DNA from: Eudorina sp. 2006-703-Eu-15
Lineage: Eukaryota; Chlorophyta; Chlorophyceae; Chlamydomonadales; Volvocaceae
Direction of reading: 5' to 3'
Assembly: GCA_003117195.1 (NCBI GenBank)
Contig: BDSI01000159.1
Span: forward strand, 177,038 to 241,037
Length of the DNA stretch: 64,000 nucleotides
Both the position numbers and the translations under genes were made by a program. Of the stretch, positions 1-64,000 are shown piece after piece. A model generated the notes under the pieces. That model saw nothing but the letters and a program-made list of their open reading frames with translations, searched no databases and was not told the DNA's origin. The first letter of the stretch is position 1. Each line of letters starts with the position of its first letter.

Positions 1-910
1 GGAGGGGTCGGCATCCGTCGGCTTGACCAGGGGGTGATGAGAGTGACTCAGACGGCGGCGCATGTGGGTTATGATGGTGTCGTGTGTTATGGCTGATTGG
101 GCCGCAGACGCCGCAGAGGCCGCCGATGCGCTGACGACAAGAACATGAACCCGCTCGTGTACCATATGTACGACACATCGCCTGTGGGCTGGCTGCCTGT
201 GAGGTGCTCGCTCCTCGAGAAGAGGCTCCGAAACCTGTACGGAGCCCCGTGCGCTGGGACGCGCCCTCGCGAGTCACTTGGCGCAGACACACACTTGTCG
301 CGGCTCAGTTCTCTTTTTACGCACATCCGTACACATCCGTACAATCACAGCAACACAAAACCCTACACCCATACACACAGAGACGTGTGCGTAACCCTCT
401 GCTGCGTTGTTCCGCACTCCAGTGAGGCACTCAACTGTGCGCCGCCCCTGAATGCCCGCGAGCCATAACCCATCAACCTGACGGGTTGGCCCAGGTCGGG
501 GTGCGGGGGGGGAGGGGCCCGTGGCCAGTTCCTTTTTATTCGGCGCGCTTGACCGGTGGATTGTTCCTACCACTGCTGGGCAGGGGTGAGGGGTCCCTTC
601 CGCTGATGAGGAGCACTGGTGGCCCCACTTACAGGCTGCTGCGCCTGAACTTGTAGGAGTTCTGCAGCATGGTGAGACTATTCCCGCCTGTCTCTGCTGC
701 CGTGCAGCTGTCATGGCAGCAGTGGGGGACACGGGTTGTGGTGGAGAGGTCTCGCTTGTGACGGTTTTCGGTTTACGTTCAGACACGACGGACAAGGAGG
801 CTCAAGGACCGACTCGGACCCCAAGTGCTTGTACCCGCACCCTCGTTGCATGGTACTGAGCTGCAGCGGCGCAGGATCAGAGGCACGGCAGTTGGTCAGT
901 TGGTCAGTCC

Positions 911-943
<33 letters not shown>

Positions 944-3088
944 TCACCCCCAGGGCGCCGCCCTCCCCCCTTTGAGATGATCAGCGCCGGCCGCAGCCAG
1001 TGCCCAACCAGTGCAGAGGCAAGCGCCAACTGCCAAAGCAATAACAACAGCAGCCTCAGTGCTTCCAAGCTCCCCACCAACCGGTCACCGTATAAAGCCT
1101 AAACAGCCTGTCGCAATATTCGCCTTGTCCTGGTCTGTCTTCCCCGTGGTCGGTTGTCTTCGCCACCATGTCCGCCGCCTGAAGCCCATACCACAGCCAG
1201 CACCACAGCCAACCGACGTCCCAAGCTCCCAGCCTCACAGTGACAAGGCCAGGTCCTCACTCCTAAGTCCTCCCACTGGTTCAGCCCTGCACCGCGCTTC
1301 ACATCCTAACACCTGTCAAGAAAGGACACCGCCGGCTAACGTAGCTAAATGCTACGACCATTCTCGGCATATACGGCACTCCTACGGCACTGTACTGCTA
1401 TCTGGGTATACGGTATATGCGCGACCCCGCGGCCGTCTCGGCCACCTCGGCCGTACGGCCCCTCACTCGCCTTCCCGCGGCTATGCCAATCCGTCAGCTC
1501 AGTCCCACAGTCAGCCCCTCAGTCCGTCGACCCCTCAGTCGCTGTGTAAACAAGTCAGTCCAGTCACCGCCGCTGGTCGCTGCACCCCAGCCACCGCAGC
1601 CACCCACCACAACCGGCCGCACTTGAGGCAGCAGCCAGGGCCGTCCAAGGGGTTAAAAACCAAAAACGAAATGGTTATGGTATGATGTCGGCTGCACTGC
1701 ACTGCACCGCACTGCCCGCGTGCATACTTCGTAATTCCAAGGTGCCACAACAACCATGACTGGGTTTGGGTTTTCTTTTGTAACGCCCATCACTGCAACC
1801 ACCTGTGACGCGCAACAGCACGAAACCGCATCTATCTTCCCCCCGCCTCAGCAAAACCGGAGCGGCAGGCGGCCCCCAACCCTTCCTACAACCGCTTGGC
1901 CGCCACGTACCTAACCTAACGACCTACCTAACCGCCTACCTAACCACCTACCGGAAACCCCTGACTGCATGCCGTAACACCCCAAAAACAGAGGCACCAG
2001 CAACCAGCCCCTGACGTACCTGCCAGCAGGACCACCACCAACCGCCCGTACTCCCGCACTCGCAAGGGAGGCCCAGGCGGCGCAGAGCCAGCCGAAAACA
2101 GCACGACGGCCTTCCACCGCCGTACAGCCGTATAGCCACGGATGTCGTACGTTCACAACAAGGAAATCAGCATTTCGCAAACGGTCGCTGCGTTGATACA
2201 CCGGCAACGTTCTGTAAGCAACATTAATCCACGTCCGAGTCCCCATCACGTCCATCACTCCAACCCACACACCTCATGAGCACATTCCGCACTCGCGCCC
2301 CAGACTCCACACAATTCACACCCAGCAGCACAATAATCATAATAATCATAATAGCAATCATAATAATCTTAGTACGCTCCGGCCGGAAATCAAGGCGTGT
2401 GGTCAGGGGCCGGGGTGGCGAAGGGTTACGGGCCCAACCTCACACATGTCCCAACACTCAGTACCTGTCCTACCCTGTCCTGTCCTGTACATGTACGGAT
2501 GAGAATGCACATGTACGGATGAGAGTGCACACGTACGGATGTCACCCCGCCGGTTTGCAACCCGACATGCCCTATCCATTCTTCGTTCACCGCCCTGTGT
2601 CCTTCATTCCCTGCACGCACGCGGCGGGATCTATCGCACCCGGCGCACGATTGGGTGCATGACATGACATGACATGACATGACATGGGATGGGATGTCCA
2701 GTAGTCCGTGTTTCTGTCTCCGTGTTTCTGTTCCTGTCCGTGTTTGTGTCCGCGCCCTACAAGCCCCCCCCCGGAGTTATACCCTGGAGCTGTCGAGCGG
2801 ATGAATGCACTTGCACGCGTCACCGCCGCTGGTCGGTTGACGATGGACGAAAGAAAGCAGCTCAAGAAAGGAAAGAATAAATATATGCAGAAAGGGAGAC
2901 GAGGCGCACGCTCCTAGGACCAAGCGAGTCACACCAGTACCGGGACCGGAAACAAACAGCGGCAGCTCGCCTCGCGACGCAGCAGCACCCGGACACACGC
3001 GGACAGAGGCACTACCCGCGACAGGAGGGGGCAGCAACCAGCAGACGACTCGATCCGCACCCCTCTGAACTCTCCGACCGCACTGCAA
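1..3088. other. Non-coding region with simple repeats
   Basis: I see no supported coding gene here. Open frames exist but are low-complexity and lack splice-consistent conserved segments. It holds a (CCAG)n run at 911-939, a (GACAT)n run at 2661-2685, an AT-rich AATAATCAT-like run at about 2333-2368, and a repeated GTACGGATG word at 320-350 (reverse) and 2490-2545. The right part is probably the 3' UTR and downstream region of the minus-strand channel gene that ends at 3089. Confidence 0.5.
296..350 (+). repeat. Copy of CGCGGCTCAGTT / CA-tail dispersed motif
   Basis: The word TCGCGGCTCAGTT followed by a T-rich spacer and a CA-rich tail recurs at 52118-52160 and 52495-52550 (plus) and at 19496-19527 (minus). 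It looks like the 3' end of a short retroposon-like family. Seen directly; the family identity is inference. Confidence 0.45.
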
Positions 3089-5553
3089 TCAACTGCCCGG
3101 CCCGGCCCCCTTCCCCGTCCCCGTCCCCGCCGCCGCCCCAGTCCCGGCCTCCGCCCCCTTGCCCCCCGTCAGCCCCTGCTGCTCCTCCTCGCGCTGCCGC
3201 AGCCACTGGCGCGCCAGGAAGCCCTGCACCGCCGCCTTGACGTGTAGCGCCGCGTGGAAGTGCGCCGCCGTGTACTTGGGGAAGGCGGCGGCCCCGCGGC
3301 CCGGCAGCCGCTTCATGTACTTGGCCGTGAGGCGCTCCTCCTCGATGTCCGGCAGCTCGCAGCCCACCAGCCGGCCGGACAGCGCGTGGAGCGTCTCCAG
3401 GAACGTGACCTGGTTGTTGGCGTGCACGGGAATGTCCACCGACATGATGACGGCCTGGGTGGCGGTGCGGCTGGGCACCCCCTTGGTGCCCAGGGGCGGC
3501 TCCAGCTCCGCGATCACCAGCGGCAGCTTGGAGGCGTGCGTGACGCCCGAGGCGGTGGGGTCCACCGCCGACCAGGCATCCACGAAGCAGCCCACCATGG
3601 AGCGGGACACGGGCAGCGCCTCGTCCGCCTCCTCCACCACCATGTTCTCCAGGATGACGGCGATGACCAGGTTGAGCATGATGAAGGCGCACAGCACCAC
3701 GAAGACAGGGAAGTAGATGGCGGCGACCGCGGGGCTGAGCGCGCACTGGTTGTCGGTGGCGTTTGCGGGGAGGAGGGGCAGGAGGGGGTCCGAGGGGTCC
3801 AGGTAGGTGCCGCCGGGGATGAGGGTGGCGGCGGTGGGGGGCGTGGCGGTTGTGTTGAGGGTGACGGTGGTGGTGACCCGCACGCAGTCCCGGGTGGTCA
3901 TGCAGTCCATCATGATGCCGCCCCAGCTCTCCCCCGTCAGGATCCTGAGGCGGCAGCGGAGGCGACGGGGTAGGGGGGGCCAAAGGGGAGGGTCACGAGG
4001 ACGCAAGGGACACGGGTCACGGACCAGGGCGAAGCAGGGGCCCCCAGTGGCGCCGAGATGGGCTGGCCTGCACCGCCCAGCTAGGCTCCGCCCTGCACCC
4101 TGCACCCTGCACCCTGCACCCTGCACCCTGCACCCTGCACCCTGCACCCTGCACCGCCCAGCTAGGGGAGGGAGGGCCACCCACCTCACGAGGACCAACA
4201 TGGCACTGGGGAAGTTATTGAAATTGGCATGCCGGTTGAGGAAGTCGCCATACACCATGTCCCCGAACAGGTTCATCCCAATGACTGCGAACATGAAGAA
4301 GAATAGCAACATGATGCCGCCCACGTTGACGAGGGCGGGCAGGGAGTGCACCAGCGTCATCAGCAGCCGCTGCATGCCGGCGGCCTGAGGCGGAAGGGGT
4401 CAGCCAGGGGAGAGCAGGGCCGAGGAGGGGCGGGAGGAGGGGAAAAGATGGGAGGAGGGGGGCAGTGGCCAGGATGTAGCCAGGATGTGTGGGTGCGGCG
4501 CAGCGAGACAGGGCAAGGAGGCGGTGAGGGTGCAAGTCTGCAAGAAGGTCTAAGGGGGACCCCGGAGGGGATGCCAGGCGCTGGAAAGATGCCGCACAGC
4601 GCAGCACAGCCGACGGGGCAGCACTGCTCCGAAACCCACGCACACGCCGCCCCACCTGCAGGGCCCACACTCCGCAACTGCCCACCTGCCCTGCTGCCCT
4701 GCTGCCCACCACACTCCGCTCCGCGCACCCGTTTGATGAGTCGGACGACTCGCACCACCCTCAGCACGCGCAGCACGGGCATGAAGCTCAGGTTGCGGGT
4801 GCCGCTGAAGTCCAGCGCCACCGACACAGCGGATGCGGCCGCCACGAAGCAGTCGAAGCAGTTCCATCCGTCGCGGAAGTAGCCCAGCGGCCCGAAGGCG
4901 ATCAGCTTGAGCGCCGCCTCCGCCACGAAGATGCACGTGAACACCAGGTTGCTGTACGACATCACGGCCTGGTGGGCGCCAGAGGGCGGCAGGTGCGCCA
5001 GTCGGGTCAGGTCCGCTGCAAGCTCTGCGCAGCCTTCTCCACTCCACCACCACAATACCCTACTAGGAGCTACCTAGCTGCCTCGCCCCCTGCCTAAATA
5101 GTAAACAGCTACGGTACCTACCTACCTAGCACACCTACATAGCCCGCCTACCTAGCACACCTACCTAACTCGCCTACCTACTACCCGCTGCCTGGTTGCA
5201 TTCCTTCTCCCCTTGCCCGGCATCCCGCCGACCTATCTACCATCTCTTCCCCCGCGCCCCCGGCCCCCGGGCCCCACCCCTCCGCCCGACCCCACCTGGA
5301 ACCCCTCCGACATGTCAACATGCACCAGAGCCATCAACACCGTGTTGGCGACGATGGCCATCAGGACCACCTGGCCGAAGGCGGCGCTGCTGACGGCCTC
5401 GAACAGGACCAGGCGCCAGCGGGGGCCCTCGGGGGCGGGCGGCCGGCGCTGCATGGAGGTCCGCAGCAGCAGCTTCTGGACCTCCACCCAGTCCGACTGC
5501 TGGGCCGTGACGAAGACGGAGGAGGACATCTGCTCGCGCTGCAGCTCCGAAAC
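3089..5553 (-). CDS. Channel exons 14-17: repeat IV and cytoplasmic tail
   Basis: Exon 14 (5296-5553) holds the III-IV linker and IV S1. Exon 15 (4729-4968) encodes S2-S4 (VLRVLRVVRVVRLIKR). Exon 16 (4185-4384) is S5. Exon 17 (3089-3944) has the pore motif ILTGESW, an extracellular Thr-rich loop with two NxT sequons, S6 (AFIMLNLVIAVILENM) and a ~170-residue tail. Near the end a basic AVQGFLARQWLRQR stretch resembles an IQ (calmodulin-binding) motif; that is inference. The stop is at 3089-3091. Confidence 0.88.
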
Positions 5554-8500
5554 CTGCGGACCGACAGACAGACAGACAGACAGACAGACAGTCAGACAGA
5601 CAGACGCCTACACAGGCAGGCCCCCTCCGCCCCCCCGATCGGTTCCCCAATCCTTACTTGCCCCCCGCCATCAAGAAGGGAACACTACACCGGTAACATG
5701 AAGAGGGGGCAAGGGGGGGTTTCAGGTCGGGAGAGCTGGTCGGATTGCGCGGAGGCTCGTCCCTACGGGCGGGCCGGTCCGGGGAGGGCCCCTCGCGGCG
5801 GGTTCCACAAGGGGCTGCTGGGCTGCCGGCGGGGGAGGGGGAGGGGCAGGCCCCCACCAACACCGGAGGGATCAGCACGTCCACACATCCACACGTCCAC
5901 ACGCGCTTCCGGCCCCGTGGGAGGAGGACCAAGCAGGGCAGGGGACGGGACAGGGGCGGGGCAGGGGACGGGACAGGGGCGGGGCAGGGGACGGGACAGG
6001 GGCAGGAAAGGGGCCGGGACAGGGCCGGGGCAGGGGACGGGACAGGGGCAGGAAAGGGGCCGGGGCAGGGGAGGCACTGCGCCCATTGCAACCAATCTTG
6101 TGTGTGTATGTGTATGTATGCCGTGGGTTGCAGCCTAGGGTCTCCAGCCCTCCGTCCCACCCCGCCCCCGAGGTCAGCCGCCCTCCTCTTCCCCTTCCAC
6201 CAAGCAGCCCCCAGGTTCTCCCTCCTGGTCCACAGCTTCCTCCCTCCCTGGAGCTCGCCCTCTTCCTGGAGGACCCCCTGACTTCACCCGCCCGCCCGGC
6301 CCCCTCCCGGCCCCGTCCCGCAGGCCCACCTTCTCCAGCGTGACACCGACAAACAGGTTGAGCACGAAGAAGGAGCACACCACGATGAACAAGACGAAGA
6401 AGAGCAGCACCGCGGGCGAGTGGTTCCACAGCGGCTGCCTGCCCACCCCCACCGCGTCCACGGCGCTGAAGGCCACATCCACCCACAGCTCCAGGGAGGC
6501 CACCTGGAACAGCGTCAGCATCGCGATGCCCACGTTGTCGAAGTTGTCCCGCAGGTTGACCCACCTGCGGCGGGGGTGCAGGGGGTGTTGAGGGGTGCGG
6601 GGGTGCGGGGGTGCGGGGGTGCGGAGGCGGGGGTGTTGAGGGGGTGTTGAGGGGTGCGGGGGTGTTGAGGGGGTGTTGAGGGGTGCGGGGGTGTTGAGGG
6701 GGTGTTGAGGGGTGCGGGGGTGTTGAGGGGGCGCCGGGGTCAGCTGGACCCGGGGCAGGGCAGGCCAGGAGGAGGGAGGGTCGTGGGGCGAAGTCTGGGG
6801 CGCTGCGGCCGAAAGGCCAAGCAGCTGCCGTACTAAAGGCCACGCAGCTGCCGTACATAACGCACTGAGGCAGCTGCGACTTGCACTGGGGGCCACTGGC
6901 ACGGGTGGCCGGTGCGTGGTCCCATAGGGCAGGGAGGGAGGGGGAGCACGAGAGGAGGGCGAGAGAGAGGGAGAGGGGGGAGGAAGAGCCGCCCCGTCCG
7001 GCTGTGGACACCCACTGTCGCCAAACCAGCCCCCGCACACAACAGGCCAGGACTTCAGGACCCAGCGGGGATGTCCCAGCGGGGCACTCCGGAAGCCGCC
7101 GCCCCTGCCACTTCCCACGTCCCGCACAGCTACCCTCCACCGCGCCCGCTCACCGCAAAAGCTTCCCTTGCCCGTCCCGTCCCTTGCCCTGCCCCGCCAC
7201 ACGCGACTGGCTCACTGTGTATTGATCGTGTACTCGGGCATGGTGACGTTGATCGCCGAGTAGTAGGCGGACTGCGTGATGGTCTGGCTGCCCGCCTCGC
7301 ACCAGCTGCGCGTCAGCTGCTGCCCGTACGGCATCACGTAAAAGGGGTCGATCCGCTCGCCGCTCGCCGCGTCGATGCAGTTGAACAACTTGCCCTTGAA
7401 CAGATTGACCGCCAGAATCGCAAAGATGACATAGAAGAGCAGGCACACCAGGGCCACATTCGCCATGGCGGGCAACACCGCAAACAGCGCCGTCACCACT
7501 ACCCGGAGTCCCTCGTAGCGGCTGACGGCCCGCAGCGGCCGCAGAGCGCGCAGCGTGCGCAGCACGCGGAGCATGTGCAGGTTACTCTGATCCAGCCCCA
7601 CCACCTCCACGATGATGAGCGCCCAGCCCAGCAGCACGATGCCCAGGTCCAGCAGGTTCCAGCCCGAGCGGGCGTAGGCGTGGCGGCCCGTCAGCGCGAA
7701 CCCGAACGCCACGATCTTGAGGACCGCCTCCAGCGTGAAGGCGGCCGTGAAGATGTAGTCGCAGAGCCGCAGCGCGAAGGCCAGGCGGGAGTGCGGGTCC
7801 AGGGAGGGGGTGTCCAGCGTCAGACAGACGGAGGAGGCGAGGATGAGGAGCAGGATGACGGCCTCAAAGTGCCGGTTGTGCACCAGCCAGGCCGCCCGCC
7901 AGCGCAGCCAGTGGTCGGGGCCCAGCAGCAGCAGCGCCCGGCCCTTGATGAGCGCGGCGAGATGGCGGCTGGGGCGGAACGAGCGGAGGGAGGAGGTGGC
8001 GCGAGGAAGCAGCCGCAGCCGGGAGAGACGGGACCACCACCACCGGGCGCTGCCGCCGCCGCCGCTGTCGGTGATGGTGGTGGTGGATTTGGTCGCTGCG
8101 ATGGCGGTGTTAGGGCCGGTGGTGCTGCTGGCGGGACCGCCTGCAGGCTGCTTGCCCGCGGAGGCGCCCGCGGCGGAGGCGTCGGAAGCGGCGGATGATG
8201 AAACGGAGGAGAAGGTGGACAGGGTGGAGGAGGAGGGCTCCAGCCGAGGCGGCGGCTTCACCGCCTGGGCTTTGCAAGCGGGGACGGCTGCTCCCCGGGC
8301 AGCCTTCCCTGGAGGCGCCCAGGTGGCCAGGGAGGGCGCTCGAGAGGCCGCCGCCGGGGCCCCGAGCTGCGGCTGTACGGCACTGAGCGGTCGCGACCCC
8401 GCGGCGGTGGCAGTGGCCGCGGACTGTCCGCGCGGGGGAGGCCCGGCGGCGAGGTCCGCGGGCCCCAGCGGCACCACCCTCCGCCGCTCCCTGCTGCCAA

Positions 8501-11500
8501 AGCTCCAGGCCCCCGGCAAGGAGGTCCGCCCGCGAAGACTGCCCGGACCAGGCCCCGGCCCCGCCTCCCCGGGGGCGGCCGTGGAGGCAGCTGCAGCCGG
8601 GCGCAGAGCCGGGCCCGGGAGCGTGGCCGTGAGGGTGGTCGGCTCCGCACCCTCCGACTGGAACAGCAACCCCGATCCTGTACCTCGCGGTTTCGCCGCC
8701 TCGTCGTCCCCAGGGGGCGCTGCCCCCGTCCCCGCCGCAGCCGCGCCGCGGACCCGAGTCCCGTCGATGTTCTTCCGCCCCTGCCCCTCCCCCTCCTGCC
8801 CCTCCCCCTCCTGCGCCTTGTCCGCCGAGAACCGATCCGCGAGGAGCGAAGAGGAGTCGCCCCCACCGGCGGCGCCACGGCCGCTGGCCCCGTCAGCTGA
8901 CTCCACGGACCGGTACTGCTCCAGGTACCAGCTCGCGATGCGGCCCGAAGCTGTGAGGTCCAGGTCCGCGCCGCCGCCCCTGCCGTCCATCGCCCCGCCC
9001 CCTCCCCGGCCCTGGTCGCGCCCATCGCCGCTGCCAGCCCCCCAGCCGCTGGTGTGCCCTCGTGCTGCTCCGCCGACCCGCGGGTCACCGACCCCCGGGT
9101 CGGGGGCCTCCGAGCCCCGCTCCGAATCCGTCCCCGACTCCTTGCGCTGCAGCAGCAGCTTCTCCGCCTCCAGACGCCACGGGTGGGTCGAGGCGGTGGG
9201 ACCCAGGGCTGCTGCTGCGGCGGCGGTGTCTTGCGGCGGCGGCAGCCCCTTCGGATTGGCGCTGGACTCCAGCTCCAGGGCATCGTCCCATGGGTCAGCG
9301 TCCTCGGGGTCGTTATCTCGGGCCTTATCCCGGCTGGGGCCCTGGATGTCCACCGCTCCTGTGGGCCAAAGGCCAAAGGATCAACACACACACAGGTACA
9401 AACGGGGCGGAGGCAGAGCGGCTCAATGTTCAAAATCGACATACACACTCAGGGTCAAGGTCAAGGTCAGGGTCAGGGTCAGGGTCAGGAGCAGGGTCAG
9501 GGTCAGGGTCAGGGTCAGGGTCAGGGTCAGGGTCAGGGTCAGGGTCAGGGTCAGGGTCAGGGTCAGGGTCAGGGTCAGGGTCAGGGTCAGGGTCAGGGTC
9601 AGGGTCAGGGTCAGGGTCAGGGTCAGGGTCAGGGTCAGGGTCAGGGTCAGGGTCAGGGTCAGGGTCAGGGTCAGGGTCAGGGTCAGGGTCAGGGTCAGGG
9701 GCAGGGGCAGCCTGACCGGGTGCCCCAATCGGTCGAGACGGGCGCCACCGCCTGGGCCACCGCCAGGTGTGACGTAGCTCTGGTGGCGGTGCGGCTGGGG
9801 ACGGGAGGGAGGGAGGGGCCCGCGATGAGCTGCAGGGGGGTCCTCCGGCGAGTTAGCTTCGCTCCGGGGTGAACAAGAAAGGGAAGACGCTTCGGGATGC
9901 ACCCCGGCCAGGCTGGAGGCTGGAGGCTGGAGGCTGGAGGCTGGAGGCTGGAGAAACCATGTCACCTGGGGTGTGTTGTACGACACTCTTAGGTGATGCG
10001 GTGGTGTGGGAGATTAGGGGGGCAGTGCACGACAGCTGGCCATCCCTCAAAGCCGCCGCTGTCCGGGCCAGGGTGCCGCTCCCAACCACCTTGTCAGCCC
10101 CCACACGTTAACCCCAACCACCGCAACGATCCCAACCACCCAACCACCGCACCACCCACCCGTAAAATTGTCAAGCAGGATGGCAATGAAGAGATTGAAC
10201 ACCAGATATGTCCCGATGAGGATGACCCCCACGAAGTACAGCGCAGCCCAAGGCGATGATGTACGAATGCTGTCGTACATGACGTTGTTCCAGTTCTCTC
10301 CCGTGAGCAGCTGAAACACCGTGTACATGGCCCAGAGTACGTTGTCGAAGTTCGCCCGCGGCACCTGCGACTTGCCCACCATGGCCAGGTACTCGCAGCC
10401 GCCGCCCGCGGAGGTGCTGCTGATGGTGCTGGTGGTGGTGTTGCCCTCCGCACCCGTCGTCGCGGCGGCGGAGGCAGCACCGGCGGCGTCACAGAAGCGG
10501 TCGCAGTAGGCGAGGTCGTTGTAGAAGGAGCCCGGCGCGTCGATCCAGTTGCCGTACTGCTCGTCCGAGCAGGGCAGGTAGCAGTAAAAGTGGTTGGGGC
10601 AGCCGCCCCACACCGCCTGCCCCAGCGGGCACACCGGACTGGCGCCCGCCACGTAGTCGCAAAACATAAACCTGAGGAGCGGGGAAGGCAGGGGGGCGGG
10701 GAGGGCGGGTGGGAGGGGGAGCGGAGCAAGTGCCGCCCGAGGGGCCCCAGGGGACAGACGCAGACCGAGGCTCAGCGCAGGGGAGGGGCCCGAGTCGGGG
10801 GGTGGGGAGGGGATTGCATCCGGGAATGCATGCTGTCCGCCCCAGGGCTACGAAATGGAGGGCGGGCATCCCAGTTCCCAGTTCCCAGGGATTTAGGGTT
10901 TAGGGTTTGGGTTGAGAGGCGCGGGCTCTGGACCATTACGGCAGCGAGTTGATTCGGAGGGGGCGGACTGGTCCGGACACTGGCGCAGTGCTGCGCCCCC
11001 CGCAGCTGACCCTCCGCCTCACAGACCCCCGCCGTCCCCTCAGCAGACAGCCCCGAAGGGCGGAGGGGAAGGGTGGGGGGCTAAGCGGTACCTCCCTGGA
11101 ACATCCAGCTGTCTTTTTAATGCGGCACTCTCCCCCCTCTACTGGCCTGGCCTGGCCTAGCCCTTTACTCCCCACCAAATTGTTTCACTTGGTAGGAGTC
11201 CCTTCCCTCTCCCATATGGGGGACCCTTTCCCCTCCCCAGCCCCAGCCCCAGCCCCACCACCGCCAGCCCCAGCCCCACCGGTATCCGAACAGCTGCATG
11301 CCCATCAGCGCCGCGATGAGCATGAAGAGCCCCATCAGCATCAGCAGGTAGGCGGTGGAGCTGACGGACTGCAGCACCGCCGCCAGGATGACCGCCAGCT
11401 CCCGCCAGCTGCGAGCCAGGCGGAAGACGCGCAGCAGGCGCAGCATGCGCAGCACGGACAGCGGCCCCAGCCCCGCCACGGTGGGGACCAGGTCCACGAT

Positions 11501-14500
11501 GATCTCCGACACCGACACCACCACCACAACGAAGTCAAACACGTTCATGCCGTCGCGGAAGTACCTTTGCGGGACATCGAGGGAGGGAGGGAATGGAGGG
11601 AGGGAGGGAGGGAGGGGAGGAAACAAGGAGTGGGGGAGGAGATGGAGGTGAGGGTATAGGAAATTGGTAGACATTTTCAAACTGCGCTGCTGCCAGAGCG
11701 ACGAAAGGGCGAGGGGGGGATACACGGGTGACAGGGAGCGAGGGGAGGATACACGGGTGACAGGGAGCGAGGGGGGGATACACGGGTGACAGGGAGCGAG
11801 GGGGGGATACACGGGTGACAGGGAGTGAGGGGGGGATACACGGGTGACAGGGAGTGAGGGGGGGATACACGGGTGACAGGGAGCGAGGGGGGGATACACG
11901 GGTGACAGGGAGCGAGGGGGGGATACACGGGTGACAGGGAGTGAGGGGGGATACACGGGTGACAGGGAGCGAGGGGGGATACACGGGTGACAGGGAGCGA
12001 GGGGGGGATACACGGGTGACAGGGAGCGAGGGGGGATACACGGGTGACAGGGAGTGAGGGGGGGATACACGGGTGACAGGGAGCGAGGGGGGATACACGG
12101 GTGACAGGGAGCGAGGGGGGATACACGGGTGACAGGGAGCGAGGGGGGGATACAGGGGGGGGGGGGGGGACAGGGGACAGGGAGTGAGGGGGATACACGG
12201 GTGACAGGGAGCGAGGGGGGATACACGGGTGACAGGGAGTGAGGGGGGATACACGGGTGACAGGGAGCGAGGGGGGGATACACGGGTGACAGGGAGCGAG
12301 GGGGGATACACGGGTGACAGGGAGCGAGGGGGGGATACACGGGTGACAGGGAGTGAGGGGGGGATACACGGGTGACAGGGAGCGAGGGGGGGATACACGG
12401 GTGACAGGGAGCGAGGGGGGGATACACGGGTGACAGGGAGCGAGGGGGGGCTGTCGGCTGTCGGGGGAGTCAAGCGGGGGAGAGGGTAGAGAGGGCACTG
12501 GGGGAGGGGGGGGGTACAAGAAACAGCCCCTGGGTAGAGGGGTACAGGGGGCGGAAGTTAAAAGAAACAGCCCTTGTCCCGCTGTCCCCCCCCTCAGTGA
12601 GTGCGGTGCACGTTGCTTGCTACTGCACTGGGCGCCCGCGCCGCCGCGCCGCCGCGCCTCCTTGCATAGGGGTCTCATTTCCCTCTGCCAGGCACCCGAC
12701 CCCCGCGACCCTCTCTGACAGGCACCCGACCCCCCCGACCCTCTCTGCCAGGCACCCGAACCCCGCGACCCTCTCTGACAGGCACCCGGCCCCCGCGGCC
12801 CTCTCTGCCAGGCACCCGACCCCCGCGACCCTCTCTGCCAGGCACCCGAACCCCGCGACCCTCTCTAACAGGCACCCGGCCCCCGCGGCCCTCTCTGCCA
12901 GGCACCCGACCCCCCGGTTTGTTTCCCGGTCTGGGTTTTCCTTTTCCTGTTACTAAGTACTCGTTTTCCTATTCTTCTTTACTCCTTTTCCTTTTGCGAC
13001 ACCGACCTTATAAAGCCGTACGCGGTGAGCCGGATCGCGACCTCCACCACAAAGTAGACGGTGAGGCCGTAGTTGATGTACGTCGTGGCGGATTCCACAC
13101 TGTACGGCATGCCGTACCAGTTGACGCACATGACCGCCGTATTCACGAGGATGACCGTGATGGTGGTGGCCGTCAGCCAGCGGCTCTCCGCCAGGCGGTG
13201 GGCTGTGCGGCGCAGGGGGGGCAGCGCCGCCACCTCCTCCCCGGTCAACAGGGGCAGGGGGCCGGACTGGACCTGCGGGAGCAGTCCGGGGGAGAGGGAG
13301 AGGGAGATGAGGATCCCCCAGGGACGGGACAGACGGGGGCTGTCTTTATTGACGTAAGGGGGACAGGCAGGAGAGGCCGGCGGTAGGAAACCACACACAC
13401 ACACACACACACGGGAGGGAGGGCACACGGCCGGGTATGCGCCGCCCCAACGCCACAAGGCCCTCAAACAATGCGCTCGCGACCGCACAAGCTTTGCAGA
13501 CTCTGTGTGCCTCCATCTCATGTCGGGTCGGGTCGGGTCGGGTCGGGTCCGCACCGCCCCGCATCGCACCGCGCAGTCCTGGAACACAGTCAGTGATGCA
13601 GCGACTGCAATGCCCACCGCGTCCTCGTCCCCCTGTGCGTCGCATCCCATGACTCCAACACCCCAGCCGGCCCCACCACCCACCTCTTCCCACCCCACCA
13701 CCACCCCACCCCAAATATATCTACCAATTTCCTATACCCCACCACCACCCCACCCCACCCCACCCAACCCCGGCCACCACTCACCGGCTGCAGTCCCTCC
13801 CCCTCCTCAGACCGCCGCTGCTGCCCTCTGGCTCCCGCCCCCGCGCCCGCCGAGACCGCACTGGCGGCCGACCCCGCGACGCCGCTGCTGCCCCCCGCGG
13901 TGCTGACCACCGAACAGCTCCGGTCCGTCGACGCCCTCGCTGCCCCCGCCCCCGCCCCCGCCTCGCTCTCCACCTCGCTGCCGCTGCCGCCCCCGCCGCC
14001 CGCCGCCGAGTCGGAGCTCGCCCGCTGCTGCCGCTGCCGCTGCCGCTGCTGCTTCTCCGCCTCCGCCCGCCGCATCTCCCGCTGGTGCGCCTCCTCTCGG
14101 TGCGTCTCCTGGTTCTCGGCGCTGAACTGCAGGAACAGCACCGCCAGAGCCAGGCTGACCAGGAAGAAGGCGCCAAACACCACCAGCGCCACGAAGAAGG
14201 GCCACACCCACCAGGACACGCCGTCCTGGGTGAAGTACATCACATCCGTCCAGGACTCGAGCGTGATGCACTGGAAGATGGTCAGCCAAGCCCACAGGAT
14301 GTTGTCGAAGCTGGTGATGCCGTAATTGGGGTTGCCGTACAGGGTGCAGTATGTGCTCGCCTCGCAGACGCGGCCGCCGCCGCGGGGCCCAGGGGGGGAG
14401 GGCAGCGGCGGCAAGCCGGCGGCTGCCTGGCTCTGGACTTGGGTGGTGGTCCATGAGGTGTCTGCGGGGGGACCCAACGACCCATAGGTGGGAGGGGGCG

Positions 14501-17246
14501 TGGGGTGGCAGGTGGGAGGGCAAGAGGTCACCGCGGCAAGGGGGGCGTGGGGTGGCGCCGGGGTGGGTGTCAAGTCACGCACCCCTGCTCTGCCTCCTTC
14601 CTACTGTACGAACACACACACACACACGGTAGGGGTGGGTTCGGGCGGATTCCTCGCCAAACAAACACATCTCATATACGCAGATACGCTCAATCGTGAA
14701 CTCACATGACGCCAGCGGGCCGCTGCACACATCGCCGGCAAAGTCCTCCGAGACCATGTACGACACATTGCTGAGGGCGATGGCGCCGCCCGGCAGCGGT
14801 GTGGCGACGGCGTAGTCGAAATTCGGTTCGCCGCACCTGCACGTGCATCCATGCATGCATGCATCCATGCATTGGGCCGCACCGCGAAGCCCACGTTACG
14901 TCCACTGCCGACACCCGCCCACCGCGTGGCTCAGTGAAGAAACACGGTTGAGCGGCCCCTCCCTTTTCCCCTCCAATACATTCTTCCCCGGCCCTGTCGT
15001 TTCCCGTTCACTGCTCCCCTCCCCCGTCCCCCCTCCCTCCCTAGAGTGCGACCCCATCCCCATCCCCATCCCCATCCTGAGCAGCGCTGCGGTCTCGCCC
15101 CCACATGCACCGCTGCCCCTTTCCCGCTGACCCACGGGGCTGCAACCACGACCTACGCACTCACACACACCCACACACTCCATCAGCCCACCCTCACCTT
15201 CCCCCCCTTCCCATCCTTTCCTGCCTCAAGCGCCCACCCAGCCCCACACCCAGCCCCCCGGCTGCCGCACCTGTTCCGCAGCGCCCCCGCAAACAGCTGC
15301 ACCGCTATGATGCCCCACACGAAGAACGTGAAGGCGCACAGCAGCATCACGTCGATGAGCATGGGCATGGAGGCGATCAAGGTGGTCACCAGCACCTGGG
15401 GGCGGGGAGCGGGGGGAAGGGGGGGGAGGGGCGGGGTAAGGCGAGCATCGGGCGGTGCGGTGGGTGGGGTGGGTTCTTCTAGGTCCGCGCACCTTCATGC
15501 CCCGGACTCGGGTGATGGCCCTCAGCGGTCTGAGCACCCGGACGGTCCGCAGGGCGGTCATGTTGCCCGACCTGTGGGAGGGGGGCGCCATCGGGGGCGC
15601 GGGGGGCCAGGGGGCGCGGGGCCGGGGGGATCAGCGCAGCGCAGCTCAGCTCAGCCCTCCGGCCGCGTGTGGACTGCCCCCCCCCCTCGGTGCCCCTGCA
15701 GGCGCTGCAAGAACGCCACCCTCCACCCTCCACCCCTCCACCCTCCACCCTCCACCACCCCCTCCGGATGCCCGAGTCACACACACAAAAAGACACACAC
15801 AAAGTCACACACACACACGCACGCACGTGAATATGTCCACATAGCCCAGGGCCACCACCAGGAAGTCCACCAAGTTCCAGCCTGGGTGAGGGGACCGAGG
15901 AAGTTGGGGAGAGGGGCAGGGCCGGGGCGGGGCGGGGCGGCGCAGAGCAGAGCAGGTTATCGGGTGGGTGCTCTTTTGCGGTTTCGCTGTCTTGGCTGAC
16001 AACAGGACAAGGCTCAGGACTCTGGGCGCCTTGGGGGTGTGTGAGAGGGACGGAGGGGGGCGAAGGAGGGCCGCCTGCGGGACGGCTGCCATGCCATGCC
16101 AGGCAGCAGCGGTCACGCCGGGTGACTGCAGGTGGACAGTACGACAGCCCCAGCGGGTTGCAATGCGGGTTCCGCAAGCATCGCCTCTAAGACAATCAGC
16201 GAACGAGGTCGGCGCGTCTTCGGGTGCCGGGGGACAGCCCACCAAGATACCCATTCCCACCCCCCACCCCTCCCGGTGCTCTGTCGCCGGGATCCTGCGC
16301 TCTGGCGGCACCAGGGCGGCAAGGCGGCGGCGGCGGGTGCCGTCTGCGAAAAGGCGCCATCGGGACTGCTGTGCGCACATGTCACTGGGAAGGCAAAGCG
16401 GTGGCCACGGCTGGTCGGAGCTCAGCTGTGGCGGGGCTGGCGCGCGGCGCCCTCGGGTTTGGCAGCTGCACACCCTCTTCCCGTCTGCACCCCCCAGATG
16501 CCCCCATAAACTCCCCCCCCCCCCCCACACACACACATATAGAGATGCACAAGTGGCCGCCGAGCTGCCCCCACACCGCAGTGCCCTAGAGCCGGACCGA
16601 CCCCGGGCCCAGCGCGTCATACCGTCGCGCAAGTAGGTTCCCGGCGCCAACAAAAAGCCCATGGAGACGATTTTCAGCAGCGCCTCAACGGTGAAGATGG
16701 CCACCTGCAGGAGACGCATTGGAACAAGGGTCGCTGCAGCGTCCGAAGCGCAGGGTCCTGGACGAACGGTTTCGCAACGGATTGTAACATTGCGCCGGCG
16801 ACCTACCCATACATACTCGAACTTGTTTAGTATCCGTCCAAGAAGCGTTTGATTAAAATCTTGCCGGTTACTGCTCAAACCGAGCGTAACGCTGTTGCAA
16901 AGGATGCAGGCGAGGATGAAGTTCTCAAAAATTGGCGAGTGAGTTAGGAGAATACAGTACCGTCGGACCAAGCTGCTTTTCCGTATGCAGAGAAGAGAAT
17001 ATTCTGGGTAAGTGAATGCCACCGCCTGCGCACAGTTTTACAAAAAATGTCATGTAACTGTGACCCAAGGTCTCACCCCATTGGATACCTGGGGGCCCCA
17101 CATACCGCGAGATGTGCATTTTTACTATTTTTGCGAGTTGGGCTTGTAGGGGTCCCCGGCTGCGTCATGTCCCCAGAGCGCTTCATGGTCGTCGACTTCC
17201 GTGCTGGAACGGAAACCTCAAGCGCGGTTTCTCCAGGTGACACCAT
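3089..17246 (-). CDS. Four-repeat voltage-gated calcium channel alpha subunit (Cav type)
   Basis: Pore-forming voltage-gated cation channel of the plasma or flagellar membrane. I derive 17 exons: 17106-17246, 16807-17025, 16623-16704, 15827-15881, 15493-15571, 15271-15395, 14706-14836, 13785-14422, 13007-13272, 11280-11564, 10160-10671, 7216-9358, 6330-6564, 5296-5553, 4729-4968, 4185-4384 and 3089-3944. They total 6,465 nt (2,154 residues) with consistent phases; only the 14422 acceptor is doubtful. Four S1-S6 repeats are visible, each with Arg-rich S4 segments. The pore loops read TLESW (about residue 333), TGENW (799), SLELW (1584) and TGESW (1875), i.e. the EEEE ring of Ca2+ channels. The first exon supplies the ATG at 17246 and a basic Ser/Thr-rich N terminus. 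Chlamydomonas has flagellar channels of this class (CAV2), but orthology is not assigned. Family assignment is firm. Confidence 0.92.
4091..4156. repeat. Heptamer tandem repeat (CCCTGCA)n
   Basis: About nine perfect copies of a 7-bp unit lie in intron 16 of the channel gene, flanked on both sides by the word GCCCAGCTAGG. Confidence 0.9.
5563..5605. repeat. (GACA)n microsatellite
   Basis: About ten GACA units with one GTCA interruption, just upstream (gene sense) of the acceptor of channel exon 14, where it supplies a TGTC-rich pyrimidine tract. Confidence 0.9.
5935..6072. repeat. Imperfect GC-rich minisatellite
   Basis: Imperfect copies of a unit near GGGACGGGACAGGGGCGGGG lie in the intron between channel exons 13 and 14. 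The plus strand is strongly G-rich. Confidence 0.75.
6330..9358 (-). CDS. Channel exons 12-13: II-III linker and repeat III
   Basis: Exon 12 is 2,143 bp. Its first ~450 codons form a low-complexity Gly/Ala/Ser/Pro linker, far longer than animal linkers in relative terms. It then encodes III S1-S5, with S4 reading LRVLRTLRALRPLRAVSR. Exon 13 (6330-6564) carries the pore motif VASLELW and S6. The 12/13 splice avoids an in-frame TGA that lies just inside the intron at about 7214, which supports the junction. Confidence 0.88.
6568..6735. repeat. Imperfect G-rich minisatellite
   Basis: Interleaved units of GGGGTGCG and GGGTGTTGAG fill the start of the intron upstream (gene sense) of exon 13, directly next to its acceptor. 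Confidence 0.8.
9451..9711. repeat. Hexamer array (GGGTCA)n
   Basis: About 43 nearly perfect hexamers in the intron between channel exons 11 and 12. All strand-specific open frames through it (SGSG, GQGQ, RVRV, LTLT) are repeat artefacts. The plus strand is G-rich with regularly spaced GGG triplets. Confidence 0.95.
9911..9952. repeat. Heptamer repeat (GGAGGCT)n
   Basis: About six copies of a 7-bp unit in the same channel intron as the hexamer array. Confidence 0.85.
10160..13272 (-). CDS. Channel exons 9-11: repeat II
   Basis: Exon 9 (13007-13272) encodes S1-S2. Exon 10 (11280-11564) encodes S3-S5, with S4 reading VLRMLRLLRVFRLAR. Exon 11 (10160-10671) holds a Cys-rich extracellular loop, the pore motif LLTGENW and S6 (VFNLFIAILLDNF). 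The exon 9/10 junction restores the common RYFRDG-type segment. The two introns contain long minisatellites (11717-12447, 12690-12911). Confidence 0.88.
10886..10914 (+). repeat. Interstitial telomere-like TTTAGGG patch
   Basis: Two perfect and one variant TTTAGGG units in the intron between channel exons 10 and 11. TTTAGGG is the plant-type telomere unit, whereas Chlamydomonas reinhardtii uses TTTTAGGG. Too short to be a chromosome end. Confidence 0.6.
11653..11699 (+). repeat. Intronic dispersed repeat, copy a
   Basis: Matches the family core TATAGGAAATTGGTAGAC followed by CTGCGCTGCTGCCAGAGC. It lies antisense in the channel intron between exons 9 and 10. A second, partial copy (TATAGGAAATTGG end only, opposite strand) lies at 13715-13740 in the next intron. 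Confidence 0.75.
11717..12447. repeat. 28-bp minisatellite, about 27 copies
   Basis: Unit close to GATACACGGGTGACAGGGAG plus CGAGGGGG, with C/T variation (GAGC versus GAGT) and G-run length variation. It lies entirely in the channel intron between exons 9 and 10. One unit at about 12150-12180 carries a long poly-G expansion. Long Pro/Ser open frames on the minus strand are a by-product. Confidence 0.95.
12690..12911. repeat. 30-bp minisatellite, about 7 copies
   Basis: Unit GGCACCCGACCCCCGCGACC plus CTCTCTGCCA, with alternating variants (CTGACA, CTAACA; GAACCC, GGCCCC). It lies in the same intron as the 28-bp array but is unrelated to it. Confidence 0.93.
13522..13549. repeat. (GGGTC)n pentamer run
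   Basis: Five to six pentamers in the channel intron between exons 8 and 9. A related GGGTCAGGTC run lies at 42138-42168. Confidence 0.85.
13785..17246 (-). CDS. Channel exons 1-8: N terminus and repeat I
   Basis: Exon 2 carries S1 (ENFILACILCNSVTLGL). Exon 3 has S2 (FTVEALLKIVSMGF) and exon 4 S3 (WNLVDFLVVALGYVDIF). Exon 5 is the S4 sensor (TVRVLRPLRAITRVRGMK), exon 6 is S5, exon 7 is an extracellular turret and exon 8 the pore (ITLESW), S6 and the start of the I-II linker. The linker is Gln/Arg-rich, then Ser/Gly/Ala-rich. The acceptor of exon 8 is the only ambiguous junction (14422 favoured; a second in-frame AG lies just upstream). Confidence 0.85.
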
Positions 17247-18575
17247 CGCCACAGTTTCAAACTGCCGATAAAAACCTTAGGTTCTGCCCGCCCATCCTAA
17301 GGAAGCCTGTCGATTCGACGGCCGTTCTAAGCACAGGGTATTGAGTGAGCTTTGGAGACTTCATGTATATATATCAATATTTGAGCAAATTAAACGATGC
17401 ATACTCGAACGTTCTTTGCTGTCTCGTCATACATGCACGTGTCTTTTGCAGAAGAAATCCCAGTTAGATTCACAACACTATGGTTATTACAAGATCGGTT
17501 CTAGTTTACAAGCTGAATCAAGCTATGAACTCTGCGATTATTTCGATCGCTGACTGCACGTACGGCCATCGGCCGGCTTACCGTTAGTCCTTCCGAAGCA
17601 CGGATTGCCGATCTTGCCTTGCCATGGCGCCAAGAACTGCGTGAGGAGTTAAGGCTTTCTCGATTGTGGACGTGCTCCTGCTGACCTAAACCCTGCTGAA
17701 ATCCAAGGGCTCACAAGCTTGGACTGTCGCTTTCTGAAGTCAGAAAACTTGATGGCTGCCAACAATTTTCGTGATAATCGTCGATTATCATGCGCATCGT
17801 GGAAACGACGCCAGATCAAAGCGCAGCTGTGAACACAGGTGGGAGAGCACCGAGTCAAGGACCCCAAAGCCCATCCAGGCCGATGCTTATTCCCTGAATC
17901 ATGCCCCGTAAATGATACTCAACCAGCCCGCCGTTCGCATGGCGTGCGTACATCTCGTGTGCACAGCTGTGTACGGCCGTGCAGAAGGATGCAACTAACC
18001 AACCAACCGATGTCTGGCCGTTCGCTGCAGTCCAAGACGATCGTTCGTTGTTATCCGTGCAAAATTGTAATATATGCACGAGAGACTTGCAAGAGACACG
18101 CATGCAACAGCGTCAGTGTCTCGCTGTCCTCGTCAACACGTACGACAGCCGGTACCTGCTAAGTCAATGCGGGGTGGCGACAGTCGGCCAAACCAATGCT
18201 CCCACGTCAATGTGGGACGGCAGCGGCTGGTGCTGTGAATCACGGGAAAGAAAAGTCGCAGCCCATAGAGCCACAACCCCTGCCCCGGGCTCGGTGGCTG
18301 AATGGCTGGGACTGGAAATTCCTCGGTGCGACACAAGAAAACAACTCCGATGATCTGCCTTGATGTTAGCGATCATCTCAGCAACGGTTTGGCACCTTCG
18401 GTACTTGGACATGCAGTACATCCTCGTTCATTCATTGTAAGAAATGCAATGTTATCCGTATCTCTAGGCAAGTATAAACATTTCAAAGACAGCAACCCTG
18501 CAAATCATTTTTGCATACAAAGGCTGAAGCTGTAACTTTGGCGCTCTCGTAAGGCAACGAAATCTTGCTTGGGAA
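17247..18575. promoter_or_regulatory. Divergent promoter region, channel / UMP1
   Basis: A 1.33-kb gap between two divergent start codons, clearly AT-richer than the flanking genes. It should hold both promoters and 5' UTRs. I see no reliable TATA box or other defined element, and no coding segment. Confidence 0.5.
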
Positions 18576-19001
18576 ATGGAGCCCCAGACTGCGCTACCTT
18601 TTCAATCGAAGCCACATGATGCACTTCGCCTAGGGCTGGCCTCACTTAAGGAGGACGCGACGGTTAAGCATCCTGTGGAAGCGATCCAGCGTGAGCAACG
18701 ACAGCGGGCTGTGGCTTCGCAACAACAAATGCTCCGTGACCTCTACGGCATAGCTGCGCCAGCCAAAGCGCAAATTGAGACTCAAATTCTGAGCAAGTTC
18801 ACCCGCCTGCCTGGTGCTGCGCCGTCGTCCCTGCTGGGACTGGAGGCTCTCACCGGAGAGCTGGACGAGTTCAAGTACGAGTCCTACCTGGGCCTGCCCG
18901 ATGTCGCCACGCTGCCGCCGGTGGACCTGCACAGCCAAATGGAGCTCAAGTGCGGGTTGCTAGGAGCGAAACACGACACGATGGCGCGCGGCATGATCTG
19001 A
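18576..19001 (+). CDS. UMP1: Proteasome maturation factor UMP1/POMP
   Basis: Chaperone that assists assembly of 20S proteasome half-mers and is degraded as the first substrate. The single-exon frame encodes 141 residues, the usual length of the family (human POMP is also 141). The visible family pattern is an N-terminal HDALRLGLASLKE segment, then HPVEAIQ, a central QQMLRDLYGIAAPAKAQIET helix region with the conserved G-APxK-Q-E pattern, and the C-terminal MELKCGLL. The ATG at 18576 is the first in frame and places these motifs correctly. A TGTAA word at 19583, the chlamydomonad poly(A) signal, lies 0.6 kb downstream. Assignment is by remembered family motifs, not by a search. Confidence 0.93.
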   Translation: MEPQTALPFQSKPHDALRLGLASLKEDATVKHPVEAIQREQRQRAVASQQQMLRDLYGIAAPAKAQIETQILSKFTRLPGAAPSSLLGLEALTGELDEFKYESYLGLPDVATLPPVDLHSQMELKCGLLGAKHDTMARGMI

Positions 19002-19814
19002 GCAGCCCTTCCCAGCGGCCGTCCGGTCCGGTGGGGTCCTTGCGGGCTCTGGCCGCGTTGTGGAACTTCGCTGACCAGCGCAGTGCTCTGTTATCCAGAA
19101 AGGGCGCCGGCCGCGTGAGGTCCACCGCGCTGCGAGACCGCGTGCTGGGTATCCATATACGACTGGTCTGGTACTGTGTGAAGGCAAATAAAGCCACGGT
19201 TTCGCGTGCGGCCGTTGCTCATTCGGGGTTCGAAGTGTCGTGGAAAATGTTCGTGGAGACGTGGGCGCCTTATTTCTCTTAGGTATCCGCCAGCATGAAC
19301 CTGCAGTGGGTGTTGCCCGGAGTTGCCGCGGCGTAGGAGGACGAGCAGCGACTGGGTGTGGGTGCAGCAGGCAGGGGCTGTCCATCCAGGCGACGGGGTA
19401 GGGGTGGCAGGCGCAGTGGTCAGGTGGACTCGAGCTCACCAGAGACGGGCCGCCACCTGGGTCCCCCACCAGCCGTGGTTGGACGACCCGCATAATGTGT
19501 GTGAAAGGAAACTGAGCCGCGACGCATGTGTCTGTGTGTAGGTAGGTAGGAAAGAAAACAATTGAACAGTTCCGCACAAGATTGTAAGGTTCTGTCTGCG
19601 GCTGTTCTTGTCCCGTCTGCAAGTCTGGCCCCGACCCCGTCTGTTGGTGCCATGGTGGAGCCACGGCCCGGCAGTGCACGGCAGGGTGTATGTGTCCGCG
19701 TCCAGCAGGCCCTGGCGGCACCGTCCACGTTCCCGGCCACCTGCCCAGCGGCTGCTCGTCGGCGACAGGGCCTCCCGTGCCACCGGGCCCGGCTTCCGCG
19801 CGCGCTGTGTACAG
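19002..19814. other. Convergent 3' intergenic region
   Basis: Between the UMP1 stop (plus) and the stop of the Gln-rich gene (minus). It presumably holds both 3' UTRs. It contains TGTAA at 19583-19587 (plus) and a reverse copy of the CGCGGCTCAGTT/CA motif at 19496-19527. Open frames here are antisense or UTR shadows. Confidence 0.5.
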
Positions 19815-22800
19815 CTATACACCTTTCCGGCCCCCCCATGCGGCGACGAATTGCCACTGGTTTCCGCTGTGCAGCCACCGGCAAACCTGATGCAGTACCG
19901 TGGGAGGCCACCTGTCACATGCTACAGCCACAACGTCAACCAGTCGCGGTACCACCACCACGTCTTCCTGTCTTCTCGTCCGCCCCGCCTGCAATGACTC
20001 CGCCCGCAGTGCAGACGTCCTGAACCCGCGCCTACACACACCCAAACGCCGCGGCGCCTTGATAAGCGACACCCAATCCCCCACCAGCCACAACCAACCC
20101 CGGACTAGGACGCCCCCCCTTATGGTCAACCACAACTATTTCCCCCCCCCCCCCCAACGCGCGAGTCTCACGCCGCCGCTGAGAAGAGTCCGAGAGCGGG
20201 TGCTCCCCCAAGCCCCTAAGCACCGGGGAGTGAGGCGGCGCCTCCTCGGTCCCCTCACCCAACCCCATCTCACCTCACCTGCAGCACAAGAAGGCGCTCA
20301 GCACTTTGAGCGCCTCCTGATTCACAGCCGCCACCAAGGGGGTGCTCGGCCACCCCGCCGCCCCCGAGGCGCCCGCCGCCCCCGCCGCCGCCCCCTGCCC
20401 CGCCCCCGCCCCCGCCCCGCCCGTCCCCTGGACCCCCTCTCCATCCTCGGCGCCCCGGCCGCCGTCCCGGTCGTCCTCGTCCTCATCCACGACCAGCACC
20501 GCTTCCGGGTCGTCGTCACTCGCCTCCCCGTCATCCCTCACCATCACGGGCAGGTCCGCGCTCTTGTGCAGGCCCAGGTCCTGCACCGCCGCTGCGGGCA
20601 GGTAGGGGTGGCGCAGGAAGCAGGTCATGGGGTAGATCTTGAAGCGCACCGTGCCCGGGTCGTACGCCGGCACGGGCGTCGCCGGCGTGGAAGCGGCGTT
20701 GCCGCCGCCCGCGGCAGCCGCCCCCTCCGCCTCCGCTGCGCCGGCGCCTGAGCCCAGCGGCCCCGGCGGCTCCTCAGCTGCCTCCGGCTCCGGCTTGACG
20801 AGCGGCGCGGCGGCGGCGGACTGAGACACGGCCTGGGTGACAGCCGTCGCTGCTGCTGGGGAGGCCAGGGCTGCCAGCCCATGTCCCTCGCTTTCCTCGC
20901 CAACCCCGCCTTGCCCCTTCGCCGGGGGCCCGTTTGGGGCCTGTGGGGCTTTCTGCAGCGGCGGTGGCTGCTGTTGTTGCGGCTGCTGTTGTTGCGGCTG
21001 CTGCTGCTGCTGTTGCTGTTGCTGCTGTTGCGGGTGGGCACCGCTGCCGCTCGCTGCACTGCCGGCTGGCTCCACGTTTGCGCCCGTGCCCTCGCCCCCG
21101 GCCCCGCCGCCGGTCCCGGACAACGCCATCTGGACCACCTGCATCAGCTGCAGCAGCTGGCGTCGCTTCTCCTCGTTGTTCATGTTCTGGTCGAGGGTGA
21201 GGGAGACGTTGAGCATGTGGGGGTTGAGCTGGGTGACTGCCAGCGCCGGAGGCGGGGCGGGGGCCAGGGCCGGGGCTGCCCCCGTCTGCGCCTCCGCCTC
21301 CGCCGGGGCCGGGCCTGTCGCGGTTCTTCCAGTGGCCGCTGGTGCTCCCGCGGGTGCTGGATGCCCAATGGCTGAGGTCCCGGGTGGTACCACCACCCCT
21401 GCTGCTGCTGCTCCTGGTACTGCTGCTCCTGGTACTGCTGCTCCTGCTGCTGACATTGGTGATATTGGCCCTGCTAATGCTCCTGTCCCTACTGCTTCTG
21501 CTCCTGCGCTTGCGCCTGTCGCTCCTGCTGCTAATCCTGCGGTCGTCTTTGTTTCTGCTGACGTTGTTGTTGTTGCTGCTGCTGCTGACACTGCTGCCGC
21601 TGCTGCTGCTGTTGTTGTTGCCGCCCCCGGAGGTGCGGCCGTACGCGACCCCGCGGCCTGGCCCCTCCCCCCGGGCGCTGACACGGCGGCGCCCCTCCCT
21701 GATTCGGCTGGGGCCGCCCTCCCTGGCGCCACCTGGGCCTGATGCGCCCTGCCTGCTGCTGCACCCACCCCCGCTGCTGCTGCGCCAGTCGCTGCTCCCC
21801 CTGCCTCTGCTGGCGGTCGTCCAAGTCCGGACGGTCCAAGTCCGGGCGGCAATGGTCCTGCCCCAAGCCCCAGCAGCCCCGGTGCTGCCGCAGCCGTGCC
21901 CACCGCAGCACCGTGAAGCGCCCGGGGCTCCTGCGGCTCCACGGCGCGCTGCGGCTGCGGCTGCGGCAGCCTGCCGACCTGCGGGACCCCGACCTGCGGG
22001 ACGGCGCCGCGCAGGTGAGGCGGCAGGTGCGGCTGCGGCTGATGCTGCGGGGTTGCAGACGGGGGCGGGGGTCCCTGAGGCTGCTGGCTCGGAGGCGGCC
22101 CGCCCCCCAGCCCGGGTGGCACCCTGCCGCCCCCGGCCGCGCTGTGAGCCCACCGGTGCTCGCCCCAGGGCTGCGGCTGCGGCTGCAGCTGCGGCTGGGC
22201 TACATCCTGCTGCTGTCCGTGTGGCTGCAGCTGTGGTACTGGTGGTACAGGTGGTTGTGGTGGTTGTGGTGGTTGCGGCTGTGACGGTTGCGACTGCAGG
22301 TGCTGCTGCTGCGGCGGCTGTGCGGCACCCGGGGCCCCGCCCTCGGGTCCCAGTCCGGGAGGGAGGCCCACGCTGGCGCTGTAGGGCAGCAGCACCCCCA
22401 CCGGCGGCTGAAGACCGGACACCGGGGGCGGCCGGCCGCTGTCCCTCGGACCCGCAGTGCCCGTGGCCGTGGCCGTGCCCCGCTCGGAGCCGGACCCGCC
22501 TTGCGGAGCCGGCGGCGGCGGCGGCTGGTGCAGGTGGGACGGAGGGTGCGGCGGGGAGCCGGGGATTTGCGGCGGGGGTCCGTGCCGGTGCCGGTGCGGG
22601 GCTGGAGGCGGCGGCGCCGCCGCCGCCCCGGGCTGCTCGATGGACCGCCCCGGCTGCTCGGGCGGGGGCGGCTTCCCACCCGGACCTGGCCGGTCGTACA
22701 GCGGCTCCGGCGGCAGCTCGGGTCGGGGCTCCGGATGGGGTTGCCTTGCCGGCGGGTGAGGGTGTGGGTGAGGGTGTGGGTGGTGGTGAGGGTGCGGACG

Positions 22801-25800
22801 CTGCTGGGGGTGGTGGTGAGGGTGCGGGGGTTCGTCCGGATGCGGATGCGGCCAGTGGTGGGATGACCGGGGCGGCGGCGGCGGGGGCCGTGCCGCGAGG
22901 GGCTGCGGCTGCGGCTGCGACGGCTGCGGCTGCACGCTGTTGTGGGGCCTGGGCCGATGGGATGGGGGCGACGACGCGTGGTCCTCGAGACGGTAGGGTT
23001 TAAGCTGTGCCGACCCATGGGTCGGTGAGGACCCCGAGTGCTGCTGCGGCTGCTGGGATGGCGGGGCAGGGGCCGCGGGGGCGCTTGCGGCTCTGCGCAG
23101 GTCCCCAACCGCGGGCGGCGGTGGCGGCGCCTCCTCCACCGCCGCCGCTGCCGCCGCCGTCGCCGCCTCCACATCCATGAAGGGACTGTCGCCGCCCCCG
23201 CCCCCGCCCCAGCAGTGGTCCCCTCCCAGGTCGTCATCCTCGCCCGGGGCGCCCTCCCCGCCCCACCCGCCACCCGCAGGCCCTCCAACGACGGAGTTGA
23301 GTGGTGCGGTCATGCCAGCATCTGATCCCCCGCCTGACCCCCCGCGGGACAGGCCGGAGGGGGCGGCGGAGCCCGCAGCCGTCGGCACCGCCGCCGTTGC
23401 TGCCGCCGGGGCAGCCCCCTGCGGCCCCCCGCCACCGCCCCGCCGGTGCCGCGCCTGCGACAGCGGCGCGTAGCCTGTGTTGGGCTGCCGGAACGGCGGC
23501 GGCATCGGCGTCTGCGCGGCCGGCAGCTCGCCCGCCCGGGTGCCGCCCGCGCCTGGCCCCGAGGAGGCTGCGGCGGCGGGCTCGCGCCGCGGCGTCGCCT
23601 GCCGCGATGGCGCTGGCGCCGGCGACGGCAGGGACGAGGGCGAGGGTGCAGACGGGGGAGGCCGATCCGTCGGCCCCTCGGCGCCGGACGGCACCCGCGG
23701 CGTTGAGGGGGTCGACCTCCTGCCCCGGGAGGAGGGCGGCGGTACGACAGGGAGGATGTCGTGCAGGGAGACGTCCACCACGAGGGGCGTGGGGGGCGGG
23801 GGCCGGTTGTCTCGGACGCTCTCCATCACGGACAGCTGCGGGCGTGCGGGGGGAGGGGGCCCCGTGGAGGGGGTGAGGACGGGGCGACAGGGGTGAGCTG
23901 CCGCTGCTGTCGGTGCTGTCGGTGCTGCCGCTGTTGCCGCTGCTGCCGGTGCTGCTGCTGCCGCTGCTCCTATTGAGGCGCAGGCGATCACGGATCCAGT
24001 ACCAGGAGCCCGGAGAGCTGGTGCTGCGGCTGCCGACTGTGGGCTCACACACCACCTCGCAGTGTGTGCAGCAGCCCAGCCCCACCCAAGCTGGGAGACC
24101 CCGCCACCGGTAGGCCCCTTATACCCAACCAAGACAGCGACACACACACACACACACACAACCTTACGGCTCCCCCCACAGAACGTCCCCATTCTGGTAG
24201 TATGTGCCTGGACTGATGATGATGGCAGTGCTGAGCGACTGCGGGTAAGTAAGGAAGCAGGCCTGTGCGCGGCTGACGAAGCGCTGTATGTACCGATGGT
24301 GGCCGACGGCTCCCTCCCTCCCCCGCCCCTGATATTTTTCCAGTCGAACCGTCGCTCTGGCAGCAGCGCAATTTGAAATGCCTACCAATATCCCCGCCCC
24401 CTGACTGCCCGCCCCGCCCCGCCCCCGCCCCCGCCCCCACCAGGTGCTTGTGCCCCTCAAGGAGCCCCTTGACGGTGGTGGCGTCCCCCTCCAGCTCGTG
24501 AGTGACCAGCACGTTGAGGGCCAGCTCACCCCTGGGAAGGGGGCGCACCGTGGGAAGGGGGGGGGGAGTAAAGGAAACTGGCAGACAGAATCAAACTGCG
24601 CTGCTGCCAGAGCAAAGGGGGAAGGGGAGGGAGGCGGAACACTAGGGAGGACAGCCCGCCTAGATTGAGGCGGGCGGGGCAGGTGTAGCAAGTGGGCGGG
24701 GGCAAGGGGTACAGGAAAATGGTAGAGAGGTTTATACTGCGCTACTGCCCACGGGGGCGGGGGTGAGGGGACTCCGCCCGTTCCAGCCCATTCCAGCGCA
24801 TTCACCGAAGCCAGCTGCCTCCCAACGCTCGACCCCCTCCCCCCGGCGCCACAGCCCCCTTTTTTCCAGTCGCGACAGTGATACCGGGCCCCCCTCCCTC
24901 CCTTTTCCATTCGCTGGTCCATCTCCCCCCCTGCCCGCCCGCCCCGCTGCGGCCAGCCCCGCCCCCCTCTCTCATTCCGCTGGTCCATCCACCACCCCTG
25001 CCCGCCCGCCCCGCCGCGGCCCCCCCTCTCTCACCGGTCCACCCGGTCCCGCAGCTGCAGCACGCACTCCCGCTCCAGCATCCGGTCCCCCGCCGACCGG
25101 TACTGGTACACCTCCTCTAACACGGGGAACAGCATCTCCCGCATCGCGTCCTGGCGCCGGGGAGGGAGCTGCGGGAGGAAAGGAGGGGAAGCAAGGAGGT
25201 GGGGGGGATAGATAGAAAAGGAAAATGAAGGGTGTGTGTGGGGGCGGGGGGGTGAGGGTGGGGGGAAAGCGAGGGGGGAGGAAGGGTTTCGCTGTCTTAA
25301 ATTGACAAAAGGGGGGAAGGGAGAGCCGAGAGGCGGGGCCTGGACGGGAAGGGAGGCAAGGTTGTGGTTGGAGAAGGTTGGGACGGGCTGTGCGGCGCGG
25401 CGGCGTGTCGGGGGGCGTTGGGTTTTGGGTGGGAAACAAACCCGCAGCTCGACCGGGCTTCGGAGCGCCGGGCGGTCGAGCTGCTGCTGCTCCTGGTTCC
25501 CCGCAGACCCAGATGCCCGGACCCCCCCTGCCCCGTCACATCGCTGGAGATGCTGGTACAGCTAATTCTTCACCGGGCTTTTGCTCTGGCAGCAGCGCAG
25601 TTTGACTTTGTCTACCGATTTCCCATTCCCCCTTGCCCCTTCCGCCTCACATTGCACCAGGCGTCGAACAGCCCCGGCTTGGAGGGCGCGGCAGGCGCGG
25701 CCGCGCTGACGGCCGAGCCGACGCCGAGCGCTCCGAGGAAGGAGGGCTTGGGGCCGCCGAGGCCCGCCAGGCTGGCTGCGGGGGCAGGGAGGGAGGAGGG

Positions 25801-28800
25801 GCACGGCGGCATGTGGCCCATCATCTCCTCCAGGTGGGCGGGGATATGGAGGCAGTCAGCCATGCACCGGGCAGGCGCTGGTGTGCGTGGCCCTCCCAGC
25901 CCTCCTCCCCGCCGGCTTGTGGCACCCCTCCCGCCGCTCAATACCCTAGGAAGACCCCGTCGGCAAAGCCCACGACTTCCCACACCGACGAGGCCCCAAA
26001 CACCCAGGCTGTCATTCGGCGGCCGGCGACCGTTTCCCCTCCCCCCTGGACCAATCAACTCTTCACCTGGCTTTTGCTCTGGCTGCAGCGCAGTGTCAAT
26101 ATGTCCACTTCAGTCCTCTAGTCCCGCCCCTGGACCACCCCACCACCCACCAATGTTGGGCAGCTGGAGGGCCTGCCGCTGGCGCCGGGCCGCCGCCGCG
26201 GCTGCCAATGCAGATATGGAGGGGTTTGGCTGCTGCGGCTGCTGCTGCGGCTGTGCGGCTGGCGGCGCGTCCTCCGCCGTCGCATCCTCCTGCCCCGCCG
26301 CGTGCGCCTCCGCTCCCTCCGCAGCGCCCGAGGGCCCCACCGTCCGATCGCCCTCAGACCCGCTGCCACCAGCACCACCACCAACACCTGCCCGCGAGGG
26401 TGCCCGCTGCAGCGGTGCAGCTGCCGCCTCGGCCCCCCTCGCCTCCCCCGGCAACGACCCCTCACGGGGCGGTCTCGGGGTCGCGGGCCCGTCCGGGCGG
26501 CCAGCGGGCGCAGACGACCCCACGGGTGGCCTGCCCGCCGACGCGCCCACAGCCGGCAGACGCGCGTTGGGCGCCGCGCCCTGCGCCCCCGCCCCCGACC
26601 CCCCCGCTGGCCGCCCGCCCGGGGGTCCCGGCGGCGCTGCGGCGGCCCCTCGGGGGGCGACTGCCGCGCCTGGTCGGGACGGGCCCGGGGCGATCTGAGC
26701 AGCGGTGGTGGCAGTAGCGGCGGCTGGCGTCTGGGTGGACCCAGCAGCAGCCGCAGCGCCCGGAGCTGCCGCCGGCGCCGGGCCCCCCGAGCGCTCCCTC
26801 TCCCTCTCGCGCTCGCGCTCGCGTCGGCTCCCTCCCTCCCCACCGGGCCCTGCCTGGGGCGCCTGGGGCCGACCCGGCTGCTTCTCAGAAGCGGCCGGCT
26901 TCTGCGGCGGCTGGGCGGCTGGCGGCGGCGCGGTGCCTGCCGCCGTGCTGCCACGGCCGTGGGCCGCCGGCGCTGCCGCTCCCCCCATGGCCCGGGAGGA
27001 CCCCGCTGCCGCCGCCTTGCCCTTCTCCTGCTGCTGTGACTGCTGCTGCTGCTGCTGCTGCTGTTCTGCTTTGCGCCTCTTCGCGGCCTGCTGATCATCA
27101 CGGTCGGCTTGGGAAGCCGGCGGATTACCGCGACCCGTGGGTCGGCCATCTTTCCCGTCGGTCGCGCCGCTCTGCCAGGGCGGCGCCGGCGGGTTCCTGG
27201 CTGCGGGGGAGCCCGATGGCGGTCGGGGTGGTGGTGGGGCCGACGGACCCGCGGTCGCCTTGGACTGCTTCCCCGACGGGGCCGCGTTGTGCGGCCGTTT
27301 CACCTCCCCCCTTTGCAACGCCTCCGCCTGCCTCTCGGCTGGATGCCCCCCCCGCTGCCCCTGCTGCCCCTGCTGCTGCCTCTCCGGGTCCTGGCCCCGC
27401 GGATTCTGCTGCTGCTGCTGCGACGGCGGCCGGGCTGGCAGCGGCGGGGCAGGTCGCGGCGGTGCCTCCTCACGGCGCTGTCGCTTCACCTGCGGCTCGA
27501 CCCACCCATCACCATCCTCCTGCAAACCGACGTCGCCCTGACCGGTCTCCCATTCGCCGCCCAGCGCCGAGTCCTCCCCCAGCACCTCCGCTGCCTCCGC
27601 GTCAACACCATCCAGCAGCTCGCTCAAAGAATTTCGAGGGCTGAGGCGGCCCCGCCGCGAGGCCGCCGACGGTCCCCGCGCCAGCTGCGTGCCCCGCCCT
27701 GCCCCTGCCGCCGCCGCTACCCCGCACCTCCCCTTCGCCTGGCCCCGCCCGGAAAATACGAGCTCCTCCTCTTCCTCCTCCTCCGAATCCTCCACGCCCA
27801 CAAACTGCTGCTCGGCCCCCCGGGGCCCCGACTGGTCCTCCAGGAACACCCGCAGGCCGCCCGGAGGAGCTGCCGGCGCGCTGCGGCTCGCGCCTCCCCC
27901 GCCACTGCGCGCCTCGGACACGGCCGCCGTCGCTGCCCCTGTGCGAGGGGCTGGGCCCGCGGCGGCAGCCGCGCCGGAGCGGGCGGCCACGCTGCCGCCC
28001 CCACTGACGCTGACGCTGATGCTGCCGCTGGCTCCCGCGCTGCCCTGAGAGGTGGTCCGCGGGGCACCGGGAATGGAGCGCTGCGCGGGGATCACCTCCC
28101 GCGGCCGCCCCTTACCTTTACCCGCCGGTTGAGGGGGGGCTGCTGCCGGGGCGGCTGCTGGTACTGATGATGCCGGTGCGGGTGCCGCGGAGCCCTCACC
28201 TCGTGACCCGCCCGCGCGCGCCGCGTCCGCGTCCGCCGCCGCCGCCGCCGCAGCAGCAGCACTTGCAGTAGCCGGTGATGCAGCCGGCGGCCCCTCCGCC
28301 AGGCACCGCGGGCCCCCCGGGTGGCTGTAGCTAGACCCCAGGAGTACGTGCCCCAGCCAGCGCCAGCCCATCATGCGGTGGTGCACCTGGTGAGAGGCGG
28401 GGAGTGGAGTGGCGTTGGCAAGGGGCAGGGAGCATCCAGGAGGTTGGGCAGCAGCGGCAACACATGCACGTTCGGATGTCCTCCCCACACGCGGCCATAA
28501 GCAAAGGGCGGCACCCTGGCAACGATGGGACTCGGCAGCCAAGCCATGGGCGAGCGTGTGCGGCGGGCAGCAGCGCTGTCCCTGAACCACTCGGTGGTCC
28601 CTCGGCATTTGAGATACAGACTCCTGAATGCGTTCGTACTGGCATCCCTCGCACAAAGTCCGACGGGACCCGGCTGTGGCACCCCGACAAGTCGGGCGCC
28701 CCTCCGCCCCAACTCGGGGGCGTCCGCACCTGGGTCTCATGGGACACGACCGAGCTGTGCAGCAGACCCCGCAGCTCCCTCAGAGACAGGGGGCCCTACG

Positions 28801-29010
28801 AGGGCGGGGATGTGTGGGCGGCTTAATTGGGTTCAGGTGTACGACTGACTGCTCGGTATCTCGGGCATGGTGCGGAGCTATTCTGGGCGGCTCCGCATCG
28901 ATTGAAAAGACGGAGGACGTATTCCGGAAGACACCCACTCGAATTTCTCGTCGATCGAGGTAGCGCCAGCCATCCTCGAGACTTGCATCGGATGAAAGAA
29001 GCATCTTCAT
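19815..29010 (-). CDS. Very large Gln/Pro/Ala-rich protein, function unknown
   Basis: I do not recognise this protein. A phase-consistent nine-exon model totals 6,975 nt (2,324 residues): 28843-29010, 28730-28795, 26151-28386, 25651-25877, 25035-25168, 24441-24531, 24168-24238, 20279-24055 and 19815-20019. Ordered-looking parts are the N terminus (about residues 1-100), the middle exons (CMADCLHIPAHLEEMMGH; REMLFPVLEEVYQYRSAGDR; GELALNVLVTHELEGDATTV) and a C-terminal block (GTVRFKIYPMTCFLRHPYLP). Exons 3 and 8 are low-complexity, with polyQ, polyP, His/Pro repeats and an acidic DDDPEAVLVVDEDEDD stretch. Such composition is common in transcription co-regulators, but that is inference. The first ATG at 29010 and the 24055 and 20019 acceptors are the least certain points. 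Confidence 0.6.
24341..24394 (-). repeat. Intronic dispersed repeat, copy e
   Basis: Reverse-complement copy of the family (GCTCTGGCAGCAGCGCA core, CTACCAATAT end) in the intron between exons 6 and 7 of the Gln-rich gene, sense relative to the gene. Confidence 0.75.
24568..24620 (+). repeat. Intronic dispersed repeat, copy c
   Basis: AGGAAACTGGCAGAC end plus the intact CTGCGCTGCTGCCAGAGC core and AAAGG, in the intron between exons 5 and 6 of the Gln-rich gene, antisense. Confidence 0.78.
24708..24750 (+). repeat. Intronic dispersed repeat, copy d (diverged)
   Basis: A more diverged copy (AGGAAAATGGTAGAG, then ACTGCGCTACTGCC) only 90 bp from copy c in the same intron and same orientation. 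Confidence 0.65.
25555..25630 (-). repeat. Intronic dispersed repeat, copy f (near full length)
   Basis: About 75 bp: GTACAGCTAATTCTTCACCG end, GCTCTGGCAGCAGCGCAG core, TCTACCGATTTCCCAT end on the plus strand. With the copy at 49182-49258 it defines the longest shared segment. It lies in the intron between exons 4 and 5 of the Gln-rich gene. Confidence 0.82.
26049..26113 (-). repeat. Intronic dispersed repeat, copy g
   Basis: CTCTTCACCTGGCTTTTGCT, then a CTGGCTGCAGCGCAG core variant, then GTCCACTTCAG. It lies in the intron between exons 3 and 4 of the Gln-rich gene, ending about 38 bp from the exon 3 donor at 26151. Confidence 0.72.
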
Positions 29011-29662
29011 GTACAGAAGCTCCAAATCTTATGGCTGCAGGCACTGCCCCCGGCTGGTGCGACTGCGGCGTGGGGTCCCGCCAAGAAGTCTCCCACAAGA
29101 ATCCATACGAACGCCAGGTAAGCCAATGCGAAACCCGGTGGCGCTTCATGTCGCCATCGTAAATGCCTATGAGTTAGCGGAGGACCATATGTGTTGGGCT
29201 GCGAGATAATGTACTTTGACATGCAACAATATTTTTCTAGAGCAAATATGCCAGTTACATGAATGCAATTTTATGAGGGCACTTTTGGGAAAAAAGTCCC
29301 TGTCAGTACTGTGAGCTGAGTCAAGAGCCTGGGACGACGCCCGTACTGGTAATTCGGGTACTGCCCACGACGCAAAATGTATGGCTCATTTACTCACAAT
29401 GAAAAGATAGAACGGTGTCTTTGACGCGTTACCGCAGGCAAATATAGGACATAATTGCAAATACCCTAGGCCGGTGTACTTCACCCTTGCAAAGAAACTT
29501 TGCTCTCAAGGCACAGGGTGATGCACCTCGTTGAGGTTACGTGTGACATCTTCCATACGTTTTGAAAGATAGTTGCATCTTTGGTCTCGCTTTTGTGGTG
29601 AACTGTCCTGCTTGTGCACCACTATGGTGGCGCCCGTCTAAAGGCGTCACCTCGAGCACGCT
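29011..29662. promoter_or_regulatory. Divergent promoter region, Gln-rich gene / GAF kinase
   Basis: A 652-bp gap between divergent starts, distinctly AT-richer than both genes. Minus-strand frames near 29040-29150 may be an upstream exon or 5' UTR of the Gln-rich gene; I could not settle this. Confidence 0.45.
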
Positions 29663-32600
29663 ATGGGGTGCCTTTGCTTTGGCAACAGCAGCACTGCCGA
29701 ACCTGCTAGGCCTAAGCCAGCCCCTGCACCCTCGACATCGTCTAACGGAGCGGGAGCAGCTGCCGCAGCAGCACAGCGACAGGCACCCTACCAGGTCCCG
29801 TCACCACCGCCACCAGCGCCAAAGCCGCAGCTGGAGGCGAAGGAGACTCCTTCCGCTCCCTCGCCTGCACTACACGCGGAATCTGCGGACTCGTCGTTTC
29901 AAGCGGCAGCTATCCCGCCTTGGCAAAAGGAGGCGATCATTAATTCCAGGAGCAGCGGTCTACCTTCGGCGGCTCTGGGTACTGAGAAGCTGGAGGGCAC
30001 GCCCTCTAAGAGTATGGCAGGGACCAACCTGGCTGAAATCCTTCGGCTGAACCTTGGCGAGGTGGGTTGTGCGCCTCCGAACTGAACTGTTGGAGAGTTA
30101 ACTTTCTCCGCTTTGCCCCTCGCTGGGGAACCGTCATAAAACGAGTGAGAACGCGTGGTTGCGGTTGTGTGCACAGGTCAAGCTCGTGCTGCAGAAGCTT
30201 GCGTCACTTAACCCAACACCAGCAATTGCGCTAAATGAGGCCTCTGAGCTTCTTCAAAAGCACCTCAGCGTCGGGCTGTGCAGGTGCGTGGCGTGGTGGG
30301 AGGAAACGCACCATGGAGAGTTTCCGAAACGCACCGTAACATGGCATTGCTCTGTGCTTGTCCCCGATCTTTTTCCGTTCAATTGCAATTTACGGTTGAT
30401 TAGGAGAATGGGTCATCGCTAAGCTGCACGGTTATACTGATCCCTGGGTTGCAACGCTGCACCTCGAGCTGCAGTATTACAGGTCTTACGGATCACTGCA
30501 CGTCATTCGTACTTCTGGCGGCTTACGGCGTGGGGGCGCACGAGCTGGAACGGACGCCGGTGATGCGTGGTGCTCAGTGGTCCGCGGCGCACTTGCTGCA
30601 GCAGCCAGTGTACCTTTACTTGACGGCGAAGAATGATGCTGAGGCCGCGCAGCTGCCGCTTGATTTTCAGGCCCTGTACAAGTACGGGCTGCGCTCCTTT
30701 CTGTCCATTCCCATCTCGACGGACCACGAGGTCCTGTCGGTGCTGACAATTGCAAAGGAGGACGCGGACGGCTTTGAGGTGGAATGGTGCGTCTGAAATA
30801 GCAACGGAGACCGTTTGACAACCCCCGAATCGTAACGTTACTGACCTGCGAAACGTACAGCACCTGATGCGGCCACGTCGCATGTACGCGTGTTCGCACC
30901 CCGCCCTTAGCTTGCAGAGGTCATCGGCTAGCAAAGTCGCATCTGCCGACCCGATGCCCTTGTCGCAGACATTAGCCCCCGTGGTGTGCGGAGGCCACGG
31001 AGTTCTCACCTTGGGCTGAAACTCATACGGCTTGACCTGCATCTCCAACGATGCTCAACCAGCAATTCAAATGAACGGGCCTTTGGGAATATTACGTGTG
31101 TAGGCTACGGGGAGCATGCGGTCTGGTGACGGGTCTGACACAAGGCAGGTTCTCGTGTTGCGGCGCCGCAGCCTGACTCCGCCACAACGGTGATGGCCAC
31201 CTTGCCGGGCTCTCTAGGGACCGCTCAGCGCCACCCATGAAGCCCACTGCCCTGTCCCCCACTCGGTGCGCAGGTGGGAACCCATGCTGGGGTGCCTCTC
31301 CACTGGCCTGCTGTACTACCTGCGCAGTGAGCAGACCCAGAACCTGTGTCAGCTGATGCGCAATCTGGACGCGTCGCCCGACTACACCAACGTGGTGCAC
31401 CAGCTGCTGCGGGGGGCGCACAGCCTGCTGCTGCGGGCCACCAACATCCGCACCGGCTGCCGCCTGGCGCTGCTGCCCACGTCGGACATGTCGCGGGCGC
31501 TCATCTTCGAGCCCGATCGCGCCATTTCTGCGGCGGAGGGCTACGGAACCACGGGTCTGCCTATGGACGTCCGCGACAGCGCCCCGCAGATCCACGTGAC
31601 GGAGATCCAGCTGGAGAACACGTTGCTGCTGGATGCCGTACAGAAGGGCAAAGCGCGCTTCGTGTCAGACTGCGCGTCGTACATCCAGTCTTGCATGAAG
31701 CCCGCCACCGACATCTTCATCAGCGGCCAGGAGATGGTGGCCTCCATCGTCGTGCTGCCGCTCATCTTTGACGGCATCACATTTGGCGGCTTCTATGTGA
31801 CGCTCGAGACGACCAGCAACTTTCAGAACATCAAGGACCTGCTTATGGGTCTGGTCAACAGCGTGGTGCTGCTGCTGGCCAAGAGGCTGCAGCCACAGCG
31901 GGACCAGATCTGGGACAGCATCCTCTCGGTGGGTTTTGTAGTGTTGGAATCGGGGTACGGCAGGTTACGGCGGTATAGTCAAGTCGACCCAAATCCGGAT
32001 GCAGTACCCGCGGGGCTTTGCGCTGCGGGGACCCTGCAGGGCAGGGGCACAGCAGCGGCGTAGGCGGATTTAGGCCCAGAGGGTGTGGGAGGGGCGCGGG
32101 GCTGCATTGGGCGGAGAGGAGCGGGCGATGCGGCGCGAGGGACTGACTGGGGCGCGAACCCGCTGCAGCAGAGTATGAAGGCAGGGATCCGCGGGTGTGT
32201 CTACGGGTGGAGATCCGGCAGTCAGCGACGAGCGAGGGACAGCTGGGAACCAGCTGCTGCTCGGCCCGACGAAGCAGACAGGTGCCGTTGCCCGGGTTTC
32301 GTCACTCCCCCTCTCCCCGCCTCAGTTGCAATCCGAAGGAAGAAATGGGTCAGATTCGGGCAGCGCCCTCAGCAGTTTCTCACCTACAGTTTCTCATGCA
32401 GCTGACGGGGTGCGCAGGGCACGCCCGCTGGAAACGAGCAATGTAAAGGGGGGTTGATGGGTAACCGCCGCGGCGCCACCTAACCAGCCAGCCAGTAGCA
32501 CCTCGCGCGTGAGCACGTTGCGATCATTGAACGATGGGTGTGGACCCGCGGACCCCGGTTACGGTACCATGGGCTGCTGCCTCATCTCCGGGGCAGACCA

Positions 32601-35600
32601 CCACCGTAAAGACCATCAACACTTGTTCAGGCATGGGGATTTACAGGAGGAGGTTTATTACAGGCAAGGGGTCTTGATACATAGCATAATCTATGTATTA
32701 ATTCCATATTAAAATAATTAATGGTTGTATTAGTAGATGGGTTTAATGCACTGGGGGTGTCGCTGCGTTGTGTTTGAGAGTGCGTGCAAGAAACCCAGGT
32801 GCGGGTAGGCAGTGGAGAGACCGGCCGTACAATCGCCGGGAGGGCCGGAGGGTGGGCGAGAGAGCATTGGGACGCGGAAGGAAACATGGAACTGGGCGGG
32901 AGAGGATATCTCATTTACCCCTCGCCCTCTCCCTCTCCTGCCGACAGCGCGGCGGCCCCTCCGACCTGGAGCAGCGCGAGCGGCCGGACGGCAACGGCAC
33001 GGGGGGCTCGGGCGCGGCGGGCGGCCAGGGCGACTCGGTGTACCTGAACTCGGAGGGCGTGGCCAAGCCGGTGGTCGTGAAGCGGTCCTGTACGGAGGCC
33101 ATGCTCAAGGTGCTGCAGCACGAGCTGCGCAAGACGCACGCCAAGACGGCGCAGCAGCACGAATGGATCGAGGAGCTGACGCTCACGGAGATTGTGGGCA
33201 AGGGCGGCTTCGGAGTTGTGTACAAGGGGACGTTCAAGGGCAGCGTGGCGGCGGTCAAGGTGGGTACGGGGCGGGGCGCTCGATGACGGGAATGCGGTGC
33301 GACACGTCCCGGGGGGGCGGACGGGGTCCATGCGGGCTGGTCATTGCGACGGTGGTGCGGTTGGGGAGAGCACCACAACCGGGTGCGGCGTGTGGGTGAG
33401 GATGCGCGTTGTGGGTGAGTTAGGACGCGATTGAAGCCGGGCCAGCCTGGTCAGCACGAGCTGCGCATGTGCCCCCGACCCACATCGCGACAGCGGCCGC
33501 ACCACCTCCCGTTGGGCTCCCTGACCTCCGTGAACCCGTGTCTCCCCCCGTCAGGTCATGTACGCCCGGCAGCACGAGCGGCAGGCGATGAAGGACGCCT
33601 TGGAGATGGCGGTGCTGACCACGGTGAGGGGGACAAGGGGGTGGGCGGACAAGCAGGAGGACAGGGCGGGAAAGAATGGAAAGGGAAGTTGGAGGTCGCC
33701 GCGGAGGAAGTCGCATGCGCTACTGTACCCTCCTTGTGTATGTGCGGCGTACTAAAGGTTGAAATGTTCTGCTGCCGCAATGATGGAGGGGTTCATGGAG
33801 CCCGCGGGCACACGTCCCGGGGAGGGCCCTGCAGCAGAAGGTCCGTGGAACAGACCCTGGTTGCCGAGGGGGGGAATCGGCAGGGGTGGGGGCGTTCCTC
33901 CAGGCGGCGGGAAGGTTGGAAGTCGCCGTCGAAACACCGAGGCGGCTGGGCCGCAGGACGGGTCACTGACGGAAGGGGGCAAGGGAGGTCGTCAACACAC
34001 CCCGCTGTAAGGGGCCAGGCCAAGGATGGACCCCTTGTGAAGCTTGTGCTGTGCGGACCTGCGCCCCCCGCCTCGCCCCTTGATGTTAAGGCGCCGCCCT
34101 GCCTCCCTCCCCCACCCCATGGCCCTCCCCCTTCAGGTGAGCCACCCGCACATCATCCAGGTGTTCAACTGCTTCACGGACATGGTCGAGGACGCCAGCG
34201 GAACAAACTCGCCCAGTCCCACGGAGGGCCGCATCAACGTCAGGTCGGCGGGGGCCCCGTCCGGGGATGGCAACAGGGGGTTTGCTTGAGGTGGTAGGAG
34301 GGCGTCAGGCTGCATCCCGACCTCTGGGCTGGTCGGGTGGTCCTAGCCGTGTCATGGGGCGGGGCGCCAGTCGGCAGCGGGTTGGCAGGCAGCAGTGCTA
34401 AGCAACGGTTTGTCCTCAATATCGCCCCTGCGTAAATTTGTCCCGCCGTTTCTTTGAGGTCACGAAACTGGCCCCCTTTCCCGTGCTTCACTCCCCACGC
34501 GCTCCTCCTCGCGGTTGCAGGTTCCGCGGCCTGCAGCCGGACGAGGACCGCAGCCTGGCCACGTGCAACATCCTGGTCATGGAGTACTGCGACAAGGTGG
34601 GGCTCCACAGGGGTGTGAGGGGAGAGTGAGCGGGCGGGGGACGGAGCGGTGCGGGGGCGGAGTCGCGCCACGTCCTCAGTGGCACCGTGGTCTGGCGGGA
34701 GAGGCAGGAAGCGGAGGACTGCGGCTCGGAAAGGGGTCCGGAGTGCAGTCCTCTTCCGGCAGGCGCACTGCACAACCGGGCGGTCGCAGGGGACTAGGCG
34801 TGCCCACGAGGCCTCATCAGGCGGACGAGTACGTGACCGCATCCCAGCCCAGGTCTCCTCTGCTTTTCTTGGAACCTAGCCCAGCCTCAAGTCGCATGCC
34901 GTACCTCGCCGCACAGCGTCGCGCTCCCATCTATCTCTCACGAATGTCATTCCCACCTCCCGTTCCTTCAGCACCCGCACCCGTCCTCCCCCCGCTGCCG
35001 CTTGCTTTCGCTCGCTCCCCCTCCCCCAACCCCCAAGGCCTCCCTGCGCCACGCCATGAAGAAGGGCGTCTTCCACAAGCGGCTGGGCAACACCAGTGTG
35101 GCGGTGGACCTGTGCGCCATCGTGCAGGTGCTGATCGAGGTCGCGCAGGCCATCCAGCACCTGCACTCGCTGAAGCTCATCCACTGCGACATCAAGGTGG
35201 GAGGGGAGGGGAGGGGAGAGGGGAAGGGCAGAGGGTGGGTGGGCGCATGGAGCGGCTCTCAGGAAATCGGTAGACATACCGTACTTTGGGAGGGGCGGGT
35301 CTGATGGGGGTGTGCGGTTGCGGTCGGCTGGGAGGTTGGGGATTCCTGTACCCGAACTGCGACATGGCCCGGAGCGAAAGCGCGGAACCGCGGGCCTGCC
35401 ACGGCTGCGTGGCACAGACAGGGGGCGGGGTGAGGTAGGGTTTAGGGTGGGGTGGACATCCCGGGCGCCTCCAACAGCGCCAACCGCGTGTGCGGCCTAC
35501 CCCGCACCCGTATCCCCCGCACCATCACCACCACCATCAACACCGCTCACCATGACCCCTACCGCTTTACCGCACACGCAGCCGGAGAACGTGCTGCTCA

Positions 35601-37223
35601 AGTCGGACGGCTCTAAGCCCATCGGCTTCATCACCAAGCTCTCGGACTTCGGACTGGCCAAGCTGCTGCGCGAGAACTACTACATCGTCAACCGGTCGGG
35701 ATCGGGCACCGTCACGCACCTGGCCCCCGAGCTCTTCCAGGTGGGGCCCGGGACCGGGGAGGGGGGGAGGGGGAGCAAGGGAGGGGCCACAGGGCCCAAC
35801 CGGACAGCTACCCCTCTTTCTCTGGGTCCTGAGTCTGCGGGGACGTGGGTGGTCATCTCGAGTAGCCAGGATGGGGATACGGAGAGGAGGAAGTGAAGGG
35901 CCCGAGTAGAGCAACTTGATGGAGGGTCAGGGCGGAGGGCGCGGGCCGCATCACATGGTGCGTCGTGACCTCAAACCGAGCAACAGGCGCGCGCTGCCAC
36001 CTTGGGTTGACCCTGCGCTGACGCTGAGAGCACCGGCGCGCTCTGCCCCGATGGGCATCCGGCCCTCCGCACCTCTCGCAGGTCGGCTCGAAGCTCACCA
36101 CCAGCGTGGACACCTTCAGCTTTGGTGAGAGAGAGGGTGGCGTCTCGGCGGGGGGGGGGGAGCCTGAGGGGGGAAGCCCTTGTGGGGGCTTCATCCAGGG
36201 AGAGGGAGGGTCCGACCTCGGCGGTCTAAGGGCTGCCGAACCTCCCCATCGACCTCAGCGAGACCGCGGGCGGGCGGGGGGCAAGGGGAGGTAATGTCGG
36301 GTGCGGCTGTGGGGATGGGCGCAGGAAGGAAAGCGGGAGTGGATGTGGGGGGCGTTGTTGTCGTCTGCACCAGCAGACTGGGTTGCGCACTGGACCGCGT
36401 CCTTTAGGACCTCGTGCAGCTCTGCATGCTGGGGCGGCGCAGGAGCGGCGCCTGCGCCGCCAAGAGCAGAGCGACCTCACCGCCACTGCGCCACCGCATA
36501 AACGCATATGATTTAATCGTCCCTCCTCCGACCCACACACCCCTCCCTCCCGTCCAGGCATCATGATGTGGGAGCTGTACACGGGCCAGCGGGCGTACGG
36601 CGGTCTGGGCCGCGACGCCATCATCGACAGGTGGGCGACTGACCCGCTCGGATGGCCCCACCCGAGGGCGGCGAGCACCCGCCCCCCCCCCCCCCACCTG
36701 GATGTAGCTGACCTGACACAGCGAGCCCAGTCTGGCTCCCCCGTAGCCCCCCCGACAATTTCTTATTACACCCGCCCCCCTGGCCGCGCACCCCATCCCG
36801 CCCCGCCTCAGGGTGTACAAGAAAAAGGCCCGGCCCATCTTCCCGCTGGGTGTCCCCCAGCAGTACGCCGCCCTGGCCAAGGCCTGCTGGGACAACGACC
36901 CCGCCGCGCGACCGCCCTTCACCCAGGTGCTGCTGCGCCTCTCGGAGATGCTCGCCTCGTTCACATCCGCGTCGGCTCAGGCGCAGCAGCAGCAGCAACA
37001 ACAACAGCAGCAGGGTGCAGCCGCGGCGGCGGCGGCTGCTGCCGCCGCCGCCCCGCCACCGGCCGCGGCGGCCGCCACCCCGGGAGCCGCCGCCAGCGGC
37101 GGCGCTGCGCCGCAGACGCCGATGGGCAGCGGCGGGGCTCAGCCGCCGTCGGGTGCGCCGCAAGGGCTGGCTCCGCCTGCGACGGCTGCCGGGGCAGTGC
37201 CGGCCGCGGGGCGGGTCGCCTGA
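29663..37223 (+). CDS. GAF-domain TKL-type protein kinase, acylated N terminus
   Basis: Membrane-anchored signalling kinase (inferred). Thirteen exons: 29663-30061, 30177-30283, 30475-30786, 31274-31928, 32948-33259, 33555-33623, 34137-34243, 34521-34596, 35038-35196, 35582-35740, 36082-36124, 36558-36630 and 36812-37223. They total 2,883 nt, 960 residues. The start MGCLCFGNSS has Gly2 for myristoylation and Cys3/Cys5 for palmitoylation. Residues about 169-490 form a GAF-like sensory region (VLLAAYGVG; LYKYGLRSFLSIPI; EMVASIVVLPLIFDGITFGG). The kinase domain shows GKGGFGVVYKG (about 575-585), the AAVK lysine (595), IHCDIKPENVLL, DFGLAK (about 754) and APE (about 780). HCD replaces HRD but the catalytic Asp is kept. 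The tail holds polyQ and polyA. Chlamydomonads have an expanded family of such kinases; the ligand is unknown. Confidence 0.92.
35260..35280 (+). repeat. Intronic dispersed repeat, copy h (partial)
   Basis: AGGAAATCGGTAGACATAC end only, in the kinase intron between exons 9 and 10, sense orientation. It is the only copy found inside a plus-strand gene. Confidence 0.55.
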
Positions 37224-40200
37224 GGAGGACGGCGCGGGTGGGACGCATGAGGGAATGGAGGCAGGGCGGCAGGGCCGCTGCGGCGCTCCCGACGGCGCTG
37301 TCACGCTGCAGGGTGGGAGGCGGCCGAGGGGCCACATGGGACTGCAGGGGCAGGGGCGGCGGCGAAGGGGACGTCATGAGGAGGGAATGCGGGCCGCTAA
37401 CGTCAGGGGAAGGGGGAGGAACAGCTCGAACTTTGAGAGGGTGGCCGGAGGCTGAAGGCCGGAGGCCGCAGCTGCCGGCCCCCCAGTCACTCTGCTGGCC
37501 AGCGCACCGCCCCGGGTGACCCCCATGGGTGTGGGCGGACCCAGCAGAGGATGACCGATGATCTGCGGCCACCAGGGGCGCAAGCGCAGGGGCCAGCAGC
37601 AGCGGCGGGCGGTTGAGGACGCTCTCGCCTCGTCTTGCATCTCGCCTCTGGTTGGCAGAGCTGTGGGGCCGGTTGCGGAGAGCCTTCAGTTCAGATGGAC
37701 TGGGCGGGGACGAGGGCGAGAGGGTGGCAGCCAGGGCTCTCAGCACAAGGTAGTATGAGGGGGCCCGACTCACCGGGGGCCGAACACCGGTCGCTGGGCT
37801 GTTGGGGCCGTGGCTGGTGGGCCGCTCTGGCGGTGCTGGGGTCGCCGTGAGGGGCCCGCCACCGCCCGCTGGGGGTGGTGGACCCCTCGCCGGACCCCCC
37901 GCCCTGTCCTCGACGCACCGCAGCGACAGCGGTAGGACAACGTCGCGCCACCGGTTGTGCATCACGGGGGACTGTACATAGTCGTGCGCATACGCAGCAG
38001 CAGGATTTGGAGGCGGAAGAGGAGGAAGAGGAGCAGGGGAGGAGGAGCAGGGGAGGCTATCCGGCCGAGGAGGAGAGGGGAATGAGGGCTCTACCCAGCT
38101 ACTCGGGACGGACGGTCGGGCGAGGGACAGATGTTCTGGTCCGTTGTTGAGACGTTGAAGGCGGCCGCGAACGGCGGCGTCGCCAAGTGTGCCCATTTGT
38201 GGGAGTTAGACATGTGCATGACTGTGCTGTGCAGAAATGTATGGCATTGCGAAGTGCGTAATTGCGTGCGGACGTTGCGGCGTGTTATGCTGATTGGGTT
38301 TGGCCCCGCCCGTGCAGTTGAAAAAGGGAGGTAGGGGGAGGGGGCATACGGGTTGGAGGCGGTCTCACTTAAAAAGCACATTTGTACGGATGATAGGGAA
38401 AGGAAAAGGGACGGTCAGTGCGTAACGAGCTGTCGCCCCTATCACACTTGCGACGCACCCGAACTCATTTCCCTGTGCGTGTGTGTGTTTGTGGGGGGGG
38501 GTCCTCCAGGCACTCCTTGGCTGCGTGCGGGGATGGCTGGGAGACGAATGGAGAAACAAGTTTGCTCTTGTATACAAAGACGTTCACCCACGAGAAACGG
38601 GGAGTCCAGCGCTGTGTATGTGTATGTTTGCTTGCATTGGGGGAGGGGGTGGGCTTCGCTGCACTGCACTGCCCGCGAGGTGATGGGAAGGGGAGGGCGA
38701 CGGAGTGTGCTGCACCCCTGCGGCGGCGGTGATGGCTGACTCGCTGGATGTGTGGACGGGTGAGGCGGGGCAGGCAAGTCTTCGCGGAGGATAACACTGC
38801 ATGGGTCGTCGGTTATTTGTCCGTCCATTTGTCTTACGTTGGGTCTTCTTCTCTGTTTGCCTGTCTATCGGCCCGTATGCCCCGCTGGAATGGGTCTACG
38901 GACTATTGCCTCTGAGATTGCGTGAGCCGTGGAGCAGGCGCGGTCGGTATTCCCTTGTTGAGGCCGAGGAAGCCGGGCCGGCCGCGCTACAGCCCCGGGA
39001 CCCCGGTCCCGCCCCTCCCTGGGATCTGCGCTCTGGGTCCACCCGCATGGAAGGGCCGCTGCCGGCATTGCAGTCGGCCAGCAGGAGCAGGTTGGGGGAA
39101 GGCTGGAGGCGGGGCTCGCCGTCCTCCTGAGAAGAAGGGGGGAAGGGGCCTCCCAGGCAGCGACACCACGCTTGATGCCGCCGCCGTGCCGACCGCCGCC
39201 CGGATACCGGGTGTACAGTAAGGTGGCGGTGCACCCGTGTCCGGGGCAGGGAGAGGTGGTCCTTCCACTTGTTCGTCGCGCTGCAGCTGCCGGCCGGCGC
39301 CGGTTCGCCGGGGCTGGGCTGCGGCGTTGCGGGGAGTCGTGTGCCTGACCGGGTTCGCCGCATCCCGATTCGCACGTCTTAATGCCCGTCTTGGGGCGCC
39401 CTTTCATGCGGCGCAGTGGGCATCCAGTTGTTTGAGTTTGCCGCCGCGGCGCGCGGTGTCGGGTACCGGTATACACCGGTGGGCTGTGTCTGAGTGCCTT
39501 TTGATGGGGTCCGTGCGAACGGTCTTTTGGTGTTGCTGACAGACACGAGGCGCGGCGGCTGGGAGGTGGGTAGGTAGGTGGGTGGGTGGGTGGGTGAGGT
39601 GTCAGGTTGGGGTGGGAGGACTAAGGGGCTCGGGGCGAGGCTGCAGGGTGGTGCGTCGTCGGGTGCGCGCCTCCGTTTGTGTCTCGTATTTGCGCCGTAA
39701 TCTCACCGTGCCGTGCACCTCATCTTGGTCTCCGGAGACAGGGTTGGGGAGGGGCTTGGAGGCGGTTGGTCCCTCGGCCGCATCCCGGCTCTCGCTGCGC
39801 GTTGAAGTGGGCACCCATCGAACCATGAATACACGAGGGAGGGAGGGTGGGGGATCCCGCGCGCGGATCTTCGCGCTGCCTGACAGGGCGCGCGGTCTGT
39901 GTACGCGTGCCGCGTGCCGTTCCGGGGGGGGGGGGATGCGGCGGACGGGGAGCCGTGTGGAACTTGCGTCACGGTCCAGCTGCGGCGGGATACACGTACG
40001 ACCATGGCGTCATGGGATTGAGGACCCGGGCGTGGGGGCGGGCGAACCCGCAGCGCCCCGTCGCAAACCCGCCGGGTGGACCCACCCACCCAGGGTGTAT
40101 ATCGCATGTCCGCACCGCCCTGCGTGGCAAAACGTACACGTTGCATATGCGCCTCCTCCTGCGACATTTGTGCGACCCTACTGTGCTTGTTCCAGATCAG

Positions 40201-41381
40201 GTCAGGTCGGGTCGGACATCCACCGGTCGTACGCGCCCGTGATCTGGAGGCGCCCGGTAACTGGCCTGACACCTGGCCGGGAACGAGGCGGTGTACCGTC
40301 GCATGGCATTGGGCTTTCCGGACGATTCGCGGGAGGTGGGGATCCGCTCGCGATGGGTGTCCTGTCACCAGTGCGCATGCACCCCTTCCATGGCGCGCGG
40401 GTGGTGGTTGGGGGGAGGGGAGGTTGTCGGGCTGGCGTCTCCTCGAACAGAACAAGGGGCAGTGGACCGAGCAGCACAGGTCACCCGCGCCGATATAACC
40501 TCCTCGCCTGGGTTTGTCTTCGCGCTTGTGCTGATGCGTATGTGCAGATGTGTTATTTGTGTGCGGCGCTGCAGCACTCCTACCCACAACGCAGCCCTCG
40601 CGGCGGCGGCGGCGTACGGGCCGCAGCTGTGCGGTACCACCACCACCAGGTGCCGCCGGGCTGTGAAAGGAAAGCGTGTGGGAGGTGCAGCGGGACGTCT
40701 GCGTATGCGGGCTTCCGCTGGCCGCACGTTTCGCTGTAGTCAGGTGTGTGTGCGTGTGTGTGTGTGTTTAACAATGTGGATCTCTGCACGGCACGGTACG
40801 GTACTGCCGTACTTACTGCCATCACGATCACATCGCGATGAAGTACACGATCCATCGTCGGCCTCTTCGGAGGGAGGGCGCCCCTCTTCTCGCCTGGGCT
40901 CTTGCCGCCCTGTGCACTCTCGCTTGCTGCGGTCAACGCGACCGCCCGCACAGCACTCTCCGCACCCGGACACCGGGGGCGCAGATACGGCACGTCGTCT
41001 CACACGGCCAGCCCCGCCCTCTCAGCCCCGTTACTACTACCCCCCTGATCAGCCGGAGGGGAAGAGCCTTCTCGGCCCTTGGTGCACATTCCAGATTCCA
41101 CAACACAACGCAGGTTTGCGGCTGATTCACGCGCCCCCTGCCACCAGAGTCATGACCAAACAGCAGCCATGACCTGACCCCCAGCGGGACTACGTACGGC
41201 CGCTGGCACCGGTACGGCAATCCTGGTTATGCTGCCCAGCCGTCCACCCCTCGTCCCACTTCTCGAGGCTTCCCCTCTGTTTCGGGGGCATGGCGTTGCC
41301 CGAATACATCTGCGGAGGCACTACCTCTCTCCCCTCCCTCCCTTTTGCCCACCCCTACCCCCAGCACCCAGGCAGGTGCCC
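37224..41381. other. 4.2-kb convergent intergenic region
   Basis: Between the kinase stop (plus) and the GCIP-like stop (minus). The left part is probably a long kinase 3' UTR. I found no splice-consistent gene on either strand; the longest frames are Arg/Pro/Ser-rich shadows of GC-rich DNA. It holds short TG-rich runs (38468-38500, 40745-40772) and GGGT-type runs (39565-39600). Confidence 0.45.
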
Positions 41382-44300
41382 TCAGGCGCCCCCTGCAGGC
41401 CTGCCCCGCCGCGACAGCTCATCCGCCATGCGGCCCGCCGCCGCCTCCACCTGCCGCAGCACCGCCTCCACGGCCGCCCCCGCCGCCTCCCCCCCGAAGT
41501 ACTCCTCCGCCGAGGGCAGCTCCGACAGCATCAGCTCCAGGGTGGTTGACACCGCCTCGCTCTCACCTTGCAGCTCGTCCAGCTCGTCCTGCAGGTCCAC
41601 ACCGTGGCGGACGGGGGGGGCGAGGAGAGAGGGGCGGGGTCGGGGGGAAGGTCCGGATGAAGCGGACCCCGTAATCCTAGAGGACAGCATTAGGACAACC
41701 CGAGGACAGCACCCCAACCCCTCATTGACTCGGTTCGCAGCCTCAACGGGCTCAAGCGGGGAAGGGGGAGCCCCCTCCCCCTGCCAAGACCCGCGCACAC
41801 GATCATGAGCACGAGCAGCTCCTCTCCAGATCACCGCAATCGCCACTGCCACCCGGGTCACGTTACGGAGCCGGGGCCGCCCTCACCGATCGTTGGCCCC
41901 ATGCCCGAGGAGGGGTCGCACCCACCCGTCGGCACCGGCCGGCGACACCGTTGGATGTGTCTAGCCAAACCCAACCTACCCAACAACTGCTGGTTCAATG
42001 TCCAACCGCCCCACATCCTGGCTTCCACAGCCTCCGCCCCTCTCAACCCCGCCACCCAGCCACCCCACATAACAGCAGTAGGAATGGCCCCGAGCTTCAC
42101 AGTAAAAGAATTCAAGATATTCGGAAGTCAAGTCAAGGTCGGGTCGGGTCAGGTCGGGTCAGGTCAGGTGACCCACATGCGGCGGGTAGAGGCACGCCAC
42201 CAGCGCCTCGCTCGCCGACCTCAGCTTGCCCCCGTGCCAGGCCAGGCTCTCCCACTCGTCCAGGGACTGGCCGGCGGGGAGGGCGGGGCCTGCAGGGCCA
42301 CATGTGAATAGGGAAGAGGGAGGCGGGCAGGAGGGAGGCTTCGCAGACCTCAGACCGATAACGGAATCACGCGGGGGGAACCCCCGCACAAATCGCAACC
42401 TGGAGCCGGGCGCCCGCTGCCGGGCGCGTTCAGGGAGGCATTAGAACAGCGCAGGCGCAGCCGTTAGTAGTTAGTTGGTGGTGGGTGGTTGGGTACTGGC
42501 GAGATGGGTCGGGGGCGGGGCTCGGGTCGGGTGCGAGGGTCCGCTTGCCCTGAGAGGTCCGCTCAGGGCCGTCAACCGACCGACGCACCGACCGCACCGC
42601 CCCATCTTCCCCTCCCAATTTCCTATACCCTCCCTCCTCGCTCCTCCCCTGCCCCTCTCTTCCTCCTCCTCCCTCCCCTCCCGGGACCCACCCTGGAGCA
42701 GCGGCCTACTGATGAGCCGCATCACCGCCTGGGCCGCCGCCAGCAGCTCCACCGCCGCCTCCGCTGTCCGCAGCTCCTGGGGGTCCAGGCTGCCCATATC
42801 CCGGAAGTCGTCGTCGTCGTCCTCCGCCTCCTCCTCCGCCTCCGCCTCCTCCTCCTCCTCCTCGTCATTACCCTCCTGATCTTGCTCATGCTGCTGCTGC
42901 TGCTGCTGTTCCGCACGGCCGTCCTGAACTGCTCGCCCCCCCTCCGGAACCCCTCCCGCATCGGAGCTCCGAGGGCTGGGCCCATCCTCCCCTGGAGCGG
43001 CCCCATGCGCCTCGCCATTGCCGTTACCGTTGCAGCTAACAGTAGCAGCCGGCTCCGGAACCACCTCCGGGGCGGAAGCCGTCCCCGCAGCCCCCTCCTG
43101 CTCCGAATCCTCCTCCTGCTGCTGCTGCTGCGGTCCCAGTCCCAGCTCCAGACGGGAGGTCTCACACAGCTCATCCAGCTGCATCCCAAGAGGGCAAAGG
43201 GGGGGAGGCATCCGTCAAGGGGAGGGGCAGGACGGGCACGTCAGGGACTCAGGGTGTAGGGCCGGGAGCGAGCCCATCAATCACTTAGGCGAGGGGGAGG
43301 AGCAGGAAGAGGAGGGGGAGGAGGGTAGTGGGTCTTGGTTGAGCGGAGAAGAAATGTGGGTGCATGGCTGGGTGACAGAAGCCAACGCGCATGTGGCCAC
43401 TGTCGCCCTAGGGTACCCCTGGCTCCCTCCCCCTCCCCCTCCCTCGCCTCCGACCAGTGGCACGCGGCCCCAGGACTGCAGCCCCCTCCCCACCCCCGCC
43501 CCTGCGCCCCTCCCCGCCCCAGCCCCTGTGCCCCTCCCCACCTCCTTGGCCGCTCCCTTGATCCCCGACATGACGTCCGCCAGCTGCCTGAACAGACAGG
43601 TCTTGTTGTCCAGGGGGCCCCGGGTCAGCTCGTCACAGGCGCCCCACACCGAACCTACACCAAGAGGGGGGAAAGGGTGAGGCAGCGGGAGGGTGTGTCT
43701 GCGAGGTCAGGGCGCGGGACATGAGGCACAGAGAGGGGGAAGCCGGGGCGCCTGGATACGGGGCCAGGTACGGCAGGTATGCCGGGGGCCCCATTGCGGC
43801 CCCCGATCCCCATGATCACAGCCTTCCACAGCCTGCGGGCGCAGGCGGCCGATGAGCAGCCCTCCCCCGCGGCTCCCCTCCCCACCTAAGACCCTCCGGA
43901 GCGCCTCCGCGTCTCCACTCGCCTGCCGGGTGGGGTGGGGTGGGGTCGTGTGGGGTGGGGTATAGGAACTTGGTAGACATATGGGGTGGGGTGCTCGTGA
44001 CAGGGGACCCACCAGCTTGGCCACCAGCTCCTGCGTGGGTCGTACCACTCCGGTGCACAGCTGCTTGAGGGACTGCTTCAGCGACGGCCCCGCCCCCGCC
44101 GTGAAGCCGTGGCAGTAGCCGCACAGCGCCAGGGCGGTCTGCTCCACACCCCCCACCACACCGCGGAGCTCAGCGGGCGACGCGCGGGGCCCGGGGCCGC
44201 CACCCGGGGCGTTGCCGGGACCAGACACGAGCAGCACCGCTACGAGATGGGATCACGGGGCCAGGAAGGACGGAAGCGGGCGGGCGAGGGGTGCGCCCGG

Positions 44301-44737
44301 TTGATGCGGACGAACACGAGCGCGGGTGGTGGTGGTGGTATGTACGTGTCGCAGGGGTGGGCTGGAGGGTTGCAGGGGTGGGCTGGGGTGGGCTGGTGAG
44401 GGGGGGGCTTTGCTGTGGGAGAGTAAGACTTCTGGCAGTGCGGCCAGAGGCGGTTGGACGTCGTGCTGACGGCTCAGGATCAGGGGCCAGGTCGGGGTAA
44501 ACATCGGTCTTAGGGCAGTGGTGCACGGTGGAGCAACGGTACCAGAGGTGGAGCGGCCGCACGGCGCTGCTGCGCACCCTTGGCAGATGCCTGTTTATGC
44601 CTCTCTGCCAGTTCTTTGAGTCTCCGGTGGCCTCCATCGGGCGCTGTCGCACTGTCGGGACCGTCGAAGACGTCGAGGGCGGCTTGAAGGGTGTCGCGGG
44701 TCGCATCATCGGCCGTTGTTTCCACTGAAGGCGCCAT
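41382..44737 (-). CDS. GCIP / cyclin-D1-binding protein 1-like protein
   Basis: Likely homolog of the Grap2- and cyclin-D-interacting protein family (CCNDBP1/GCIP), helical proteins linked in animals to repression of cyclin D/CDK4 signalling. Seven exons: 44578-44737, 44013-44239, 43886-43922, 43542-43654, 42692-43178, 42177-42289 and 41382-41588. They total 1,344 nt, 447 residues. Diagnostic segments are a long helical N-terminal half (ALALCGYCHGF; LKQSLKQLCTGVVRPTQELV), then GSVWGACDELTRGPLDNKTC, which matches the family's G-VWxACD motif, and LDELCETSRLELGL. Exon 5 adds a Gln- and Asp/Glu-rich insert (DEEEEEEAEAEEEAEDDDDD) that lengthens it beyond the 360 residues of the human protein. The ATG at 44737 heads a clean first exon. 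The function in algae is inference. Confidence 0.72.
42613..42630 (-). repeat. Intronic dispersed repeat, copy i (partial)
   Basis: CAATTTCCTATACCCT end only, in the intron between GCIP exons 5 and 6. Confidence 0.45.
43960..43985 (+). repeat. Intronic dispersed repeat, copy j in a 90-bp intron
   Basis: GGTATAGGAACTTGGTAGAC occupies almost a third of the very short GCIP intron 43923-44012. The rest of that intron is mostly GGGGT runs. The copy is antisense to the gene. Confidence 0.6.
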
Positions 44738-45014
44738 AATAACAATTAAATAATTTCAATCGTGAGAATTTAATTCAACAAATAGACACTTTCATGGCGG
44801 TAATTCTTCTTGAAGACGGCCGAGTGCCGTACGCCGAAGAATCCTTTTCCGAATTTAGGTTTCCTACATACCGAATGATACTAAATATAATTTGAGTGAT
44901 GACAAGCTGCACACCTGGCGACGTACGTCTGGTAATTTTACACGCTTCGGAACGTGACCTGCAACGAGGCCGTAGTGCACTTCTGGACATTTGTGCTCTG
45001 GGGCAAGCATTCAT
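44738..45014. promoter_or_regulatory. Divergent promoter region, GCIP-like / Gly-rich gene
   Basis: A 277-bp AT-rich gap (AATTAAATAATTTCAAT, ATAATTTGAG) between divergent start codons, in strong contrast to the GC-rich flanks. Confidence 0.5.
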
Positions 45015-45599
45015 ATGGCAGTTGTTCTCGTGCCGGCGGGACTTTCGGTCCCGCTTGGCGGAGTCAGCAAGGGTCTTGGCGCGCTGAGCGGAGCATGTGG
45101 ACTGCCTGCCATAGCACCTCCAACGTCCTGCTCCATTGAAAGCAGCCTATGTCAGGCGAGGGAAGCGGTGCTGGCACGGCCAGGACGCGGGCCTCTGCAC
45201 ATAGAGGCCCGAGGTGCAACGAAAGCTCCGCCACGGACAGGGACGCGGGCGTCAGCGTCCCGTTTCTTGGAGTTCGTGGCAAGCAAGCCCAAGTTGCGGA
45301 AACGGCGAAGGGGCAAGGGCGATGACGGTAGCGGGAGCGACAGCGGTGGCGATGATGGCTTCGGGGGCTCTGGCGGAGGAGGAGGCTGGAGGGGCGGCTC
45401 CTTCAATGGAGGCTTTGGTGATCACGGAGGCTACAGTGGTGGGGAATATTTTTCCAACTGGCTCCTGTACGAGGGTTCCTGGGTCTGGCCCGCAATCGTC
45501 GCAGCTTCAGTGCTGCACTCGCTTGGCTATTGCGTGTTAGCGACAGATGATTCGAGAAGATCACAGCTTCGGCCACGCGCTGTGAGTGCTGTCGCCTAG
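45015..45599 (+). CDS. Small Gly/Asp-rich protein with C-terminal membrane segment
   Basis: A single-exon frame of 194 residues from the ATG at 45015. The N terminus (MAVVLVPAGLSVPLGGVSKG, few acidic residues, Ser/Ala/Arg-rich to about residue 75) looks like an organelle transit peptide. A basic KPKLRKRRRGKG cluster is followed by a Gly/Asp/Ser stretch (GSGSDSGGDDGFGGSGGGGG) and a hydrophobic segment WPAIVAASVLHSLGYCVLA. The layout resembles Gly-rich, single-pass chloroplast membrane proteins of green algae, but I do not recognise a specific family. Third codon positions are GC-rich, which supports coding. It is divergent from the GCIP-like gene. Confidence 0.5.
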   Translation: MAVVLVPAGLSVPLGGVSKGLGALSGACGLPAIAPPTSCSIESSLCQAREAVLARPGRGPLHIEARGATKAPPRTGTRASASRFLEFVASKPKLRKRRRGKGDDGSGSDSGGDDGFGGSGGGGGWRGGSFNGGFGDHGGYSGGEYFSNWLLYEGSWVWPAIVAASVLHSLGYCVLATDDSRRSQLRPRAVSAVA

Positions 45600-47791
45600 C
45601 AAGGTCACGGCGTTTCAAGACGGAGTAGGGTTTCCTGTCTGATCAACTTGCGGATGATGTTGCAGCCGGTGTCGCTTCTTTCCTCGGAGAGCATGATATG
45701 ACATCTTATTACATAACCACGGCACCAAAGCAGTGAGCGGAGCAGTTGTGGCTTCTTGAAATTTAAGGCGACACCCGCCCATTCCTGCATGTCGTCGGGT
45801 CGGCGAGGACCGCGACCGTGCTCTGGCGCCCCGGTGTCGCCGGAACCGCCGTTCCAGCTTGTGTGTGCCCCAACCAGATGTGTACCAACCGGATGTGGTT
45901 GGACGGCTGTCCACGTTTTGGCAGCGGACGTTCGACCGGCGGGGCTGCCGTGTTGGACTCGACAGTCTCGAGGAGGCAATCGAGGAGAGGTTTCCCTCCG
46001 TATTGCTTCCCTATGGCCGTGGACATCGGATGGCTGCACCGGATGGTGTGGCCGGCAAGGGACGAGGACGATGACTGTCGGGCGCGGTCGCGATATGGGT
46101 CACGACACAGCACGGCCCCGGCGTTTGGCCCCGCGGTCGCGCTCCTTGCACTTCTTTGGGGCTCCCGCCCCTCCGCGCGCGCGCGCTCGGTGTGTGTTTT
46201 TTGTTTGAGGAAGAGCGCGGGCGGGGCGGGGGACGGCGGACCTGCGCCCCCCGATTCTTGGCTCTTGCGAACTGTACTGGTCGAGTTCTGATCCGATGTG
46301 ATGATGCCGCCAGTTGTACTACTATTTCGTTGGCACGGAACGGATGGACCGAAGCGAGGGGAGCGGGGCTGCCCCACACAAGAGATTCTGGCGGGCGAGG
46401 CAAACATCCCCCGGGGGGTCCCCTCCACAGCCCCCCTCCGCCAACCGTTGTGTACCCATACCTGTCAGGGCCCTCATTTTGCCTCCCGGCCCTGACGGAC
46501 TGATTTCGTTCTTTGCACAGTCATAGTTGCCGCCATGATGATTATGATGATGACGATGGTGGTGTTGGTGGTGGTGATGATGATGATGGATGTCGCGGAC
46601 GCATTGATGATGTCGACGAGGGTGTTGTTTGTTTTTATTTTCGGAATGTACCGTTAACGAGGTAGTTGTTGTGGAGCACGGGGGGATGGACAGGATACGT
46701 GGTGACGGGCGGGTACGTCTTTGCGGGGTCATGAGCCATGGGCCTGCGGCTGCGCGCCGATGGAAGGCGCCGGGCAGTGAGAGAACGAGACGTGGTGCAG
46801 GGGTGCCTGCCCCCCTAGCTCCCCGCGTCGAGACGTGGGTACAGGGGTGGCTGCCCCCCGCGTGGACCACACGCCTGCTGCGTCGGTGTTTCGCTGGGTG
46901 TAGGAGTTGTAGCTCGGGTTGGCACTCTGCGGTAATGGTGGGGAGCTGGCGAGTTTTTGGAAGATTCCGCTGGTAGAGGTTCAGAAGTCGGACTTGTTTG
47001 TCCGACGCAGCTGTTAGTCGCAGTGGGTGGTCGTCTGGAGGAACAGTCTAGGACGGATGTAAGTGTACTATCGCTGCCGCTGCGGGTAGCCGGTGGCTTA
47101 TGGCCGGGCAACAAGCTGCCGAGTGGGGATGAGACCCAGGGGGGCAGGGGCAGGGGGCTGCCGGTGGGGCTCTTGCAATCCTCCCGCGCCGCGCACGGTT
47201 ACACTGCCGTACAGCCCATTTACAGATTCGTGGGCGTGGGCGGCTGCGTGGCTGGTAATGGCTCATTGGATCGCGCCCACTGAAGAAGAGGCTGGAAGGC
47301 TCCCGACTCCTCAGCGCCGGTCTCCCGCTGCCTCTGGGCGACCGGGCAGCCCGGCATGGATGGCTGGATGGGCCGCATCGGTCGGACTCCACAGTGCGCA
47401 GCCCTGCCCGCCCCAATGAGATGGAAGCCGATGGCGCTCGTGCGCGCGAGCGGTGTCGATCGATCGCCCCCCAGAATCCATAGCCCCAGCCACTCTCGCG
47501 CACTCGGGCAACCCGCAAGCAGCAGCGGCAGTGGTATTGGCAGCGGCGATATACCACCGACCCCGCCGGCCATCCGGGGTCGCCCTAGACCAGTCGCAAC
47601 CCGATGGGCCAGCTACCGCCCCTCTTCGCACGTTCGCAGCCCAACAGAGCCACAACCGAGCGCACCGCACGGGGCAAGCCACAGACAGCCCGCATCGGTG
47701 ACACAGGCGACGGAAGCAGGAGACTCCCGGAACCCGAATTACCGACAACCCGATCGGCGCTGGGTGACGACGACGTAGAGGATAAATGTGG

Positions 47792-47839
<48 letters not shown>

Positions 47840-48640
47840 TGCGGTGTTTACAACAACGGGGTTCCCAGCAGCACCCCGCATTCCCTTGCAGGCAGGGAAC
47901 AGGGGTGGAGTGGAGACCCGCGCCCTGGACCCCCCTCTGTGGACTATCACCAAGGTCGGGCGCACATTCACGCACAATCACGGTCACGCTCCGTCGGCCT
48001 CGTCCATCAGTACGGCACCCGTACGAGCACAGTATGCCACTGCCGCCTGCCCATGTGCGGGCAGCTGCCGTGTGTGTGGGGGGGGAGGAGGGGCCGGGTT
48101 ACGGCATATGGCGGCCCCACCACCACCACCCGTATGATCCATTCGCGGGGCCCGCCTTCCTCCCCCCTGGACCGCAAGCAGGGATTAACCCCCCTCCCCG
48201 GGCTGTCCCCTCCCCCCCTCCCCCCACACCAAGATCACTACCGACCAGTCCTCGCACTGCTCGCACCTCCCTCCCACCTCGGTCGACCGATCCATCCATC
48301 ACCCCAGGGGCCGCAGCGGCCGCTCCCCCTCCCGGCGGCAGGGGGCTGCCATCTCCTCCGGCGCCCCCCGACCCCTCGCTCTCACTTCGAGCTGCGCCTC
48401 CTGCGAGATCACCCCGCCCCCGAGCCGCATTCACTTACTCATTCTCTCACTCCAGCTGGGTCCGGAAAGCCCTCCCCTTCCCCCGCGTGGCCCCTAGGTC
48501 CCTCCACCCCACTCATGTCAAAACGTTCCCTCCAGTCTCCCCCCCTCTCCATCGCCCCCCTCTTTCCCGCCCCCTCCCTCCCGCCCTCCCTGACCACTCC
48601 CTGAGTGGGGCCCTAGGCCCCGCCGCCAGGGGGTCGCAGC
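45600..48640. other. 3-kb convergent intergenic region
   Basis: Between the Gly-rich gene (plus) and the TraB-type gene (minus). There is no splice-consistent gene. It holds an ATG/GTG trinucleotide run at 46530-46612, a TGTAA word at 47059-47063 (a possible but distant poly(A) signal) and a (TG)n tract at 47789-47838. Confidence 0.45.
47789..47838. repeat. (TG)n microsatellite
   Basis: A nearly pure TG run of about 50 bp in the intergenic region. Its flanks do not match the (AC)n-tailed retroelement seen at 55825-57175. Confidence 0.9.
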
Positions 48641-51600
48641 TCACTCCAGCTCGAAGTTGAGCCCCCTCACGTACATGACCATGTCCTCCGAGTACCCGGG
48701 GCCGCCGTGGCTGGGGCGGATGTCCCGCATGGGCTGCAACACCTGAGGGGGTGGGGTGGGGGTGGGGTGGGGTGGGGGCGATGGCGAGGAGCGGTAGAGG
48801 GTGTGGGTAGGAGCGAGGAGGGGAGGCGGGGGCCAGGGGCGGAGACGTCAGCGAGGAGGGGGAGGTGGCAAGCGCATGTACGGACACAGAGAGCAGTACA
48901 GTGCCTTCCGGTGTAGCCGGGTGCCCCTACCCCCCTTCCACCACCGCCGTCACCACCCCCGTCGTACTGCAGCCCGAGCCCGTCGGCCCCAGCCCGGGCG
49001 GCATGACACACCCACCGCGGAGGTATGCCGCCCCGACCAGACCAGCGGCTGAGTACGGCACCAGCACATGGGTACGGCACCAGCACGTGGCGCTCTTCTG
49101 GGCCTCCCGAGCCCCCTGTCCCCCGCCTCCCCCTCCCTCCCTCCTCCCTCCCGCGTGCGGCGAACCCCCACCCACCCACCTGGGTACAGTCCATTCTTCA
49201 CCGGACCTTTGCTCTGGCAGCAGCGCAGTTTGAACACGTCTACCAATTTCCTATACCCCCCCCCACACACTCACTCAGACACCTCGTGCTTGGTTTGGGT
49301 CGGGCGGGTTCCTTATCTAAACACCCACAGACACACACAGACACACACACAGTCACACAGATACACCTCGTGGAAGTCGCAGCCCAGCCCGGCCACCAGT
49401 CGGTCCAGCAGGTCGCGGGGCAGGCTGGCGAGCTGCATGCGGGGAGATCCGTACACCTCCTGTACGGCGGTGTACGAGATCGACTGCCGGTCCGGCACAG
49501 GCCCCAGTACGGACACCAAGTCCCCGAGAACCTGGGGGGGGGGACGGCGGGTTGGAATAAATGAGCGGAGCGGGGATTGCAATGCCATCGAGGGACGTGT
49601 GCGGGTGCCGGTTAGATTGGGTGGGCGGGTGGGTGGGCGGGTTGTATCAATAAACATCAGGACCGCACATCGGAGGCCGAGGCGGGACACAGGCGGACCC
49701 CTCCCTGCCCCTGGCTCTCTCCGCCCTCCGTCCCTCCCTCCCCCTTTCGCTCCCTCCCTCCCTCCGTCCTTCCCCCCTCTCTCCCTCCCTGCCTGCCTCC
49801 CTCCCTTCCGGCCGCGCCGCCGTGCGCACTTGCACCCTCTCATTTTCCACTGCCATGCAGGCACAACATCAAAGAAGCTTTGTGAGTGTTTCTGAGTGTG
49901 GTGCCCGGGTTCGTTTCTGGGTTTGTTTCATTCTTTCCTTTTCATCCCCCTCCCCTTGCCTCCCCCTCCCCTTGCCTCCCCCCTCCCCCTCCCCCTCCCC
50001 CCTCCCCCCTCCCCCCTCCCCCCCCCCGCCCCCGGCCACCCCCCACCTCCCCCCTCCCCCCGCCCCCGGCCACCTCCCCCCTCCCCCCTCCCCCGCCCCC
50101 CTCCCCCCTCCCCCGCCCCCCTCCCCCTCCCCCGGCCACCCCCCACCTCCCCCCTCCCCCGCCCCCCTCCCCCCTCCCCCCGCCCCCCTCCCCCTCCCCC
50201 GCCCCCCTCCCCCCTCCCCCTCCCCGGCCTTCCCCACCTCGCGGGTGACACTGAGCCGCAGCCCAGCCTCCATCAGCCCCCGCCTCAGTCCGTACTGCGG
50301 GTCGCGCTCGGGTCCTCAGGCAGCGGCGGGGCGGTCATGACCTGCGAGGCGGCCAGCGGCTGAGAGGCGCCGCCGCACCCGACCACCTCGCGCCACTTGC
50401 CGCTGCGCCACAGGTGCTCCAGGCCTGTGGGGTGGGGTGGGGTGGGGTGGGGGATAGGGTGGGGTGGGGGATAGGGTGTGGGGTGTGGGGTGTGGGGAGT
50501 GGGGTGTGGGGTGTGGTATAGGAAATTGGTAGGCATATTTATACTGGGGTGGGGGGGTAGGCGGGTGGACAAAGGGTAAGGGACAGAGGGACTGAGAGGC
50601 GCCACACGGACGGGCAGTCCGGTTGTCCCCCTCCAGCCTCCAGCGGGCGCTGCCGAACAGGGAATTACTGACGTCCTCTGCCTCACCCGACGTCACCCGA
50701 CCAGACGTGCCCCTGCCACCTGCCCCACCTGCCCCACCTGACACTCGCTGTCCCGGACCCTAACCCCAAACACGCCCGACCTCTGAACAGACCCGCACCG
50801 CCCCTCAGGCCCCTCAGGCCTCAAAACCCACCCTACCCGGCAGGTGCGCACTGCCCACCACCAGCGCCAGACTGCCCGGCTGGCCCCCCGCCAGCTGCTG
50901 CTGCGGCAACGTGTTGTGGCACAGCTGGCTGACCACCTGCAGCATCACCGCCTCGCGCTCCTGAGGGGAAGGGAAAGGGGGGAGGGGTAAATTGAGGGGA
51001 GGGGGGACGGAGGGCGCGGGGGCGCGGAGGGGGCCGCGGGGCCTAGGCGTGTGGGACGTGAGGGCGGGGGCCGGGAGGGACAGCGAGGAGAGCAGGCTGA
51101 TGAGCGGCCCTGGCTGGGCGGTGACAGCTGTCGGCGTTGAGAGGCTCTGGCCGGAGGGGTGCCAAGGGAGGCGCCACCCCAGTACGGCGCCACCCCAGTA
51201 CGGCGCCAGCCCAGTTCCCAGCCCCGAACTCCCCCCCTTAGCGGCGGCCTCCCAGCCCCCACCCCCAGTCCCCCACCCAACCAGCCCACCTGCATCATGA
51301 TCTGCTCCGTCACCGGCAGGTTATCCGGGTCGTACGGCAGGGGCGGGAGGCCCAGGAAGTTGCGGTAATTCTGTACGGCAGCATAGCTGAAGCCCTGATC
51401 CAGCTGGGGTATGGTGGTGAGGCCGAAGAGGCGCCTGCTCCCCGCCATGGTGGGTTGGGTGGTCATCATCATCACCATCACCACCATCACCATCAGCAGC
51501 GGCAGCAACAGACGTCCCATCCAGGGCGGCAGGGGAGGGTTATAGTGAGACTGAGACCGGTGCAGGTGGTGGTGGTGGTGCAGGTGGTGGTGGTGGTGGA

Positions 51601-52517
51601 ACGAGGCTAATGGGTAGGTAGGAACTCTAGCTGCTTCCGATCGCGATGAGCATCACCGGCCCCCGGCCTGCCTCCCCTCCCCGTATGTCAATCAAGACAG
51701 TGAACCCGCCTGCCTCCCCTACCTCCCCTTCGTCCCCTTCCTCCCCTACGTCCCCTTCCTCCCCTTCCTCCCCTTCCTCCCATCCACACAGACAAACAGC
51801 CAAATGGGCGTCGCGCCCATCGCCCGCACGAACAGCAGTGTGGTGCGTGCCTGAGCTGCCCGGATGGCAGCGGACCCGCACACGCGGGCCAACATGGCGG
51901 CATCATCATCATCCGGAGGCAGGCCCGGAGGCAGGCCCATCATGCCTCCGCAGCCTCACTACCGCTGCTTGTGTCGGCGTGTGTTACTTCAGGGCTGGGG
52001 CAGGGGCAATTGTGTCACACACGCGGTCTCATCCACCCCCGTGTGACTCAGCTAAGTCCCTTGCATCGCATGAACTCCGGCCGCGCAACTTTCCTGGACA
52101 CCCATACACCCACACGCTGGACTTCCGTTTTCGCGGCTCAGTTTCTTGTTACACACACCCACACACAGCCTATCTGCTGGTTCTCTGTAAGTAGATTGGA
52201 GGTTGATTTGTAAGTAACCCATGGGTCTGGATGATCCGGGCGGGGTATTTGCTAAACACACCCACCCACCCAGACTCCTGCCCTGCCCGCTGAAACACAC
52301 ACGCACACACACACCACTGTCACCGATCCTCAGGGATCGGGCGCGCGCCCTTGGTTGAGAGCGAGGGGACAGAGGCCCCTTACGCCCCTCTCCCCCGAAT
52401 CCGGGAGAGAGTGCTTCGGCGGTCTCCCGTATGGGCGGGTTAGCGCCCCCGGCCAGCGTCGGCCCGACAGATATGTAACGATTCACACACACACAGCTCG
52501 CGGCTCAGTTATCTTTT

Positions 52518-52548
<31 letters not shown>

Positions 52549-54538
52549 CACACGCACCTGTAGGTGATGTCCTTGGGCCGGTCCCCGAACACGAGCGGCG
52601 CACCCGTCGCGAAGGCCCCGATGTAGGCCAGCTGCTCGCCGTTGTAGCTGCTGCGGACCTGGGCCGCGACGGGGGCGGTGGTGCGGCCACCCGGGATGAG
52701 GGCGGTGGTGGGCACCAGGGGGGGACCGGGCGGCTGTCACGCGCGAGGAGCCCCTTCGAGTTGGGCTCATTTGACGACCCTGACTGACCCGTCCCACCCC
52801 GCCCTCCCGCATTCAGCAGGACCCCTCACTCTTCCCCCTCACCCTGCCCCCTCACCCTCCCCCCTCAACCCCGGGCCCCCCCCCACACGCACACACACCT
52901 GCTTCCACAGCGGAGATTCGGTGAAGTCGCCCTCCTTGAAGTCCTGCAGCGTGACACCGATCTGGCTCGGGTCGGGTCGGGTCGGGGGGCAGGGCGGAGG
53001 GTGGAGGGGTAGAGGAAAGTGGTCGGGGGACAGGGCGGCGGGCGGAGGGTTAAGAGGGGTAGATGGGCCCCCCGCGGGGCCGGGTTGTGGCAGGGAGGCT
53101 GGGACGCTGGCAGCAAACAGTCCACCTCGGGCCAGGCTGGGACAGGTCAGCCACCCCCTTTTTGGGAGACCCGCCAACAAGGGGGGCGCCCGAGCGTCCC
53201 AAGACCAGCAGTCGCAGCCCCACAAACCCTTGACCCTACCCCCATCGTTGTAAGGGGTACTTGTCGCCGGGCCGCTGCTGGGTGTTACTGGAGACACCCC
53301 AGTCATCTTCATCTCCCGGGCACTCCCCAGTCGGCCATCTTGCACCGCACCGCACCGCACCGCACCGCACCGCACCGCACCTCCGGCTCTACCGTCTGTC
53401 TTGGCAACCCCCACCCAGCGCAGCCCAGGCCTCCTCCCTAACCCCACCTTCCCCCCGCCCCTCCTCTCGCTTCCGCTGCCTGCCCTCCTCCCCAGCCCTT
53501 AGTCGCCGGGCTCGGTCGGCGTGTCTGCGCTATTTTTATCGCTGTTTCAAACCCCGCCCTTACCCTTACCCTTTCACTTATCCTTACCTGGCAAAACATG
53601 CGCAAGTAGAAGCCGGCGGTGGGGTCCGCCATCTGGTCCCCGCAGCGGATGACGTTTCCCGCCAGGGAGCCGTGCTCGGGGCCCATGGACGTCTCCACCA
53701 CCACCGCCTGGGGCCGCTGCCGGATGATCCACTCGCCTGCAAGGGGGAGGGGGAGGGCCCCCAAGGGGCAGGGACGCCGGGGGGCGTGGCCGGGGGGGAG
53801 GGAGGTAAACGGGAAGTAGACTGGTGGTGTGTGGCGGAGGGGTGGGGAGGGTTCAGGCCTCAGGGCCGCCTTCCTCGCTGGTCCGCCCGTCACGACCCCG
53901 GTGGTCCACCGGGACCATCGCCACGCAACGACACGACGGACTGGCCCCCAGACTGGCCCCCGGACTGGCCCCCGGACTGGCCCACCCGCCCACCCACCGA
54001 TGTGGGGCTGCGGTGCCAGGTGCTCCACCCCGAAGACGTGGATGTCGGTGCCGGTCTCCTCACACCGGAGTGTGAAGTTGGGGCCGGAGGCGGGCTGGGG
54101 CGGGGAGGGGCTGGTCGCGGGCTCCGCCGAGGGGGCGGAGCGGCACTGGACGGTGCGGCCGCAGGGTGTCACCGGATGCGGGCGGCGGCTGGATGCGGCC
54201 GTAGCCGTCGTCATCATCATCATCAGGGGCACAGGAGGAGCAGCTGAAGGGGCGCCTTGGATGCAGTGTGCGGGGGAGGTCAATCCCGGGTAAGGCGGTG
54301 GGAGCGTAGGGCGGGGAGTAATGGATGTGCAACTGGAACAACCACACGTGGGGGACGAGGAGAGGGCTTTGCCCGTTAAGCTTGCAGCCCCGGGTCGCTT
54401 CGCCACCATGGGGGCTTGACTCACCCCGTACGGAAGGAGATAATGCAGAGCGCGCCGAAGCACAGCGTTGAAAGTGCGGCGGCTGGACTTGGCTGTCATC
54501 CGGCAATCGCCCACGCCCAACTGCTCCCTGGCGCGCAT
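48641..54538 (-). CDS. TraB-domain protein
   Basis: Member of the TraB/PrgY family, found in bacteria, archaea and eukaryotes, with plant members at organelle membranes. Ten exons: 53998-54538, 53588-53736, 52899-52961, 52558-52658, 51290-51434, 50837-50960, 50342-50424, 50238-50294, 49367-49531 and 48641-48742. They total 1,530 nt, 509 residues. Family motifs in order are DIHVFGVEHLA (first conserved strand), RPQAVVVETSMGPEHG with the conserved Glu, PLVFGDRPKDITYRRL (the GDR-IT-R motif), EREAVMLQVV and LALVVGSAHLPG (the second conserved G-HLPG motif). The first ~165 residues are low-complexity and may be a targeting region. An intron may be hidden there, and the ATG at 54538 is provisional. 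The TraB domain itself and the 3' exons are well supported. Confidence 0.88.
49182..49258 (-). repeat. Intronic dispersed repeat, copy k (longest, reference copy)
   Basis: Plus-strand order: GGGTACAGTCCATTCTTCAC, CGGACCTTTGCTCTGGCAGC, AGCGCAGTTTGAACACGTCT, ACCAATTTCCTATACCCC. It lies in the intron between the last two TraB exons, sense relative to the gene. It aligns with copy f over about 75 bp. Confidence 0.85.
49946..50228. repeat. Long homopyrimidine tract
   Basis: About 280 bp that is almost only C and T on the plus strand, built from CCCCCTCCCC words with rare CCGG interruptions. It fills the intron between TraB exons 8 and 9. In gene sense it is purine-rich (GGGGGAGGGG). Confidence 0.92.
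50516..50548 (+). repeat. Intronic dispersed repeat, copy l (partial)
   Basis: GGTATAGGAAATTGGTAGGC followed by ATATTTATACTG, in the intron between TraB exons 6 and 7, antisense. Confidence 0.6.
52308..52500 (+). mobile_element. Retroelement 3'-end fragment with (AC)n tail
   Basis: About 185 bp, from CACCGATCCTCAGGGATCGG to AGATATGTAACGATTC and an AC tail, nearly identical to the minus strand of 56105-55940. It sits in the intron between TraB exons 4 and 5. The shared end AACGATTC plus (AC)n suggests a 5'-truncated insertion of the same non-LTR family. It contains a short inverted repeat CCGATCCTCAGGGATCGG. Confidence 0.65.
53342..53381. repeat. (CACCG)n pentamer run
   Basis: Eight pentamers (CGCAC phase) in the TraB intron between exons 2 and 3. 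Confidence 0.9.
53938..53985. repeat. 12-bp repeat (GACTGGCCCCCG)n
   Basis: Four copies in the TraB intron between exons 1 and 2, next to the exon 1 donor. Confidence 0.85.
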
Positions 54539-54743
54539 GACTAAACATCCTTGCCGACACAGGAATCCGTGTTCACTCACGATCTCGACTGGCAACTCCG
54601 ACTTCAAGAAAGGGTTATGGAAGCGAGAGGCACAGTGGAAGTTTGGGCTTTCGCTGTGCTATGTCGTTAAGCAGGAGCCGCTGATTTAAAAGCTAATAGA
54701 TGGGCAAATTATTTCCGCAACATTCTCAGGACGTTCAGTTAGG

Positions 54744-55439
54744 ATGGCGGTTGCGATGCATGGTTCAACCGTTGCACTTGCAACGGTCTCATTCTTGGAG
54801 AGCGCTTTGAGAGTTCGCACCAAAGTGTTCATGCTATTCATAACGCCCAAAACCTATTCCTTCGGAATATATAAGCTGAATAAGGGCAGAAAGGACAAGA
54901 ATATAAATCCTTCATCTATCTTGTTGGACTTCACGCGTCACGGTTGTCCCAACCTCCGCGAAGTGGTTCGGCAAACACTGTCCGCATGTTCTCGTCACTG
55001 CTTCACCGTCTGGCCATCTGGCCACCGCAACTTCTGGAGCGGCCGCAGCCTCGCACAGCGCCCAGTTGCCGGCTTCGGCCTGGCGTTGCAACTGTGGTGG
55101 TGGGCAGTGGCAGTGGCGCAGCAGTCCCTGTCGGCCTACCTGGCCGCTTCACAGACCGGCGCCGGCGCGGCGCCTAGCCGCCGCCGATCCGCGACCGCAC
55201 TGCCTATCCTGTACGGCTCCCCTGCGGCGTCCTTCACGTTCAAGCAGGCCCCGGTGGGCCTTTCGCGGATTCGGTCCCGGTCCGCGGCCCTGGTGTTCGG
55301 CGGCACGACGGCGGGCGGTGGGGCAGACGGGTCTGCCTCGGGCGGCGAACCCGACTGGACGCGTGGACGGACCAGCAGGGACCAGCTCACCCACCAACCA
55401 GTGCTCAACCGGTGGTTTTCATCACCACGAACAGGGTGA
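54744..55439 (+). CDS. Possible small protein gene, unrecognised
   Basis: An uninterrupted frame of 231 residues from the ATG at 54744. From about residue 70 the third codon positions become strongly GC-rich and the sequence looks coding (GFGLALQLWWWAVAVAQQSL hydrophobic stretch; FKQAPVGLSRIRSRSAALVF; Gly-rich GGTTAGGGADGSASGG). The first ~65 codons are AT-rich and look more like promoter or 5' UTR, so the true start may be further in or on another exon. The gene is divergent from the TraB gene with a 205-bp gap. No family recognised; reality and start both uncertain. Confidence 0.35.
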   Translation: MAVAMHGSTVALATVSFLESALRVRTKVFMLFITPKTYSFGIYKLNKGRKDKNINPSSILLDFTRHGCPNLREVVRQTLSACSRHCFTVWPSGHRNFWSGRSLAQRPVAGFGLALQLWWWAVAVAQQSLSAYLAASQTGAGAAPSRRRSATALPILYGSPAASFTFKQAPVGLSRIRSRSAALVFGGTTAGGGADGSASGGEPDWTRGRTSRDQLTHQPVLNRWFSSPRTG

Positions 55440-57175
<1,736 letters not shown>

Positions 57176-57566
57176 TGTTAACAAGTCAAACTGGTTCTTA
57201 CTGATTAACGTATATGTCCTTCAAGATTATGAAACTGTCAGACATTGTGCGGGTGTACGTAGGGACCGAAATCGTCGGCCAAGTAGTGACCAATGGCGCA
57301 GGTACGAGTCCTCCTACTATCGTCTTTTTTATCTTTTACAGCAGCCGCCAGGGATTGTTAGAATTGCCCCCCTTGTGGACCTAAACCCAAGCCCCGCTTT
57401 CACGTCCTCCAGCGATGTAATATATTCCGCAGAGAATGACCTCAGGGCCGCACTTCGACCGTATACTACTGTATCGCCCCTTAGAACTTTTGCCACCAGC
57501 TGGCATAAGAGAAACACCAAATGTACGCGACCTGGCACACTTAATTGCAAGCAAGCCTCTAAGAAA

Positions 57567-58861
57567 ATGGCACCCAAACCCACATTCCTTGTGGGGAATT
57601 TCGACATCAGCGGCTGCCTCTGCCTCACTATTCTGTCGGCTATGGCAGCGGTGCAGATCGTGTGGTCGGTCCTCACTTGTGCATTCAGAAAGACCTCTGA
57701 GACTCCTGTGGTGGTACATTCCCCAACAGAGAACAACACGCAGTTGCTGAAGCGCATGCCCTCGGTGCAGCGCTTCTCGCCAGCCTTCTGGGCGCTCGGG
57801 CGCTGGGCGCAGACTGTCGTCGGTGGAAGCCTCGGCCCCAAGGAAGCCCTTCCTTATCGACGAGAATGGGTGACCATGTCCGACGGCGTTGAGGTGGCCC
57901 TGGACTTCAAGGAGGCGCAAGGCGACCTGCTCCCTAAGGACGCACCACTGGTTCTCGTGCTGCACGGCTTGGGTACATCCCTGACCTGGACCGACTCCCC
58001 AGACCAACCTGGCCCAGCTGTCAAATGACTCATTCACCCGACGATGTGATGCTCCACGCCGCAGGTGGCCACTCCATGACCAACTCGTGCAATTCAATGA
58101 CTGAGGTCCTTGCCCGCCGAAACTGGAGGGTGGTTGTGTACAACCGCCGGGGCCACGGGGGCACGTCGCTCATGCCGCCCCCTGCTGCCAGCAAGGCACA
58201 GGTGAGGCAACCGCCACCGCGTGGTGTAGTGATGGGATAATGGGACGCACGTAGTGTATGCCATGTATGGGGGCCGCAACCTAGCGACTAAGCACCATCG
58301 GCCATGGCAAGAACGCCTGTCCCATCACCCGGCGTGCCTCGCAATCAGCCGCACCGCACCTGGAACTGCAAGTCACCCACCTTTTGAGAGGATTTAAGTT
58401 ACGTTAGTCGGTGCTGCACGCAGGATGGCATCAATGTCGACGACGTGAAGCTCACTCTGGGCGGCACCAAGGCGTTCCCGCAGCACGTGGACCTGGACGA
58501 CATGCGCTGCGTGGTTGCGCACGTGGCTGCCAAGTGCGGGGGAGGGGGGTGGCAAGGATTGAGCGGGACCCTGGATCCGTCGTCCTTGGATACCGGTCAG
58601 CATGCACGTATGTAGCGTGGCAGTAGCCACACTCAGCCGTGTAGCAATGCAGGTGTGGGGGCGGCGGACTGGCGGCTCTGCGGCACAGCGTAGGGTTTGA
58701 GGACGGACCGGGCCTGCCGTGCAGGTACCCCGATGCCCCCAAGGCGCTGCTGGGTCTGTCGGCTGGCGGAAACCTGTGCGTGTACTACCAGGGGGAGTGT
58801 GCGAAGGAGTCGCCATTCAAGGCGGCCGTGTCCGTGTCCAACGGCCACGACCTGATGCAGC
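57567..58861 (+). CDS. EMB8/ABHD1-3-type alpha/beta hydrolase, 5' part only
   Basis: Serine hydrolase of the EMB8/ABHD1-ABHD3 (YheT-like) family, usually membrane-anchored and acting on lipids or acyl esters. Four exons: 57567-57972, 58065-58201, 58424-58533 and 58725-58861 (790 nt, 263 residues so far). Visible features are an N-terminal membrane anchor (LCLTILSAMAAVQIVWSVLT), the PLVLVLHGLG oxyanion strand, GGHSMTNS, WRVVVYNRRGHGGTS and the nucleophile elbow GLSAGGNL with the catalytic Ser. Exon 4 ends with a clean donor (C/GTGAGT), so the gene should continue for another ~150 residues including the catalytic Asp and His. I find no such exons in the next 5 kb. Either they lie beyond 64000 after a very long intron, or the gene is broken by insertion. 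The ATG at 57567 is the first plausible start; an in-frame open stretch extends upstream. Confidence 0.85.
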
Positions 58862-60369
58862 GTGAGTAACACACCTCTCGGCTCCACCCATCCAACACGC
58901 CACACCCTGCCGCCCTTGCTTGCCCCTACACCCACACACAGCTTCCCCGTTCCCCGTACCCACCCCGCCGCCAATGCTCTGCCCCAATGCCGTGTGGCGT
59001 GCCTTCGGAAGTATTGCCGGGTCCCTTCGTTTTTCTCAGCCACCAATGCTTTCCACGAGGATTGTTGTCCGCAGTTTCTCTTACTGCCTCTGCGGGTAGT
59101 ATTCCCTGCGCCGCTAGCGTAGCGGCTCGTACGGCAGCCTTGTCTGCCTGTTCGTTGTAGGTGACTCACTTAGGGGCCGATTTCCGGGCGCGGACTGCCA
59201 AAGTGACCCGGTCTGACCGTTAGTGCCTTTGCGACGAGGATTTTTCGAGTTAACCTACGAGACATTCCAAGTTGTAATCTCAACAAGGTAAGCTATAGAA
59301 GCTATGTAACAGGTAATATAAATGTCTACGTATTGCATCAGAAAACGATTGGATCTTCGTGCGACGCGGCGCCGAAACTGCGGGAACGGACCCGGCATGA
59401 CAAATCACCCGTCCATTCTCCCACAGTAGCCGCTATGCCCCCAAGCCCCGGCGACTTTAAATATGATCCCTACTGATCTTGTTTTTGCAAGAATGGCATC
59501 CAGCGTAGTAGTTCTGAGAGTTAGAACTCCCATCGAAGTCAGGAACTCCCGAAACCCACCCTAAACCCGTGCTGTGCACGCCATACACCCGACTATTCAC
59601 TTTCATGGACAAGACAATGCGCTGCCCCTCGCTGTGCATCCCAACTGAAGCCCTCATAACGCTAGGGGCGGCGGTTGTGCCAGAAAATCTGCTATATGGA
59701 CAGTGCGCTGCGAACTCTGCCAGGGCGGCCTTGCCACAGGCATTGACAAACAATAATAGCGCATGTAAGGCGCTCTGCCGCACAGCTCGGCCCAGGAGCG
59801 TGCGAGCGAACTTGTACGGCGGGTCCGCTCTCAGCGTAGGAAGCGCACACGCTTTGCGGATTTCAAAATGCCATCTAGATCGGACAGGTAATCGGGCCCC
59901 TTAGACCTCCAGGGAAAAAGATGACGTCAACATCGTGTGCAGCGTTTCATTCCTCGCAGCGCACGAATGGACACGGTAATCGTTTCCAACGATGGGCCCC
60001 CGTAGACAAAGAATTGGCCCAAAGACATTCTTCCCGTCCTTGCACGTGCGAACCCTGCTGTACAGTCCCCTCCACAGCACCACTCCCTGACCACAAAGTC
60101 GCTCTGCGTGTCGGTCTTTTGGCCACGCGCCGCCTGTGACAATCTGGTTACACTACCCATGTGTCCACTTATGTACAACCGCATGTCTCCAGCATGGCAG
60201 ACACTCCGGTACGACGCTCAAGCACTTCATGCCGCAAGCCAACGGCCAGCACACCCCAACACATCCCACCGCGCTTTAGAGGCTAGCCGTTTCCCAGGTA
60301 TGGTACTCGCCCATGAGTGCTGACCACCCACCACTGCCCGCCCGCCGACGTCCATGCAGCGACCCCATC
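58862..60369. other. Lower-GC region after truncated hydrolase; unassigned minus ORF
   Basis: No continuation of the hydrolase is visible. A minus-strand open frame of about 109 codons lies at 59457-59783. It continues upstream in frame through the 66-bp repeat (RKACALPTLRADPPYKFART) and ends with ..GCHSCKNK. I do not recognise it; it may belong to a mobile element. Confidence 0.4.
59798..59863 (+). repeat. 66-bp direct repeat, left copy
   Basis: GCGTGCGAGCGAACTTGTAC through GCGGATTT. It matches 63115-63180 at 65 of 66 positions (one G/A difference), in the same orientation, 3,317 bp away. Confidence 0.92.
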
Positions 60370-60729
60370 TTAATCGTCCCCAAGCAGCTCCGGCTTCACT
60401 TCAACGAGCACCCAGGATTCTGACTCCAGACCCTCATTGCTCAAGCCCCATTCCTCCAGCAAGCTCTTAGCAACCTCGGCAGAGGCCGGCTCCGGCACTT
60501 CATCTCCAGACTCTACCATGTAGGCCAGGCCAGCGGACAGGATGTACTCAGCGTCCTGAGAAGCGTCAGCCACGGACTCGCCGCTACCGATCCCAAAGGA
60601 GAACTGCGGAAAAATTGCGCTGACAGGCCCCTTGGCGAACTTCCGGACGCATGCAGGATACGCCCTTCCGCGCAGCGACTCGATGGAGCTTGAGCTGCAG
60701 CTAGAAGTCGCCTGGCTTTCCTGGGACAT
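60370..60729 (-). CDS. HicB-like antitoxin-fold protein
   Basis: A 119-residue frame from the ATG at 60729. After a Ser-rich start it follows the HicB pattern: a YPA start of the first strand (near residue 24), a charged strand, an IFPQ turn, a GSGES motif where HicB has the G-T/S-G-E/D-T/S signature, a helix (VADASQDAEYILSAGLAYMV), then VPEPA where HicB has IPxPS, and a late VLVEV strand. In bacteria HicB neutralises the HicA mRNA interferase. Here it lies 58 nt downstream of the HicA-like frame on the same strand, the canonical hicA-hicB order. GC content is lower than in surrounding genes. It could be translated from a two-ORF mRNA, or joined to the upstream frame by a possible intron with donor near 60830. 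Homology is from pattern only. Confidence 0.55.
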   Translation of the reverse strand: MSQESQATSSCSSSSIESLRGRAYPACVRKFAKGPVSAIFPQFSFGIGSGESVADASQDAEYILSAGLAYMVESGDEVPEPASAEVAKSLLEEWGLSNEGLESESWVLVEVKPELLGDD

Positions 60730-60787
60730 CGTGCAGCCCCTTCCTGTCCGAAGAGGGAGTTCATACAATGATATAGTGTTTTATTCC

Positions 60788-61045
60788 TTATATGACATCT
60801 GTTAACAGTTTCAGACACGCAGATACCCACCTTCTGAGCTCTCTCCTGGCAGACGCCTGCACTTGAATCGCCTTCTTAGGGTTGTGGTCAACAAACTTGG
60901 CACCTGAACTTGCGTGCCAGAAGTGGATATGACCGTTGCTGGCCTGCTTTATTGCGTGAAACCCCAAATCTGTAAGTGCCGCGTGCAAATCACGGAAGTC
61001 TTTGGTAGCTGTCGAGAGGTCAATATGAATACCTTGGTGCGCCAT
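60788..61045 (-). CDS. HicA-like small protein (mRNA-interferase fold)
   Basis: An 85-residue frame from the ATG at 61045. It shows the HicA/dsRBD-like layout: an N-terminal helix (FRDLHAALTDLGFHAIKQ), an NGH motif where HicA proteins carry the catalytic G-[ST/N]-H histidine, two short strands (HFWHASSGAKFVDHN) and a basic C-terminal helix (SARRELRRW) like that of phage-type HicA variants. In bacteria HicA cleaves mRNA and is held inactive by HicB. The next frame on this strand looks like HicB. A GTGGGT donor-like site lies inside the 3' part near 60830, so the last dozen codons could be intronic. It is equally possible that this is a domesticated or inactive fold. No activity is shown by the sequence. 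Confidence 0.5.
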   Translation of the reverse strand: MAHQGIHIDLSTATKDFRDLHAALTDLGFHAIKQASNGHIHFWHASSGAKFVDHNPKKAIQVQASARRELRRWVSACLKLLTDVI

Positions 61046-61706
61046 CAGTCTCTGCGCGTCAAAAACAAGTAAGTTGGGTCGCGGAGGTCCAACCTATCAA
61101 GAGGTCGTACCACCTTGGAGTCAAGCCATGGCCAAATGTTGTTAGCAAATACAATACGTTTACAATTTCATCCTCAACCTAAACGACGTTATGTAAGACC
61201 CCAGCTTTTGTCGGAGGAATATGGCTGGCGGTCACGGTCACGAATGAGTGTACCGATCCGTTTTGCCTAGGGAAATGAGTTATTACCAGGCGGTGTCGCA
61301 CAGCGTCGCTTTCCTCGCGGCCTGTTTGGCGATCGGGTGTGCGAGAGCATATGGTGCGGCTTCTGTGGGGTCTGGTTCTACCGCACTGCTGCCCCTGCGC
61401 GCTGGTAACCTGGTACACCGGTATGGCTTCGGCTCATGCTGCGACATGACACACGACACGACATGACACCACCTTTCTCATGCTTGGGCCAGAGGTGTGT
61501 CCCAACGCCCGGTTGCTGCTGCTTGAGACCTGACTTGGCGTGTCTTGAGACCCGCCCGCGCTGGACTGCTGTATTGTGTTGGCGGGCCCCTTCCCCCGAT
61601 TTCACTGCATCATTGCTGTTTTGGCGCGACAGGCAGCACGCCGCCCCCTAAATAGATTAAAGAATCAAGCTGGAAAAGGCGGGCCCCATCCCCCCTACCT
61701 CTGCAG
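61046..61706. other. Spacer with a short hydrophobic ORF
   Basis: No firm gene. The AT-richer stretch 61046-61240 may be the promoter of the HicA-like/HicB-like pair. On the plus strand, an ATG at 61278 opens a short hydrophobic frame (SVAFLAACLAIGCARAYG) that could be a first exon of an unknown gene. Confidence 0.3.
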
Positions 61707-61797
61707 ATCCGTCTGATGCTGGTGCTGGCCCCCGCTGCGTGCTGCCTGGCGACGGTGGCACTGCGGACCTCACATACGTGCTGTGCGGCTCACCCAG
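61707..61797 (+). CDS. Isolated exon resembling oligosaccharyltransferase STT3
   Basis: A 91-bp candidate exon with a good acceptor (CTCTGCAG) and a perfect donor (CAG/GTGAGG). It encodes IRLMLVLAPAACCLATVALR plus about ten residues. Eukaryotic STT3, the catalytic subunit of oligosaccharyltransferase in the ER membrane, has RLMLVLAP followed by C-L at the same spacing in its late transmembrane region. No other STT3 exons are recognisable on either side, neither the WWDYG motif nor the N-terminal loops. It is either a captured gene fragment or one exon of a badly eroded or misassembled gene. A basic segment at about 61985-62118 could be a second exon. Confidence 0.4.
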
Positions 61798-63515
61798 GTG
61801 AGGAGGGAAGAGGGAGGGGCGGGGGCAGGTGGGGTGAAGACCACGTAACGAGACAATGTACATCGAGCAGGGGGGCCCCCTTCACGCCCGCATGCCGTAA
61901 CCCCTGGCCCAACAATCCTCCCGTCCGTCCGTCCGGCTGCCTGTCCTGTCCTGTTCCGGGATCCCACCCCTCTGCCACATAGGGCCTGGAAGCCGCCCGC
62001 TGTATTCCCCACCCGGGCCCCACCGCTCTGACTGCGCCGACACGGCAGCAGTGGCAGCCCGAGCAAGGAGGCGGCGGCGGTCGCGCCGTCCGAGTCCGAA
62101 TCCGTTCCGGCCAAAAAGAAGTAAGCGACTTGTTCCTGCTGTTATTGCTGCTGCTCCCCGCCCTGAGCCGCGTTGTCGTAGATTTCATTCACAGCTTTCC
62201 CTCACCTCGCCCCCCTACCCTCCACCCTCTGCATTCCGATGCCCCGGCCTGTACGTGTGATATCCCCTTCAACCCGCCTTTGGTAGCTACCCCCCAGCCG
62301 CTTCTGTTCGCCGTGTGTGGCCTCACCCCGCCCCCGCCCCGGCCTAAACATGGATATTCCCCCCACCCGGGCCGCTTCTCTCCTCTTCACAGATGCATTC
62401 GGAGAACCCAAACGAGGGGCAGCCACAGATGACGCCGACTGAGGCTGTGGCTGGCCCTGCCGAGCACACTCAGTTGGCGGCCGTGCGCGCCTCCACCGCG
62501 CCCGGTACCATGCAGCAGCACGGCCATGGCCAGCAGCGCCGCGCGCCGCGGCTTATTCACCGACAAGATGCTGGGGGCGGTGGGAGCCAAGAAGGTGCCC
62601 TCGGCAAGAGCTCCCTGGCGCCACATAGCCAGGAGGCGGCGGCGGCGCACATCAGCGGCTCGCACGTGCAGGCCGTAATGGCTGCGCGCGTAAGCCTCGC
62701 CGCGCCAGCGGCCGCGGCGGCGCATGCGGCGGACGATAAGGGCGGCCCGGCGGGCGCCACGGTGGTGGGAGGACAAGGTGCGCTGCGGCCGGCAGCAGCA
62801 CACTCTTCTTCGATCTCTCGAAACGGTTTCGCTCCTCTGCATTCGGGCCACCTCCGCATTCCCTTTCCTCTCCCATTGTGTGCGCAGCTCCCGCTATTAC
62901 CCGGCATGACCTTCCACAAGCGAGGGTGAGGGTATAGGTGGCTATGTATTTGGAAAGCATCGCCTGGTTGCTCGATTCACCCTGGTTGGTTCACCTCCCT
63001 CGGTCCCCTCGCCTCCTCGGGTTCCGACATATTTGATCCCAGTTTCAACCACTGCCGTCTCGGTGCGCAGGCGGCGGCGCGGACGGCGCGCCGGGTTCGG
63101 GGGCGACGCCATCAGCGTGCGAGCAAACTTGTACGGCGGGTCCGCTCTCAGCGTAGGAAGCGCACACGCTTTGCGGATTTGAAAAATTCGATAGAGGATG
63201 AAAGTTTGAGCCGGAAAAGTGACTTGGGGTGCAAAAAGCACCCGTCCTGCCAGACAGTTGCCGGACGTAATTGTAAGAATCAGTTACTCCAGAATGTGCC
63301 TTAACTTTTAGAAGGGACGTCGTCAGGTTGTTCACAGCTCGTCTTTTTCGTTCACTCACCATGTTGTCGAGCAGTTTTTTATGCTTGCTAAGTCGGAGTT
63401 GGGGGTTGTTAATCATTTTCTGAATGAGATGAAGGACAGCATTCTATCTAGGTATGGTATCTGCGACATGCATGCAAACACACATATACGGCACATACGC
63501 CGTCCCCCCCCCCTA
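61798..63515. other. Unassigned region, fragments only
   Basis: Several open frames (62393-62929 plus; 62387-62851 minus) are Ala/Arg/Pro-rich and not convincing. The right-hand 66-bp direct repeat lies at 63115-63180. I can name no gene here. Confidence 0.3.
63115..63180 (+). repeat. 66-bp direct repeat, right copy
   Basis: Partner of 59798-59863 (65/66 identity, same orientation). Both copies are followed by an A-rich stretch (CAAAA, GAAAA). Confidence 0.92.
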
Positions 63516-63707
63516 TCAGCCGCCCCCCGACCCGAACCCAGGCGGTATCGGCAGCTGCGCCTCAGGCGCGGTCTCGTCCTCGTTGTACCAGGTGGCCAGG
63601 GTGCCGTACACAAACTTGTTGAACTCGGTGCCGATGTTGTACGTCGTACCGATGTTGTACGTCGTACCGTCCTGCAAGCGGGTAGGTGGTCGCGCACAAT
63701 ATCGCAC
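63516..63707 (-). CDS. Exon-like open frame, unknown protein
   Basis: A minus-strand frame of about 63 codons with a protein-like, non-repetitive composition (EFNKFVYGTLATWYNEDE; PEAQLPIPPGFG) and GC-rich third positions. It carries an in-frame 18-bp tandem duplication (TYNIGT twice). I do not recognise the family. It is probably one exon of a larger gene or gene fragment. Confidence 0.35.
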   Translation of the reverse strand: MRYCARPPTRLQDGTTYNIGTTYNIGTEFNKFVYGTLATWYNEDETAPEAQLPIPPGFGSGGG

Positions 63708-64000
63708 ACTTGTGCGGAGGCTGAAGTTACTTTAACACCCAGATAGACATTCTGGGTTCTAATTTTTTTAATGTGGGGAGTTTTTTAATTTTTTAATGTG
63801 AAGCCCAAAGATGTCGGTGGGGAGTTGAGGTAGTGGGCGCCCCCTGTTCGAAGTTGACGATCATTGGTCGGGATTATCGTGGCTTGCGAGCCAACCGTTG
63901 TGGCTGATGTCCGCGGGACATAAGTGCTTGACGCTGATCGAGGTGGATGAACTCTACTGGGCGCTGGAGGTGAGCGCGGAACCCTCGCAGACATTGTGGA
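63708..64000. other. Window end, no gene seen
   Basis: An AT-rich stretch (TTTTTTAATTTTTTAATGTG at about 63780-63800) and then mixed sequence; nothing assignable. Confidence 0.35.

Follow-up and report, generated by a model that had tools for sequence, protein, structure and literature searches.

HicAB modules are described from bacteria, archaea and phages, with the toxin gene placed before the antitoxin gene (PMC11594946). A second system of relevance is that of the green-algal bicistronic mRNAs, in which leaky scanning operates on a small first ORF with a weak start context and few ATGs precede the second ORF (PMC11291117). The words HicB and toxin are absent from the main text of the latter source, and a Chlamydomonas hicAB pair may sit unnamed in its supplementary gene list. 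HicB-like proteins of Chlamydomonas (CHLRE_17g698500v5 and others), some of them named HicB-like antitoxin in UniRef, belong to the same HicB family as the protein studied here; unlike the pair reported below, they have no HicA partner named in the records found. A literature search combining HicA, HicB and Chlamydomonas, which covered few subscription papers, returned no paper, and broader ones gave nothing on algal HicAB among the matches listed, as judged by title and start of abstract. Among the matches listed for the gene ids of the C. reinhardtii HicB proteins, all came from the partial term g054200 and, according to their titles, concern other organisms.

Here we analyze a hicA-like and a hicB-like frame within a 64,000-nt stretch of Eudorina sp. 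DNA (hereafter, the window; C159:177038-241037, where C-numbers denote contigs of the same genome, an assembly of 181 Mb in 3033 contigs). Gene order, location on one strand and a short gap are as in bacterial and archaeal HicAB (E. coli K-12, S. pneumoniae 5YRZ and B. pseudomallei 6G26), and so are the HicB fold, the size of HicA and the position of its catalytic histidine. The locus departs from bacterial HicAB in its eukaryotic nuclear setting, a probable intron and frames predicted to overlap, as well as in a HicB with a Ser-rich N-terminus and without the DNA-binding domain, and a HicA with an altered GS motif. With the green-algal bicistrons (PMC11291117) it has in common a small ORF1, a short inter-ORF distance, an unfavorable −3 base at ORF1 and, here only if spliced, the lack of ATGs before ORF2, although the pairs named in that source are different (e.g., TOM22/SDHAF3).

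Results

Two adjacent frames in an algal gene environment

The initial annotation proposed two adjacent minus-strand frames, hicA then hicB, with a 58-nt gap, and both ORFs lie precisely there (Table 1). This distance, from the unspliced hicA stop to the hicB ATG, compares with 45 nt in hicAB of E. coli K-12. The lower GC content attributed to the pair (0.576 in 60-62 kb) holds relative to most of the window but not to the adjoining 2-kb bins, which are also low (0.587 and 0.600). Three of the nine window ORFs scanned contain domains, all of the ion-channel type and in separate ORFs on one strand, which by their domain content are exons of a voltage-gated calcium channel. Plus-strand ORFs at 57156-58240 resemble exons of an alpha/beta-hydrolase (VLVLHGLG, YNRRGHGGTS); the first of them yielded no Pfam match at E 0.001. 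No RNA family scored above the gathering threshold in 57-64 kb of the window. A 77-nt direct repeat, 95% identical between its copies at 59792-59868 and 63109-63185, flanks the pair with a spacing of 3.3 kb; its first copy recurs unchanged on C81 and at 77% identity on C52. The repeat may stem from the duplication of part of a gene or mark the border of a mobile element.

Table 1. Features of the window, in window coordinates
Feature	Position	Strand	Description
hicA-like ORF, unspliced reading	60788..61045	minus	85 aa + stop, ATG start; PF07927 E 0.012; paralogues at C16, C35
Predicted hicA exon 1	60831..61045	minus	215 nt; encodes HicA core, where His39 (NGHIHFWH) aligns with catalytic His of GSH
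Predicted phase-2 hicA intron	60744..60830	minus	87 nt; AAG/GTGGGT ... GGACAG/GAAG
Predicted hicA exon 2	60701..60743	minus	C-terminus KGLHDVPGKPGDF, then stop; overlaps hicB start by 29 nt, different frame
hicB-like CDS	60370..60729	minus	119 aa + stop; ATG at 60729; A at −3, T at +4
Ion_trans ORFs	3092-4399 (with GPHH), 10050-10847, 15808-17037	minus	domain scan

Paralogous pairs in the same genome

In this genome, hicA immediately precedes hicB in the same orientation at three independent loci (C159, C16 and C35) that cover two HicB clades. The window HicA matched that of C16 with E 6.9e-7 and that of C35 with only 0.997, while C16 and C35 matched each other with 2.3e-10. In a database of ten stretches, protein-level matches were recovered for C159-C16 (1.7e-10) and C16-C35 (4e-14), and none was found for C159-C35. 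The C35 hicA has an in-frame stop just upstream of the HicA core, and no start was found for it. At C21, hicB is open, and a putative short remnant resembling HicA accompanies it in the expected position and orientation; with E 0.5-1.2, this match is suggestive only. Broken pieces of hicA and hicB lie 37 kb apart on C41, which also carries a partial hicB of clade II (see below; L018 4244-4432; L028 1504-1691); another partial hicB occurs on C479, within a 3.1-kb stretch 99% identical to that of C41. C752 carries a 4.4-kb stretch that is 99.4% identical to the window locus; small indels disrupt its hicB, and the copy was taken as an allele or assembly duplicate. A search of the genome with PF07927 gave two weak, short matches, on C27 (E 0.028) and C141 (E 0.47), and missed the known hicA copies, hence being insensitive here; tblastn of the stretches around these two matches with three HicA queries and one HicB query produced nothing below E 4.

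Homology and constraint of HicB

The best Pfam family for the window HicB ORF was HicB_lk_antitox (E 0.0014, 19.2 bits, under the curated cut-off of 27 bits), and PF15919 was matched at E <= 1 by 13 of the 15 aligned algal HicB proteins, with a best value of 2.9e-6. The C35 copy matched no Pfam HicB family, and neither window ORF had a match in NCBIfam. Against PDB sequences, the single HicB sequence reached 5yrz at E 0.34, whereas four of the six matches obtained with the alignment were HicB (best E 0.014). Structure comparison further revealed in the window protein the partial RNase H fold domain of the type that binds HicA (PMC11594946), at 18-22% identity to solved structures; the last elements of the model (119 aa) are a strand at 101-110 and a short helical stretch of a few residues. 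The HicB identity is strongly supported by profile, fold and profile-profile comparison. Codon analysis of six pairs rendered dN of 0.40-0.61 and dS of 1.3-3.1, with codon position 2 the least changed in all six, which evidences purifying selection on HicB. In one HicB relative, P0006, the frame continues upstream and Val replaces the start Met of the others; its start may have moved.

Homology of HicA and its catalytic motif

For the window HicA ORF, HicA_toxin was the best Pfam family (E 0.012), closely followed by DUF4248 (0.016), with a score of 16.1 bits that is under the cut-off of 27. Profile-profile comparison backs the HicA-like as well as the HicB-like identity put forward in the initial annotation: hhalign against HicA reached 91.5% (E 8.8e-7, calculated for a single comparison), as opposed to at most 4.4% in 150 column shuffles, which supports HicA homology at the sequence level. 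The fold check held for HicB and was indecisive for HicA, for which HicA or HicA-sized chains of HicAB complexes occupied ranks 1, 2, 4 and 7 with E of just 0.49-1.7; in a second comparison, with a low-confidence model, glyoxalase-type proteins ranked above HicA. Sequence searches of the PDB with HicA found no HicA.

The NGH histidine motif noted initially does align with the bacterial GSH motif. His39 of the window protein aligns with a position occupied by His in 32 of the 46 bacterial sequences, and this residue is kept at C159, C16 and C35 and is His in all five algal rows aligned. The two residues before it, Gly and Ser in 45 of the 46 bacterial sequences each, are Asn-Gly, Asp-Gln and Gln-Gln in the algal ones, so that the position of the Gly two residues ahead of the histidine holds Asn at C159, Asp at C16 and Gln at C35. 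In one bacterial HicA, toxicity depended on this Gly (PMC11594946). A set of longer bacterial HicA ORFs (L122-L138, 75-91 aa) has GSR in place of GSH in 11 of 17 and an FHRPHP motif in 9 of 17, and is nearer to the algal HicA than the canonical set (hhalign 82.3 vs 29.9%). Synonymous divergence of hicA has reached saturation, and the pattern of change over its codon positions argues only weakly for coding constraint.

Relatives in other algae and age of the pair

The initial annotation had suggested looking for the same pair in other volvocine genomes. HicB relatives do occur in other volvocine and Chlamydomonas species, on the basis of protein records: these come from five named algae, and none of the 15 proteins found is named as prokaryotic. 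The HicB tree (19 rows) resolves two clades (100/100 each). The window HicB groups with C. reinhardtii XP_001691432.1 and proteins of C. incerta, C. schloesseri, Edaphochlamys and Pleodorina; the other clade (clade II) contains C16, C35, C21 and the partial C41 copy together with C. reinhardtii Cre17 and Cre01 and Edaphochlamys, C35 being grouped with C. reinhardtii Cre01.g054200 (98/94). The linkage of hicA to hicB, known from this genome alone, extends over both clades, so the pair is probably older than the clade split. Contigs of 1336 nt from another source encode HicA and HicB versions with 95% and 96% identity, respectively. The protein search with HicA gave one candidate; the named algae yielded HicB proteins alone. 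Scans for a viral or prokaryotic donor in viral_contigs and genome_contigs, with one narrow pattern each, retrieved 21 and 27 pattern matches, none of them confirmed.

A predicted intron and the start codon contexts

We next considered GT-AG pairs of at least 55 nt with a GT[AG]NG donor that render a HicA longer than 50 aa ending beyond the donor. A single candidate intron in the window passes this test, in phase 2; splicing would give HicA the C-terminus RRELRRKGLHDVPGKPGDF and place its stop 29 nt into hicB, in a different frame. C35 has a candidate intron at the homologous place (phase 2, 103 nt, GTGAGT...CTCCAG), the layout of which was read by eye and then measured; its spliced product would end NVPEEL over the hicB start. 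At C16, no GT[AG]NG donor gives an extended HicA. An AG is found 11-14 nt before the hicB ATG at all four loci.

Joining the predicted exons yielded mixed outcomes. With hhalign, aligned columns rose from 48 to 66 and probability from 59.4 to 82.3 against the 17 longer bacterial ORFs, and from 49 to 68 and 85.4 to 91.5 against the joint bacterial set; the canonical set gave 43 columns both times, with probability going from 32.3 to 29.9. The HicA Pfam score changed from 16.1 to 16.3 bits upon joining the exons, i.e., the predicted rise failed to appear, and HMM scores of single sequences did not improve consistently. The spliced C35 form was indistinct from shuffles with bacterial HMMs (60, 95 and 54 of 1000 shuffles reached its score; 180, 84 and 68 for exon 1 alone). 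An intron near the hicA end is probable.

The predicted intron holds both ATGs present between the two start codons, its removal leaving none in 226 nt. Sequences of this length lack ATG in 6.5% of shuffles (mean 2.16), and the absence is thus only mildly unusual. At −3, hicA has C at both C159 and C16, and hicB has A at C159, C16 and C35 and G at C21. At +4, hicA has the favorable G in the window and C at C16, and hicB has T at all four loci. Accordingly, the −3 contexts fit leaky scanning, whereas those at +4 do not. An ATG with G at −3 that opens a two-codon frame 84 nt before the window hicA ATG, identified by eye, would, if transcribed, also count against a leaky-scanning model.

Discussion

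With moderate confidence, we propose that hicA and hicB form a nuclear pair expressed from one spliced bicistronic mRNA, in which leaky scanning would set the protein ratio and HicB would block the RNase activity of HicA. The pair would be of bacterial or archaeal ancestry and have been kept in the algal lineage since before the HicB clades split. Both genes would be transcribed together and the predicted 87-nt intron spliced out; as a result, hicA would end inside hicB in another frame, with no ATG left between the starts. By analogy with other green-algal bicistrons, ribosomes may start poorly at hicA, which has C at −3, and most of them may scan on until hicB, which has A there, making HicB abundant and HicA scarce. 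Homology suggests that HicA is a small ribonuclease of dsRBD fold with its catalytic His in place, and that HicB could bind and block it through the HicB fold. As nothing follows the toxin-binding domain in this HicB, regulation would depend on the ratio of translation rather than on DNA binding. A likely use would be release of the RNase under stress or virus attack.

The most serious rival, which we nonetheless consider unlikely, is that only HicB works, as a domesticated HicB-fold protein, the hicA-like frame being a decaying relic or a uORF tuning HicB translation. Four loci have an open hicB, but hicA is startless at C35, a short remnant at most at C21 and a fragment at C41; this reading is also favored by the HicB-only yield of the named algae, the single HicA candidate and the loss of GS from the GSH motif. 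Relic status is, however, opposed by a hicA that is open at C159 and C16, by the nearly identical HicA and HicB encoded by the 1336-nt contigs of another source, and by copies that remain alike at the protein level and keep the histidine in all three cases.

Two further scenarios are quite improbable. In a selfish toxin-antidote element, loss of the locus would harm cross progeny and antidote-only copies would be resistant relics; dispersed copies, an antidote that is open where the toxin decays and the copy split over 37 kb of C41 would all suit such behavior, yet clade II is old, as the grouping of C35 with C. reinhardtii Cre01.g054200 attests. Similarly low is the chance that hicA and hicB have separate promoters and mRNAs and that the predicted intron does not exist. 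Without splicing, hicA still reads as a complete ORF of 85 aa, and hicAB of bacteria has been described with a double-promoter mechanism (PMC11594946); against this, 58 nt would leave little room for a nuclear terminator plus promoter, and phase-2 splice signals recur at the same place in C159 and C35. As for bacterial contamination joined in assembly, a possibility raised in the initial annotation and in line with the occurrence of HicAB in prokaryotes and phages (PMC11594946), the calcium-channel exons on the same contig, the copies on contigs of 1.1-1.5 Mb (C16, C35 and C21) and the algal relatives make it very unlikely, to the point of being negligible.

Returning to the spliced bicistronic pair, loss of the Gly-Ser residues and of the HicB DNA-binding domain implies that it may work like bacterial HicAB without being a textbook member. 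More tentatively, and as a possibility we hold at below even chance, this would be a working eukaryotic HicAB on a spliced mRNA with overlapping frames, where leaky scanning replaces operon autoregulation, serving Chlamydomonadales as a defense switch or persisting as a selfish element. The idea is directly testable, since the model organism C. reinhardtii has three HicB records in two clades. If true, an old nuclear pair would show that the HicAB module can be adapted to the way eukaryotes express genes, where leaky scanning and splicing would assume the control of stoichiometry that an operon gives.
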